Assembly (NCBI RefSeq): GCF_003113495.2
Contig: NZ_CP084506.1
Location: 248,001-312,000 of the forward strand
Source of the DNA: Edwardsiella tarda ATCC 15947 = NBRC 105688
GTDB lineage: Bacteria; Pseudomonadota; Gammaproteobacteria; Enterobacterales; Enterobacteriaceae
Reading direction: 5' to 3'
Length of the DNA: 64,000 nt
Of the stretch, positions 1-64,000 are shown in pieces. Both the position numbers and the translations under genes were made by a program. Every line of letters begins with the position of its first letter. Position 1 is the first letter of the stretch. The notes under the pieces were generated by a model that had not been told where the DNA came from, did not search any database, and saw nothing but the letters and a program-made list of their open reading frames with translations.

Positions 1-1884
1 TGGGTCGCGCCCCGGTTTCTCCAACTCGCGTAGGATGTCGCTGACGGTCGGGACGCCGAAGCGTTCATCGGTAAACGCCTTGGGGCTCAGGCCGCGTAGC
101 GCGTCTGGGTTACCCATCAATACCGCTAGGCTCTGTTCGGTTTTCGCCAAGATGCGTTCCACTACCGGGTAGGCTTCTGGGTGCACCGTTGAGGCATCCA
201 ACGGGTTATCCCCGTGCGTGATGCGCAGGAAGCCGGCACACTGCTCGAAGGCTTTGGGCCCGAGGCGACTGACCTCGAGCAGTTGCGCGCGATTGGTAAA
301 GCGGCCATTGGCATCACGCCAAGCGACGATGTTTTGTGCCATCAGGCGCGATAGGCCAGCCACGCGGGTTAGCAAGGCGACCGAGGCGGTATTCAGATCG
401 ACCCCCACGGCGTTAACGCAGTCTTCGACGACGGCATCCAGCTTGCGCGCCAGCAGGCTTTGACTGACGTCATGTTGATACTGGCCAACCCCGATGGATT
501 TGGGATCGATTTTGACCAGCTCTGCTAACGGGTCTTGCAGACGACGGGCGATGGAGACCGCTCCTCGCAGTGAGACATCCAGATCGGGGAACTCTTGCGC
601 GGCCAGTTCCGAGGCTGAATAGACCGAGGCACCGGCTTCACTGACGATCACCTTTTGCGCCGTTACCTGAGGGTAGTGGCGCTGGACATCGGCGTAGAAG
701 CGCTCCGTCTCGCGTGAGGCGGTGCCGTTACCGATGGCCACTAACTCGACGCCATACTTCTGGCACAGTTGAGCCACACTGGCCGCCGCCTTGGCGCTTT
801 GCCCGGTGTGTGGATAAATGGTGTCGGTGGCGACCAGCTTACCTGTGGCATCGACCACGGCCACTTTTACCCCGGTACGTAGGCCAGGATCCAAGCCCAT
901 GGTGGCGCGCAGTCCGGCCGGCGCCGCCATCAATAGATCGTGCAGGTTACGCGCGAAGACGTTGATCGCCTCCTCCTCCGCGCGTTCGCGCAGGGCACCC
1001 ATTAATTCGGTTTCCAGGTGCAGCAACACCTTGACTCGCCAGGTCCAGCTGACCACCGCCTTACGCCAGGCGTCCGCCGGTGCTTGCCCCAGGTGCAACC
1101 CGAGATGATCGGCGATCAGTTGCTCGCCGTAGCTTTCGCGCGGCGGCTCATCGAACTGTGGATCGGGATTGAGGGAGAGTTGCAGGATACCCTCATTGCG
1201 GCCACGGAACATCGCCAGCGCACGGTGTGAGGGGACGGCGGCGATCGGTTCGTGATGGTCAAAATAGTCACGAAACTTCGCGCCCTCTTCGGCCTTGCCT
1301 TCGTTGACGCGAGAGACCAGATGCGCGTTTTTCCATAGATAGTCGCGAACCTTGGCCAGTAGCGCGGCATCTTCGGCGAAACGCTCCATTAGGATGTAGC
1401 GGGCACCATCCAAGGCGGCCTTGGCGTCGGCCACGCCCTTATCGGCATCGATGTATTGCATGGCCAGTACTTGAGGGTCATGTTGCGGCTGTTGCCACAG
1501 TGTCTCGGCCAGCGGCGTCAACCCAGCTTCGATGGCGATCTGCCCGCGGGTACGGCGCTTGGGTTTATAGGGGAGATAGAGGTCTTCCAGCTCAGTCTTG
1601 CTCAGGGTAGCCAGGATCGAGGCCTCTAGCGCGTGGGTTAACTTGCCCTGTTCGTCGATGGACTTGAGGATGGTCGCGCGGCGCTCTTCCAATTCACGCA
1701 GATAGATCAGGCGGCTTTCGAGTTGACGCAGTTGGGTATCGTCTAGCCCACCGGTGGCCTCTTTACGGTAGCGCGCGATAAACGGTACGGTGTTGCCTTC
1801 GTCCAGGAGGCGAATGGCGGCGTCAACCTGCTCGGTGCGCGCCTGCAGTTCAGTTGCGATAATGCGGCTTAATGCGTCATTCAT
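1..1884 (-). CDS. tex: Tex, RNA-binding transcription accessory protein (partial, C-terminus outside window)
   Basis: The first 628 codons are present, and the E. coli protein is about 773 residues, so the C-terminal S1 RNA-binding domain lies beyond the left edge. The start is the ATG giving [14 protein letters not shown], the usual Tex N-terminus. The visible part has the helical N-terminal region (about 1-320), the YqgF/RNase H-like domain around 325-450 ([16 protein letters not shown]) and the helix-hairpin-helix region (about 490-560, [18 protein letters not shown]). Tex is a cytoplasmic nucleic-acid-binding protein linked to transcription and, in some pathogens, toxin gene expression. 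Its neighbour greB is on the same strand 111 bases upstream. Family assignment is firm. Confidence 0.95.
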
Positions 1885-1995
1885 AGCGTTAGATAGATCG
1901 TCTTGATGGATAAAAGCCAGGCTCCCGTTATACGGAGTCGGACACGAAAATACCAGTACCGCGCTGGCGAGGATGCTTAGCGCGGCGGGAGAGCG

Positions 1996-2472
1996 CTAGG
2001 GCTGGGTATAGTCGATGGCGTTGATGTACCACAGCGCTTCACCGGATGGTGTGATAACGGTCGCCGCGTCGCCGACCTCTTTCTTTAATAGTGCTCGCGC
2101 CATCGGCGAGTCGATAGAGATGTAGTCGTTGCGGCCGAAGATTTCATCATAGCCCACGATGCGGAAACGCTTGATCACCCCATCATCGTTCTCAACCTCG
2201 ACCCAGGCGCCGAAGAAGACCTTGCCATCCTGTTGGGGCGAATAGTCGACGATTTTCAGCATCGACATGCATTTGCGTAGGTAGCGTACCCGGCGATCGA
2301 TTTCGCGTAGACGTTTCTTGTTGTATTGATAGTCGGCGTTCTCACTGCGATCGCCGAGGCTGGCGGCCCAGGTCACTTTCTTGGTGACCTCCGGGCGCTC
2401 TTCGCGCCACAGGTAATCCAGCTCCTGTTTGAGTTTGTCGTAACCTTCTCGGGTAATCAGCGGGGTTTTCAT
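1996..2472 (-). CDS. greB: Transcript cleavage factor GreB
   Basis: 158 residues, the usual GreB length. The N-terminal coiled-coil hairpin (about 1-75) carries the conserved tip acidic residues D41 and E44 in GDRSENADYQY, which coordinate the catalytic Mg2+ when inserted into the RNA polymerase secondary channel. The C-terminal FKBP-like globular domain (about 80-158) binds the polymerase. GreB rescues backtracked elongation complexes by stimulating cleavage of long 3' RNA extrusions. It is GreB rather than GreA because of the basic stretch KKRLREIDRRVRYLRK and the length of the protein. The ribosome-binding site is weak: only AGG is seen about 13 bases before the ATG. It is divergent from ompR, as in E. 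coli. Confidence 0.97.
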   Translation of the reverse strand: MKTPLITREGYDKLKQELDYLWREERPEVTKKVTWAASLGDRSENADYQYNKKRLREIDRRVRYLRKCMSMLKIVDYSPQQDGKVFFGAWVEVENDDGVIKRFRIVGYDEIFGRNDYISIDSPMARALLKKEVGDAATVITPSGEALWYINAIDYTQP

Positions 2473-2820
2473 CTGTTATAACCTGAAATGGAGGACGCCG
2501 GTCCAGTATGTTGTTCGATGCCGCATTGCATCGCCTTGCCCGGCGCGCTACGGTGGAGAACGCGGCGAGACAGCCTAACGCATTTTGCCACCTCGGGCGA
2601 ATAATTGGCGTGATGATGTCGCCAACCTAGCGTAACCATAAGATAAATAACCTTTGTAACAATTTAGGCTAGAATATAAACCATTATCTGCTGTTTGAAT
2701 AAAGCGAGTTTTCTGACAATAGATCGCGACGCGGGCGCGCGCTATTCTGGCGGGCGATAACCTGATTACACATACAGATATACAGACAAGCGCCGGGCTT
2801 TCTGCCTTTGGGAGTACACC
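2473..2820. other. greB-ompR divergent intergenic region
   Basis: 348 bases without a convincing gene. The half nearest ompR is AT-richer and contains TTGTAA (2654-2659) and TATAAA (2675-2680), a possible promoter pair with a short 15-base spacer pointing to ompR. GGGAG (2811-2815) is a suitable ribosome-binding site for ompR. Regulatory sites for CRP or IHF, known for the E. coli ompB operon, could not be assigned with confidence. Confidence 0.5.
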
Positions 2821-4922
<2,102 letters not shown>

Positions 4923-4938
4923 CGCGTGAGTGAGGATA

Positions 4939-4972
4939 AAAAAAGAGGATGCCCATGGGCATCCTCTTTTAT
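4939..4972. terminator. Bidirectional Rho-independent terminator between envZ and pckA
   Basis: A 30-base perfect palindrome (4941-4970) with arms AAAAGAGGATGCCC and GGGCATCCTCTTTT, flanked by A-rich and T-rich tracts on both strands. It lies between two convergent genes, so it can end both transcripts. Confidence 0.9.
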
Positions 4973-4993
4973 TTATGATTGATGTCTAGCCTC

Positions 4994-5016
4994 GATGGCC
5001 ACGACGGGTGGCCATC
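4994..5016 (-). repeat. Hairpin just downstream of pckA
   Basis: An inverted repeat with arms GATGGCCA and TGGCCATC and a 7-base loop, directly after the pckA stop. There is no T-tract on either side. It may protect the 3' end or assist the stronger terminator 25 bases further on. Confidence 0.4.
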
Positions 5017-5022
5017 ACGGGA

Positions 5023-6642
5023 TTAACGTTGTGGGCCAGCATGGACCAGTGCGGCACCGGCAGGCGTGTCGGTGTACTTATCGAAGTTAGTGATAAAGCG
5101 TTGGGCCAGATCGTCGGCCTTCTCTTGCCACATCTCCGGGCTGGCGTAAGTATCGCGCGGATCGAGGATGGCCGGGTTGACGCCGGGGAGCGCCGTCGGC
5201 ACCGCCAGATTAAAGATAGGCAGTGTGAAGGTTTCCTCCTTATCGATATCGCCGTTGAGAATGGCGTCGATAATCGCGCGAGTATCCTTGATCGAAATCC
5301 GTTTGCCACTCCCATTCCAACCGGTATTCACCAGGTAAGCCTGGGCACCGGCGGCTTGCATGCGTTTCACGAGGACTTCGGCGTATTGGGTCGGATGTAG
5401 GGTAAGGAACGCGGCGCCGAAGCAGGCGGAGAAGGTTGGCGTCGGCTCGGTGACACCCCGCTCGGTCCCCGCCAGTTTGGCGGTAAAGCCAGACAGGAAG
5501 TGGTACTGGGTCTGGTCGGCCGTCAGACGGGAGACGGGCGGTAATACGCCGAAGGCGTCGGCGGTCAGGAAGATCACCTTCTTGGCATGACCCGCTTTCG
5601 AGACGGGTTTTACGATATTCTTAATATGATAGATGGGGTAGGAGACGCGGGTGTTCTCCGTCTTGCTACCGTCGTCGAAATCGACGCTGCCATCGGCACG
5701 CACGGTGACGTTTTCCAGCAGGGCGTCACGAGTGATGGCGTGATAGATATCCGGCTCCGCTTCGGCGGAGAGTTTGATGGTCTTGGCGTAGCAGCCGCCC
5801 TCGAAGTTAAACACACCATCGTCATCCCAACCGTGTTCATCGTCGCCGATCAGGCGGCGTTTCGGATCGGTGGAGAGGGTGGTTTTTCCGGTGCCGGAGA
5901 GGCCGAAGAAGACGGCGACATCGCCTTTTTCGCCAACGTTGGCCGAGCAGTGCATCGAGGCGATACCTTTTAACGGCAGCAGGTAGTTCATGATGGAGAA
6001 CATGCCTTTCTTCATCTCGCCGCCATACCAGGTTCCACCGATTAGCTGAATGCGTTCGGTTAAGTTAAAGGCGACGAAGTTTTCAGAGTTCAGTCCCTGC
6101 TCTTGCCATTGCGGGTTGGTACATTTGGCGCCATTCATCACGATGAAGTCGGGTTCGAAACCGGCCAGTTCATCCTCCGTAGGGCGGATAAACATATTTT
6201 TGACGAAATGGGCTTGCCAGGCGACTTCGGTAATGAAGCGCACCTTTAGGCGACTATCCGGGTTAGCGCCGCAGTAGGCATCGACTACGAATAGACGCTT
6301 ATTCGAGAGCTGGCGAGTGACCAACCCTTTGAGATGCTGCCATATTTCAGGAGATAAGGGATGGTTATCATTCTTTCCCTTGCCTTGATCGGACCACCAA
6401 ACGGTATCGCGCGTGGTGTCATCGCGTACCAGATATTTATCTTTGGGGGAGCGTCCAGTAAAGATGCCGGTATCGACGGCGACGGCGCCTAATGTGGTAA
6501 CCGTGCCGCGTTCATAGCCTTGCAGGCCAGGAGCGGTTTCTTCCTTGAACAAGAGGTCGTAATCGGGATTATAAACAATTTCAGTAACATCAGAAATGCC
6601 ATAGGAGGCGAGATCAGCTGCAGTTAAGCCAGTGGCATGCAT
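5023..6642 (-). CDS. pckA: Phosphoenolpyruvate carboxykinase (ATP)
   Basis: 539 residues (E. coli 540). It converts oxaloacetate plus ATP to PEP, CO2 and ADP, the first committed step of gluconeogenesis from C4 acids, in the cytosol. The kinase P-loop [11 protein letters not shown] is at 247-257, the metal/nucleotide motif [11 protein letters not shown] at 264-274, and the oxaloacetate/PEP-binding GRSPKDKY at 63-70. The start ATG has AAGGAG seven bases upstream. The ~190-base AT-rich upstream region probably carries its promoter. In E. coli yhgE lies between pckA and hslO; here a sulfur-respiration operon occupies that interval. Confidence 0.98.
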
Positions 6643-6832
6643 TACACTACTCCTTGTAGGTTATTTTTTATCTGCGCCTACTGTAAGTCGTTACTTTTTT
6701 GTTAACCGAGATAATCATCAAAAAAACAAAAATTCAGCGGAATCCATTTTGTGGCAAATTCTTCTATTTTGATAATACCTGTCAGGATCAATTATTGTTG
6801 TACTACGGCTTCCCTGCAGGCCACCGGCATGA

Positions 6833-7273
6833 CTAGGGGGTCGTTGTTGATGCGAGGGGCTCGTCCTTCTCGGTGGGGCGACCCGAGGTGATCCAGCCGA
6901 AGATGCCATCGGCCATATGAAAGACATGAGGGTAGCCGAGCGCCATGGTCATCTTGGCGGCATCATGGCTGGCGAGGCAGAGTTGATTTGCGCAGTAGAA
7001 GATCAAGGTTGCTTGCCGGTCGTGAGGCAGTAGGCTCTGCCAGTTCTCTTGGTTAATGTAGATCGCGCCGGGAATGCGGCCCTGATGCCAGATCTCGGGC
7101 GTGTTCACGTCCAGAAAGTAGACATTCGGCTGGCCGAGTAACGATTCGGCTGCTCGCATACTGATGGGTGTTGGCTCCTGCTCTTGTTGCGTGTGTATGG
7201 GGGCGGCAAAGATGGCGGTAGGTGAGAATAGGCTGAGCGTCAGACACAGGCCGAATAGCGGGTAACGCAACAT
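6833..7273 (-). CDS. Periplasmic rhodanese-domain protein, last gene of the sulfite reductase operon
   Basis: 146 residues with a clear Sec signal peptide (1-23, cleavage after IFA). A single rhodanese fold follows (about 35-135): VYFLDVNTPEIWHQGRIPGA is the CH2A-type region, and the active-site loop carries C94 in FYCANQLC, with a second cysteine, C99, nearby. Single-domain rhodaneses transfer sulfane sulfur, for instance splitting thiosulfate and releasing sulfite. It has a good ribosome-binding site (AAGGAG) and follows the octaheme cytochrome gene by 89 bases on the same strand. I infer it is co-transcribed and handles sulfane sulfur in the periplasm. Its substrate cannot be told from sequence, and the loop is not the common CxxGxR form. 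Confidence 0.8.
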   Translation of the reverse strand: MLRYPLFGLCLTLSLFSPTAIFAAPIHTQQEQEPTPISMRAAESLLGQPNVYFLDVNTPEIWHQGRIPGAIYINQENWQSLLPHDRQATLIFYCANQLCLASHDAAKMTMALGYPHVFHMADGIFGWITSGRPTEKDEPLASTTTP

Positions 7274-7362
7274 AATGAACTCCTTGTGAGTGTAAGCGAG
7301 TGGGGAAGCTGGTGGGGGGAATAACGGTGGGTATCAGAGACACCCACCGTATGAAGCCGCGC

Positions 7363-9384
7363 TTAGTGCGCTTTACCGTTTAGGATCGCTTCAGCTTGAT
7401 CGATGTACAGTTGGCCTTCCTCCATGCGAGCCTTAGCATAATGCGGCGCATGCAGGCCCCATGAACCGTCCCGCTCGATCAGCTCCGCCTGTTGGCGGGC
7501 ATGGTTGCTGAGCAAGCGGACTTGTACCTTGTCGCTTTGTGACAGGCTAGTGGCCTTGTTCAGACGTTTCTCGATACGCTCCAATCCGCTGTGGATGCGG
7601 GTATAGCCATCTTTGACCGGCGTTTGCCACTCCATTACCTTGGCATAGATGCTTTCTTGATCCTTAAATTGCAGGCGCTCGGAGAGTACGGTTTGTACCG
7701 GGCTATGGCAGCCACCCCCTTCGATTACGTCGCCGTCACTAAAGGCGGTGCGCCCGCAAGACCACATCAGATCCAGGTAGGGCTTACCATCCTGACGGGC
7801 GATACTCCATCCCTTGATGTTAGAGGTCCGAGGTTGTCCTTCAGGGGGATTGAGAGTCTTAGCCTTCTCGTCAACCCGGATCTTCCAGATATGCGCGCGG
7901 CGTACGTTGTCGAATCCGGCATGATCGGGAAACTGGATGGTGGCGAAGTTTTCACAGCTACCCATGTTCGGCATGTGGCAGGCGGTACACTGGTTTTGCC
8001 CATGAGTATCTCCCTGGGCAAAGAAGCTCGCCTGAGCGGCGTGGCAGTGCTGACACTGCATCTTGATGGTGCTCTTGGTCGTCCCCTCTTTCCAATCGTT
8101 AGCCGTCACCGCGTGCGGATCGTGGCAGGTATTACAGCGCATGCCATCTTGGTAGTGTGCGGTGTAGTACATCTGTGAGCCTTCGGTACCACAGGCGGGG
8201 CAAGATGACTTGAAGTAAGAGTTGAATGGCCGCTGCGGATCGGCCGCGTCATTAGCGGAGTTATAGGTGAAGCGTTGGTGGCAACGCTCGCAGTTGGAGG
8301 GCATCCCAGCCCCTCGCGCACCGTACAGATGGGCTCCCGCGCCGTGACACTCTTCGCAGGTGATTCCTTTGGCGATGGTATGCTTACGGAGTTCTTCAGG
8401 CTTACCGAGTGCGGCCAGAAACTCCTGGGAGCTCTTGAAGTCGAACTTCATGGTATGGCATACCTCGCAGTAGGCGCTGGCCGGTTGGAACATCATATTG
8501 GTCCGGTTAGCGGCACCGTAAGAGGTCATGCCCCAGACGCTAGAGCCTTGTGCGCCAAAGTCCTCCAGTTTGGTAGGAAAGCCGGGAACAAAGCTGGCGA
8601 TCTTCTTCGCCACGTCTGGCGTGATAAACTGCGCCCAGCCACGAGAGAATTGGTTGCCGCCGGCCACCATGGTACCGGTGCCGTCTTTAAGCAACCCACC
8701 CTCAATATGGTAAGTACCACGAACCATCCAGGCATCGATGAAGCCATATTTGGTCCGGGGTGTGCCGATGATGGCATAGATGGCATCCGGTGTAACCCCT
8801 TGCGGTAGCACAGAGGCTTTGCTGCCATACAGTCCACGATTCAGATCCTTGCCCGGTATCTCCTCCATCTCATCAGGGAAGCGCACGACTTTAGCGTGAC
8901 GGGAACGCTCCCAGGCCTGGTATTGCGCCGGGTGGCATTCCGCACACTTCTGTGGGCCGACATATTTGTTCGGAAAATCGAGAATGGATTCGACGCCTAA
9001 GCGATAGGTTACCGCCGTCGGGCGGCCATGTTTTTCGGCATACTTATCACCGCCGCCAAACTCGACAAACTCCTCCTCACGATTGCTGATGGTGTATTTA
9101 CCGACCAAGCGTCCGGCGGCTTCGTACTTAAATAATGGATGATGTTCGCGTAGATAGCTGAAGAGGTCTTTCTCCTGTTCGACATACCCCATCAGCGTAC
9201 GCGGTGTATCGGGAATACCGTCGTTGCGGTTAACGTCGATCTTCGTTGCCGAGGTGCTAGATTGGCTCGTTGCCGCTGGCGCAGATTCATTGGGTGGGGA
9301 CTGAGACACCAGCCCCGATGCGGCCATGAGTGGCATTGCGAACAGCCATAAGGCAAAACTGGTTAAGCGGGTAGGTATTTTCAT
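7363..9384 (-). CDS. mccA: Octaheme c-type cytochrome, MccA/SirA-type dissimilatory sulfite reductase
   Basis: 673 residues from the ATG that sits six bases after AAGGAG; a TTG two codons earlier abuts that site and is less likely. The signal peptide is about residues 1-22. Seven CxxCH haem sites are at residues 147, 306, 343, 365, 417, 444 and 466. An eighth site has C543 and C559-H560 separated by 15 residues (CX15CH). That unusual motif marks the MccA (Wolinella) and SirA (Shewanella) sulfite reductases, which reduce sulfite to sulfide in the periplasm at a haem-copper site. Non-haem cysteines C395/C398 (SSCPACG) and C477 (MGSCENF) are candidates for the copper ligands. The gene lies between a membrane cytochrome b gene upstream and a rhodanese gene downstream. 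The alternative, an octaheme tetrathionate reductase, fits the CX15CH site poorly. Activity is inferred. Confidence 0.85.
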   Translation of the reverse strand: MKIPTRLTSFALWLFAMPLMAASGLVSQSPPNESAPAATSQSSTSATKIDVNRNDGIPDTPRTLMGYVEQEKDLFSYLREHHPLFKYEAAGRLVGKYTISNREEEFVEFGGGDKYAEKHGRPTAVTYRLGVESILDFPNKYVGPQKCAECHPAQYQAWERSRHAKVVRFPDEMEEIPGKDLNRGLYGSKASVLPQGVTPDAIYAIIGTPRTKYGFIDAWMVRGTYHIEGGLLKDGTGTMVAGGNQFSRGWAQFITPDVAKKIASFVPGFPTKLEDFGAQGSSVWGMTSYGAANRTNMMFQPASAYCEVCHTMKFDFKSSQEFLAALGKPEELRKHTIAKGITCEECHGAGAHLYGARGAGMPSNCERCHQRFTYNSANDAADPQRPFNSYFKSSCPACGTEGSQMYYTAHYQDGMRCNTCHDPHAVTANDWKEGTTKSTIKMQCQHCHAAQASFFAQGDTHGQNQCTACHMPNMGSCENFATIQFPDHAGFDNVRRAHIWKIRVDEKAKTLNPPEGQPRTSNIKGWSIARQDGKPYLDLMWSCGRTAFSDGDVIEGGGCHSPVQTVLSERLQFKDQESIYAKVMEWQTPVKDGYTRIHSGLERIEKRLNKATSLSQSDKVQVRLLSNHARQQAELIERDGSWGLHAPHYAKARMEEGQLYIDQAEAILNGKAH

Positions 9385-9472
9385 CGTCAACTCCTTGACC
9401 CAGTAAATAGCGGCGTAGTGTTAGGGTGTTATGACACTGGCCTATTTTTAATATTTATATCTTTGTTGTTAT

Positions 9473-10261
9473 TTATTCGTTTTCTACGGTATGGACGCGG
9501 TGGCGATGATAACCATCGAGCATGGCCATAAAGGTTTCCCCCCACGTCTCACCGAGGGTGCATAAATAAATATGTGCACTAATAAACATCAAGCTAAATA
9601 ATGATAGTAATAAATGCCCTTGGAGTATCCAGTAGGCGGCGCCGAGTGGAAGCCACTGAGGATTGGTCAGACAGAGGCCGCTAAGAAATAATAGCGGTAC
9701 CATACCGAACATGACCGAGCAATAACCCAGTTGCTGCAATGGATTAAACTTTTGTGTCCGCGTCGCTACGAAGGGATGAGGCTCGGCGTGGAAGATCCCG
9801 ATGAGATAAAAGCGAGCCTGACGCATGCAGCGTGCCGCTAATCCCGACCAGGCGACACGATAATGTCGGCCATTGGGGCCGAAGAGGTTCAGGGCGAGAA
9901 ATCCGCACCATAGTATTAACAGCAGATAGCCAGCGTAGGGATGCGCCTGAACCAACCAATGGGTGGCGGCCACAGGCAGCAGTGCAAAGTGGGTGAGCAG
10001 GCCGCTGATAAGTAAGAAGAGAAAGAGTAGCGCATTCACCCCATGCCACAGGCGCAGATAGAGAGGATAGAGATAGAGGCGCTCTTGTGTGCCGTGCGCG
10101 GCGGGGGCGGGATAGCGCCGCCGTAGTAGGGCGTGCAGTAGCAACAGGGCGCAGAGCCCTAACCATGCGACCGTTAGGGCGATCAGCCAGATTGGCCAGA
10201 AATCCGCCGGGTGGGCGGGGAGCTGCTGGGCCAGATAGGCGTGCAGTTGTGCGGCGTTCAT
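9473..10261 (-). CDS. Membrane cytochrome b subunit (PhsC/FdnI/HyaC-like quinol dehydrogenase)
   Basis: 262 residues with about five hydrophobic helices: 23-46, 72-92, 108-128, 177-199 and 211-236. Candidate haem b ligands lie in or beside helices: H73 (LRLWHGVNALL), H107 (QAHPYAG), H216 (LQGHLLLS) and H230 (ISAHIYLC). The segment FNPLQQLGYCSVMFG, the final GETWGETFMAM and the spacing match the cytochrome b family of thiosulfate reductase PhsC, formate dehydrogenase FdnI and NiFe-hydrogenase HyaC. It would oxidise menaquinol and pass electrons to the ferredoxin-like partner. Characterised mcc/sir clusters use an NrfD-type protein here, so this is a different membrane module. It starts 9 bases after the FeS gene, with TAGGAG upstream. 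Confidence 0.8.
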   Translation of the reverse strand: MNAAQLHAYLAQQLPAHPADFWPIWLIALTVAWLGLCALLLLHALLRRRYPAPAAHGTQERLYLYPLYLRLWHGVNALLFLFLLISGLLTHFALLPVAATHWLVQAHPYAGYLLLILWCGFLALNLFGPNGRHYRVAWSGLAARCMRQARFYLIGIFHAEPHPFVATRTQKFNPLQQLGYCSVMFGMVPLLFLSGLCLTNPQWLPLGAAYWILQGHLLLSLFSLMFISAHIYLCTLGETWGETFMAMLDGYHRHRVHTVENE

Positions 10262-10270
10262 GCTTGGCTC

Positions 10271-10909
10271 CTAGTCATCGGCGAGAATACGGTAGATCCG
10301 GCTGTGACGTGTGCCAGCCAGGTGATACTGGTAATAGGGCGCCAGAGCCAGTTTGAGCTCGAATGACGGCGTGTCCAACTCGCCAAAGCTGAGTGCATGA
10401 TAGGGGCAGATACGCACACAGATGGGGACTTGCCCATGGCTTAAGCGTGTGGCGCTACAGAAGTCACACTTGTCGGCAATATGGCGGGTTGGGTGCAGAT
10501 AGCGAGCCTGGTAAGGGCAGGCACTGATGCAGTAACCACAGCCGAGGCAACGCTGGGCGTCGATCTGAATCAGTCCATGCTGGTCGCGGTAGGTTGCCCC
10601 GCTGGGACAAACGTCGAGGCAAGGCGCGGGATCGCAGTGCTGGCAGCTATGGCGAAAATAGCGTGGTTTGTCCTCGGATTGGGACGTGGTACTGGGTAAT
10701 GGAATGATCGCCAAGCGAGCACAGCCGGGAGCAACCTGGTTGATTTGATTACAGGCGTTGACACACTCCTTGCAGCCGACACATTTAGATTGGTCGTGGA
10801 TCAATGCGTACTGTTTTCCCCTCCGGGTCGGCGCGGATAATAATATCCCCGGCGCCAGTACGATAAATCCGGCTCCAATGATAATATTGCGGCGTGAATA
10901 ATGCTTCAT
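10271..10909 (-). CDS. Tat-exported 4x[4Fe-4S] ferredoxin-like subunit (NrfC/SirC/DsrO type)
   Basis: 212 residues. The N-terminus has a twin-arginine signal, SRRNIIIGAGF (5-15), followed by a hydrophobic stretch ending near SAP (25-27). Sixteen cysteines form four ferredoxin clusters: 43/46/49/53, 89/92/97/101, 121/124/127/131 and 148/151/164/168. This is the layout of NrfC, DmsB, PhsB and SirC electron-transfer subunits. It is the first gene of the operon and is inferred to relay electrons in the periplasm from the cytochrome b subunit to the octaheme reductase. A GGGA sequence precedes the ATG. Confidence in the family is high; the partner assignment rests on gene order. Confidence 0.88.
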   Translation of the reverse strand: MKHYSRRNIIIGAGFIVLAPGILLSAPTRRGKQYALIHDQSKCVGCKECVNACNQINQVAPGCARLAIIPLPSTTSQSEDKPRYFRHSCQHCDPAPCLDVCPSGATYRDQHGLIQIDAQRCLGCGYCISACPYQARYLHPTRHIADKCDFCSATRLSHGQVPICVRICPYHALSFGELDTPSFELKLALAPYYQYHLAGTRHSRIYRILADD

Positions 10910-11105
10910 AGATTATCCCATGAAATATATTTCGTGCTTGTTTTTATTCTATTGCGCTGAATATTTTCTGACGGACGATGAGGATTCTATTTCTGCGTGC
11001 CGGATGGAAAAGAGAGAGGGATCAAAAAATGATAACTCCCTAAAAATGGGTAGGCTTAAATAGTGGTGAATTATTATTTAAATAAATACAAATTTATTAA
11101 TGGAT
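10910..11105 (-). promoter_or_regulatory. AT-rich presumed promoter region of the sulfite reductase operon
   Basis: 196 bases between the hslO terminator and the first gene of the operon, clearly AT-richer than the surrounding coding DNA. No full FNR palindrome or Crp site was found; one TTGAT half-site is seen on the minus strand near 11025. The promoter must lie here if the four genes form one unit, but no convincing -35/-10 pair could be fixed. Confidence 0.4.
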
Positions 11106-11128
11106 AAAAATGGGAGGCAGCGCCTCCC
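11106..11128 (-). terminator. Rho-independent terminator of hslO
   Basis: Arms GGGAGGC and GCCTCCC with a 3-base loop (11112-11128), followed on the minus strand by ATTTTTAT. It sits 12 bases after the hslO stop and separates hslO transcription from the sulfite reductase operon. Confidence 0.85.
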
Positions 11129-11140
11129 GGAAAATAGGGA

Positions 11141-12028
11141 TTAGTGGATCTGCCCGTCACCATCGTCCGCGACACCGGCGCGTAAGGCATCGATGTCGAT
11201 TCGATCAAAGATATAGTGGCTGCCACAATAGTCACAATGCATATCGATACTGCCGCGCTCTTCCAGCAATTGATCCAACTGCTGCGGAGGAAGACTCAGT
11301 AATGCGCTGGCGCTTCGCTCACGGGAGCAACTGCAACGGAAGATGATCGGTTGCGGGTCGAATAACGTAACTTGCTCCTGGTTGTACAGGCGGTATAGCA
11401 CCTCGTTGGCCGGTAGGGTGAACAACTCTTGCGGTGTCACGGTGGCCGTCAGGAGTGCCAGATGGTTGAGATCATCGGTGTTATTGGGTTGTGTCGGTAG
11501 GATCTGTAATAGCATACCGGCGGCAGCCGGTTTGCCCTCAGCCTCACCCGTGAAGAGAAACAGCCGAGTCGGCAGTTGCTCGGACTGCATAAAGTAGGCT
11601 TCCAGGCAGGCGGCCAGCGTTTCACCCTCTAGGGCGACGACGCCTTGATAGCGCTCCCCCTCCTGCGGGGTAATGGTGATCACCATGACGCCGTTGCCCA
11701 GCATCTGTTTCAGGCTGCTATCCGCGGCGATCTCCCCTTGTAGACGGGCTACGCCACGCATCTCCTGGTTATGGTTACCATTAATGACGGCGAGCTTCAG
11801 CGGGCCATCGCCTTGCAGTTGGACGGTGATATTACCCGCAAATTTCAGCGTGGCCGTCAGGAGGCTGGTCGCCACGAGTAGCTCACCCAGCAGCGCCTGT
11901 ACCGGGGCCGGATAGTCGTGATTTTCGAGGATATGGGCATAGGTCTCGCCAGCGTTGACCAGCTCGCCGCGTACGGCCAGATTTTCAAACAGGTAGCGAT
12001 GTAATTGGTCGTGATGGGACATAGTCAT
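11141..12028 (-). CDS. hslO: Redox-regulated chaperone Hsp33
   Basis: 295 residues (E. coli 292). Hsp33 is a cytoplasmic holdase activated by oxidation and unfolding. The C-terminal zinc switch is intact: CSCSRE and, about 32 residues later, CDYCGSHY, giving the CxC...CxxC tetracysteine site. An ATG two codons further in ([14 protein letters not shown]) matches the E. coli N-terminus equally well. It is the last gene of the yrfG-hslR-hslO unit and starts 17 bases after hslR. Confidence 0.97.
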
Positions 12029-12045
12029 CTCTCTTCAGGCGCCGG

Positions 12046-12462
12046 TCATTCCGACTGGCCGTGTTTAAATTTAAGCAGGTTGCGCCGCTCTTTCTTATCG
12101 GGGCGACGATCGGGGTGCGGCATGCTGAGGGCATTCAGCTTCCGCGCTTGGGCCAGGGCCTCTCGTTTGGCGATGCTCTGCGCGGTCTCTTGATAGAGTC
12201 GCTGAGCCTGTTCAGCACCACCGCGTTGTGTACTGAGGGCCAGGACGATGATGGTGCGATCATCGTTGCCCTGGCGTAGGCGGATCTCCGCCCCCACCTC
12301 AACGTTGCGGCTAGGTTTGCCGCGTACGCCGTTATAGTGCACTTTCCCGCCGTCGATCATCTCGCGAGCGACGGCCCGAGTCTTGTAAAAACGCGCCGCC
12401 CATAGCCATTTATCCAGGCGGACGCCAGCATCATCTGGTGTGGTTTTGCGACTCTCTTTCAT
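12046..12462 (-). CDS. hslR: Heat-shock ribosome-associated protein Hsp15
   Basis: 138 residues. The N-terminal S4 RNA-binding domain (about 10-70: VRLDKWLWAARFYKTRAVAREMI) is followed by a basic C-terminal tail rich in K and R. Hsp15 binds 50S subunits carrying stalled nascent chains and helps recycle them after heat shock. It overlaps the end of yrfG by four bases and lies 17 bases before hslO, the same operon order as in E. coli. Confidence 0.96.
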   Translation of the reverse strand: MKESRKTTPDDAGVRLDKWLWAARFYKTRAVAREMIDGGKVHYNGVRGKPSRNVEVGAEIRLRQGNDDRTIIVLALSTQRGGAEQAQRLYQETAQSIAKREALAQARKLNALSMPHPDRRPDKKERRNLLKFKHGQSE

Positions 12463-13160
12463 CCAACCCTCCTTTCTTGTCCACCTCTGTCGGCAGCGAT
12501 GGCGGGCAGCAGGTTACGGTAATCATTCAGCGCCGTATGGCGGGTAAAGTGTTTTTCCGCTTTACCGGAGTCGGGATTACTGACGCCCAGACAGTAACGG
12601 ATGCCGAATTGGCGTGCAGCATCGAGTATCGGCTCGGCATCGTCAACAAACAGCGTCCTGTTCGGATCGAATGCGCAGCGCTGTTGTACCGCCTGCCACA
12701 GACGTTGATCCTCTTTGGGATAGCCAAATATGTGGGTGGAATAGAGCAAATCAAGGTGGCTCGCCAATCCGGTCTGCGCCATCTTCATCGCCAATCCATG
12801 TGGATGCGCGTTGGTCAGCAGGATGGTACGCCGCCCGCTGGCGCGTAACGCCGACAGGAAGGGCAGAGTATCCGGGCGGATACGCACGCGCTCGCGTTGT
12901 TCCAGCGTCATGCGTTGGATATCCAGGCCGAGTCGGGTGCTCCAGTAGTCGAAGCAATACCATTCCAGAGTATGCGCTACGGCCTGATATTCTCGCTGGA
13001 TTAATGCCTGAGCCGCCTGTGCAGAGATGCCGCGTGTGGCGCTCAAGGTTTGTGGCACCAGCGTCAGCCAAAAATAGTTATCGAAGGCGAGATCGATCAG
13101 GGTACCGTCCATGTCTAGCAAGACGGTATCGATATCACTCCAGTCGAGGGTGGGGGTCAT
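12459..13160 (-). CDS. yrfG: GMP/IMP nucleotidase YrfG (HAD family)
   Basis: 233 residues. HAD motif I is LLDMDGTLIDL (residues 15-25) with nucleophile D17 and acid D19; motif II is the ILLTNAHPHG segment; motif III/IV is KEDQRLW with LFVDDAEPILDAA. In E. coli this enzyme dephosphorylates GMP and IMP to nucleosides. It is the first gene of the yrfG-hslR-hslO operon, 76 bases after igaA on the same strand. Confidence 0.94.
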   Translation of the reverse strand: MTPTLDWSDIDTVLLDMDGTLIDLAFDNYFWLTLVPQTLSATRGISAQAAQALIQREYQAVAHTLEWYCFDYWSTRLGLDIQRMTLEQRERVRIRPDTLPFLSALRASGRRTILLTNAHPHGLAMKMAQTGLASHLDLLYSTHIFGYPKEDQRLWQAVQQRCAFDPNRTLFVDDAEPILDAARQFGIRYCLGVSNPDSGKAEKHFTRHTALNDYRNLLPAIAADRGGQERRVG

Positions 13161-13236
13161 GGCGTACTCCGGAAAACGCAGAGGCGGGGGATCAGCGCCC
13201 AGTATATTTTCCTAGCGCCCCCTTGTCATGCCACAG

Positions 13237-15348
13237 TTAAGGGTGTGAGGGCGGATCGAACGGCATAATCTTATGATTGATGCACTGTTCGTAGTAGCGT
13301 TGGATCGCCGGAATACGCGCCCGGGCACTGCGCCAGCGACGCACGAAAAGGGTAACGTTGACCGCCAGGACGATACCTAGCGTTAAGAGCAGCGGCGGCA
13401 TGAGCAGATAACGCCAGAGGCTTAAACCCTCGGGTTGGCTGTGCAGGGTGATATGGCGCGTACCATTGGCATCACTGCGGATATCGGTGATCACGCCGTG
13501 TGCGCGGAAGGGCGTATTCAGTAACATGCGCGACAGGTTTTCCAGCTCGCGCCACTGATCTTGCGGACCATACTCATACAGTGAGAGGGTCGGCTGTGGG
13601 TGGGTAACCCACTGACGTTTTTCATCGCTGCTGATCAGGAAGCCGCCAGGCGGTGTTACGGCGAGTAACTGCGCCGCCTTACGGGTCTCACGGTTGTAGA
13701 AAGAGGAGACGGCGTTGTTGACGATTGTCGCAAGCTGGTGAGCGCTCGCCGGACGCATCAGGACGTTGATGCCCTCTAGGCCGCCGCTGCGTGCCTTCTT
13801 GAGCAGCGCACTCCACGACTTACTGTTACTGAGGTTCACCAGCGAGTTCTTCAGTCGAACGCATTCGTTCTTTTGGCCGCATAATGCATCGGTTTTGAGT
13901 ACGATTGCGGCGAAGTCATTCAGTAGGATCATCCCAGACTTTTGGATCGCACTGGCCAGCGCCGGGCTGACCGCGTTGTCACCCTCTTGCGCGGCGAGCT
14001 GGCGGTTAACGGTGGCTTGTAGCGACGCCGCATTATCGATGATATCGGAGTTAGGCTCCGCCATCGGGGTTGCGGTTCCCCAATAGATGGTGCTGCAATC
14101 GAAGGGGAGGAAAGGATAACGTTCTCCCTCTTGATAGAGCGCTGGCACATGGCACATGCCCGAGCCTTTGAGGTCCAGCACATCGCCGACTTGTAAGGGC
14201 ATGGCCGCCAACTGTTGCACGCTGTCGGCGGAGAGCGTTTGTGGGCCGTGTAGCCAAGCGCTGCTGATCTTTAGCGGGACGCTCAACGATTGACTCGTCA
14301 ACAGTAACAGCAGGCCGAGCAGCGCGGCAACGCTGAACAGCGCGTTGCGCCCCCAGGGTTGTAACGGGAATTGGGTGGCTTCATCGTTGAGCGAAAGAAA
14401 ACGGCCTTGGCGGACGACATGACGATTCAAATAGATTTCAATCTCGGTCAGCTGGCCAAGATCCTTGTGGATGTAAGGTTGCCAATGTGCCGGGTAGATG
14501 AGGTCTAGCGTACCGATGGAGACGTTGTTCAATTGCTCAGTGCAAGATTCGCCGAATAGCCCCCAACGTTTGGGAATGCCGCGTAATAAGTGTATCTCTT
14601 TAAGTTGCTTGTTGCTGGGCTTGCGGTATAGGCAGCCGATCCCCCAGACGAGCAAGAGCGCGGCCAGCGCGAGTAGCCACGGCATGAGCGTCGATGGAAC
14701 GACGAGCGCGACGGCCGCCAAGAGCAGGCCTATGGCCACTGGCAACGCGATATAGCCGCCGCCGCGTTGCTGCAAGCGATGTTCCGCCAGGGTCTCCTGG
14801 CGGACACCATATAGATCGACCTGTTCGCCCTCACTGCGGCGGATTGAGGCGGCCGCTTGCGCCGGTTGCGGTAGACGTGGGTTATCTAGGCTTTCCGCCA
14901 GGGTATGGCCGTTGATGGCGACGACCAATGGCAAGCTGGCGGTTTTGATCAGTTCGAGACTGTTCTCTTCGGCGATGTACTGTTCCCAGAAGGCTGGCAG
15001 GTGGACTTCCTGGTTATCCAGAAAGTAACGATGCTGGCTAGGTGTGTCGCCGGCCAAAGCGTAACGCGTGATGGCGTGAGTGACGGCGTACACCCGATCC
15101 CCCTGCGGCATCAGGCGTTGATGTAGCCGTGCGAGGCCCGGGTCGGCGTGCTGGGCGGCGGCATCCAGCCCATGTAGGTAGGCCGAGATTGCTTGCTGCT
15201 CTGCCGGCTGCAGTTTACGCTGCTTGGTTTTGACAAAGGGAAAGGATGCAGACAACCGCGACGCTCTCTTGATTGTGTACCAATAGATATAGCCGATAAT
15301 AACCGCTGTAGGGAGAAGATACAGGAGTGTTGTGATGGATGCGTTCAT
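13237..15348 (-). CDS. igaA: IgaA family membrane protein, negative regulator of the Rcs phosphorelay
   Basis: 703 residues from the ATG of MNASITTLLYLLPTAV, the normal N-terminus (E. coli YrfF/IgaA 711). The open frame extends 36 codons further upstream, but that segment is unlike the family. GAGGG lies eight bases before the chosen start. Membrane segments are visible near the N-terminus (about 3-20), as a pair around 200-240, near 335-355, and close to the C-terminus (about 645-670), with a large periplasmic domain before the last one. IgaA holds RcsD inactive and is essential in Salmonella unless Rcs is disabled. It is divergent from nudE, as in E. coli. Confidence 0.95.
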   Translation of the reverse strand: MNASITTLLYLLPTAVIIGYIYWYTIKRASRLSASFPFVKTKQRKLQPAEQQAISAYLHGLDAAAQHADPGLARLHQRLMPQGDRVYAVTHAITRYALAGDTPSQHRYFLDNQEVHLPAFWEQYIAEENSLELIKTASLPLVVAINGHTLAESLDNPRLPQPAQAAASIRRSEGEQVDLYGVRQETLAEHRLQQRGGGYIALPVAIGLLLAAVALVVPSTLMPWLLALAALLLVWGIGCLYRKPSNKQLKEIHLLRGIPKRWGLFGESCTEQLNNVSIGTLDLIYPAHWQPYIHKDLGQLTEIEIYLNRHVVRQGRFLSLNDEATQFPLQPWGRNALFSVAALLGLLLLLTSQSLSVPLKISSAWLHGPQTLSADSVQQLAAMPLQVGDVLDLKGSGMCHVPALYQEGERYPFLPFDCSTIYWGTATPMAEPNSDIIDNAASLQATVNRQLAAQEGDNAVSPALASAIQKSGMILLNDFAAIVLKTDALCGQKNECVRLKNSLVNLSNSKSWSALLKKARSGGLEGINVLMRPASAHQLATIVNNAVSSFYNRETRKAAQLLAVTPPGGFLISSDEKRQWVTHPQPTLSLYEYGPQDQWRELENLSRMLLNTPFRAHGVITDIRSDANGTRHITLHSQPEGLSLWRYLLMPPLLLTLGIVLAVNVTLFVRRWRSARARIPAIQRYYEQCINHKIMPFDPPSHP

Positions 15349-15803
15349 ACCGACGCCCTCACGATGATCACCGTACAGCCAACCTGCACACGTTTCGTCG
15401 AATCCTGTGACGACGATTGTTCGCAGCGCCCACCTACCTCTCCCGCGCTGGAACACCGGTTGTGACGGTGATGATTACCAATATAACGCTATGTCGTGGA
15501 ATGAGTTTGACTGATCTTAAGCCGTTTCCTTCCCGGTGACTCAGCCTAGCATACCCGCTCATCGATCATATCGGTATTGTCCGATTTTTCCTATCCTGTC
15601 ACGGGATTATCGCCATAAGTCGCGTTCTCGGCGCCAATAATATGAGGTGGGAAGAGGAAGTAAAATAATGGCGACAAATGTTGCGGAAATATGAGCATCT
15701 GCGCACAATGCCGTTAGGTACCTTTGGTGATTATCAGCGATTTATCGCGCATGGCATGCCGTTGGCCGTAGCCATCGCGGACCTTGAGGACAGCGGGTTA
15801 AGT
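15349..15803. other. igaA-nudE divergent intergenic region
   Basis: 455 bases. A frame open from 15678 runs into nudE but codes for 42 residues unlike any NudE N-terminus, so I treat it as non-coding. It should hold the promoters for both genes. TTGACT occurs at about 15508 on the plus strand without a convincing -10 at the right distance. Nothing else recognisable. Confidence 0.5.
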
Positions 15804-16361
15804 ATGGATAGTTCCACAAAGAAACCCAGGATCCTGGGTGTTGAGACGGTGGCGCACTCACGCTTGTTTAATGTGGAGTCCGTCGATCTAGAGTTTAGTA
15901 ATGGCGAACGTCGTGTCTATGAGCGTATGCGTCCCTCGGGGCGTGAGGCGGTGATGATCCTGCCGATATTAGGCGAGGATCTGTTGCTGATCCGCGAATA
16001 TGCGGTGGGCATTGAAGAGTACGAGTTGGGCTTCCCTAAGGGGTTGATCGATCCGGGTGAGCGAGTCTTCCAGGCGGCAAACCGCGAGCTGATGGAGGAA
16101 GCGGGCTTCGGGGCGCAGCAGTTTACCTTGTTGCATAAACTCACCATGGCTCCTTCCTACTTTTCTAGCCAGATGAATGTGGTGGTGGCCGAGGAGTTAT
16201 TCGCGAAACGGTTACAAGGGGATGAGCCAGAAGAGATGCCGGTGATTCGCTGGCCTTTGGCGCGGATGATGGAGCTGTTACAGCAGCCTGACTTCCATGA
16301 GGCGCGTAATGTCAGCGCACTGTTCCTGTTGCGCGAGTATTTGCAGCGTGGTGCGGCCTAG
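15804..16361 (+). CDS. nudE: ADP compounds hydrolase NudE
   Basis: 185 residues (E. coli 186) from the ATG giving MDSSTKKPRILGVETV; GAGGA lies 13 bases before it. The Nudix box is complete: G80-x5-E86-x7-R94-E-L-x-E-E-x-G101. NudE hydrolyses ADP-ribose, NADH and Ap3A and can remove NAD-derived groups. The family-specific MAPSYFSS segment follows the box. It is convergent with mrcA and shares a terminator with it. Confidence 0.96.
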   Translation: MDSSTKKPRILGVETVAHSRLFNVESVDLEFSNGERRVYERMRPSGREAVMILPILGEDLLLIREYAVGIEEYELGFPKGLIDPGERVFQAANRELMEEAGFGAQQFTLLHKLTMAPSYFSSQMNVVVAEELFAKRLQGDEPEEMPVIRWPLARMMELLQQPDFHEARNVSALFLLREYLQRGAA

Positions 16362-16433
16362 CCGGCACTGAGCATGATGGGGAGCGCGGTGAGAATGTCC
16401 CCCGGTGTGAGCCCATCTGGCACATAACATAAA

Positions 16434-16460
16434 AAAGGAGCCGTGAGGCTCCTTTGTGTT
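16434..16460. terminator. Bidirectional terminator between nudE and mrcA
   Basis: Arms AAAGGAGCC and GGCTCCTTT with a GTGA loop, then GTGTTTT on the plus strand; on the minus strand the stem is followed by TTTATG after a run of six T including the stem end. It sits between convergent genes. Confidence 0.85.
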
Positions 16461-16472
16461 TTCTGGGCGGAG

Positions 16473-19037
16473 TCAGAATAGCTCCTGACTCTGCCCTTCG
16501 TTATTGATGATGACCGTGCCTGCATCCGGCGTCGCGTAGTCGGTCGGCTGAGTTCCCTCGATAAAGTACTCGCTACGGCTGTTGCCGCTGCCGGTTGCTA
16601 ACTTCCCGGTCGCGCGGTCGATCACCACGCTGACGATACCCGGCGGCGGGATCAATGGTTGCTCAGGGATCCCGGTCAGCGCCGACTTCATGAAGGCATC
16701 CCAGGCTGGCTGGGCACTCTTTGCCCCACCTTCACCGCCGGAGATCTGATCCTTGATAGCACCGGAGAGGGTGGTACGACCCAGATCACGCCGGTGATCG
16801 TCGAAGCCGATCCAGACGCTGGTGACGATGCCCGGTCCATAGCCGGAGAACCACGCATCCTTCGAGCTGTTGGTGGTTCCGGTCTTGCCGCCGATGTCGT
16901 GACGTTTCAGATCGCGCATTGCACGCCAGCCAGTCCCCATCCAGCCAGGTTCGCCCCAGATATTGCTGCTCAGGGCATCGTGCATCAGGAAGGCCAGCGG
17001 GGTGCTGATGACATGCGGTGCATAGCGCTGATCGCTATCTTGGCTGACCTGACCGGGGGTAACCTGCTCGAGTTCCGGCATCGGCACATCGCCGTTGACG
17101 TTTGGCGTCGTGGAGACGGCGACATTTTCCACGTTGTCATCGCTCAGCACAGCTGATTTGGGGGTCGAGCCATAGATTACCGGCAGGTTGCAGCTGTCGC
17201 ACACCACCTTAGGATGCGCCTCGTAGATGATCTGATCGTTACCATCGACGATGCGGGTGATGAAGTAAGGATCGACCAGATAGCCGCCATTGGCGAAGAC
17301 GGCGTAGCCACGTACCAGTTGCAACGGCGTAAAGTTGGCGGAACCTAATGCCAGTGACTCCGTCTTGACGATGTTCTGGGCCGGGAAGCCGAAGCGTAGC
17401 AGGTAGTCGGCGGCGTAATCCACGCCCATCGCTCGCATGGCGCGCACCATCACGACGTTTTTCGACTCACCTAAACCTTGGCGCAAGCGAATCGGGCCCG
17501 CGTAAGTGGGCGGAGAGTTTTTCGGCCGCCAATCGGTACCGGCACCGGCATCCCAGCGAGAGATCGGTAGATCGTTGAGGATGGTCGCCAGCGTCAGCCC
17601 CTTATCCATCGCCGCCGTATACAGGAATGGCTTGATGTTCGAGCCGACCTGGCGGACGGATTGCGTCACGCGGTTGAACTTGCTCTGATCGAAGTCAAAG
17701 CCGCCAACCAAGGCCTTGATGGCGCCATCTTGTGGATTGATGGAGACCAGGGCGGAGTTGACATCCGGTACTTGCGACAGCCACCACTGCTGGTCACTGT
17801 CTTGGCGTACCCAGATCTGTTGCCCACCCTGGAGGACATCGCTCACCTTGCGCGGCGTGGCACCCTGGAGGCGATCGGTGCGGTAGGGGCGAGCCCAGCG
17901 CACGGTTGCTAGCGGTAATACGACGGTATTGCCGTTGGCCAACATGACGTTCGCGCTGTCGGCGTTAGCCGACATCACGACGGCGGGCTGAAGTGGGCCA
18001 TAGGTCGGCAGGCTACGTAGCGTATCGCTGATGCGTTGTGTACTCCAGGCGGGTTGGCCGACTTTCCACAGCACATTGGACGGACCACGGTAACCATGGC
18101 GCATATCGTAGTTGAGCACGTTATCGCGCAATGCCGTCTGAGCGGCGACCTGTAGGTGTTTGGTAATGGTGGTGTAGACCTTAAACCCGTCGGTATAGGC
18201 ATTCTCGCCATACTTATCCACCATCTGCTGGCGAACCATCTCGGCGAGGTAAGGGGCGGAGAAGTCGATCTCTGGCCCATGATAACGGGAGACTAAGGGC
18301 TCACTGCGCGCCTGATCGTACTGGGCCTGTGTGATGTAGTGTTCGTCCAGCATGCGACCGAGTACTACATTACGCCGGGCGACCGCGCGCTCATGGGAGT
18401 AGAGCGGGTTAAAGGTCGACGGCGCCTTGGGCAGGCCGGCGATCATCGCCATTTCGCTCAGGGTGAGTTGGTCGACCGACTTGCCGAAGTAGACTTGTGC
18501 CGCCGCACCGACGCCATAGGCGCGATACCCCAAGTAAATCTTGTTGAGATACAGCTCTAGGATCTCGTCCTTAGTCAGCAATTGCTCGATGCGGATGGCG
18601 AGGAAGGCCTCCTTGATCTTACGCATCAGCGTCCGCTCAGGGCTGAGGAAGAAGTTTCTGGCCAGCTGCTGAGTGATGGTACTCGCCCCTTGTGAGGCGT
18701 GCCCAGTGAATAAGGCGACGGAGGCTGCACGAAAGATACCGATGGGATCGACGCCATGGTGCTCGAAGAAACGACTATCTTCGGTGGCGATAAAACCCTT
18801 GACCATCAACGGTGGGATCTGGGTGAGCGGCAGCGGAATACGGCGTTTTTCGCCATATTGAGCGATGAGGTAGCCGTCGGCGCTATAGACCTGCATCGGT
18901 GTCTGTAGGCGTACGTCTTTTAACGTCGCCACATCCGGGAGCTGGGGTTCGACGTATTTGTACAGGCCAAATACCGTAGCGACCCCCAACAGGATGCAAC
19001 AGAGCACGAAAATGATTAAATACTTTACGAACTTCAC
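16473..19037 (-). CDS. mrcA: Penicillin-binding protein 1A, bifunctional peptidoglycan synthase
   Basis: 854 residues (E. coli 850). There is an N-terminal membrane anchor (about 5-28), then a GT51 glycosyltransferase domain with catalytic E86 in ATEDSRFFEHHG and QGASTITQQLARN, an OB-like insert, and a transpeptidase domain with SxxK in RQVGSNIKPF (serine near 466), SKNVV and KTGTTN (near 717). It polymerises lipid II and crosslinks glycan in the periplasm. It is divergent from hofM, with 118 bases between them. Confidence 0.98.
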   Translation of the reverse strand: MKFVKYLIIFVLCCILLGVATVFGLYKYVEPQLPDVATLKDVRLQTPMQVYSADGYLIAQYGEKRRIPLPLTQIPPLMVKGFIATEDSRFFEHHGVDPIGIFRAASVALFTGHASQGASTITQQLARNFFLSPERTLMRKIKEAFLAIRIEQLLTKDEILELYLNKIYLGYRAYGVGAAAQVYFGKSVDQLTLSEMAMIAGLPKAPSTFNPLYSHERAVARRNVVLGRMLDEHYITQAQYDQARSEPLVSRYHGPEIDFSAPYLAEMVRQQMVDKYGENAYTDGFKVYTTITKHLQVAAQTALRDNVLNYDMRHGYRGPSNVLWKVGQPAWSTQRISDTLRSLPTYGPLQPAVVMSANADSANVMLANGNTVVLPLATVRWARPYRTDRLQGATPRKVSDVLQGGQQIWVRQDSDQQWWLSQVPDVNSALVSINPQDGAIKALVGGFDFDQSKFNRVTQSVRQVGSNIKPFLYTAAMDKGLTLATILNDLPISRWDAGAGTDWRPKNSPPTYAGPIRLRQGLGESKNVVMVRAMRAMGVDYAADYLLRFGFPAQNIVKTESLALGSANFTPLQLVRGYAVFANGGYLVDPYFITRIVDGNDQIIYEAHPKVVCDSCNLPVIYGSTPKSAVLSDDNVENVAVSTTPNVNGDVPMPELEQVTPGQVSQDSDQRYAPHVISTPLAFLMHDALSSNIWGEPGWMGTGWRAMRDLKRHDIGGKTGTTNSSKDAWFSGYGPGIVTSVWIGFDDHRRDLGRTTLSGAIKDQISGGEGGAKSAQPAWDAFMKSALTGIPEQPLIPPPGIVSVVIDRATGKLATGSGNSRSEYFIEGTQPTDYATPDAGTVIINNEGQSQELF

Positions 19038-19155
19038 CTGAAATTTCCCATTACATGTCAGTTGGGCAGTTTATAAACAAACGGGCAGTAGTATAAAGGC
19101 TAGCAGAGATGCTGGATACGTTCTTTTAGTAAGTTGATGATAAGCGGGAGGCAAC

Positions 19156-19983
19156 ATGGAATGTGGCCGTTGGTTACTGGGCATCGACATTCAACCGCAT
19201 CAGCTCATTGCCGTCGCGCTGGTTCGGCGGCGCGATGGCGACCAATTACGCGGTTGGTGGCACTTTCCGCTGCGGGGGGAGGCTACGCCTACGCGATTCC
19301 CCGCCGATCTCCCGCAGGCCTTATCGGCATTGCGTGCGCGCCTGCCGCGCCGTCTGTCGGTGCGAACGGCGTTTCCCGTCGAGCAGGCTATCTGCCATAC
19401 GCTGCCGGGGACTCCCCCGGCGTTAACCCCCCTACAGCAACAAACGTGGTTGCGGGCTCAGAGTGAGCGTCGGTTGATGTTGCCAGCGAGCGAATTGGCG
19501 TGTGATTTTACGCGCGTAGCCGATTCGACGGGGTCATGGCAGGTCTGTGCTATCCGTCGCACGCAGCGCGACGCCTGGAGTGCGCTCTTTGCTCAGGCGG
19601 GACTCGTGTTACGGCGTTTAACCTTGTTGCCTTGTGCCTTGCGTACCTTGGCGCGTCTGGTCGGTGAGGCGCCAACGGTGCCGTTGATCCACGGCGATGG
19701 CCAGCGCTTTTGCTGGATCGCACCCTGGGGTCAGCCGTTGCAGTATGGCTGCATTCCGTGTGAGGCGGGGCTGGCGGCAGCTAGCGCCGCTTGGGAGGCG
19801 GCGGCGCCGTCGGGCGAGGAATCTCCCCCGCCCTTACTGTGTGGTCACGGATGTGGCCAGACCGGCTGGGATCCCTTTTCGTTATTACGCCATCGCTCGG
19901 CGCCGTTACCGCGTGAACCGGCGCAGTGTTGTGTCGCGCTGGGGCTCGCGTTGATGGCGGAGACACCGCAATGGACGATATAA
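19156..19983 (+). CDS. hofM: HofM, PilM-like actin-fold protein
   Basis: 275 residues, starting after GGGAGG. The N-terminus LLGIDIQPHQLIAVALVRR is the first phosphate-binding strand of an actin-like ATPase fold, as in PilM/ComA. It is the first gene of a five-gene hof operon with overlapping ends. In other gammaproteobacteria the PilMNOPQ complex aligns the type IV pilus; the enterobacterial Hof proteins are needed for using DNA as a carbon source in E. coli. Sequence conservation is modest, so assignment rests on position plus fold signature. Confidence 0.88.
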   Translation: MECGRWLLGIDIQPHQLIAVALVRRRDGDQLRGWWHFPLRGEATPTRFPADLPQALSALRARLPRRLSVRTAFPVEQAICHTLPGTPPALTPLQQQTWLRAQSERRLMLPASELACDFTRVADSTGSWQVCAIRRTQRDAWSALFAQAGLVLRRLTLLPCALRTLARLVGEAPTVPLIHGDGQRFCWIAPWGQPLQYGCIPCEAGLAAASAAWEAAAPSGEESPPPLLCGHGCGQTGWDPFSLLRHRSAPLPREPAQCCVALGLALMAETPQWTI

Positions 19984-20486
19984 ATCTCTTGCCCTGGCGT
20001 GAGTGTTTACGGCGACATCGTCAGCGTACCTTAGTCGCGATGTTGTCCGTGTGGTTGCTGTGTCAGGTAGGGTTAGGCTGGGGCTACGGACAACTGCGGG
20101 GGGGATTACGCGCGCCGTTACTCGCGCATCTGGCACAGCAGGCGCGGCAAGCCGCATGGCTTGAGGAGCGGGTCCGGCAGCATACGCTAGCGTTGGCGGC
20201 ACTCCCCAAGTGGTCGACGTCGGCCACACAATCCGTCTCGCCTTTAGCGCTGCTGGTGCCACAGCTGCGCAAGGTTGCCGCCGTGATCCCGGCGAATGTT
20301 TGGTTGACCGGCTTGAACTATGACGCGCCCTATTGGTTATTAATGGGGAAGGGGGTGGGACGGGAGGCCGTGGCGGCGTTTGTCCGGCAGATGGCACAGT
20401 GGCAATGGCTAGCATTAAGCCATAACGACGAAGGGGACTGGCGTTTTACGCTACGTCTTTGCGCGGCGGAGGAGTGCCATGAGTGA
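19971..20486 (+). CDS. hofN: HofN, PilN-like inner membrane protein
   Basis: 171 residues from the ATG of MDDINLLPWRECLRRHRQR; the INLLPWR opening is typical of PilN/HofN. The short cytoplasmic N-terminus that binds PilM is followed by one membrane helix (about 21-42) and a periplasmic part with a coiled-coil stretch and ferredoxin-like fold. The gene overlaps hofM by 13 bases and hofO by 8 bases, indicating coupled translation. Confidence 0.87.
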   Translation: MDDINLLPWRECLRRHRQRTLVAMLSVWLLCQVGLGWGYGQLRGGLRAPLLAHLAQQARQAAWLEERVRQHTLALAALPKWSTSATQSVSPLALLVPQLRKVAAVIPANVWLTGLNYDAPYWLLMGKGVGREAVAAFVRQMAQWQWLALSHNDEGDWRFTLRLCAAEECHE

Positions 20487-20949
20487 TCTCTGGCTCGCAT
20501 TATGCCGCGCATTCTATACCTTACCGGCGCGGCAGTTGTGGGGGCGGGTGTTGCTATGTATCGGGCTGCTGTCATCGATATGGCTGCTGGTGGCGGGCGT
20601 AGGGCTGGCATGGGAACGGTATACCTTGCGTCGTCACCTGGTACAGGGGGCAGAGCGGCTGGCCGTGTTGCGAGTTCACGCTCTGGCTGTCGAGGCGCAA
20701 TACGGGCTAGCTGAGGCACTTGCTGCTTCATCCCAGGGACGCCAGACGCAGTGTGCTTCGCTCGCGCAGGTCGCCTTATCGTGGCAAACACAAGCGGATG
20801 GCCGCCGCCAGATCACCGGGGAGATGGGGTTTACCGACTTGCTTTCGTTATTGGATCGCCTCGCGGCTTGCGGCCTGGCTGTTACTACGCTGACGGTAAC
20901 GCCACAGCCTCAAGGCGTGCGGGTTCAGTGGGTTGAGGCACGGGAATGA
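20479..20949 (+). CDS. hofO: HofO, PilO-like inner membrane protein
   Basis: 156 residues with one N-terminal membrane helix (about 23-45, GRVLLCIGLLSSIWLLVAGVG region) and a periplasmic domain. The last part (TDLLSLLDRLAACGLAVTTLTVTPQ) matches the PilO-type fold. It is the expected partner of HofN. It overlaps hofN by 8 bases and hofP by 4 (ATGA). Confidence 0.85.
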   Translation: MSDLWLALCRAFYTLPARQLWGRVLLCIGLLSSIWLLVAGVGLAWERYTLRRHLVQGAERLAVLRVHALAVEAQYGLAEALAASSQGRQTQCASLAQVALSWQTQADGRRQITGEMGFTDLLSLLDRLAACGLAVTTLTVTPQPQGVRVQWVEARE

Positions 20950-21260
20950 GGTGGGCGTGGGGCTTGATTATCGGGCTGTTGCCCTGCCTGGCCATTGCCG
21001 CGCGCGATCCGTTTGCGGCACCTCGCCGCATGCCGAGCGCGAGAGTGACGGCGAGCGCGGCTGGCTTGGTCGCCGATGCGCGTTGTTTCACGTTGTGGCA
21101 GCGCGATGCGCAGGGGCATTGGCACCCGTCCGCCACTGGTTCCTCTCCGCGTACCGATGCTGCCGCCAGCACGGGACAGCGGTTCGATTTTCCTCGGTTA
21201 GCACGCCCTCTCTTCCCTTGCCCATCGCACGCGGCGTCCTCTTTCGGCGGCGTACGATGA
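20946..21260 (+). CDS. hofP: HofP, PilP-like periplasmic protein
   Basis: 104 residues: a signal sequence (about 1-19) followed by RDPFAAPRR, the conserved PilP/HofP opening that contacts the secretin. E. coli HofP is about 134 residues, so this form is short and weakly conserved beyond the first 25 residues. Two cysteines (ARCFTLW and LFPCPS) may pair. It overlaps hofO and hofQ by ATGA junctions. Confidence 0.8.
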   Translation: MRWAWGLIIGLLPCLAIAARDPFAAPRRMPSARVTASAAGLVADARCFTLWQRDAQGHWHPSATGSSPRTDAAASTGQRFDFPRLARPLFPCPSHAASSFGGVR

Positions 21261-22459
21261 GATGGCGACTCCTCGTCCTATTGCTGCTGGCCTGTTCGGC
21301 TCGAGCGCGAGAGACCCCCTTGACGGTTTGGTTCGATCACGCCCCGCTGCGCACGGTGCTTCAAGCGGTGGCGGAGTTTGCCGGTCTGAATTTGATCCTG
21401 AGCGATGAACTGAACATCGCGGCGACGGTGCATATTGTGCAGACACCTTGGCCGCAGCTACTGGATGCCCTGGCCGAAATGTACGATCTCAGCGTAGTGA
21501 CGCGCGATGGCATTCTGTTGGTACAGAGCCGGGAGCGAGCGCAGCGTCGGGCACCGCCCGCCGCCCGTCCAGCGGCGCACCTGCGTAGCCAACGGCTGGT
21601 GTTGCATCACGCCGATGCGTTAACGGTGGAGAAGAGCCTGCGCCAGCGGCGCGATCTGTTGGGTGTCGGAGGCAGTGTGGTGGCGGATGTGCGCACTAAC
21701 GCGTTGTTATTACGTACGGAGACGACGCGTCTGGCTAGCGTGGCGGAGTGGGTTACCCAGTTAGACGTCCCGCTACCCCAGATACAGCTGGCGGCACATA
21801 TCGTCTCGATGAGTCAGGAGGGGCTGCGCGAATTAGGCATTCGTTGGCGTAACGGTACGGCCAGCGAGGGTGAACACGAGGTTAGACGTCGGGAGGATGA
21901 GGCCTATTTTAGTGCCGGTATCCAGGTGGCGCATATCGGTGGTCAGGCATTGGCGATGACGTTGGCGGCCTTGGAGCGGCAAGATAAGGTGGCGATCATC
22001 GCCAGTCCGCAGTTGATGGCCGCCCACGGCCAGATGGCGAGCATCAAGCAGGGCAGCGAACTCCCCTACGCCGTCTCCAACGGCGAGCGCGGCGTCAGCA
22101 CCATGGAGTTTAAGGAAGCCGTGTTGGGTATGTCGGTGACGCCACGCGTGCTCGCCGATGAGCGCATCGAGTTGGCTTTGCAGATTACGCAGAACATGCC
22201 AGGGCGCCTGGTGCGGCAAGGCGATAGCGAAGCATTGGCTATCGACAAACAGGAGATTTCGACTCAGGTTACGCTGCCTAACGGCGATACGGCCGTATTG
22301 GGCGGTATCTTTCAATATCAGCGCCAGGATGGGTACGAGGGCTTTCCCTGGCTCGCCAGCATTCCTCTCTTGGGTCATCTATTGCGCCGCGATAGCCAAC
22401 GTAGCGAGCGGCGCGAACTGGTCATTTTTATCACACCGACACTGCTGCCAGCGCCCTGA
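21257..22459 (+). CDS. hofQ: HofQ, PilQ-like outer membrane secretin
   Basis: 400 residues from the ATG overlapping the hofP stop; an in-frame extension upstream covers hofP and is rejected. Signal peptide about 1-18. The STN-like domain is TVWFDHAPLRTVLQAVAEFAG, followed by a secretin N1 domain (about 100-165) and the secretin core (about 180-400) with VPLPQIQLAAHIVSM and GDTAVLGGIFQY. HofQ should form the outer membrane pore for DNA or pilus passage. E. coli HofQ is 412 residues. Confidence 0.92.
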   Translation: MRWRLLVLLLLACSARARETPLTVWFDHAPLRTVLQAVAEFAGLNLILSDELNIAATVHIVQTPWPQLLDALAEMYDLSVVTRDGILLVQSRERAQRRAPPAARPAAHLRSQRLVLHHADALTVEKSLRQRRDLLGVGGSVVADVRTNALLLRTETTRLASVAEWVTQLDVPLPQIQLAAHIVSMSQEGLRELGIRWRNGTASEGEHEVRRREDEAYFSAGIQVAHIGGQALAMTLAALERQDKVAIIASPQLMAAHGQMASIKQGSELPYAVSNGERGVSTMEFKEAVLGMSVTPRVLADERIELALQITQNMPGRLVRQGDSEALAIDKQEISTQVTLPNGDTAVLGGIFQYQRQDGYEGFPWLASIPLLGHLLRRDSQRSERRELVIFITPTLLPAP

Positions 22460-22783
22460 TAAGGGGCGATCCGACGCCATTTTTAAGCACTTGGAAAAAA
22501 ATTTTTATCACATGAATGGTTTCCGCGTTTGACGCTGGCTGGGATTTGGCATACAAGGTTAGCGGTTTGCGCCTTGTTCCGTCCCACGTCTCTCATCGCC
22601 TCCAACCGGGTGCGCATGCCGGAGCGCACGGAAATTTATTCGGTTGCCAAACGGCCTTGAGTGTTGAGATAATTTTTCATCTGATCTCGCACTATCTTCA
22701 TGAGGTTTCAGTTTAGGTCCCGTCGCTAATTTGATTGGCGGGGCGGGTTATCATTAACGTATTGTCTTAGTAGTACCGAAAAC
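22460..22783 (+). other. hofQ-aroK intergenic region
   Basis: 324 bases. A small hairpin (arms CGCCC and GGGCG, 22452-22468) overlaps the hofQ stop, without an adjacent T-tract. The rest is expected to carry the aroK promoters; I could not fix one. A 66-codon open frame at 22516-22716 has no ribosome-binding site and no family resemblance. Confidence 0.45.
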
Positions 22784-23302
22784 ATGGCAGAGAAACGCAA
22801 TATCTTTCTGGTTGGGCCTATGGGTGCCGGCAAAAGTACTATTGGCCGTCAGTTAGCGCAGCAGCTGAACATGGAATTTTTCGACTCCGATCAGGAGATC
22901 GAACGTCGTACCGGCGCCGATGTAAGCTGGGTCTTTGATGTTGAAGGCGAAGAGGGCTTTCGCGATCGTGAAGAGAAAGTCATCAATGAACTGACGGAAA
23001 AACAAGGCATCGTGCTGGCGACCGGAGGTGGCTCGGTCAAATCTCGCGAGACCCGTAACCGCTTGTCTGCCCGAGGCGTGGTCGTTTACTTAGAAACCAC
23101 CATCGAAAAGCAGTTGGCGCGTACGCAGCGCGATAAGAAACGCCCGCTGTTGCAGGTCGATACGCCGCGCGAAGTGCTGGAACAACTGGCGCAAGAACGC
23201 AATCCGCTGTATGAAGAGATTGCCGATGTCACCATCCGTACGGATGAACAGAGCGCTAAAGTGGTCGCCAACCAGATTATCCACCTGTTGGAAAATAACT
23301 AA
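22784..23302 (+). CDS. aroK: Shikimate kinase I
   Basis: 172 residues (E. coli 173). The Walker A motif is GPMGAGKST at 11-19; shikimate-binding residues lie in [14 protein letters not shown] in LATGGGSV and the lid arginine RDKKRPLL are present. It phosphorylates shikimate in the pathway to chorismate and aromatic amino acids. It is the first gene of the aroK-aroB-damX-dam-rpe-gph-trpS cluster. Confidence 0.97.
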
Positions 23303-23342
23303 ACGGTTGGCTAAAGGTTAGTGCGGTAACGGGGGACAGGTT

Positions 23343-24428
23343 GTGGAAAGGATCACCGTCACGCTCGGGGAGCGTAGCTACCCGATCAGCATCGCCAGCG
23401 GGTTGTTTGCTCAGGAAGCCGCCTTCTGGCCGCTCTGTTCCGGTGAGCAGGCCATGTTGGTTACCAATGAGACCCTCGCAGAGTTGTATCTGGAGTCGGT
23501 TCAGCGGACGTTGGCACGAGCAGGCGTCCGCGTCGAATGCGTGATCCTGCCGGATGGCGAGCAGTATAAATCGCTGGCGGTGTTGGATCAGGTATTCAGC
23601 GCCTTACTGACCAGTAATCACGGGCGTGACACGACGCTGGTGGCGTTGGGGGGCGGTGTGATCGGTGACCTCACGGGGTTTGCTGCCGCCTGTTACCAAC
23701 GCGGAGTGCGTTTCATCCAGGTGCCGACGACGTTGTTGGCGCAGGTTGACTCCTCCGTCGGCGGTAAGACGGCCGTCAACCACCCGCTGGGTAAGAACAT
23801 GATCGGTGCGTTTTATCAGCCGGCCAGCGTGGTGATTGATATCGACTGTCTGCAAACCTTGCCACCCCGCGAGCTTTCTGCCGGTCTGGCAGAGGTGATT
23901 AAGTACGGCGTGATTATGGATGGTGACTTCTTTATCTGGCTTGAGAGTCAGATGGAGGCGTTGCGGCGTTTAGAGCCCGCCGCGATCACCTACTGCATCC
24001 GTCGTTGCTGTGAGCTGAAAGCCCAGGTCGTGGCAGAGGATGAGCACGAGCAGGGTAATCGGGCGCTATTGAATTTGGGTCATACCTTTGGTCATGCCAT
24101 CGAAGCCGGTATGGGCTATGGTAACTGGCTACATGGTGAAGCGGTTGCGGCCGGGACGATGATGGCGGCACATCTTGCTTGCCGTCTGGGTTACCTGCCT
24201 GCCGCACAGGTTGAGCGCATCGCGGCGTTACTACGGCGTGCTGGCTTACCGACTCAAGGCCCCGCCGATATGGCGCCGGAGGCCTATCTACCGCATATGT
24301 TACGCGATAAAAAGGTATTGGGCGGGCACTTACGCTTGGTACTGCCGACGGCGATTGGCCAGGCTGGGGTGTATGCTGGGGTCAGTCATGACGCGGTATT
24401 GGCTGCGATAGCGGACTGCCAGGCCTGA
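23343..24428 (+). CDS. aroB: 3-dehydroquinate synthase
   Basis: 361 residues, GTG start. The NAD-binding motif is [14 protein letters not shown], and the zinc/substrate residues are in HTFGHAIE and [10 protein letters not shown]. It converts DAHP to 3-dehydroquinate, the second step of the shikimate pathway. It lies 40 bases after aroK, the usual pairing. Confidence 0.97.
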
Positions 24429-24488
24429 ATAGCGATTTGCGAGTCTCCGGCGTTTGTTCGCCGGCTTTGCCCCTAAGTGGAGGGTGAG

Positions 24489-25526
24489 ATGGATCAAGAA
24501 GAGTTTAAAGCAGACGATGAGTTAAAACCGGACGCCAGCGATCGTCGTCCGCCGCGCGCGCGTAATCGCCGTCCGGCGTCGCCGCGTCTGGCGGTATCGC
24601 GCCAACATTTGATGATTGGTGCTGGGGTCTTAGTCTTATTGGTGGTGATCGTCGCTATCGGTTCAGCGTTGAAGTCTCCTTCCAAAGGAAGCGTTGCACC
24701 AGCGGGTGCGACGAGCGGTGCCAGGGAGATTAACCTTGCCAACACCTCTTCCCCGACCAATGCCGCGGCCTCCGGTAGTAATCTGACCGACATGCAGGAT
24801 GGCAGTGGCGTGAGCAACTCGGCACAGCTGGGTCAGCCACAGCCGATCTCCATGCCACCCGTCTCCTCGACACCGACACAGTCCGCGCCGGCGATGCCCG
24901 CGAATGGGCAGCAGCGCATCGATTTGGCCGGTAACTCCATCTCTGATGCCCTAACGCAGCAGCAGGGGGCATTGGATTCGTTAGCGCAGGTCGATACCTT
25001 GCCGACGGGGCCGGCAACCCTGGCCAGCGGCGCAGCGCGTCAACCCAAGGCGGTAGAGAATGGCTTGCGTCCGTTGCCGAGCAAGACGACTCCGCGCCGC
25101 GAGGAGAAGGCACCGTCCCGCCATAATGAAAAACGACCGCTACGGACGCCAGAGGCGAGCGCGCCGAAGCAGACGGCACATCTGCCGGTGGTCGGCAGTA
25201 ACGGTAAGCAAGCCGCCCATTTACCGACGGCTGCGGGCAGTAGCGCCGGTAGTTCGCTGAAGAGCGCGCCAGCTAGCCATTACACCCTGCAACTGAGCGG
25301 CGCCTCTCAGCCGAATACACTGAATGCGTTCGCTCGTCGCCAAAATCTGAGCCACTACTGGGTCTATGAGACCTCCCGTAATGGTAAGCCTTGGTATGTG
25401 TTGGTCAGCGGTAGCTATGCGACGCCAGCAGAGGCACGGCGGGCGGTTGCCTCCCTGCCGGCCGAGGTACAGGCGATGAAACCTTGGGCTCGCCCGTTGA
25501 GCCAGGTGCAAAAGGACGCAAAGTAA
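24489..25526 (+). CDS. damX: Cell division protein DamX (SPOR domain), short form
   Basis: 345 residues from the ATG of MDQEEFKADDELKPD, with GGAGG before it. The order is a short cytoplasmic N-terminus, a membrane helix (about 41-61), a long Pro/Ser/Thr/Ala-rich periplasmic linker, and a C-terminal SPOR domain (about 265-345, SHYTLQLSGASQPNTLNAFA) that binds denuded septal peptidoglycan. E. coli DamX is 428 residues; here the acidic cytoplasmic stretch before the membrane helix is nearly absent and the linker is shorter. DamX localises to the septal ring. Confidence 0.94.
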   Translation: MDQEEFKADDELKPDASDRRPPRARNRRPASPRLAVSRQHLMIGAGVLVLLVVIVAIGSALKSPSKGSVAPAGATSGAREINLANTSSPTNAAASGSNLTDMQDGSGVSNSAQLGQPQPISMPPVSSTPTQSAPAMPANGQQRIDLAGNSISDALTQQQGALDSLAQVDTLPTGPATLASGAARQPKAVENGLRPLPSKTTPRREEKAPSRHNEKRPLRTPEASAPKQTAHLPVVGSNGKQAAHLPTAAGSSAGSSLKSAPASHYTLQLSGASQPNTLNAFARRQNLSHYWVYETSRNGKPWYVLVSGSYATPAEARRAVASLPAEVQAMKPWARPLSQVQKDAK

Positions 25527-25617
25527 GCGGCCATCAATGAAACGCGCGCGATGTGCTGTCCGAGAAAAGGTACGCCCCGGCGAATTGAACGAGTAGATAT
25601 AACAGACTGGCGACGGC

Positions 25618-26436
25618 ATGAAGAAGAAGCGCGCATTTTTGAAATGGGCCGGCGGAAAATATCCTTTGATTGAAGAGATCCGTCGGCATCTGCCGGCGGG
25701 CGAAAGGTTGGTAGAGCCTTTCGTTGGCGCCGGTTCCGTGTTCTTAAACACGGATTATGATGAGTACCTATTGGCGGATATCAACGCCGATCTGGTCGGT
25801 CTGTACAACATTGTGAAGGATGAGACGGATCGTTTCATCGGTGATGCCCGTCAGTTGTTCTGCCCCGAGCTGAATGTGGCGGAAGAGTATTATCGCATTC
25901 GTACGGCCTTTAACGCGAGTGATGACCGCTATCAGCGGGCATTGTACTTTCTGTATTTGAATCGGCACTGCTACAACGGCCTGTGTCGTTATAACGCCAA
26001 AGGGGAGTTTAACGTCCCCTTCGGTCGCTATAAGAAACCCTATTTCCCGCAGGAGGAGCTGGAGTTCTTTGCCCGTAAGGCCGAGCGCGCCATCTTCATC
26101 TGCGAACATTACCAGCAGACGATGCTGCGGGCACAGACGGGAGCGGTAGTGTATTGCGATCCGCCGTATGCTCCCCTGTCGGCCACCGCTAATTTTACCG
26201 CCTACCATGCCAATAGTTTCGGCATCGCTGAACAGATGCGTCTGGCCGAGTTGGCTACTGAGTTGGCCGCGCGCCAGATACCGGTCTTGATCTCCAACCA
26301 TGAGACACCGTTGACGCGTGAGTGGTATGCGCAGGCTGCTGAGTTGCATGTGGTAACGGTCCGGCGCACGATCAGCCGTAAGAGTGACGGTCGCAGCAAA
26401 GTGAATGAATTGTTGGCGCTGTACGGCAAGCGTTAA
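25618..26436 (+). CDS. dam: DNA adenine methyltransferase Dam
   Basis: 272 residues (E. coli 278). The AdoMet motif is VEPFVGAGSVF at 32-42, and the catalytic motif IV DPPY is at 181-184. KWAGGK at the N-terminus is the second AdoMet contact. It methylates adenine in GATC and so governs mismatch repair strand choice, SeqA/DnaA timing and phase-variable genes. It follows damX by 91 bases. Confidence 0.98.
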   Translation: MKKKRAFLKWAGGKYPLIEEIRRHLPAGERLVEPFVGAGSVFLNTDYDEYLLADINADLVGLYNIVKDETDRFIGDARQLFCPELNVAEEYYRIRTAFNASDDRYQRALYFLYLNRHCYNGLCRYNAKGEFNVPFGRYKKPYFPQEELEFFARKAERAIFICEHYQQTMLRAQTGAVVYCDPPYAPLSATANFTAYHANSFGIAEQMRLAELATELAARQIPVLISNHETPLTREWYAQAAELHVVTVRRTISRKSDGRSKVNELLALYGKR

Positions 26437-26475
26437 GCGTTGTCGTCCGCCTGTCCCTGAGCCCAGGAGAAACGG

Positions 26476-27153
26476 ATGAACCCATATTTAATCGCCCCGT
26501 CGATTTTGTCCGCAGACTTTGCCCGGCTGGGTGAAGACACTGCGAAGGTGTTGGCTGCCGGTGCCGATGTGGTGCACTTCGATGTCATGGATAATCACTA
26601 TGTCCCGAATCTGACCATCGGCCCGATGGTTTGTAAGGCGCTGCGTGATTACGGCATCAGCGCCCCGATCGATGTCCATCTGATGGTGAAGCCGGTTGAT
26701 CGCATCATTCCCGATTTTGCCGAGGCGGGAGCTAGCATTATTACCTTCCATCCGGAAGCCTCCGAACATATCGACCGGACCTTGCAATTGATCCGTAGCT
26801 GCGGCTGTAAGGCTGGCCTGGTGCTCAATCCGGCGACACCGTTGAGCTGCCTGGATTATGTGATGGATCGCCTGGATACCATCCTGCTGATGTCGGTCAA
26901 CCCGGGTTTCGGCGGTCAGTCTTTCATTCCCGCGACGCTGGATAAGCTGCGTCAGGTTCGTGAGCGTATCGATGCCAGTGGCCTGGATATCCGCCTCGAG
27001 GTCGACGGTGGTGTGAAGGTCGATAACATCGGCGCCATCGCGGCGGCGGGGGCCGACATGTTTGTCGCCGGTTCGGCGATCTTCAGTCAGCCGGATTATG
27101 CCCAGGTGATCGCAGCCATGCGTCAAGAAATCGCGCAGGCCTGTCATGAATAA
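26476..27153 (+). CDS. rpe: Ribulose-phosphate 3-epimerase
   Basis: 225 residues, a TIM barrel. Metal ligands H34 and D36 ([14 protein letters not shown]), H68 (DVHLMV) and the LEVDGGV aspartate near 176 are all present. It interconverts ribulose-5-phosphate and xylulose-5-phosphate in the pentose phosphate pathway. Its end overlaps gph by eight bases. Confidence 0.98.
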
Positions 27154-27832
27154 GGGTGTTGCGATTCAGGCATTGGCCTTTGATTTAGATGGTACGTTGG
27201 TGGATAGCGCCCCGGGGTTAGCGGCGGCCACCGATGCGGCGCTGGTGGAGTTGGGTTATCCCGCTCCGGGCGTCGAGCGTGTGAAGTTGTGGTTGGGTAA
27301 CGGGGCCGATGTGTTGATGCAGCGCGCCCTGAGCTGGGCCGGTGCGCCGCAAGACGCCGCGTTATGCCAGCGCGCGCGAGCCGCATTCGACGCGCATTAC
27401 GCCGAGAGTGCGCATCAGGGATGCCAGTTATTTCCCGGTGTCCGTGAAACGTTGGGCGTGTTGGCGGCCAAGGGATTCCCTCTGGCGGTGATCACCAATA
27501 AGCCTTCGCCCTTCGTGCGTCCGATGTTGGAGCGTCTGGGGATCGATCGTTTCTTCAGTCAGGTGATCGGTGGCGACGACGTCATTAAGCGTAAGCCTCA
27601 CCCCGCCCCGCTCTATTTGGTCTTGGCTCAGTGGGGGGTTAAAGCGAGCGAGATGCTGTTCGTCGGCGACTCACGCAACGATATCCAGGCCGGTCAGGCG
27701 GCCGGTTGTCCTACCGTTGGTTTGACCTACGGTTATAACTATGGTGAATCTATCGCCACCAGTGAGCCTTGCCGCGTACTGGATGATTTTTCTGGACTGC
27801 TGCCTCTGGTGGGGCTAGCACCGCTGAACTGA
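27146..27832 (+). CDS. gph: Phosphoglycolate phosphatase
   Basis: 228 residues, HAD family. Motif I is [10 protein letters not shown] with D13 and D15; motif II is AVITNKPS; motif [11 protein letters not shown]; motif [14 protein letters not shown]. It removes phosphate from 2-phosphoglycolate, in part derived from repair of oxidised DNA 3' ends. It is translationally coupled to rpe. Confidence 0.97.
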
Positions 27833-27850
27833 ATTGATAAGGACAGGAAT

Positions 27851-28861
27851 GTGACCATGAGTAAGCCCATCGTCTTCAGCGGCGCACAGCCGTCTGGTGA
27901 ACTCACCATCGGTAACTATATGGGCGCACTGCGTCAATGGGTGCAGATGCAGGATGAGTATGACTGCATTTATTGCATCGTCGATCAGCATGCCATTACC
28001 GTGCGTCAGGATGCGGATAAGTTGCGCAGCGCGACGCTGGATACGCTGGCGCTCTACCTGGCCTGTGGTATCGATCCGCAGAAGAGCACCATCTTCGTGC
28101 AGTCCCATGTGCCGGAGCACGCCCAACTGGGCTGGGTACTCAACTGCTATACCTATTTCGGCGAGTTGAGCCGTATGACGCAGTTTAAGGATAAGTCGGC
28201 GCGCTATGCAGAGAATATTAATGCTGGCCTGTTCGATTATCCGGTGCTGATGGCGGCGGATATCCTGCTGTATCAGACCAACCAGGTACCGGTTGGGGAA
28301 GATCAGAAGCAGCATCTGGAGCTGAGCCGTGATGTGGCGGCGCGTTTTAATGCGCTGTATGGCGACATCTTCAAGATCCCTGAGCCGTTTATTCCCAAGT
28401 CCGGCGCTCGTGTCATGTCGCTGTTGGAGCCGACCAAAAAGATGTCTAAGTCGGATGACAACCGTAACAACGTCATCGGCTTGCTGGAAGATCCCAAGGC
28501 GGTAACCAAGAAGATCAAGCGCGCGGTGACCGACTCCGATGAGCCGCCAGTCGTACGTTACGACGTGGTCAATAAGGCTGGGGTGTCGAATCTGCTGGAT
28601 ATTCTCTCTGGAGTGACCGGTAAGAGTATTGCCGAGCTGGAGGCCGAGTTTGACGGTAAAATGTATGGCCATCTGAAGGGGGCGGTAGCCGAGGCCGTCT
28701 CTGGCATGCTCGCCGAGTTGCAGGAGCGTTACCATCGCTTCCGTAACGATGAAGCCTACTTACAGGAAGTGATGCGTGAGGGTGCCGCGAAGGCGCGCGC
28801 GCGCGCCGCGCAGACCCTGAGTCAGGTCTATCAGGCTATCGGGTTCGTTGCTCAGCCATAA
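27851..28861 (+). CDS. trpS: Tryptophanyl-tRNA synthetase
   Basis: 336 residues from a GTG that lies seven bases after AAGGA; an ATG two codons later ([14 protein letters not shown]) matches the E. coli N-terminus and could be the real start, though its spacing of 13 is long. Class I signatures: PSGELTIGN (HIGH equivalent) and KMSKSDDN (KMSKS). It charges tRNA-Trp. It is the last gene of the cluster and is followed by a strong terminator. Confidence 0.97.
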
Positions 28862-28881
28862 GCAGGCAAGGTTAATCACAG

Positions 28882-28909
28882 AAGGGGAGCCAGCGGCTCC
28901 CCTTTTTTT
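28882..28909 (+). terminator. Terminator after trpS
   Basis: Arms AAGGGGAGCC and GGCTCCCCTT with a 3-base loop, then seven T (28903-28909). It lies in front of the convergent cysG and ends the aroK-trpS cluster. Confidence 0.92.
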
Positions 28910-28913
28910 ATCC

Positions 28914-30311
28914 CTAGTGCGAGGCGGGCGTGGCATCGTCGCTGCTGTGGAACCAGTTTAACTGTGGACGCAGTGAGACGACATCACCGACGATGATCAG
29001 CGTGGGGCTGACGGCTTGGGTCGCCAGCGCCGCTAACTGGGCCAAGGTACCGCTGATCACGCGTTGTTGCACCGTGGTGCCATTCTCGACCAAGGCGACC
29101 GGGGTATCGGCCGGCATGCCATGCTGTTGCAGCTGTTGCTGGATGGTCGCCGCTTGACTTAATCCCATGTAAAACACCAACGTTTGTCCGGCGGCAGCCA
29201 GGCAAGACCAGTCCAGCGCTCCCTCTTGACGGGTATGGCCGGTAACCAGACGGACGCTCTGGGCATGGTCGCGATGGGTCAACGGTATGCCGCTGTAGGC
29301 GGAGCAACCCGAGGCGGCAGTGATGCCAGGCACCACCGAGAAGGCGATACCGGCACCGGCTAAAGCCTCCAGCTCCTCGCCGCCGCGGCCGAAGATAAAG
29401 GGATCACCCCCTTTCAGACGAACCACGCGTTTGCCTTGTTGCGCCTGTTCCAGCAGTAGGCTATTGATCGCCTCTTGAGGGACGCAGTGGTGGCCAGCTT
29501 GCTTGCCGACGAAGAGACGTGTGGCATCGCGCCGGACCAACGCCATGATCTCAGGCGAGACTAAACGATCGTAGATCACCACATCGGCCTGCTGGATCTG
29601 CTGTAACCCCTTCAGGGTCAACAAACCCGCATCACCCGGCCCGGCACCGACCAACACGACCTCACCCTGAACGGCCGGATTGCTACTGAATAGGGCATCC
29701 AGTTGCTGGGTAACCTGCGGCGTGTCACCGTTCGCCAGGGATTGCGCCAGACGATCGTGAGCGAACAGTTTTTCCCAGAAACGGCGCCGCTGGGGGAGGG
29801 TGGCGAAGTGTGATTTGACGCGTTGACGGAGGCTACCCGCCAGGCGTGCCAGCTGACCGAGGTGCTGCGGCAATAGTGCCTCAAGCTTTTCGCGTAGCAG
29901 CCGGGCCAATACCGGAGCGCTGCCGCCGGAGGAGACCGCCACCATCAGCGGGGAGCGATCGATGATCGATGGCATGATAAAACCGGACTGGGCGGGGGCA
30001 TCCACCACGTTACAGAAGAGGTGGCGTGCCTCACACTGGGCGAGTACCTGTTGATTGACGTGCGGGTCGTCGGTGGCGGCGATCGCCAGCCATTGTGCCG
30101 TTAACAGCGAGGGATCGAAGTCGCCGGGTACCAGCGTCAGGCGCCCCGCTTGCTGCCAGGCCTCGAATTGCGGTGTAAAGCGTTCGGCATTGACGGTCAG
30201 GACAGCACCCGCCTCCAGTAAGAGGCGGGCCTTACGCTCGGCGACCTCGCCACCGCCGACTAATAGGCAGGGCTTAGCCGCGAGTTGGCAAAATATCGGA
30301 AAGTAATCCAT
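28914..30311 (-). CDS. cysG: Sirohaem synthase (uroporphyrinogen-III methyltransferase / precorrin-2 dehydrogenase / ferrochelatase)
   Basis: 465 residues from [15 protein letters not shown], with GAGGAG eight bases upstream; a 64-codon in-frame extension is rejected. The N-terminal dehydrogenase/ferrochelatase half has the NAD motif [15 protein letters not shown]. The C-terminal SUMT half has [15 protein letters not shown] and [13 protein letters not shown]. It makes sirohaem for assimilatory sulfite reductase (CysI) and NirB-type nitrite reductase. In E. coli it ends the nirBDC-cysG operon; no nirBDC is found next to it here, so it appears to have its own promoter divergent from codB. Confidence 0.96.
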
Positions 30312-30503
30312 CGGAACTCCTCGGGCGGTGAGCGGAGAATGCGCTGGCGCCATGATCGTGCACGAGTGCGCGTCGCCGCCGGCCAGCCTATGCGAGTAGC
30401 TTGCCAGAGAAGTGGGGGATATGCAGTGGTGTCGTTTAAAGAAACGGCCACTCATTGCGCGATCGGTGAGAGGTGAAAGCACGACAGGATAAAAAGGCGG
30501 CAA

Positions 30504-30519
30504 AGAAAACGTTTGCTTT
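30504..30519 (+). promoter_or_regulatory. Putative PurR operator of codBA
   Basis: AGAAAACGTTTGCTTT matches the PurR palindrome centred on ACGTTTGC. It overlaps the presumed -35 of the codB promoter, as expected for repression. The E. coli codBA operon is a known PurR target. Confidence 0.7.
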
Positions 30520-30540
30520 TTTCTGGCAACTCTTTAGAAT
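30513..30540 (+). promoter_or_regulatory. Putative codBA promoter
   Basis: TTGCTT (30513-30518) and TAGAAT (30535-30540) are separated by 16 bases. A leader of roughly 40 bases leads to AAGGAGG before the codB start. Confidence 0.6.
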
Positions 30541-30585
30541 GCGCCAGATTTTTTTATCCACTGCACAGGGATTAAGGAGGATTGC

Positions 30586-31836
30586 GTGTCGCAGGATAAC
30601 AATTACAGTCAGGGGCCGGTCCCCTCATCGGCGCGTAAGGGCGCACTGGCATTAAGTTGTGTCATGCTGGGGCTGACCTTCTTTTCCGCCAGCATGTGGA
30701 CCGGCGGCACTCTCGGCACCGGACTTGGCTATCACGATTTTCTTCTCGCAGTACTCCTCGGTAATCTCCTCCTCGGTATCTACACTTCCACTCTCGGTTA
30801 TATCGGCGCAAAAACGGGCCTCACCACACATCTCTTGGCGCGCTTCTCCTTCGGCGTGAAGGGGTCTTGGTTGCCTTCGCTGCTGCTGGGCGGTACACAG
30901 GTCGGTTGGTTCGGTGTCGGGGTGGCGATGTTCGCCATTCCGGTCAGTAAGGCGACCGGACTGAATACCGAATGGTTGATCGCGCTCTCTGGGGTGTTGA
31001 TGACGGTGACCGTATTCTTTGGCATCTCGGCACTGACCATCTTGTCGGTGATCGCGGTGCCGGCCATCGCTCTGCTGGGGGGGTACTCGGTCTGGCTGGC
31101 GATTAATGGTATGGGTGGTCTGGATGTGCTGCGTGCGGTGACCCCGACGCAACCGTTAGACTTTAACCTGGCGTTGGCATTGGTGGTGGGCTCCTTTATC
31201 AGCGCCGGTACCCTGACTGCGGACTTCGTACGCTTTGGGCGTAATGCCAAGGTGGCGGTGTGGGTGACGATGGTCGCCTTCTTCCTGGGGAACTCGCTGA
31301 TGTTTGTCTTCGGCGCTACTGGCGCGGCAGCCTTGGGGATGGCGGACATCTCCGACGTGATGATCGCGCAAGGTCTGTTGCTACCGGCCATCGTGGTGCT
31401 GGGGTTGAATATCTGGACGACCAACGATAACGCGTTGTATGCCTCTGGTCTGGGGTTCGCCAACATTACCGGACTGTCGAGCAAGCTGCTCTCGGTGGCC
31501 AATGGCCTCATCGGTACCTTGTGTGCGCTGTGGTTGTATAACAATTTCGTCGGTTGGCTGACCTTCCTGTCGGCCGCCATCCCACCGATCGGGGGGGTGA
31601 TCATCGCCGACTACCTGATGCATCGCCATCGCTACCGTGATTTTGCCCGAGCCGAGATGGTGGCGGTAAACTGGAACGCGATCGCTGCGGTGGCCTTGGG
31701 CGTCGCCGCCGGTCACGGGCTACCCGGGATCGTGCCATTGAATGCCGTCTTAGGCGGTGCGTTGGGTTATTGCCTGCTGAGTCGCCTGTTCGGACGTCGT
31801 CAGCAGCGTGTATTGGAGGTGAGTCATGCAGAATGA
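30586..31836 (+). CDS. codB: Cytosine permease CodB
   Basis: 416 residues, GTG start five bases after AAGGAGG. It belongs to the nucleobase:cation symporter-1 family with about 12 membrane helices; [17 protein letters not shown] and [12 protein letters not shown] are family signatures. The N-terminus [19 protein letters not shown] is nearly that of E. coli CodB. It imports cytosine for deamination by CodA, whose gene overlaps by 11 bases. Residues about 43-83 use only CTC/CTT for leucine, unlike the rest of the gene. Confidence 0.97.
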
Positions 31837-33109
31837 TCAGTATCAGGCCGTCATCAACGCCCGTCTCCCCGCGCGTGAAGGGTGGTGGCAGATTCGGTTA
31901 CAGGATGAGCGCATTGCCGCCGTCACGCCGCAGCCGGCATTACGCCCGGCGCAGGCAGGAGAGCTGGATGCGGAGCAGGGGTTGGTGGTACCGCCCTTTG
32001 TCGAGCCCCATATTCACCTCGATACCACGCAGACGGCGGGTCAACCGGCCTGGAATCAGTCGGGTACGCTATTTGAAGGTATCGAACGTTGGGCCGAGCG
32101 CAAGGCGCAGCTGACGCACGATGATGTCAAACAGCGCGCCTGGCAGACGCTAAAGTGGCAGATTGCTAACGGTATTCAGCATGTGCGCAGCCATGTCGAT
32201 GTCTCTGACCCAACGCTGACGGCGTTGAAGGCGATGCTGGAGGTGCGGCAAGAGGTGGCGCCCTGGGTCGATCTGCAATTGGTTGCCTTCCCACAGGAGG
32301 GGATCCTCTCCTATCCGAATGGTGAGGCGTTGCTCGAGGAGGCGCTGCGTCTCGGAGCCGATGTGGTCGGTGCGATCCCACACTTCGAGTTTACGCGTGA
32401 GTATGGCGTGGAGTCGCTGCATAAGGCGTTCGCCCTGGCACAGCGTTACGATCGTCTGGTGGATGTACACTGCGACGAGATCGACGATGAGCAGTCTCGC
32501 TTCGTCGAAACCGTGGCGGCGTTGGCGCATCGTGACGGCATGGGTGCGCGCGTGACCGCGAGTCATACCACGGCGATGCACTCCTATAATGGCGCCTATA
32601 CTTCGCGCCTGTTTCGGCTGTTTAAACTGTCGCAGATTAACTTTGTCGCTAATCCGCTGGTCAATATTCATCTCCAGGGGCGTTTCGACGATTATCCCAA
32701 GCGGCGGGGGATCACGCGGGTGAAGGAGATGCTCCAGGCGAAGATCAATGTCTGCTTCGGTCACGATGATGTCTTCGATCCGTGGTATCCGCTGGGAACC
32801 GCTAACATGCTGCAGGTGTTGCACATGGGGTTGCATGTCTGCCAGTTAATGGGCTATGGCCAGATCGATGAGGGGCTGGCGCTGATCGGCTCGCACAGTG
32901 CGCGTACCCTCAATTTAGCAGGGTATGGTGTGGAGCCGGGCTGCCGTGCCAGTTTATTGGTGCTACCGGCGGAGAGCGGCTTTGACGCCGTGCGTCGTCA
33001 GGTTCCGGTACGTTACTCCCTGCGTGATGGACGGCTGATCGCCGAGACGCGTCCGGCGCAGAGCCAGATCTACCTGGCGCAGGCCGAGTGCGTCGACTTC
33101 CGCCGTTAA
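31826..33109 (+). CDS. codA: Cytosine deaminase CodA
   Basis: 427 residues, the same length as E. coli CodA. It is an amidohydrolase barrel with metal ligands H62 and H64 ([12 protein letters not shown]), a central histidine in [12 protein letters not shown] and the catalytic aspartate in [14 protein letters not shown]. It converts cytosine to uracil and ammonia in pyrimidine salvage. It forms an operon with codB. Confidence 0.98.
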
Positions 33110-33125
33110 TCCAAGGTGTAATCAG

Positions 33126-33158
33126 ACAAAAACGGGGCCTGCATATGCAGGCCCCGTT
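33126..33158. terminator. Terminator between codA and tsgA
   Basis: A perfect 28-base palindrome (33131-33158, arms AACGGGGCCTGCAT/ATGCAGGCCCCGTT). On the minus strand it is followed by TTTTTGTCTG, a good terminator for tsgA; on the plus strand the T-tract is poor. Confidence 0.8.
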
Positions 33159-33181
33159 GCTATCTTGCGAAAGGGATCGCG

Positions 33182-34366
33182 TTACTTGGTCGCGTGGCCG
33201 TGTTGGCGATGCTTGGTGACGAAACCCAGCAGGACACACATGACAAAGACCACGAAGTAGAGGCCATTCGCGGTGGCCAGCGCGGCATGTGCCCCGCTGT
33301 GGGCAACGATCGGGCCGGTGACCACGAAGGTCAGCATGGTGCCGATGGTGCCGCAAGTCAGGATAAAGTTCACCAGCTTCGGAGAGGAGACCTTAGTCTG
33401 CTGTGAGCCGAGGGTGATCAGCGTGGTGTAGATGGCGCTGCTGACGAAGCCTAATCCCAGGATATACATGCTCAATAGGGCGCCTTGTTGGCTGCTGACG
33501 AACATGTACATCATGAAGGTCGAGAGTGCTGCTAGTACCGTGACGATGCGTTGCAAATCGAAGAAACGCAGCACGACGCTGAAGAACCACATGCCGACCA
33601 TATAGGCGGTCCAGAAGTTACTGACCAGGCTACCGGTCTCTTCGATGCTCATGCCGAAATGTTTAGCGGCATATTCGGGCACCCACTGAATGAAACCAAG
33701 CTGGCCGAGGATGTAGCACAGGGCGGCGATGGAGAGGAACAGAACGCCAATTCCCCACTTCTCTTTACTGACCGGCGTCTCGGTATTGGCCGCCTGCTTG
33801 CCCAGCTGCGGGAAGTCGGAGCATAGCGTCAGGATAAAGATGGCCAGATACAGTACACCGATGCAGGCATAGACCCAATACCAGGCGACGTGTTGCGCCA
33901 AGAGAGTGGCGGCAATGATCGGGAAGACCATCCCGGCCATACTAAAGAAGGAGTCGGTAAACAGTAGACGAGAACCACGCTGACGGCCCGTGTAAATATG
34001 GGTGATCAGGAAGGTCCCGATGGACATGGTGATCCCGCTGACGACCCCGAGCACAAACATGCAGGCGGAGAAGACTGCCAGGTTATGGCCAACCATCAGA
34101 CCTGCGATGGCGAGGATCATTAGAATGAAGCCGAAGATCAACTGACGCTTGAGGGGGATGATCTCCATCAGCCAAGCGTTAAGGAAAATAGAAACCAAAA
34201 TCCCGGTATTGAGGAATGTAAAAGTATTACTCATGCTGGAGATCGGCAGATTGAAATACTCTGCGATATTTCCCATCACCATCCCGGTGACAATCACCAA
34301 TGCGCCGGTAAGCGCATAGGAGAAGAAACTGATCCATGTTAGGCGAATGCGGTTACTGTCGGTCAT
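33182..34366 (-). CDS. tsgA: Major facilitator superfamily transporter TsgA
   Basis: 394 residues from [21 protein letters not shown], the normal TsgA N-terminus; 20 codons of open frame upstream are not conserved. Twelve membrane helices are expected. [16 protein letters not shown] and [16 protein letters not shown] are family landmarks. Its substrate is not established; the Salmonella gene was named for a screen involving tellurite and selenite. In E. coli it lies between nirB and ppiA; here it lies between codA and ppiA. Confidence 0.94.
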
Positions 34367-34785
34367 AGCAAGGCCTATCTCAGTATAAAAAGAGAAATGT
34401 GAATTATTCGTGTGTTGATCGGACAAGAAGGGTCGATTTCACGAAGCGGGCGAATCCTAACATAGCCACAGCTGTTTTTTGTGATATGAATCGATTTTTC
34501 AATGCAAAGAAAAAGTTTGTTACTTAAAAAATTGAGATGTAATTGGGTGTCGAGGGTAAAGAGCACGGCGTGTGTGCTGCATGGGCGGAATTTCAGACAG
34601 GTACAACTTGCCCTAGGTGAGAATTCGGGTAGGGTGAGGTGGGCGACGGCGTAGCGTCGCCCAGGATAGTCGCCAGGTAAATGTGAGTAAATGGGTGGCT
34701 ATCGCCCCATGGGCTATTTAGAATCATTACGCTATCCTGTTGTTTTTATGCTTTTGACAAAGCCGGTCAGATAAAGGAAGTTTTC
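34367..34785. other. tsgA-ppiA divergent intergenic region
   Basis: 419 bases, AT-rich, with no gene seen. TGTGATATGAATCGAT (34480-34495) resembles one arm of a CRP site with a poor second arm. The ppiA promoter must lie in the last 150 bases; TTGACA at 34754-34759 has no good -10 partner. Ribosome-binding GGAAG precedes ppiA. Confidence 0.4.
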
Positions 34786-35352
34786 ATGTTCAAAAGAATC
34801 GTCATTACCCTGGTTACCCTATTCTCGCTGGCCGTGATGGCCCCGGCCGCACTGGCAGCGAATACACGCGTCATGCTGACAACCAGCGCCGGTAACATCG
34901 AATTGGAGCTGTATAATCAGAAGGCGCCGGTGACGGTCGACAACTTCCTCGGTTACGTCAACAGCGGTTTCTATAACGGTACTCTCTTTCACCGAGTGAT
35001 CCCTGGCTTTATGATCCAGGGGGGCGGATTTACTGCGGCGATGCAGCAGAAGCCGACTCAGGCACCGATCAAGAATGAAGCGGATAACGGCTTGCGTAAC
35101 TTGCGCGGTACCATCGCGATGGCGCGCACTGCCGAGAAGGACAGCGCGACCAGCCAGTTCTTTATCAATGTGGCCGATAATGCCTTCCTCGATCACGGCC
35201 AGCGCGACTTTGGTTATGCCGTATTCGGTAAAGTGATCAAAGGGATGGATATCGTCGACAAGATTTCCCAAGTCCGTACCGAAAACGTCGGCCCTTACCA
35301 GAATGTTCCGGTGAAACCGATCGTTATCACCTCGGCGGCGGTGATAAAGTGA
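34786..35352 (+). CDS. ppiA: Periplasmic peptidyl-prolyl cis-trans isomerase A (cyclophilin)
   Basis: 188 residues with a signal peptide (1-24, cleavage after ALA). The cyclophilin core holds [15 protein letters not shown] (catalytic arginine and phenylalanine region), and the [19 protein letters not shown] segment is typical of bacterial periplasmic forms. It speeds proline isomerisation during folding of exported proteins. E. coli has fic and yhfG between ppiA and pabA; here they are absent. Confidence 0.97.
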
Positions 35353-35387
35353 GCCATGCACGACACCTGTCGTGAGTCACATGATGC

Positions 35388-35409
35388 ACGGGCGCCTAAT
35401 GGCGCCCGT
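35388..35409. terminator. Hairpin between ppiA and pabA, probable terminator
   Basis: Arms ACGGGCGCC and GGCGCCCGT with a TAAT loop, located between convergent genes and only four bases from the pabA stop. It lacks a T-tract on both sides, so termination efficiency is uncertain. Confidence 0.5.
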
Positions 35410-35413
35410 GGCG

Positions 35414-35989
35414 TTACTGGCGTAGGAAGTTTTGTAGCAAAGCGTGCCCCTGCTCGCTGAGGATGCTTTCTGGATGGAATTGCACGCCCTCCAGGGCCAG
35501 CGAGGTATGGCGGATTCCCATGATCTCATCCCGCCGCCCATCGCGCTCGCTCCAGGCCGTTACCGCCAAGCAGGGGGGAAGGCTCTCCCAGTCTATGATC
35601 AGCGAATGATAGCGCGTTACCGTCAGCGGGTTATTTAAGCCCTGGAAGACGCCTTGATTGTCATGGCGGATGACGCTGGTCTTACCATGCATCACCTGAC
35701 GTGCGCGTATCACCCGTGCCCCGAATACCTGCCCCAGCGCCTGGTGCCCCAGGCAGACGCCCAATACCGGTACCCGTCCCGCGAGATGACCAATGGCGGC
35801 CAAGGAGATCCCCGCCTCATCGGGGGTACCCGGTCCGGGCGAGATCACCACATGCGATGGCGCCAAGGCGTCAATCTGCGCCAGCGTTAATTCATCGTTA
35901 CGTTTGACCAAGACCTCGGCATCGAGCTGGCAAAAGTATTGATACAGGTTGTAGGTAAACGAGTCGTAGTTGTCGATCAACAGTAGCAT
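35414..35989 (-). CDS. pabA: Aminodeoxychorismate synthase, glutamine amidotransferase subunit
   Basis: 191 residues from [19 protein letters not shown]; a 48-codon extension is not conserved. The class I amidotransferase triad is C79 ([11 protein letters not shown]), H170 and E172 (VQFHPESIL). With PabB it makes aminodeoxychorismate for folate synthesis. No clear ribosome-binding site precedes the ATG. It is divergent from argD. Confidence 0.96.
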
Positions 35990-36094
35990 GGCGTGGCACG
36001 GGATTAACGAGAAAGGGAGATGATAAAGCATACGCAGGGGAAATTCAGCCCAGCATACCGTTCGGCGTGATACGCCGAGAATTTGATTGACGCC

Positions 36095-36126
36095 GCATGA
36101 TTTATTATGCGTATATCTTGCATATA
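36095..36126 (+). promoter_or_regulatory. Possible tandem ARG boxes upstream of argD
   Basis: Two overlapping dyads, GCATGATTTATTATGC (36095-36110) and TATGCGTATATCTTGCATA (36106-36124), lie about 45-70 bases before the argD start. Their AT-rich centres and TGCAT/ATGC ends resemble ArgR operators, and argD is an ArgR target in enterobacteria. Match to the consensus is partial. Confidence 0.35.
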
Positions 36127-36127
36127 A

Positions 36128-37397
<1,270 letters not shown>

Positions 37398-37404
37398 CTT
37401 GGGG

Positions 37405-39330
37405 TTACGGGGCATCGTTAAATGCGCGGGTCATCTCTTCCAGTTGCTCCTGCGCGTCGAGCCAACAGAGTTCGGCCTCCTCCAAGCCGGCCTTGGCCTG
37501 ACTTTGTCGCTGTAGGATCTCGTTTAACTCCCCCTTCCGGGCAGGGTCGTACAGCGCGCTGTCGGACAGACGCTCCTCCAGTTCGCTCAGTTGGGCGGCG
37601 AACGTCTCCATCCGCTTCTCTTGGGCGGTGATCTGCTTGCGTAGCGGCTGTGTTTGGCTACGGAACTCGGCCTCGCGCCGCTTCTGATCCTTACGCGCCT
37701 GAGCACTATTGACCGCTAGCCCACCTTCTTGCTCTGTTGTCGAGCTCTGGTTCTCTTGCCGTTGCCACTCGCTCAACCACTGCTGGTAATCTTCGAGGTC
37801 ACCGGCGAAGGGTTCGACCTGACCATCGTGCACCAGATAGAGGTCGTCGGTGGTCGAACGTAACAGGTGGCGATCGTGCGAGACCACGACCAGCGCGCCT
37901 TCGAAGTCGATCAATGCTTCGGTCAGCGCCTGACGCATATCCAGATCCAGGTGGTTGGTCGGCTCGTCGAGCAGCAGTAGGTTGGGACGCTGCCAGACGA
38001 TCAGTGCCAGCACCAGGCGCGCCTTCTCCCCACCGGAGAAACGCTGTGTCGCCTCCCCGACCTTATCGCCGTTGAAGCCAAAGCCGCCCAAGTAGTCTCG
38101 TAACTGTTGTTCGCTCTCCTGTGGCGCCAGACGGGCCAAATGTTGTAATGGCGACTCATCGGCGCGCAGGTATTCCAGCTGATGCTGGGCGAAGTAGCCC
38201 AGGCGTACGCCCTTCGCCAGGCCAACCTCACCATGCTGAGGGGCCAATTCACCGGCTAGCAGTTTGATTAACGTCGACTTACCGGCCCCGTTACGCCCCA
38301 ACAAGCCAATGCGTGAGCCGGGAACCAGATTGAGTTTGATCGAGGCGAGTACCGTGTGGTCACCGTATCCCGCGCTGACCTGCTCCATACGCAGCAGTGG
38401 CGTCGGTAGGCTTTCCGGCGGGCGGAAGCTGAAGTGGAAGGGGTTGTCGACATGGGCGGGCGCGATGCGCTCCATCCGTTCGAGCATCTTCACGCGGCTC
38501 TGTGCCTGCTTGGCCTTGCTGGCCTTTGCCTTAAAGCGGTCGATATAACCCTGGAGATGGGCGATGCGTTGCTGTTGGCTCTGATACATCGCCTGCTGCT
38601 GCGCCAGCTTGCTGGCACGCTGTAGCTCGAAAGAGGAGTAGTTGCCGCTATACTCAAACAATTGTTGTTGCTCAATATGGATGATCTTGTCCACGATCGG
38701 GTCGAGGAAGTCGCGGTCATGAGAGATCAGGATCAGCGTCCCGGGGTAGCTTTTTAACCAGCGCTCTAGCCAGATCACCGCATCCAGATCCAGGTGGTTG
38801 GTCGGTTCATCCAGCAGTAACAGATCGGAGCGGCACAACAGGGCTTGCGCCAGGTTAAGGCGCATGCGCCAGCCGCCGGAGAAGGATTTGACCGGTTGCA
38901 GCAGTTGCTCCTGGCTGAAGCCGAGTCCATGCAACAGGCTGGAGGCGCGGGCACGAATGGTCCAGGCGGCGATCGCATCCAGCTTGCCGTGGATCAGGGC
39001 GATGGCGTTACCGTCGTTGCGCAGGTTGGCCTCTTCGAGCTGGCGCTCCAATTGGCGGAACTCCCGATCGCCATCGAGGACATACTCCAGTGCCGGCGTC
39101 TCCAGGGCTGGTGTCTCCTGGTTAACCCAGGCCATCGCCCAGTTTGCCGGGAGGTTGGCGCTGCCACCGTCGGCGCTCAACTCCTGCTTTAACAGCGCCA
39201 GTAGCGTTGATTTCCCACAGCCATTCTTCCCGACCAGGCCTACCTTCTGGCCGGGGTTGATCGTTGCCGAGGCGTTATCCAGCAGCACGCGTGTGCCGCG
39301 ACGAATTTGTAGCGATGAGAAAACAATCAT
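37405..39330 (-). CDS. yheS: ABC-F family ATPase YheS
   Basis: 641 residues (E. coli 637). Two ABC domains without membrane segments: Walker A GKNGCGKST at 34-42 and GRNGAGKSTL near 345, signature motifs SGGWRMRLN and SGGEKARLV, and two LLLLDEPTNHLD Walker B motifs. The interdomain linker and charged coiled-coil C-terminus are typical of ABC-F proteins that act on the ribosome E site. Its exact role is unclear; E. coli YheS has been linked to relief of nascent-chain stalling. Confidence 0.95.
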   Translation of the reverse strand: MIVFSSLQIRRGTRVLLDNASATINPGQKVGLVGKNGCGKSTLLALLKQELSADGGSANLPANWAMAWVNQETPALETPALEYVLDGDREFRQLERQLEEANLRNDGNAIALIHGKLDAIAAWTIRARASSLLHGLGFSQEQLLQPVKSFSGGWRMRLNLAQALLCRSDLLLLDEPTNHLDLDAVIWLERWLKSYPGTLILISHDRDFLDPIVDKIIHIEQQQLFEYSGNYSSFELQRASKLAQQQAMYQSQQQRIAHLQGYIDRFKAKASKAKQAQSRVKMLERMERIAPAHVDNPFHFSFRPPESLPTPLLRMEQVSAGYGDHTVLASIKLNLVPGSRIGLLGRNGAGKSTLIKLLAGELAPQHGEVGLAKGVRLGYFAQHQLEYLRADESPLQHLARLAPQESEQQLRDYLGGFGFNGDKVGEATQRFSGGEKARLVLALIVWQRPNLLLLDEPTNHLDLDMRQALTEALIDFEGALVVVSHDRHLLRSTTDDLYLVHDGQVEPFAGDLEDYQQWLSEWQRQENQSSTTEQEGGLAVNSAQARKDQKRREAEFRSQTQPLRKQITAQEKRMETFAAQLSELEERLSDSALYDPARKGELNEILQRQSQAKAGLEEAELCWLDAQEQLEEMTRAFNDAP

Positions 39331-39490
39331 AAAGCGTCGTCTATTGAGTGTGTGTTAAATTGGCGTTGTGGCGACGTAAATAACGCGGCGAGGTAACGGC
39401 GATATGCGGCGCTATTCTGTCTTTCTGGGTCGCATGGTAGCCGAAAAGTCCGGCAATGACGACGTTCTGAGGTAGTGAGGAGAATGAACC

Positions 39491-40051
39491 ATGTCGCAGC
39501 CGCCGAAGGTGTTGCTGATTTATGCCCACCCCGAGTCACCGTCCTCCATTGCCAATCAGGTGTTGTTACAGGCCGCTCGGCCGTTGGAAAACGTGACCAT
39601 CCACGATCTATACGCCCAGTATCCAGACTTCTTTATCGATATTTATCATGAGCAAAGTCTGTTGCGAGAGCATCAGGTCATCGTGTTTCAGCACCCCTTA
39701 TATAATTACAGTTGTCCCGCCTTGCTGAAGGAGTGGCTGGATCGCGTCTTAGCGCGCGGCTTTGCCAGTGGGGTAGGGGGATACGCCCTACGTGATAAAT
39801 ATTGGCGCTCGGTGGTGACAACCGGCGAACCCGAGGGAGCTTACCAGGTGGCAGGCTACAACCATTACACCATGCGTGAAGTGTTGCGCCCATTCGAATT
39901 GACGGCGTTGCGTTGCCATATGCACTGGTTGGCACCCTTGACCATCTATTGGGCCCGTCGCCAGAAGATGGCGGTGTTGCACGCCCAGGCACAGGCATAT
40001 GCCGACTGGCTGGCGGCCCCCTTATCGATAGGAGGGCTCGATGCCGTCTGA
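39491..40051 (+). CDS. kefG: KefG, quinone oxidoreductase-like ancillary subunit of KefB
   Basis: 186 residues (E. coli 184), flavodoxin-like NQO1 family: [20 protein letters not shown] binds FMN phosphate, and [21 protein letters not shown] is the family signature. KefG is required for full KefB activity. The gene overlaps kefB by 11 bases and is divergent from yheS. Confidence 0.96.
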
Positions 40052-41864
40052 TCCCTCTTTACTGCCAGCGGTGGTGCTGTTTCTGTTTGCCGCCGTGCTG
40101 GCGGTACCGATCGCGCGTCGTCTCGGCATCGGTGCGGTACTCGGCTTTCTGATCGCCGGTATCGTCATCGGGCCGTGGGGGATTGGCTTGATCCGCGATG
40201 TGGAGGAGATCCTGCACTTCTCTGAGATGGGGGTGGTCTTCCTATTATTCATCATCGGGCTGGAATTGAATCCCGCTAAGCTCTGGCGCTTGCGGCGCCT
40301 GATCTTCGGTACGGGTACCGCCCAGTTACTGTTGAGCGCATTGCTGCTCGGTGGGCTACTGATAGCCACCGGTTTCGCCTGGCAGGCGGCGGTCATCGGT
40401 GGAGTCGGTCTGGCCATGTCGTCGACGGCGATGGCACTCCAGATAATGCGAGAAAAGGGGATGAACCGTAACCCGGGCGGACGTCTCGGATTCGCGGTGC
40501 TGTTGTTCCAGGATATCGCGGTGGTACCGGCGCTGGCATTGATGCCGATCCTGGCCGGAGGCGAAGATCAGGCGATCAACTGGGGTCATATCGCGCTGAA
40601 GATCGGTGCGCTGGCGGGGATTTGGGTCGGTGGCCGCCTGTTGCTGCGTCCGCTGTTTCACTATATCGCGGCGACCGGGGTAAGGGAGATTTTTACCGCT
40701 GCCGCCCTTCTGGTGGTGTTGGGCTCGGCGCTATTGATGGATGCCTTGGGTTTCTCTATGGCGTTGGGTACCTTCATCGCCGGGGTATTACTTGCGGAGA
40801 GTGAGTTTCAGCATGAGCTGGAGATCGCCATCGAACCCTTCAAGGGGTTGTTGTTAGGGTTGTTCTTCATGTCGGTGGGGATGGCGCTCAATCTGGGCGT
40901 ATTGTACGCCTATTGGCAATCGATCCTGTTGGCGGTGGCGGCGCTGGTGGTGATAAAGAGCATGGTGCTGTACCTACTTGCCTGGTTGTCGGGGGTGCGT
41001 AGCGTCGTTCGTCTTCAGTTTGCGGCGGTGTTGAGTCAAGGGGGGGAGTTCGCCTTCGTGTTGTTTTCTGCCGCCGCGGCACAGCGGGTGCTGAGTGCGG
41101 AGCAGAGCGCCTTGCTGCTGGTGGTGGTGACACTCTCGATGATGACCACGCCACCGTTGATGCAGTTGCTTGACCGCCTGTTGGCGCAGCGCTTGAATCC
41201 GCCGGAAGAGAGTACGGAGGCGCCCTATGTGGCCGATGATGAACCCCAGGTGATCTTGGTCGGTTTTGGCCGCTTTGGTCAGGTGATCGGACGGCTGTTG
41301 ATGGCGAATCAGACGCGGGTCACCGTGCTAGAGCGCGATGTCAGCGTGGTCAGCATGATGCGTCGCTACGGCTATAAGGTGTATTACGGTGATGCGACGC
41401 AGTTGGACCTGTTACAGGCGGCGGGGGCGCAGCGGGCAGAGGCCATCGTCATCACCTGCAATGAACCGGAAGAGACCATGGCGGTGGTACATCTCTGTCA
41501 ACAGCACTTTCCACATCTGCGCATCTTGGCGCGCGCGCGTGGGCGGGTCGAGGCGCATGAGTTGTTACAGGCGGGCGTGAGCCAGTTTACGCGCGAGACC
41601 TTCTCCAGCGCTTTGGAGTTGGGACGCAAGACGTTGGTTGAGACGGGAATGCATCCGCATCAAGCCTATCGTGCTCAGCAACATTTTCGCCGTTTGGATA
41701 TGCGTATGCTGCGTGAGCTGATGCCACATCGTCAGGGGGATGTGGCGCAGATCTCGCGTATTCGTGAGGCGCGGCGTGAGTTGGAGGAGATCTTCCAGCG
41801 CGAGATGCAGCATGAGCAGCTCCAGATGAATGATTGGGATGAGGAGTGGAAGGAGGAGAAATGA
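40041..41864 (+). CDS. kefB: Glutathione-regulated potassium efflux antiporter KefB
   Basis: 607 residues (E. coli 601). The N-terminal CPA2 antiporter domain has about 12-13 helices (1-380); the C-terminal KTN/RCK domain (from about 398) begins [17 protein letters not shown], a Rossmann nucleotide site that binds glutathione and adducts. It protects against electrophiles such as methylglyoxal by K+ efflux and cytoplasmic acidification. GGAGG precedes the start inside kefG. Confidence 0.97.
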
Positions 41865-42049
41865 AGCGACGTTTTATCGCCGGGGCGCGTTGTCCGGCCT
41901 GTCATGCCATGGATAGCTTGGCGCTATGGCGCGATGCTCAGGGCGAGCAGGTGCAGTGTGTGCGTTGTGGTCATCGGCTGGCTTCACCCACTTCGCCATC
42001 GGAGGATCCCCTGGCGTCGGAACAGTTGATTGGGCGTTTTAAGCCTTAG
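41861..42049 (+). CDS. yheV: YheV family zinc-ribbon protein
   Basis: 62 residues; starts in the kefB stop (ATGA) after AGGAGG. Two CxxC pairs (RCPACHAMD and QCVRCGHRL) form a zinc ribbon, and the RRFIAGA opening and EQLIGRF ending match E. coli YheV (66 residues). Function unknown; it is always next to kefB or slyD in enterobacteria. Confidence 0.92.
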
Positions 42050-42156
42050 GGGAGGAAACGGGTGCGGTAGCGCAGCTTTTTTCATCCCGAACAGTACAGT
42101 AGCGCGAAATTCCGCTACAATCCGCACGGATTACGTTTCAAACGCTAGGAGATATC

Positions 42157-42810
42157 ATGAAAGTAGCTAAAGACCTGGTGGTCAGTCTGGCCTATCAGGT
42201 GCGTACGGAAGACGGGGTGTTGGTTGATGAGTCTCCGGTGTCTGCACCGCTGGACTACCTGCACGGCCATGGCTCTCTGATTGCCGGTCTGGAGAAAGCC
42301 TTGGAAGGACACGATGTCGGCGATCGTTTCGACGTGCATGTTCCGGCCAACGATGCCTATGGTCAGTACGATGACAACCTGGTACAGCGCGTACCGAAGG
42401 ATGTCTTTATGGGCGTCGATGAGCTGCAGGTTGGCATGCGTTTCCTGGCGGAAACCGATCAGGGCCCGGTACCGGTTGAAATCACCGAAGTGGGCGATGA
42501 CTATGTCGTGGTTGATGGTAACCACATGCTGGCGGGTCAGAACCTGAACTTCAACGTCGAAGTTGTCGCCATTCGTGAAGCGACCGCTGAAGAGCTGGAG
42601 CACGGTCATGTGCATGGCGCGCACGATCATGGTGAAGGCTGCTGCGGCGGTCATGGCCACGGTGAAGGCGAGTGCTGTGGCGGCCACGGTCATAGCCACG
42701 GTGAGGGCGAGTGCTGTGGTGGTCATGAGCACGACCATGATCATGCCGATGGCGAATGCTGCGGTGGTCAGGGTAAAGGCAAAGGCCACGGCGGTTGCGG
42801 TTGCCACTGA
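42157..42810 (+). CDS. slyD: SlyD, metallochaperone and FKBP-type prolyl isomerase
   Basis: 217 residues (E. coli 196). FKBP domain (1-69 and 130-150) with an inserted chaperone flap (about 70-130), then a long metal-binding tail rich in His, Cys, Gly and Glu (159-217). The tail is expanded: four GEGECCGGH-like units against two CCGG blocks in E. coli. SlyD delivers Ni2+ for hydrogenase maturation with HypA/HypB and folds proline-limited proteins. A putative -10 TACAAT is at 42116-42121. Confidence 0.97.
   Translation: MKVAKDLVVSLAYQVRTEDGVLVDESPVSAPLDYLHGHGSLIAGLEKALEGHDVGDRFDVHVPANDAYGQYDDNLVQRVPKDVFMGVDELQVGMRFLAETDQGPVPVEITEVGDDYVVVDGNHMLAGQNLNFNVEVVAIREATAEELEHGHVHGAHDHGEGCCGGHGHGEGECCGGHGHSHGEGECCGGHEHDHDHADGECCGGQGKGKGHGGCGCH
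42631..42771 (+). repeat. Degenerate tandem repeats encoding the SlyD metal-binding tail
   Basis: Units begin at 42631, 42661 and 42700, with a partial unit near 42748; lengths are 30-48 bases. Each encodes (D/G)GE(G/E)CCGG(H/Q) plus His/Gly. Codons differ between units, so these are old duplications under protein-level selection. Confidence 0.75.
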
Positions 42811-42824
42811 GTGGTTAATGCGTG

Positions 42825-42853
42825 AAAAAAGCGGTCATATGACCGCTTTTTTT
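42825..42853. terminator. Bidirectional terminator between slyD and slyX
   Basis: Stem AAAAAAGCGGTC/GACCGCTTTTTT with an ATAT loop, A-tract before and T-tract after, positioned between convergent genes. Confidence 0.93.
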
Positions 42854-42873
42854 ATTGCCTCATCTCGCCGCAC

Positions 42874-43107
42874 TTAGTAGTGAGGTGGTGGCGTCTCTTC
42901 GGAAGGGTGTGCCATTTGCGAGGGTTGTACGGTGCGAAACTTGTCGATCAGGAGACGCATTTGCTCGCGATATTTTCCCATCTCACGCTGTAGATCGATC
43001 ACCGTCTGGTTGAGATCCTCAATGGTGATCTCCTGGAAGGCAATCCGACTTTCCAGCTGTTCCAGACGGGCCTCCAGTTCACTCAGGCCATGGGACGATG
43101 ATTCCAT
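42874..43107 (-). CDS. slyX: SlyX family coiled-coil protein
   Basis: 77 residues (E. coli 72). Almost all of residues 8-55 form a heptad coiled coil ([21 protein letters not shown]...). It ends in the characteristic PPPHY. Function unknown. It is convergent with slyD and divergent from fkpA. Confidence 0.94.
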
Positions 43108-43241
43108 AAGAAATTCCTCTATTTTTAGATTATTGCATTGGCGATATTTCTTTATTACAGCGGATGGCGCGGCTATCCGAGAGGTATGGTAGCGCGAATC
43201 GACCTGTGCTGCGTAGCCGTTAGCGTCGAAGATCCTCCGCT

Positions 43242-43270
43242 GGAAACTTTTTTACGCAATCCTGGTCTGA
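43242..43270 (+). promoter_or_regulatory. Sigma-E promoter of fkpA
   Basis: GGAAACTT and GTCTGA are separated by 15 bases, matching the spacing of the RpoE-dependent rpoH P3 promoter. fkpA is a known sigma-E regulon member in E. coli. The 5' UTR would be about 118 bases. Confidence 0.75.
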
Positions 43271-43394
43271 ATTTACATTGTTTGCTCGCTTTGCGATTGT
43301 TTTCTGGTAAGCGTGGCGACTATAGTAACTCAGGACATATCCCTAACTGTGCTCATCGTGATTTAAGGCAAGTGCCTTAATTTTGGAGAAATGG

Positions 43395-44222
43395 ATGAAA
43401 TCTTTTTTTAAAGTTACCGCGCTAGCCACGACGATGGCTCTGGCGCTGAATGCCTCGGCATTTGCAGCGGACGCAGCCAAGGCTGATACGGCCGCTCCGG
43501 CTGCCGCAGCCAGCAGCAAGTTCAAAAATGACGATCAGCAGGCGGCCTATGCACTGGGGGCTTCTCTGGGGCGTTATATGGATAACTCTCTGAAGGAGCA
43601 GGAGAAGCTGGGGATTAAACTGGATAAAGATCAGTTGATTGCCGGTGTTCAAGACGCTTTCGCAGGCAAGAGCAAGCTGAGCGATCAAGAGATCGAGCAG
43701 ACGTTGCAGTCGTTCGAGAACCGCGTGAAGAGCACTGCACAGGCGAAGATGGAGCAGGAAGCAAAAGAAAATGCTGAAGCGGGTCAGAAGTTCCGTACCG
43801 CTTTTGCTAAAGAGAAGGGCGTGAAGACCACGGCCAGCGGGTTGATGTATCTGGTCGAGAAAGAAGGCTCAGGCCCGACACCGACGGATAGCGACACCGT
43901 GGTGGTGAACTATAAGGGTTCGCTGATCAATGGTACCGAGTTCGATAACTCCTACACGCGCGGCGAGCCGCTCTCCTTCCGTCTGGATGGGGTGATCCCG
44001 GGGTGGACTGAAGGCCTGAAGCACATCAAGAAAGGCGGCAAGATCAAGCTGGTTATCCCACCGGATCTGGCTTACGGCAAGACCGGTGTCCCGGGGATCC
44101 CGGCTAACTCTACGCTGGTGTTCCAAGTCGAACTGCTGGACGTGAAGCCGGCAGCAAAGGCTGATGCTGCACCGAGCGCAGCGGAGAAAGCCGCTACCGG
44201 TAACGAAAAAAGCGCGAAATAA
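43395..44222 (+). CDS. fkpA: Periplasmic FKBP-type prolyl isomerase and chaperone FkpA
   Basis: 275 residues from the ATG of MKSFFKVTALATTMALALN (signal 1-24, cleavage after AFA). The N-terminal dimerisation/chaperone domain (about 40-135, helical) is followed by an FKBP domain (about 140-245: TVVVNYKGSLINGTEFDNSY, RLDGVIPGWTEGL). An Ala/Lys-rich tail ends the protein. It folds envelope proteins and is induced by envelope stress. Confidence 0.97.
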   Translation: MKSFFKVTALATTMALALNASAFAADAAKADTAAPAAAASSKFKNDDQQAAYALGASLGRYMDNSLKEQEKLGIKLDKDQLIAGVQDAFAGKSKLSDQEIEQTLQSFENRVKSTAQAKMEQEAKENAEAGQKFRTAFAKEKGVKTTASGLMYLVEKEGSGPTPTDSDTVVVNYKGSLINGTEFDNSYTRGEPLSFRLDGVIPGWTEGLKHIKKGGKIKLVIPPDLAYGKTGVPGIPANSTLVFQVELLDVKPAAKADAAPSAAEKAATGNEKSAK

Positions 44223-44241
44223 GTCGTTTTTTCACACATGC

Positions 44242-44275
44242 AACCCCCTGATGGCTTTGCCCTCAGGGGGTTTTT
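44242..44275 (+). terminator. Terminator of fkpA
   Basis: Arms AACCCCCTGA and TCAGGGGGTT with an 11-base loop, followed by TTTTCTT. Confidence 0.92.
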
Positions 44276-44432
44276 CTTGCCTGTTGGCTAGCCGAACGAG
44301 TGAAAAAGACATTTACCTTGGTGTCATCAAGGATTTAAATAGATGGAGTTTGCTAATATTTTTTAAGAATTACTGTATTTTTTCTGGGCCAGTCAGGGAT
44401 GGGCGAGTCTGGTTCGTGGATGGGAGTAGTTA

Positions 44433-45149
44433 ATGTCAAATACGCTTGTTACGGCTGATATCAGTGAGCTGGATCTATTAGATGAACGCCCCTTTACCCC
44501 GCTGGATCAGGCGATCCTAAAATCGTATGAGGCGGTGGTGGATGGTTTGGCCATGCTGATCGGCCCGCATTGTGAGATCGTCCTGCATTCCCTGGAGGAT
44601 CTAAAGTGCTCGGCGGTACGTATCGCTAATGGCGAGCATACGGGGCGAAAAATCGGCTCTCCGATTACCGATTTGGCATTGCGGATGTTGCACGATATGG
44701 CCGGTGAAGACAGCAGTGTCTCCCGTGCGTATTTCACCCGCGCCAAGAGTGGCGATCTGATGAAGTCGGTCACTATTGCTATCCGCAATCGTGAGCAGCG
44801 AGTGATCGGCCTGCTGTGCATCAACATGAATCTGGATGTGCCTTTCTCTCAGATAATGGAGACCTTTATTCCGAAAGCAACGCAGGAGGTCTCTTCGGCG
44901 GTGAACTTCGCTTCCTCGGTCGATGAACTGGTGGCGCAGACATTGGAGTACACCATCGAAGAGGTTAACGCCGATCGGACGGTCTCGAACAATGCGAAAA
45001 ATCGCCAGATCGTGTTTAACCTACATGAAAAGGGAATTTTCGATATTAAGGATGCCATCAATCAGGTGGCGGACCGTCTGAATATTTCGAAACATACGGT
45101 CTATCTCTATATCCGCCAGTTTAAGAACGGCGACGTGCAGGGTAACTAA
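44433..45149 (+). CDS. yheO: YheO family helix-turn-helix regulator with PAS-like domain
   Basis: 238 residues (E. coli 240). The N-terminal YheO/PAS-like ligand-binding domain (about 20-140: IGPHCEIVLHSLED) is followed by a C-terminal HTH (about 185-232: IKDAINQVADRLNISKHTVYLYIRQ). It stands three bases before tusD and is always tied to tusDCB, so it may regulate or accompany tRNA thiolation genes. Target unknown. Confidence 0.93.
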   Translation: MSNTLVTADISELDLLDERPFTPLDQAILKSYEAVVDGLAMLIGPHCEIVLHSLEDLKCSAVRIANGEHTGRKIGSPITDLALRMLHDMAGEDSSVSRAYFTRAKSGDLMKSVTIAIRNREQRVIGLLCINMNLDVPFSQIMETFIPKATQEVSSAVNFASSVDELVAQTLEYTIEEVNADRTVSNNAKNRQIVFNLHEKGIFDIKDAINQVADRLNISKHTVYLYIRQFKNGDVQGN

Positions 45150-45152
45150 GCG

Positions 45153-45527
45153 ATGTTGCGTTATGCTCTGGTAGTGAATGGCGCACCCTATGGCACCCAG
45201 GCGGCTAGTAGTGCCTATCAGTTCGCGTGTGCACTGCTGGCAGCGGGGCATGTGCTGGACAGCATCTTCTTTTATCGTGAAGGGGTGCTGAATGCCAATC
45301 AGCTGACGCAGCCCGCTGGCGATGAGTTCGATTTGGTGCGTGCCTGGCAAGCATTGGCGCAGCAGCATGATGTCACGCTTAATGTCTGTGTCGCGGCGGC
45401 GTTGCGTCGTGGCGTGTCGGCGGGTGAGGGGGCGGCGGTGGGGAATCTGCAGCCTGGCTTCGCCTTGAGCGGCCTCGGTGCGCTGGCCGAGGCGATGTTG
45501 ACCTGTGATCGCGTCATGCAGTTTTAG
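45153..45527 (+). CDS. tusD: Sulfurtransferase TusD
   Basis: 124 residues (E. coli 128), DsrE fold. The catalytic cysteine is in [13 protein letters not shown] (C79 equivalent of E. coli C78). TusBCD takes persulfide sulfur from TusA and passes it to TusE for 2-thiolation of tRNA wobble uridine by MnmA. First of three genes tusDCB. Confidence 0.95.
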
Positions 45528-45544
45528 GAGGGCGGAGTAACAAG

Positions 45545-45904
45545 ATGAGAAGGTTAGCCTTTGTTTTTACCCATGCCCCCCATACGACGAGTGCGGGCCG
45601 CGAAGGGCTGGATGCCTTGTTAGCCGCCTCCGCGTTTAGCGACGATATTGCGGTGTTTTTTATCGGTGATGGGGTCTTCCAATTGCTGCCTGAGCAACGT
45701 CCCGATGCGATCTTGGCGCGTGATTATATCGCCACCTTTGGCGTGATGAGCCTCTATGATATCGAGCAAATCTATCTGTGTGCCGAGTCGTTGGCGCAGC
45801 GCGGCTTAGATGCCACGATCCCTTGGGTCGTTCCTGCCGCGGCCTTATCGGCGGATGATCTACGCACGCATCTCGATGCGTGTGACACGATCCTGACCTT
45901 TTAA
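45545..45904 (+). CDS. tusC: TusC, subunit of the TusBCD sulfur relay complex
   Basis: 119 residues, same as E. coli, DsrF-like fold ([28 protein letters not shown]). TusC forms the core of the TusBCD hexamer with TusD. It follows tusD by 17 bases with AGGAGG upstream. Confidence 0.95.
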
Positions 45905-45921
45905 TCCAGGAGACTACGCTT

Positions 45922-46212
45922 ATGTTACATACTCTGAGCCGCTCTCCGCAGGGCGGGGCCGATCTGGCGACATTGAGCGCCTTGGTCCGTCCCGGGGATG
46001 CGCTGGTCTTATTGCAGGATGGTGTACTGTGTGCGCTTGATGGGACGGCGGCGTTGGCAACCTTACGCGCCTTGCCGGTAACGCTGCATTTGCTGCAGGC
46101 CGACGTTCAGGCGCGTGGGTTGGCGGCATACCTCGCCCCGGAGAGTGTGTTGATCGACTATACGCAGTTCGTCGCCCTGAGCGCCGCGCATCCTCGTCAG
46201 ATGGCGTGGTAA
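45922..46212 (+). CDS. tusB: TusB, subunit of the TusBCD sulfur relay complex
   Basis: 96 residues (E. coli 95), DsrH-like: MLHTLSRSPQGGADLATL and RPGDALVLLQDGVLCAL. It ends the tusDCB operon. A small hairpin (GCGAGC/GCTCGC, 46213-46231) follows the stop without a T-tract. Confidence 0.94.
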   Translation: MLHTLSRSPQGGADLATLSALVRPGDALVLLQDGVLCALDGTAALATLRALPVTLHLLQADVQARGLAAYLAPESVLIDYTQFVALSAAHPRQMAW

Positions 46213-46256
46213 GCGAGCTTATCCTGCTCGCGTGCAGCGAATATCTTGTATATTTC

Positions 46257-47320
<1,064 letters not shown>

Positions 47321-47406
47321 TATCATCGGTATGTTAGTCACCAAGCGGGCGCTTAAGCTTAAGCCGCCCGCTTTGGGTAACTTAACTTGAACGCCCTAGG
47401 ATATAG

Positions 47407-49524
<2,118 letters not shown>

Positions 49525-49569
49525 GCCTCTGCTTTAAACATATTGATCCCGCGCCCTCTCCTTAGGTGA

Positions 49570-50778
<1,209 letters not shown>

Positions 50779-50802
50779 TCGATAGTCAGGCAATGACACG
50801 AG

Positions 50803-50826
50803 AAAGGGCGCTATGGCGCCCTTTTT
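50803..50826 (+). terminator. Terminator of the str operon
   Basis: AAAGGGCGC, loop, GCGCCCTTTTT: a GC-rich stem followed by a T-tract 25 bases after the tufA stop. Confidence 0.92.
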
Positions 50827-50870
50827 CATGGTGAGATGCGCCGCTAACGCTGGTTATTTTGCATCCGGCC

Positions 50871-50898
50871 TTGCTTCCTGGCCAGATCTAAGTATAAT
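50871..50898 (+). promoter_or_regulatory. Promoter of the S10 operon
   Basis: TTGCTT (50871-50876), 16-base spacer, TATAAT (50893-50898). The start site would be near 50905, giving a leader of about 165 bases before rpsJ, like the E. coli S10 leader. Confidence 0.85.
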
Positions 50899-50904
50899 GC
50901 GCGG

Positions 50905-51381
<477 letters not shown>

Positions 51382-51401
51382 TCAGGACATTGAGCGATTG
51401 A

Positions 51402-52958
<1,557 letters not shown>

Positions 52959-52971
52959 GTCGGAGGAGTAG

Positions 52972-53802
<831 letters not shown>

Positions 53803-53813
53803 TTAGAGGATAA

Positions 53814-54095
<282 letters not shown>

Positions 54096-54100
54096 GGTAG

Positions 54101-56029
<1,929 letters not shown>

Positions 56030-56053
56030 TACAGTACACTGTCTCAGCAATGA

Positions 56054-56086
56054 TAAACGGCTCAGATTTTGAGCCGTTTATTTTTT
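56054..56086 (+). terminator. Terminator-like hairpin after the S10 operon
   Basis: Arms TAAACGGCTCA and TGAGCCGTTTA with a 5-base loop, then a run of six T. It separates the S10 and spc operons. Confidence 0.92.
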
Positions 56087-56087
56087 C

Positions 56088-56116
56088 TACCCATATTTTG
56101 GAAGCGGTGTTATAAT
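56088..56116 (+). promoter_or_regulatory. Promoter of the spc operon
   Basis: A perfect TATAAT at 56111-56116 with a weak -35 (TACCCA at 56088-56093, 17-base spacer). It lies about 79 bases before rplN. Confidence 0.7.
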
Positions 56117-56182
56117 GCTGCGCCCTCAATCATGGGGATTTTTAACGGCCCAACTGGGTCTCGAAGTAGTAGTTGACATTAG

Positions 56183-57765
<1,583 letters not shown>

Positions 57766-57792
57766 TTGTCACCAATTGAATCACGGGAGTAA

Positions 57793-59100
<1,308 letters not shown>

Positions 59101-59105
59101 GGTAG

Positions 59106-59615
<510 letters not shown>

Positions 59616-59618
59616 TAG

Positions 59619-59801
<183 letters not shown>

Positions 59802-59804
59802 CAG

Positions 59805-60239
59805 ATGCGTTTGAATACTCTGTCTCCGGCCGAAGGCTCCAAGCACGCTTCCAAGCGTCTGGGTCGTGGTATCGGTTCTGGCCTGGGTAAAACCGGTGGC
59901 CGTGGTCACAAAGGTCAGAAATCTCGTTCTGGCGGTGGCGTACGTCGCGGGTTCGAAGGTGGCCAGATGCCGCTGTACCGTCGTCTGCCGAAGTTCGGCT
60001 TCACCTCTCGCAAAGCGATGGTGACTGCTGAAATTCGTCTGTCTGAGATCGCACTGATCGAAGGCGACGTTATCGACCTGAACGTGCTGAAAGCGGCTAA
60101 CGTGATTGGCCCGCAGATCGAATTCGCCAAAGTTATGCTGTCTGGCGAAATCAATCGTGCAGTAACCCTGCGCGGTCTGCGTGTGTCCAAAGGCGCTCGT
60201 GCTGCGATTGAAGCTGCTGGCGGTAAAATCGAGGAATAA
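59805..60239 (+). CDS. rplO: 50S ribosomal protein L15
   Basis: 144 residues. The glycine- and arginine-rich N-terminal extension ([19 protein letters not shown]) threads into 23S rRNA. It is followed eight bases later by secY. Confidence 0.99.
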
Positions 60240-60246
60240 GTAGCAG

Positions 60247-61578
60247 ATGGCTAAACAACCGGGATTAGATTTTCAAAGTGCCAAAGGTGGACTGGGCGAA
60301 CTCAAGCGCAGACTGTTGTTTGTTATTGGGGCGCTGATTGTTTTCCGCATTGGCTCTTTTATTCCGATCCCTGGTATTGATGCCGCTGTACTTGCCAAAC
60401 TGCTTGAGCAACAGCAGGGCACCATCATCGACATGTTTAACATGTTTTCCGGTGGTGCTCTGAGCCGTGCTTCTATCTTTGCGTTGGGGATCATGCCGTA
60501 TATCTCGGCGTCGATCATCATCCAGCTGCTGACGGTGGTTCACCCCACCCTGGCAGAGATTAAGAAAGAAGGGGAGGCTGGCCGTCGTAAGATTAGTCAG
60601 TACACCCGTTACGGTACACTGGTGCTGGCCATATTTCAGTCGATCGGTATCGCTACCGGTCTGCCGAATATGCCTGGGATGCAAGGCCTGGTAATTAATC
60701 CGGGCTTTGCTTTCTACTTCACTGCGGTAGTGAGCTTGGTCACCGGGACAATGTTCCTGATGTGGTTGGGCGAACAGATTACTGAACGTGGTATCGGCAA
60801 CGGTATCTCGATCATTATCTTCGCAGGGATTGTGGCGGGTCTTCCGCCGGCGATTGGCCATACTATCGAGCAAGCGCGGCAGGGCGACCTGCACTTCCTT
60901 CTGTTGCTGTTGGTTGCAGTGTTAGTATTCGCAGTAACCTTCTTCGTTGTTTTCGTGGAGCGTGGTCAGCGTCGTATCGTCGTTAACTATGCCAAGCGTC
61001 AGCAAGGTCGTCGTGTTTACGCAGCACAGAGCACACATTTGCCGTTGAAAGTGAATATGGCAGGGGTTATCCCGGCAATCTTCGCTTCCAGCATCATTCT
61101 GTTCCCGGCCACGATTGCATCTTGGTTTGGGGGCGGTACAGGTTGGAACTGGCTGACTACAATTTCGCTGTATTTGCAGCCTGGGCAACCGCTTTATGTG
61201 TTACTCTATGCGTCTGCAATCATCTTCTTCTGTTTCTTCTACACGGCGTTGGTCTTCAACCCGCGTGAAACAGCGGATAACCTGAAGAAGTCCGGTGCAT
61301 TTGTACCAGGAATTCGTCCGGGAGAGCAAACGGCGAAGTACATCGATAAGGTAATGACCCGTCTGACTCTGGTTGGTGCGCTGTACATTACATTTATCTG
61401 CCTGATCCCGGAGTTCATGCGTGATGCGATGAAAGTACCGTTCTATTTCGGTGGTACCTCACTACTCATCGTAGTAGTCGTCATCATGGACTTTATGGCT
61501 CAAGTGCAAACTCTGATGATGTCTAGTCAGTACGAGTCTGCATTGAAGAAAGCGAACCTGAAAGGCTATAACCGCTAA
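60247..61578 (+). CDS. secY: Preprotein translocase subunit SecY
   Basis: 443 residues with ten membrane helices. The plug region ([19 protein letters not shown]) and cytoplasmic loops C4 and C5 ([33 protein letters not shown]) that bind SecA and the ribosome are present. It is the channel of the Sec translocon, encoded in the spc operon between rplO and rpmJ. Confidence 0.99.
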
Positions 61579-61593
61579 TCCAGGTGAGTTTGA

Positions 61594-61728
<135 letters not shown>

Positions 61729-61763
61729 TTATCTCGCATATTTTTCTTGCAAAGTTGGGTTGA

Positions 61764-61792
61764 GCTGGCTAGATTAGCCAGCCAATCTTTTG
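61764..61792 (+). terminator. Hairpin between spc and alpha operons
   Basis: Arms GCTGGCTA and TAGCCAGC with a GAT loop, followed by CAATCTTTTGTTT. A conserved, partial terminator at this place in enterobacteria. Confidence 0.8.
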
Positions 61793-61800
61793 TTTGTTGC

Positions 61801-61880
61801 AACGGCGCCATTTGAGTATCCTGAAAACGGGCTTTTCAGAGTGGTGCCGTCGTATATTAATCTAGGAGTGCATAGTGGCC
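61801..61880 (+). promoter_or_regulatory. Alpha operon leader, S4-binding nested pseudoknot
   Basis: The outer arm CGGCGCCA (61803-61810) pairs with TGGTGCCG (61842-61849); an inner hairpin CTGAAAA/CTTTTCAG (61821-61839) lies inside, and downstream sequence reaches the rpsM GTG start. This is the layout of the E. coli alpha mRNA pseudoknot by which S4 represses rpsM, rpsK and rpsD translation. Confidence 0.8.
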
Positions 61881-62231
61881 CGTATAGCAGGCATTAACAT
61901 TCCTGATCAGAAACATACCGTAATCGCGCTGACCGCGATCTTCGGTATCGGTAAAACCCGTTCTCAGGCCATCTGCGCCGCTACGGGCATTGCCGAAAAT
62001 GTTAAGATCAGTGAGCTGTCTGAAGAGCAAATCGAGAAGCTGCGTGACGAAGTCGCCAAATACAGTGTAGAAGGCGATCTGCGTCGTGAGATTACCCTGA
62101 GCATCAAGCGTCTGATGGATCTTGGTAGCTATCGTGGTTTACGCCATCGTCGTGGTCTGCCGGTTCGCGGTCAGCGTACTAAGACCAACGCACGTACCCG
62201 TAAGGGCCCGCGTAAACCGATCAAGAAATAG
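61875..62231 (+). CDS. rpsM: 30S ribosomal protein S13
   Basis: 118 residues, GTG start after TAGGAG. S13 contacts P-site tRNA by its basic tail and bridges to L5. The GTG start lies in the S4-regulated leader. Confidence 0.99.
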
Positions 62232-62244
62232 TCGGGGTGATTGA

Positions 62245-63288
<1,044 letters not shown>

Positions 63289-63313
63289 AGCTTAGTACCA
63301 AAGAGAGGACACA

Positions 63314-64000
63314 ATGCAGGGTTCTGTGACAGAGTTTCTAAAACCGCGCCTGGTAGATATCGAGCAACTGAGTTCGACGCACGCCAAGGTGACCCTTGAG
63401 CCGTTAGAGCGTGGCTTTGGCCATACTCTTGGTAACGCACTGCGCCGTATTCTGCTTTCATCCATGCCGGGTTGCGCGGTGACCGAGGTTGAGATTGATG
63501 GTGTACTGCACGAGTACAGCACCAAAGAAGGCGTACAGGAAGATATCCTGGAAATCCTGCTCAACCTGAAAGGGCTGGCGGTGAAAGTTCAAGGCAAAGA
63601 TGAAGTAATTCTTACCCTGAATAAATCTGGCATTGGCCCTGTGACTGCAGCCGACATCACCCACGACGGTGATGTCGAAATCGTCAAGCCGCACCATGTG
63701 ATCTGTCACCTGACCGATGAGAACGCATCTATCAATATGCGTATCAAAGTTCAGCGTGGTCGTGGTTATGTGCCGGCGTCTGCCCGAATTCATTCGGAAG
63801 AAGATGAGCGCCCAATCGGCCGTCTGCTGGTTGACGCCTGCTACAGCCCTGTAGAGCGTATTGCCTACAATGTTGAAGCAGCGCGTGTTGAGCAGCGTAC
63901 CGACCTGGACAAGCTGGTCATCGAGATGGAAACCAACGGTACCATTGACCCGGAAGAGTCAATTCGCCGTGCGGCAACTATCCTGGCTGAACAACTGGAA
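63314..64000 (+). CDS. rpoA: RNA polymerase alpha subunit (partial, C-terminus outside window)
   Basis: The first 229 of about 329 codons are present from [18 protein letters not shown]. This covers the N-terminal assembly domain (about 8-229), including the dimerisation helix [21 protein letters not shown] and the beta/beta' contact regions. The linker and C-terminal DNA- and activator-binding domain lie beyond the right edge. Last but one gene of the alpha operon (rplQ should follow). Confidence 0.99.

Follow-up and report, generated by a model that had tools for sequence, protein, structure and literature searches.

Gene content, layout and conservation of the locus

The window, a 64,000-nucleotide stretch of the Edwardsiella tarda ATCC 15947 genome, carries a four-gene operon on its minus strand at positions 6833-10909, in the order FES (ferredoxin), CYTB (cytochrome b), MCCA (octaheme cytochrome) and RHOD (rhodanese). 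FES (10271-10909) encodes a 212-aa NrfC/PhsB-like electron carrier with four [4Fe-4S] motifs and an SRR (Tat-like) signal, and CYTB (9473-10261) encodes a 262-aa membrane cytochrome b561 of the PhsC type. MCCA (7363-9384) encodes a 673-aa octaheme cytochrome c of the MccA family, a predicted sulfite reductase, and RHOD (6833-7273) a 146-aa single-domain rhodanese with a signal-like N-terminus. The genes are separated by 9 (FES/CYTB), 88 (CYTB/MCCA) and 89 (MCCA/RHOD) bases. ORF coordinates, gene order and heme-motif positions thus bear out the four same-strand genes, coordinates and motifs of the original prediction. The operon is flanked by hslO-like and pckA-like genes, and the same order was found in the window and in all four other Edwardsiella loci.

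Purifying selection acts on each of the four genes, with dN/dS values of 0.05-0.18 against three other Edwardsiella (dS was 0.6-0.9 in the comparison with E. hoshinae; for the other two species it was 1.4-2.2 and so close to saturation); selection is strongest on MccA (0.05-0.07). The GC content of the operon (55.5%) is close to that of the window (56.0%), giving no sign of recent transfer, and tblastn found no match among 72,556 plasmid records. In the putative promoter region (10910-11140, minus strand), an alignment of five Edwardsiella upstream regions showed a conserved TTGATC 36 bases before a conserved TAGAAT -10-like box, although both boxes and their spacing were picked by eye and are weak; a promoter scan found 4 promoter-like sites versus 4.7 in shuffles. 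In the window, the FNR-type site that fits best in front of FES departs from the motif at 3 of 10 positions; in Budvicia and Leminorella, a site some 310-340 bases upstream of FES departs at 1. These sites are only a lead.

Within the order, MccA was detected in 14 of 394 sampled genomes, representing 3 of 115 genera, the window's genome being the only Edwardsiella among these matches, and a blastn search of 20,395 E. coli records was empty at E <= 1e-5. This agrees with the earlier claim that such a chain lies outside the common enterobacterial gene set. That claim had also set the operon against the asrABC genes of Salmonella, a contrast that fails because the Edwardsiella genome itself carries asrABC. 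The same genome further contains phsABC, away from the operon (the PhsA-like gene was named by eye), and a ttrBC-like pair. AsrA and CcmG are among the E. tarda fitness genes given in PMC12911395.

The octaheme cytochrome belongs to the MccA/SirA family

The MCCA start was placed at the ATG at 9384, giving 673 residues, while a 675-aa frame begins at an upstream TTG. In the 673-aa numbering, the protein contains seven CxxCH sites (147, 306, 343, 365, 417, 444 and 466) and one CX15CH site (543-560). Three cysteines (395, 398 and 477) lie outside these sites. Shuffling its residues 2000 times gave a mean of 0.0175 CxxCH per sequence and never more than 2, and a separate 2000 shuffles gave a mean of 0.0165 for CX15CH; both means are far under the observed counts, indicating that the heme motif set is not due to chance. 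A phmmer search of the PDB returned Wolinella MccA (4rkm/4rkn) as the sole match at E <= 0.001 (E 2.2e-195, spanning residues 65-671 of the 675-aa frame), and no octaheme tetrathionate-reductase or hydroxylamine enzyme was matched at this threshold. The protein is therefore a member of the MccA/SirA family by sequence, as had been predicted.

All 21 aligned MccA sequences, query included, carry the atypical C...CH site; its cysteines are 15 residues apart in 15 of them, 17 in five and 19 in one. Cys398 and Cys477 are likewise kept in 21 of 21. In the 4rkm chain sequence they align with residues 411 and 507 (counted by eye), which we take to be the published copper ligands Cys399 and Cys495, assuming an offset of 12. 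A structure model built from the 21 sequences was weak (mean pLDDT 56). Its only five structure matches at E <= 0.001 were MccA chains, but the match was only local, with a TM-score of 0.42 and an rmsd of about 21. Matches of the model to NrfA were weak (E >= 0.06).

The predicted electron-input module and the rhodanese

FES contains 17 cysteines, 16 of which form four ferredoxin-type groups (43-53, 89-101, 121-131 and 148-168, grouped by eye), and its N-terminal SRR motif appears Tat-like by eye. It matches Pfam Fer4_11, scores 203.5 bits against the NCBIfam NrfC model, under the cut-off of 377.6, and is 45% and 40% identical to NrfC and PhsB of the same genome, respectively. CYTB matches PF01292 and, well above the cut-off of 204, the NCBIfam thiosulfate reductase cytochrome B model PRK15006 (347.7 bits), and shares 49% identity with PhsC of the same genome; it is likely the menaquinol-oxidising subunit. 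A PhsC-type CYTB occurs in seven of 78 MccA loci, all seven from Edwardsiella, Budvicia or Leminorella, and in a 148-genome survey of the PhsC family the only above-cut-off match was in the window's genome. The operon has no NrfD-type subunit, and of the two PF03916 (NrfD-family) matches in the genome, one is the nrf-operon NrfD and the other a weak TtrC-like protein of the ttr-like locus. An NrfD-type gene is also missing from eight of 34 Shewanella loci, one of them (L075) cut short, so this absence is not peculiar to enterics.

RHOD matches PF00581 (47.3 bits) and shows the active-site loop FYCxNxxCxxS in the aligned rows. Of the 79 MccA genes in the locus set, 54 are directly followed by a member of the RHOD family. 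In 15 loci from Campylobacterota/Mucispirillum, MccA is followed by a gene for a single six-CxxCH protein that also matches RHOD. One of these fused proteins has rhodanese, multiheme and cytochrome-b561 domains in Pfam (the last with 30.8 bits versus a cut-off of 30.1), a second matched only a decaheme cytochrome model in NCBIfam, and the rhodanese-loop pattern is present in only three of the 15. The fused protein with all three domains provides an independent link of rhodanese and cytochrome b to the MccA chain.

Heme attachment and copper loading

According to PMC6976685, Shewanella and Wolinella both require a dedicated lyase for the CX15CH heme. In a survey of 10 mccA-carrying genomes, no such lyase (SirE, CcsA1 or CcmF2) was found in any of the five Edwardsiella genomes examined. 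The window's genome encodes four PF01578 proteins, namely CcmF (ccm operon), CcmC, NrfE (nrf operon) and a 262-aa CcsA-like protein, and no further PF01578 lyase. CcmF and NrfE are the heme-lyase synthetases among them, and the four other Edwardsiella genomes have the same lyase set. Budvicia and Leminorella carry a second CcmF inside the mcc cluster. The possibility that the Edwardsiella CcmF is this mcc-linked CcmF2 of Budviciaceae was rejected (AU test, p 0.002) and fits badly with its location in the ccm operon; an origin of CcmF2 by duplication inside Budviciaceae was not rejected (AU test, p 0.09).

With SirE, CcsA1 and a second CcmF all missing from the genome, attachment of the CX15CH heme would have to fall to the general CcmF complex or to the nitrite-reductase lyase NrfEFG. 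We lean slightly towards a scenario in which ordinary CcmF-CcmH or the CXXCK lyase NrfEFG attaches this heme in Edwardsiella, breaking the rule of a dedicated synthetase, and in which dedicated lyases arose several times: from enterobacterial CcmF (Budviciaceae), as SirE (Shewanella/Ferrimonas) and as a ResB-CcsA fusion (Campylobacterota). On the other hand, given the need for a dedicated lyase in Shewanella and Wolinella, assembly of the Edwardsiella enzyme could be incomplete.

NosL and NosD are absent from the five Edwardsiella genomes examined as well as from Budvicia and Leminorella, and present in both Shewanella genomes searched. With regard to copper loading, their absence counts against reading the operon as a working sulfite reductase.

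Proposed function and alternative readings

Judged from its genes, the operon most probably encodes a minimal, enterobacterial type of periplasmic quinol:sulfite oxidoreductase. Quinol would be oxidised by the PhsC-type CYTB, and electrons would pass via the four-cluster FES to the octaheme MccA, where sulfite would be reduced to sulfide with six electrons at the CX15CH heme, copper being held by the conserved cysteines 398 and 477. FES-CYTB would then act as a quinol module of the thiosulfate-reductase type that serves a cytochrome in place of a molybdenum enzyme. RHOD would probably handle the sulfur product or free sulfite from thiosulfate, and the general CcmF complex or the nitrite-reductase lyase NrfEFG would complete the eighth heme site.

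It is possible, though we hold it with some reserve, that thiosulfate or tetrathionate is the respiratory substrate: Ttr and Phs (or the rhodanese) would make periplasmic sulfite, and MccA would finish the reduction or detoxify it. This overlaps with sulfite respiration proper, and since phsABC and MccA share one genome, sulfite may be both made and reduced in the periplasm. The ttrBC-like pair, the PhsC type of CYTB and the rhodanese within the operon point the same way; however, gene content does not distinguish external from Phs-made sulfite, and asrABC could also remove it. That the operon is decaying or poorly assembled, with the eighth heme or copper missing and the protein inactive, appears unlikely. 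The lack of SirE, CcsA1, CcmF2, NosL and NosD would fit it, as would the CcmF2 that Budvicia and Leminorella, by contrast, retain, but in the Edwardsiella compared none of the genes is disrupted and all show purifying selection, the heme and copper-type residues of MccA are intact, and Budvicia and Leminorella manage without NosL and NosD as well. It is highly improbable that the protein is a different octaheme enzyme, be it a tetrathionate reductase, a hydroxylamine oxidoreductase or an octaheme nitrite reductase, whose main substrate is not sulfite. Enzymes of the wider multiheme reductase group are promiscuous, and PMC8840924 describes an octaheme nitrite reductase that also reduces sulfite; the near full-length match to MccA alone, the conserved atypical site and cysteines and the weak NrfA matches nevertheless argue against it.

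A periplasmic quinol:sulfite oxidoreductase would let an enterobacterium turn sulfite into sulfide in the periplasm as well as by the cytoplasmic AsrABC, and part of the sulfide of Edwardsiella, which infects fish and people, may arise in the periplasm. The operon also offers a natural test of CX15CH heme attachment without a dedicated lyase, and makes it testable whether a PhsC-type cytochrome b can replace an NrfD-type subunit as donor to an octaheme reductase.

Comparison with known systems

The CX15CH octaheme enzyme itself is already known, and the cluster variant is new; among the papers searched, no title concerned the Edwardsiella operon, although subscription reviews of sulfite respiration may mention the genus. 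The operon had been called complete, which does not apply in the sense of the Wolinella and Shewanella systems, as it has no NrfD-type subunit, dedicated heme lyase, FKBP, NosD, NosL or ABC genes; it represents a minimal form whose cytochrome b is of the PhsC type. MccA of Wolinella succinogenes is homologous over nearly its full length, with the same seven CxxCH sites and CX15CH, and two Edwardsiella cysteines match the positions taken as its copper ligands. The Wolinella MccACD system also has a four-cluster ferredoxin partner. It differs in using the NrfD-type MccD (PMC8076601) where Edwardsiella has a PhsC-type cytochrome b, and in relying on CcsA1 (PMC6976685), a dedicated lyase of a kind that Edwardsiella lacks.

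In the SirA/SirCD/SirEFG system of Shewanella oneidensis, the octaheme reductase and ferredoxin are homologous to those of Edwardsiella, and a rhodanese gene of the RHOD family is likewise present in all 34 Shewanella loci. These loci, counted within the fetched stretches, some of which end at contig ends, also contain FKBP (34), NosD (33), NosL (32), a SirE-like lyase (27), an NrfD-type gene (26) and, in most cases, ABC genes, and their MccA/SirA proteins fall in a different half of the tree from Edwardsiella MccA (100/100). With the PhsABC thiosulfate reductase, the operon shares the order and families of phsB-phsC in FES-CYTB, whereas MccA takes the place of the molybdenum subunit PhsA, and FES carries its own Tat-like signal. 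The mcc clusters of Budvicia aquatica and Leminorella grimontii encode the same four proteins, the PhsC-type CYTB included, and their MccA is sister to that of Edwardsiella (97/96); in addition, they have a second CcmF and a CcmI-like gene between mccA-rhodanese and FES-CYTB.

Operon layout and identity of the octaheme cytochrome

The minus-strand operon at 6833-10909 encodes a ferredoxin with four cluster motifs (FES, 10909-10271), a cytochrome b (CYTB, 10261-9473), an octaheme cytochrome of 673 residues (MCCA, 9384-7363) and a rhodanese (RHOD, 7273-6833), all intact and separated by gaps of 9, 88 and 89 bases. The four genes and the heme motifs of MCCA, the latter far above shuffled expectation, were borne out as originally predicted. 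The operon is flanked by an hslO-like gene and, at its other end, by pckA-, envZ- and ompR-like genes (named by eye). The gene order is repeated in four other Edwardsiella loci, the nearest being that of E. hoshinae (90% MccA identity), and purifying selection acts on each of the four genes. A literature search, made mostly without subscription papers, found no paper naming Edwardsiella and octaheme together.

The assignment of MCCA as an MccA-type enzyme proved sound: among all PDB chain sequences, Wolinella MccA was the only match at E <= 0.001 (E 2.2e-195, residues 65-671). Foldseek with the predicted structure gave five matches at E <= 0.001, every one an MccA chain; because the model is poor (mean pLDDT 56) and the TM-score is 0.42 with an rmsd of about 21, this resemblance lends weak support to the identity. 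Sixteen of the 19 cysteines of MCCA are heme-type, the others being Cys395, Cys398 and Cys477. Cys398 and Cys477 are invariant across the 21 sequences aligned, and Cys395 is missing from one; the two invariant residues presumably align with the copper-ligand cysteines of MccA, taking the numbering to be shifted by 12. All 21 sequences also carry the atypical heme site, with 15 (n=15), 17 (n=5) or 19 (n=1) residues between its cysteines.

Phylogeny and distribution of MccA

A scan of genome contigs returned 156 relatives, the best 80 of which were kept as 77 loci, and ORFs were clustered together with the window (78 loci). Counts over these loci are lower bounds, because ORF selection loses MccA itself in three of them and some stretches stop at contig ends. 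A tree was built from 35 MccA proteins hand-picked from the 78 loci; in it Edwardsiella joined with Budvicia and Leminorella (97/96), within a half that also includes Acidobacteriota, Geobacteraceae, Campylobacterota and some Sutterella, and that is split from Shewanella SirA and three of four Ferrimonas rows (100/100). The predicted rarity in enterobacteria held: of 394 genomes sampled from the order, 14 have an MccA gene, and these fall in 3 of 115 genera (that of the window plus two genera of one other family), with zero blastn matches among 20,395 E. coli records and zero matches on 72,556 plasmids.

A record labelled Marinobacter nauticus (L052) has an MccA nearly identical to that of Ferrimonas balearica (L049; end branches 0.014 and 0.005), reflecting either recent transfer or a mislabelled assembly. 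Several Shewanella/Ferrimonas genomes carry tandem pairs of sir clusters (L046, L049, L051, L054, L058, L059, L066), although in L046, L051 and L066 part of the first cluster lies outside the retrieved sequence.

Putative electron route and rhodanese

CYTB passes the PhsC equivalog model (347.7 bits, cut-off 204) and shares 49% identity with the PhsC of its own genome; among the loci of the best 80 of 156 relatives, its family occurs in at least 7 of 78, namely the window, four other Edwardsiella, Budvicia and Leminorella. Judging from protein families and gene order, electrons would most likely pass from quinol via CYTB and FES to MCCA and thence to sulfite in the periplasm, with RHOD handling sulfane sulfur.

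The RHOD family is present in at least 52 of 78 loci (best 80 of 156 relatives) and lies directly 3' of 54 of 79 MccA genes. In 15 further loci from Campylobacterota and Mucispirillum (L013, L017, L022, L025, L029, L030, L032, L033, L035, L036, L038, L039, L042, L050, L082), the MccA neighbour is a single protein, 672-731 residues long, that has six CxxCH motifs and matches RHOD, an apparent one-chain electron donor. The one member scanned against Pfam (L013) contains rhodanese, multiheme and cytochrome-b561 domains, the last barely past its cut-off; a second matched only a decaheme cytochrome model in NCBIfam, and our own rhodanese-loop pattern was found in 3 of the 15. This fusion is the best independent sign linking rhodanese and cytochrome b to the MccA chain.

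The window's genome also encodes phsABC (PhsC 388.6 bits), the three genes asrABC (TIGR02912 476.7 bits, cut-off 324.1) and a ttrBC-like pair, jointly located at C1:1806000-1816000 (L165), C1:1904000-1915000 (L164) and L182, so that several sulfur-oxyanion reductases are spread over two compartments. PhsABC is expected to produce periplasmic sulfite, which MccA would then encounter, and AsrABC would work in the cytoplasm; Phs-MccA coupling through periplasmic sulfite is our hypothesis.

Regulation

A TTGATC lies 36 bases ahead of a TAGAAT box in all five Edwardsiella upstream regions compared (picked by eye), the distance at which an activator such as FNR would be expected to bind. The other half of this candidate site matches poorly (3 mismatches in 10 positions), and candidates with 2 mismatches lie elsewhere in the region in three species; those of Budvicia and Leminorella have 1 mismatch and lie some 310-340 bases upstream of FES. 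Promoter-like sites were no more numerous in the promoter scan than in its shuffles.

Heme attachment and copper loading

Attachment of the atypical heme requires SirEFG in Shewanella and CcsA1 in Wolinella, according to PMC6976685. A CcmF/SirE-like or CcsA1-like gene lies within the fetched stretch of at least 48 of 78 loci (best 80 of 156 relatives). The window's genome encodes four proteins of the heme-lyase family PF01578. CcmF belongs to a ccmABCDEFGH-like operon and NrfE to an nrfABCDEFG-like one; the others are CcmC and a 262-aa CcsA-like protein adjoining a CorC-like gene. Operon members were identified by eye, with additional NCBIfam assignments for NrfA and for the CcmF/NrfE class. 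Four other Edwardsiella genomes likewise have four each, of matching sizes. From this inventory, the eighth heme, if attached at all in Edwardsiella, is most likely attached by CcmF or NrfE. The adjacent NrfA, which passes two curated cut-offs and contains a CWSCK site, serves NrfE as a client of its own.

Budvicia and Leminorella have five such proteins, the extra one (CcmF2, 70-71% identical to Edwardsiella CcmF) being encoded in the mcc cluster beside a CcmI-like gene (L011:15232-18122 in Budvicia aquatica; L012:12853-15704 in Leminorella grimontii). A tree of 36 lyases places CcmF2 as sister to the enterobacterial CcmF group and SirE on the Shewanella CcmF side, the latter unsurely because several SirE branches are long. 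Equating Edwardsiella CcmF with CcmF2 was rejected (AU test on a second tree, p 0.002); a duplication inside Budviciaceae was not (p 0.09). A general FKBP isomerase gene is located in the window at 43383-44222.

NosL and NosD were found in both Shewanella genomes searched and in none of the seven enteric ones, in which copper loading must therefore rely on other means. One NosL, that of Shewanella sp. ANA-3 (G009:C1:578092-578452), is in two pieces with a stop inside one, and looks broken or mis-sequenced. The NosL, NosD and ABC-transporter genes of Shewanella/Ferrimonas sir loci (e.g. L041, L059) resemble the copper-loading genes of nitrous-oxide reductase, which suggests that copper is delivered to the SirA site.

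Comparison with known sulfite reductase clusters

An NrfD-type gene occurs in at least 34 of 78 loci (best 80 of 156 relatives) and is absent from the window's mcc operon. The two NrfD-family genes in its genome are nrfD itself and a weak match adjoining a TtrB-like gene. This absence is not peculiar to enterics, as 8 of 34 Shewanella loci likewise show no such gene, one of them ending early. Both NrfC- and NrfD-like genes are missing from seven Shewanella sir clusters (L031, L034, L040, L047, L048, L053, L057), in stretches complete at that point, and SirA must receive electrons otherwise in these. The description of the window's operon as 'complete' was misleading: whereas MccACD, as described in PMC8076601, includes an NrfD-type gene, the Edwardsiella operon is a minimal variant without one, presumably dependent on a PhsC-type quinol module and shared heme-attachment machinery.
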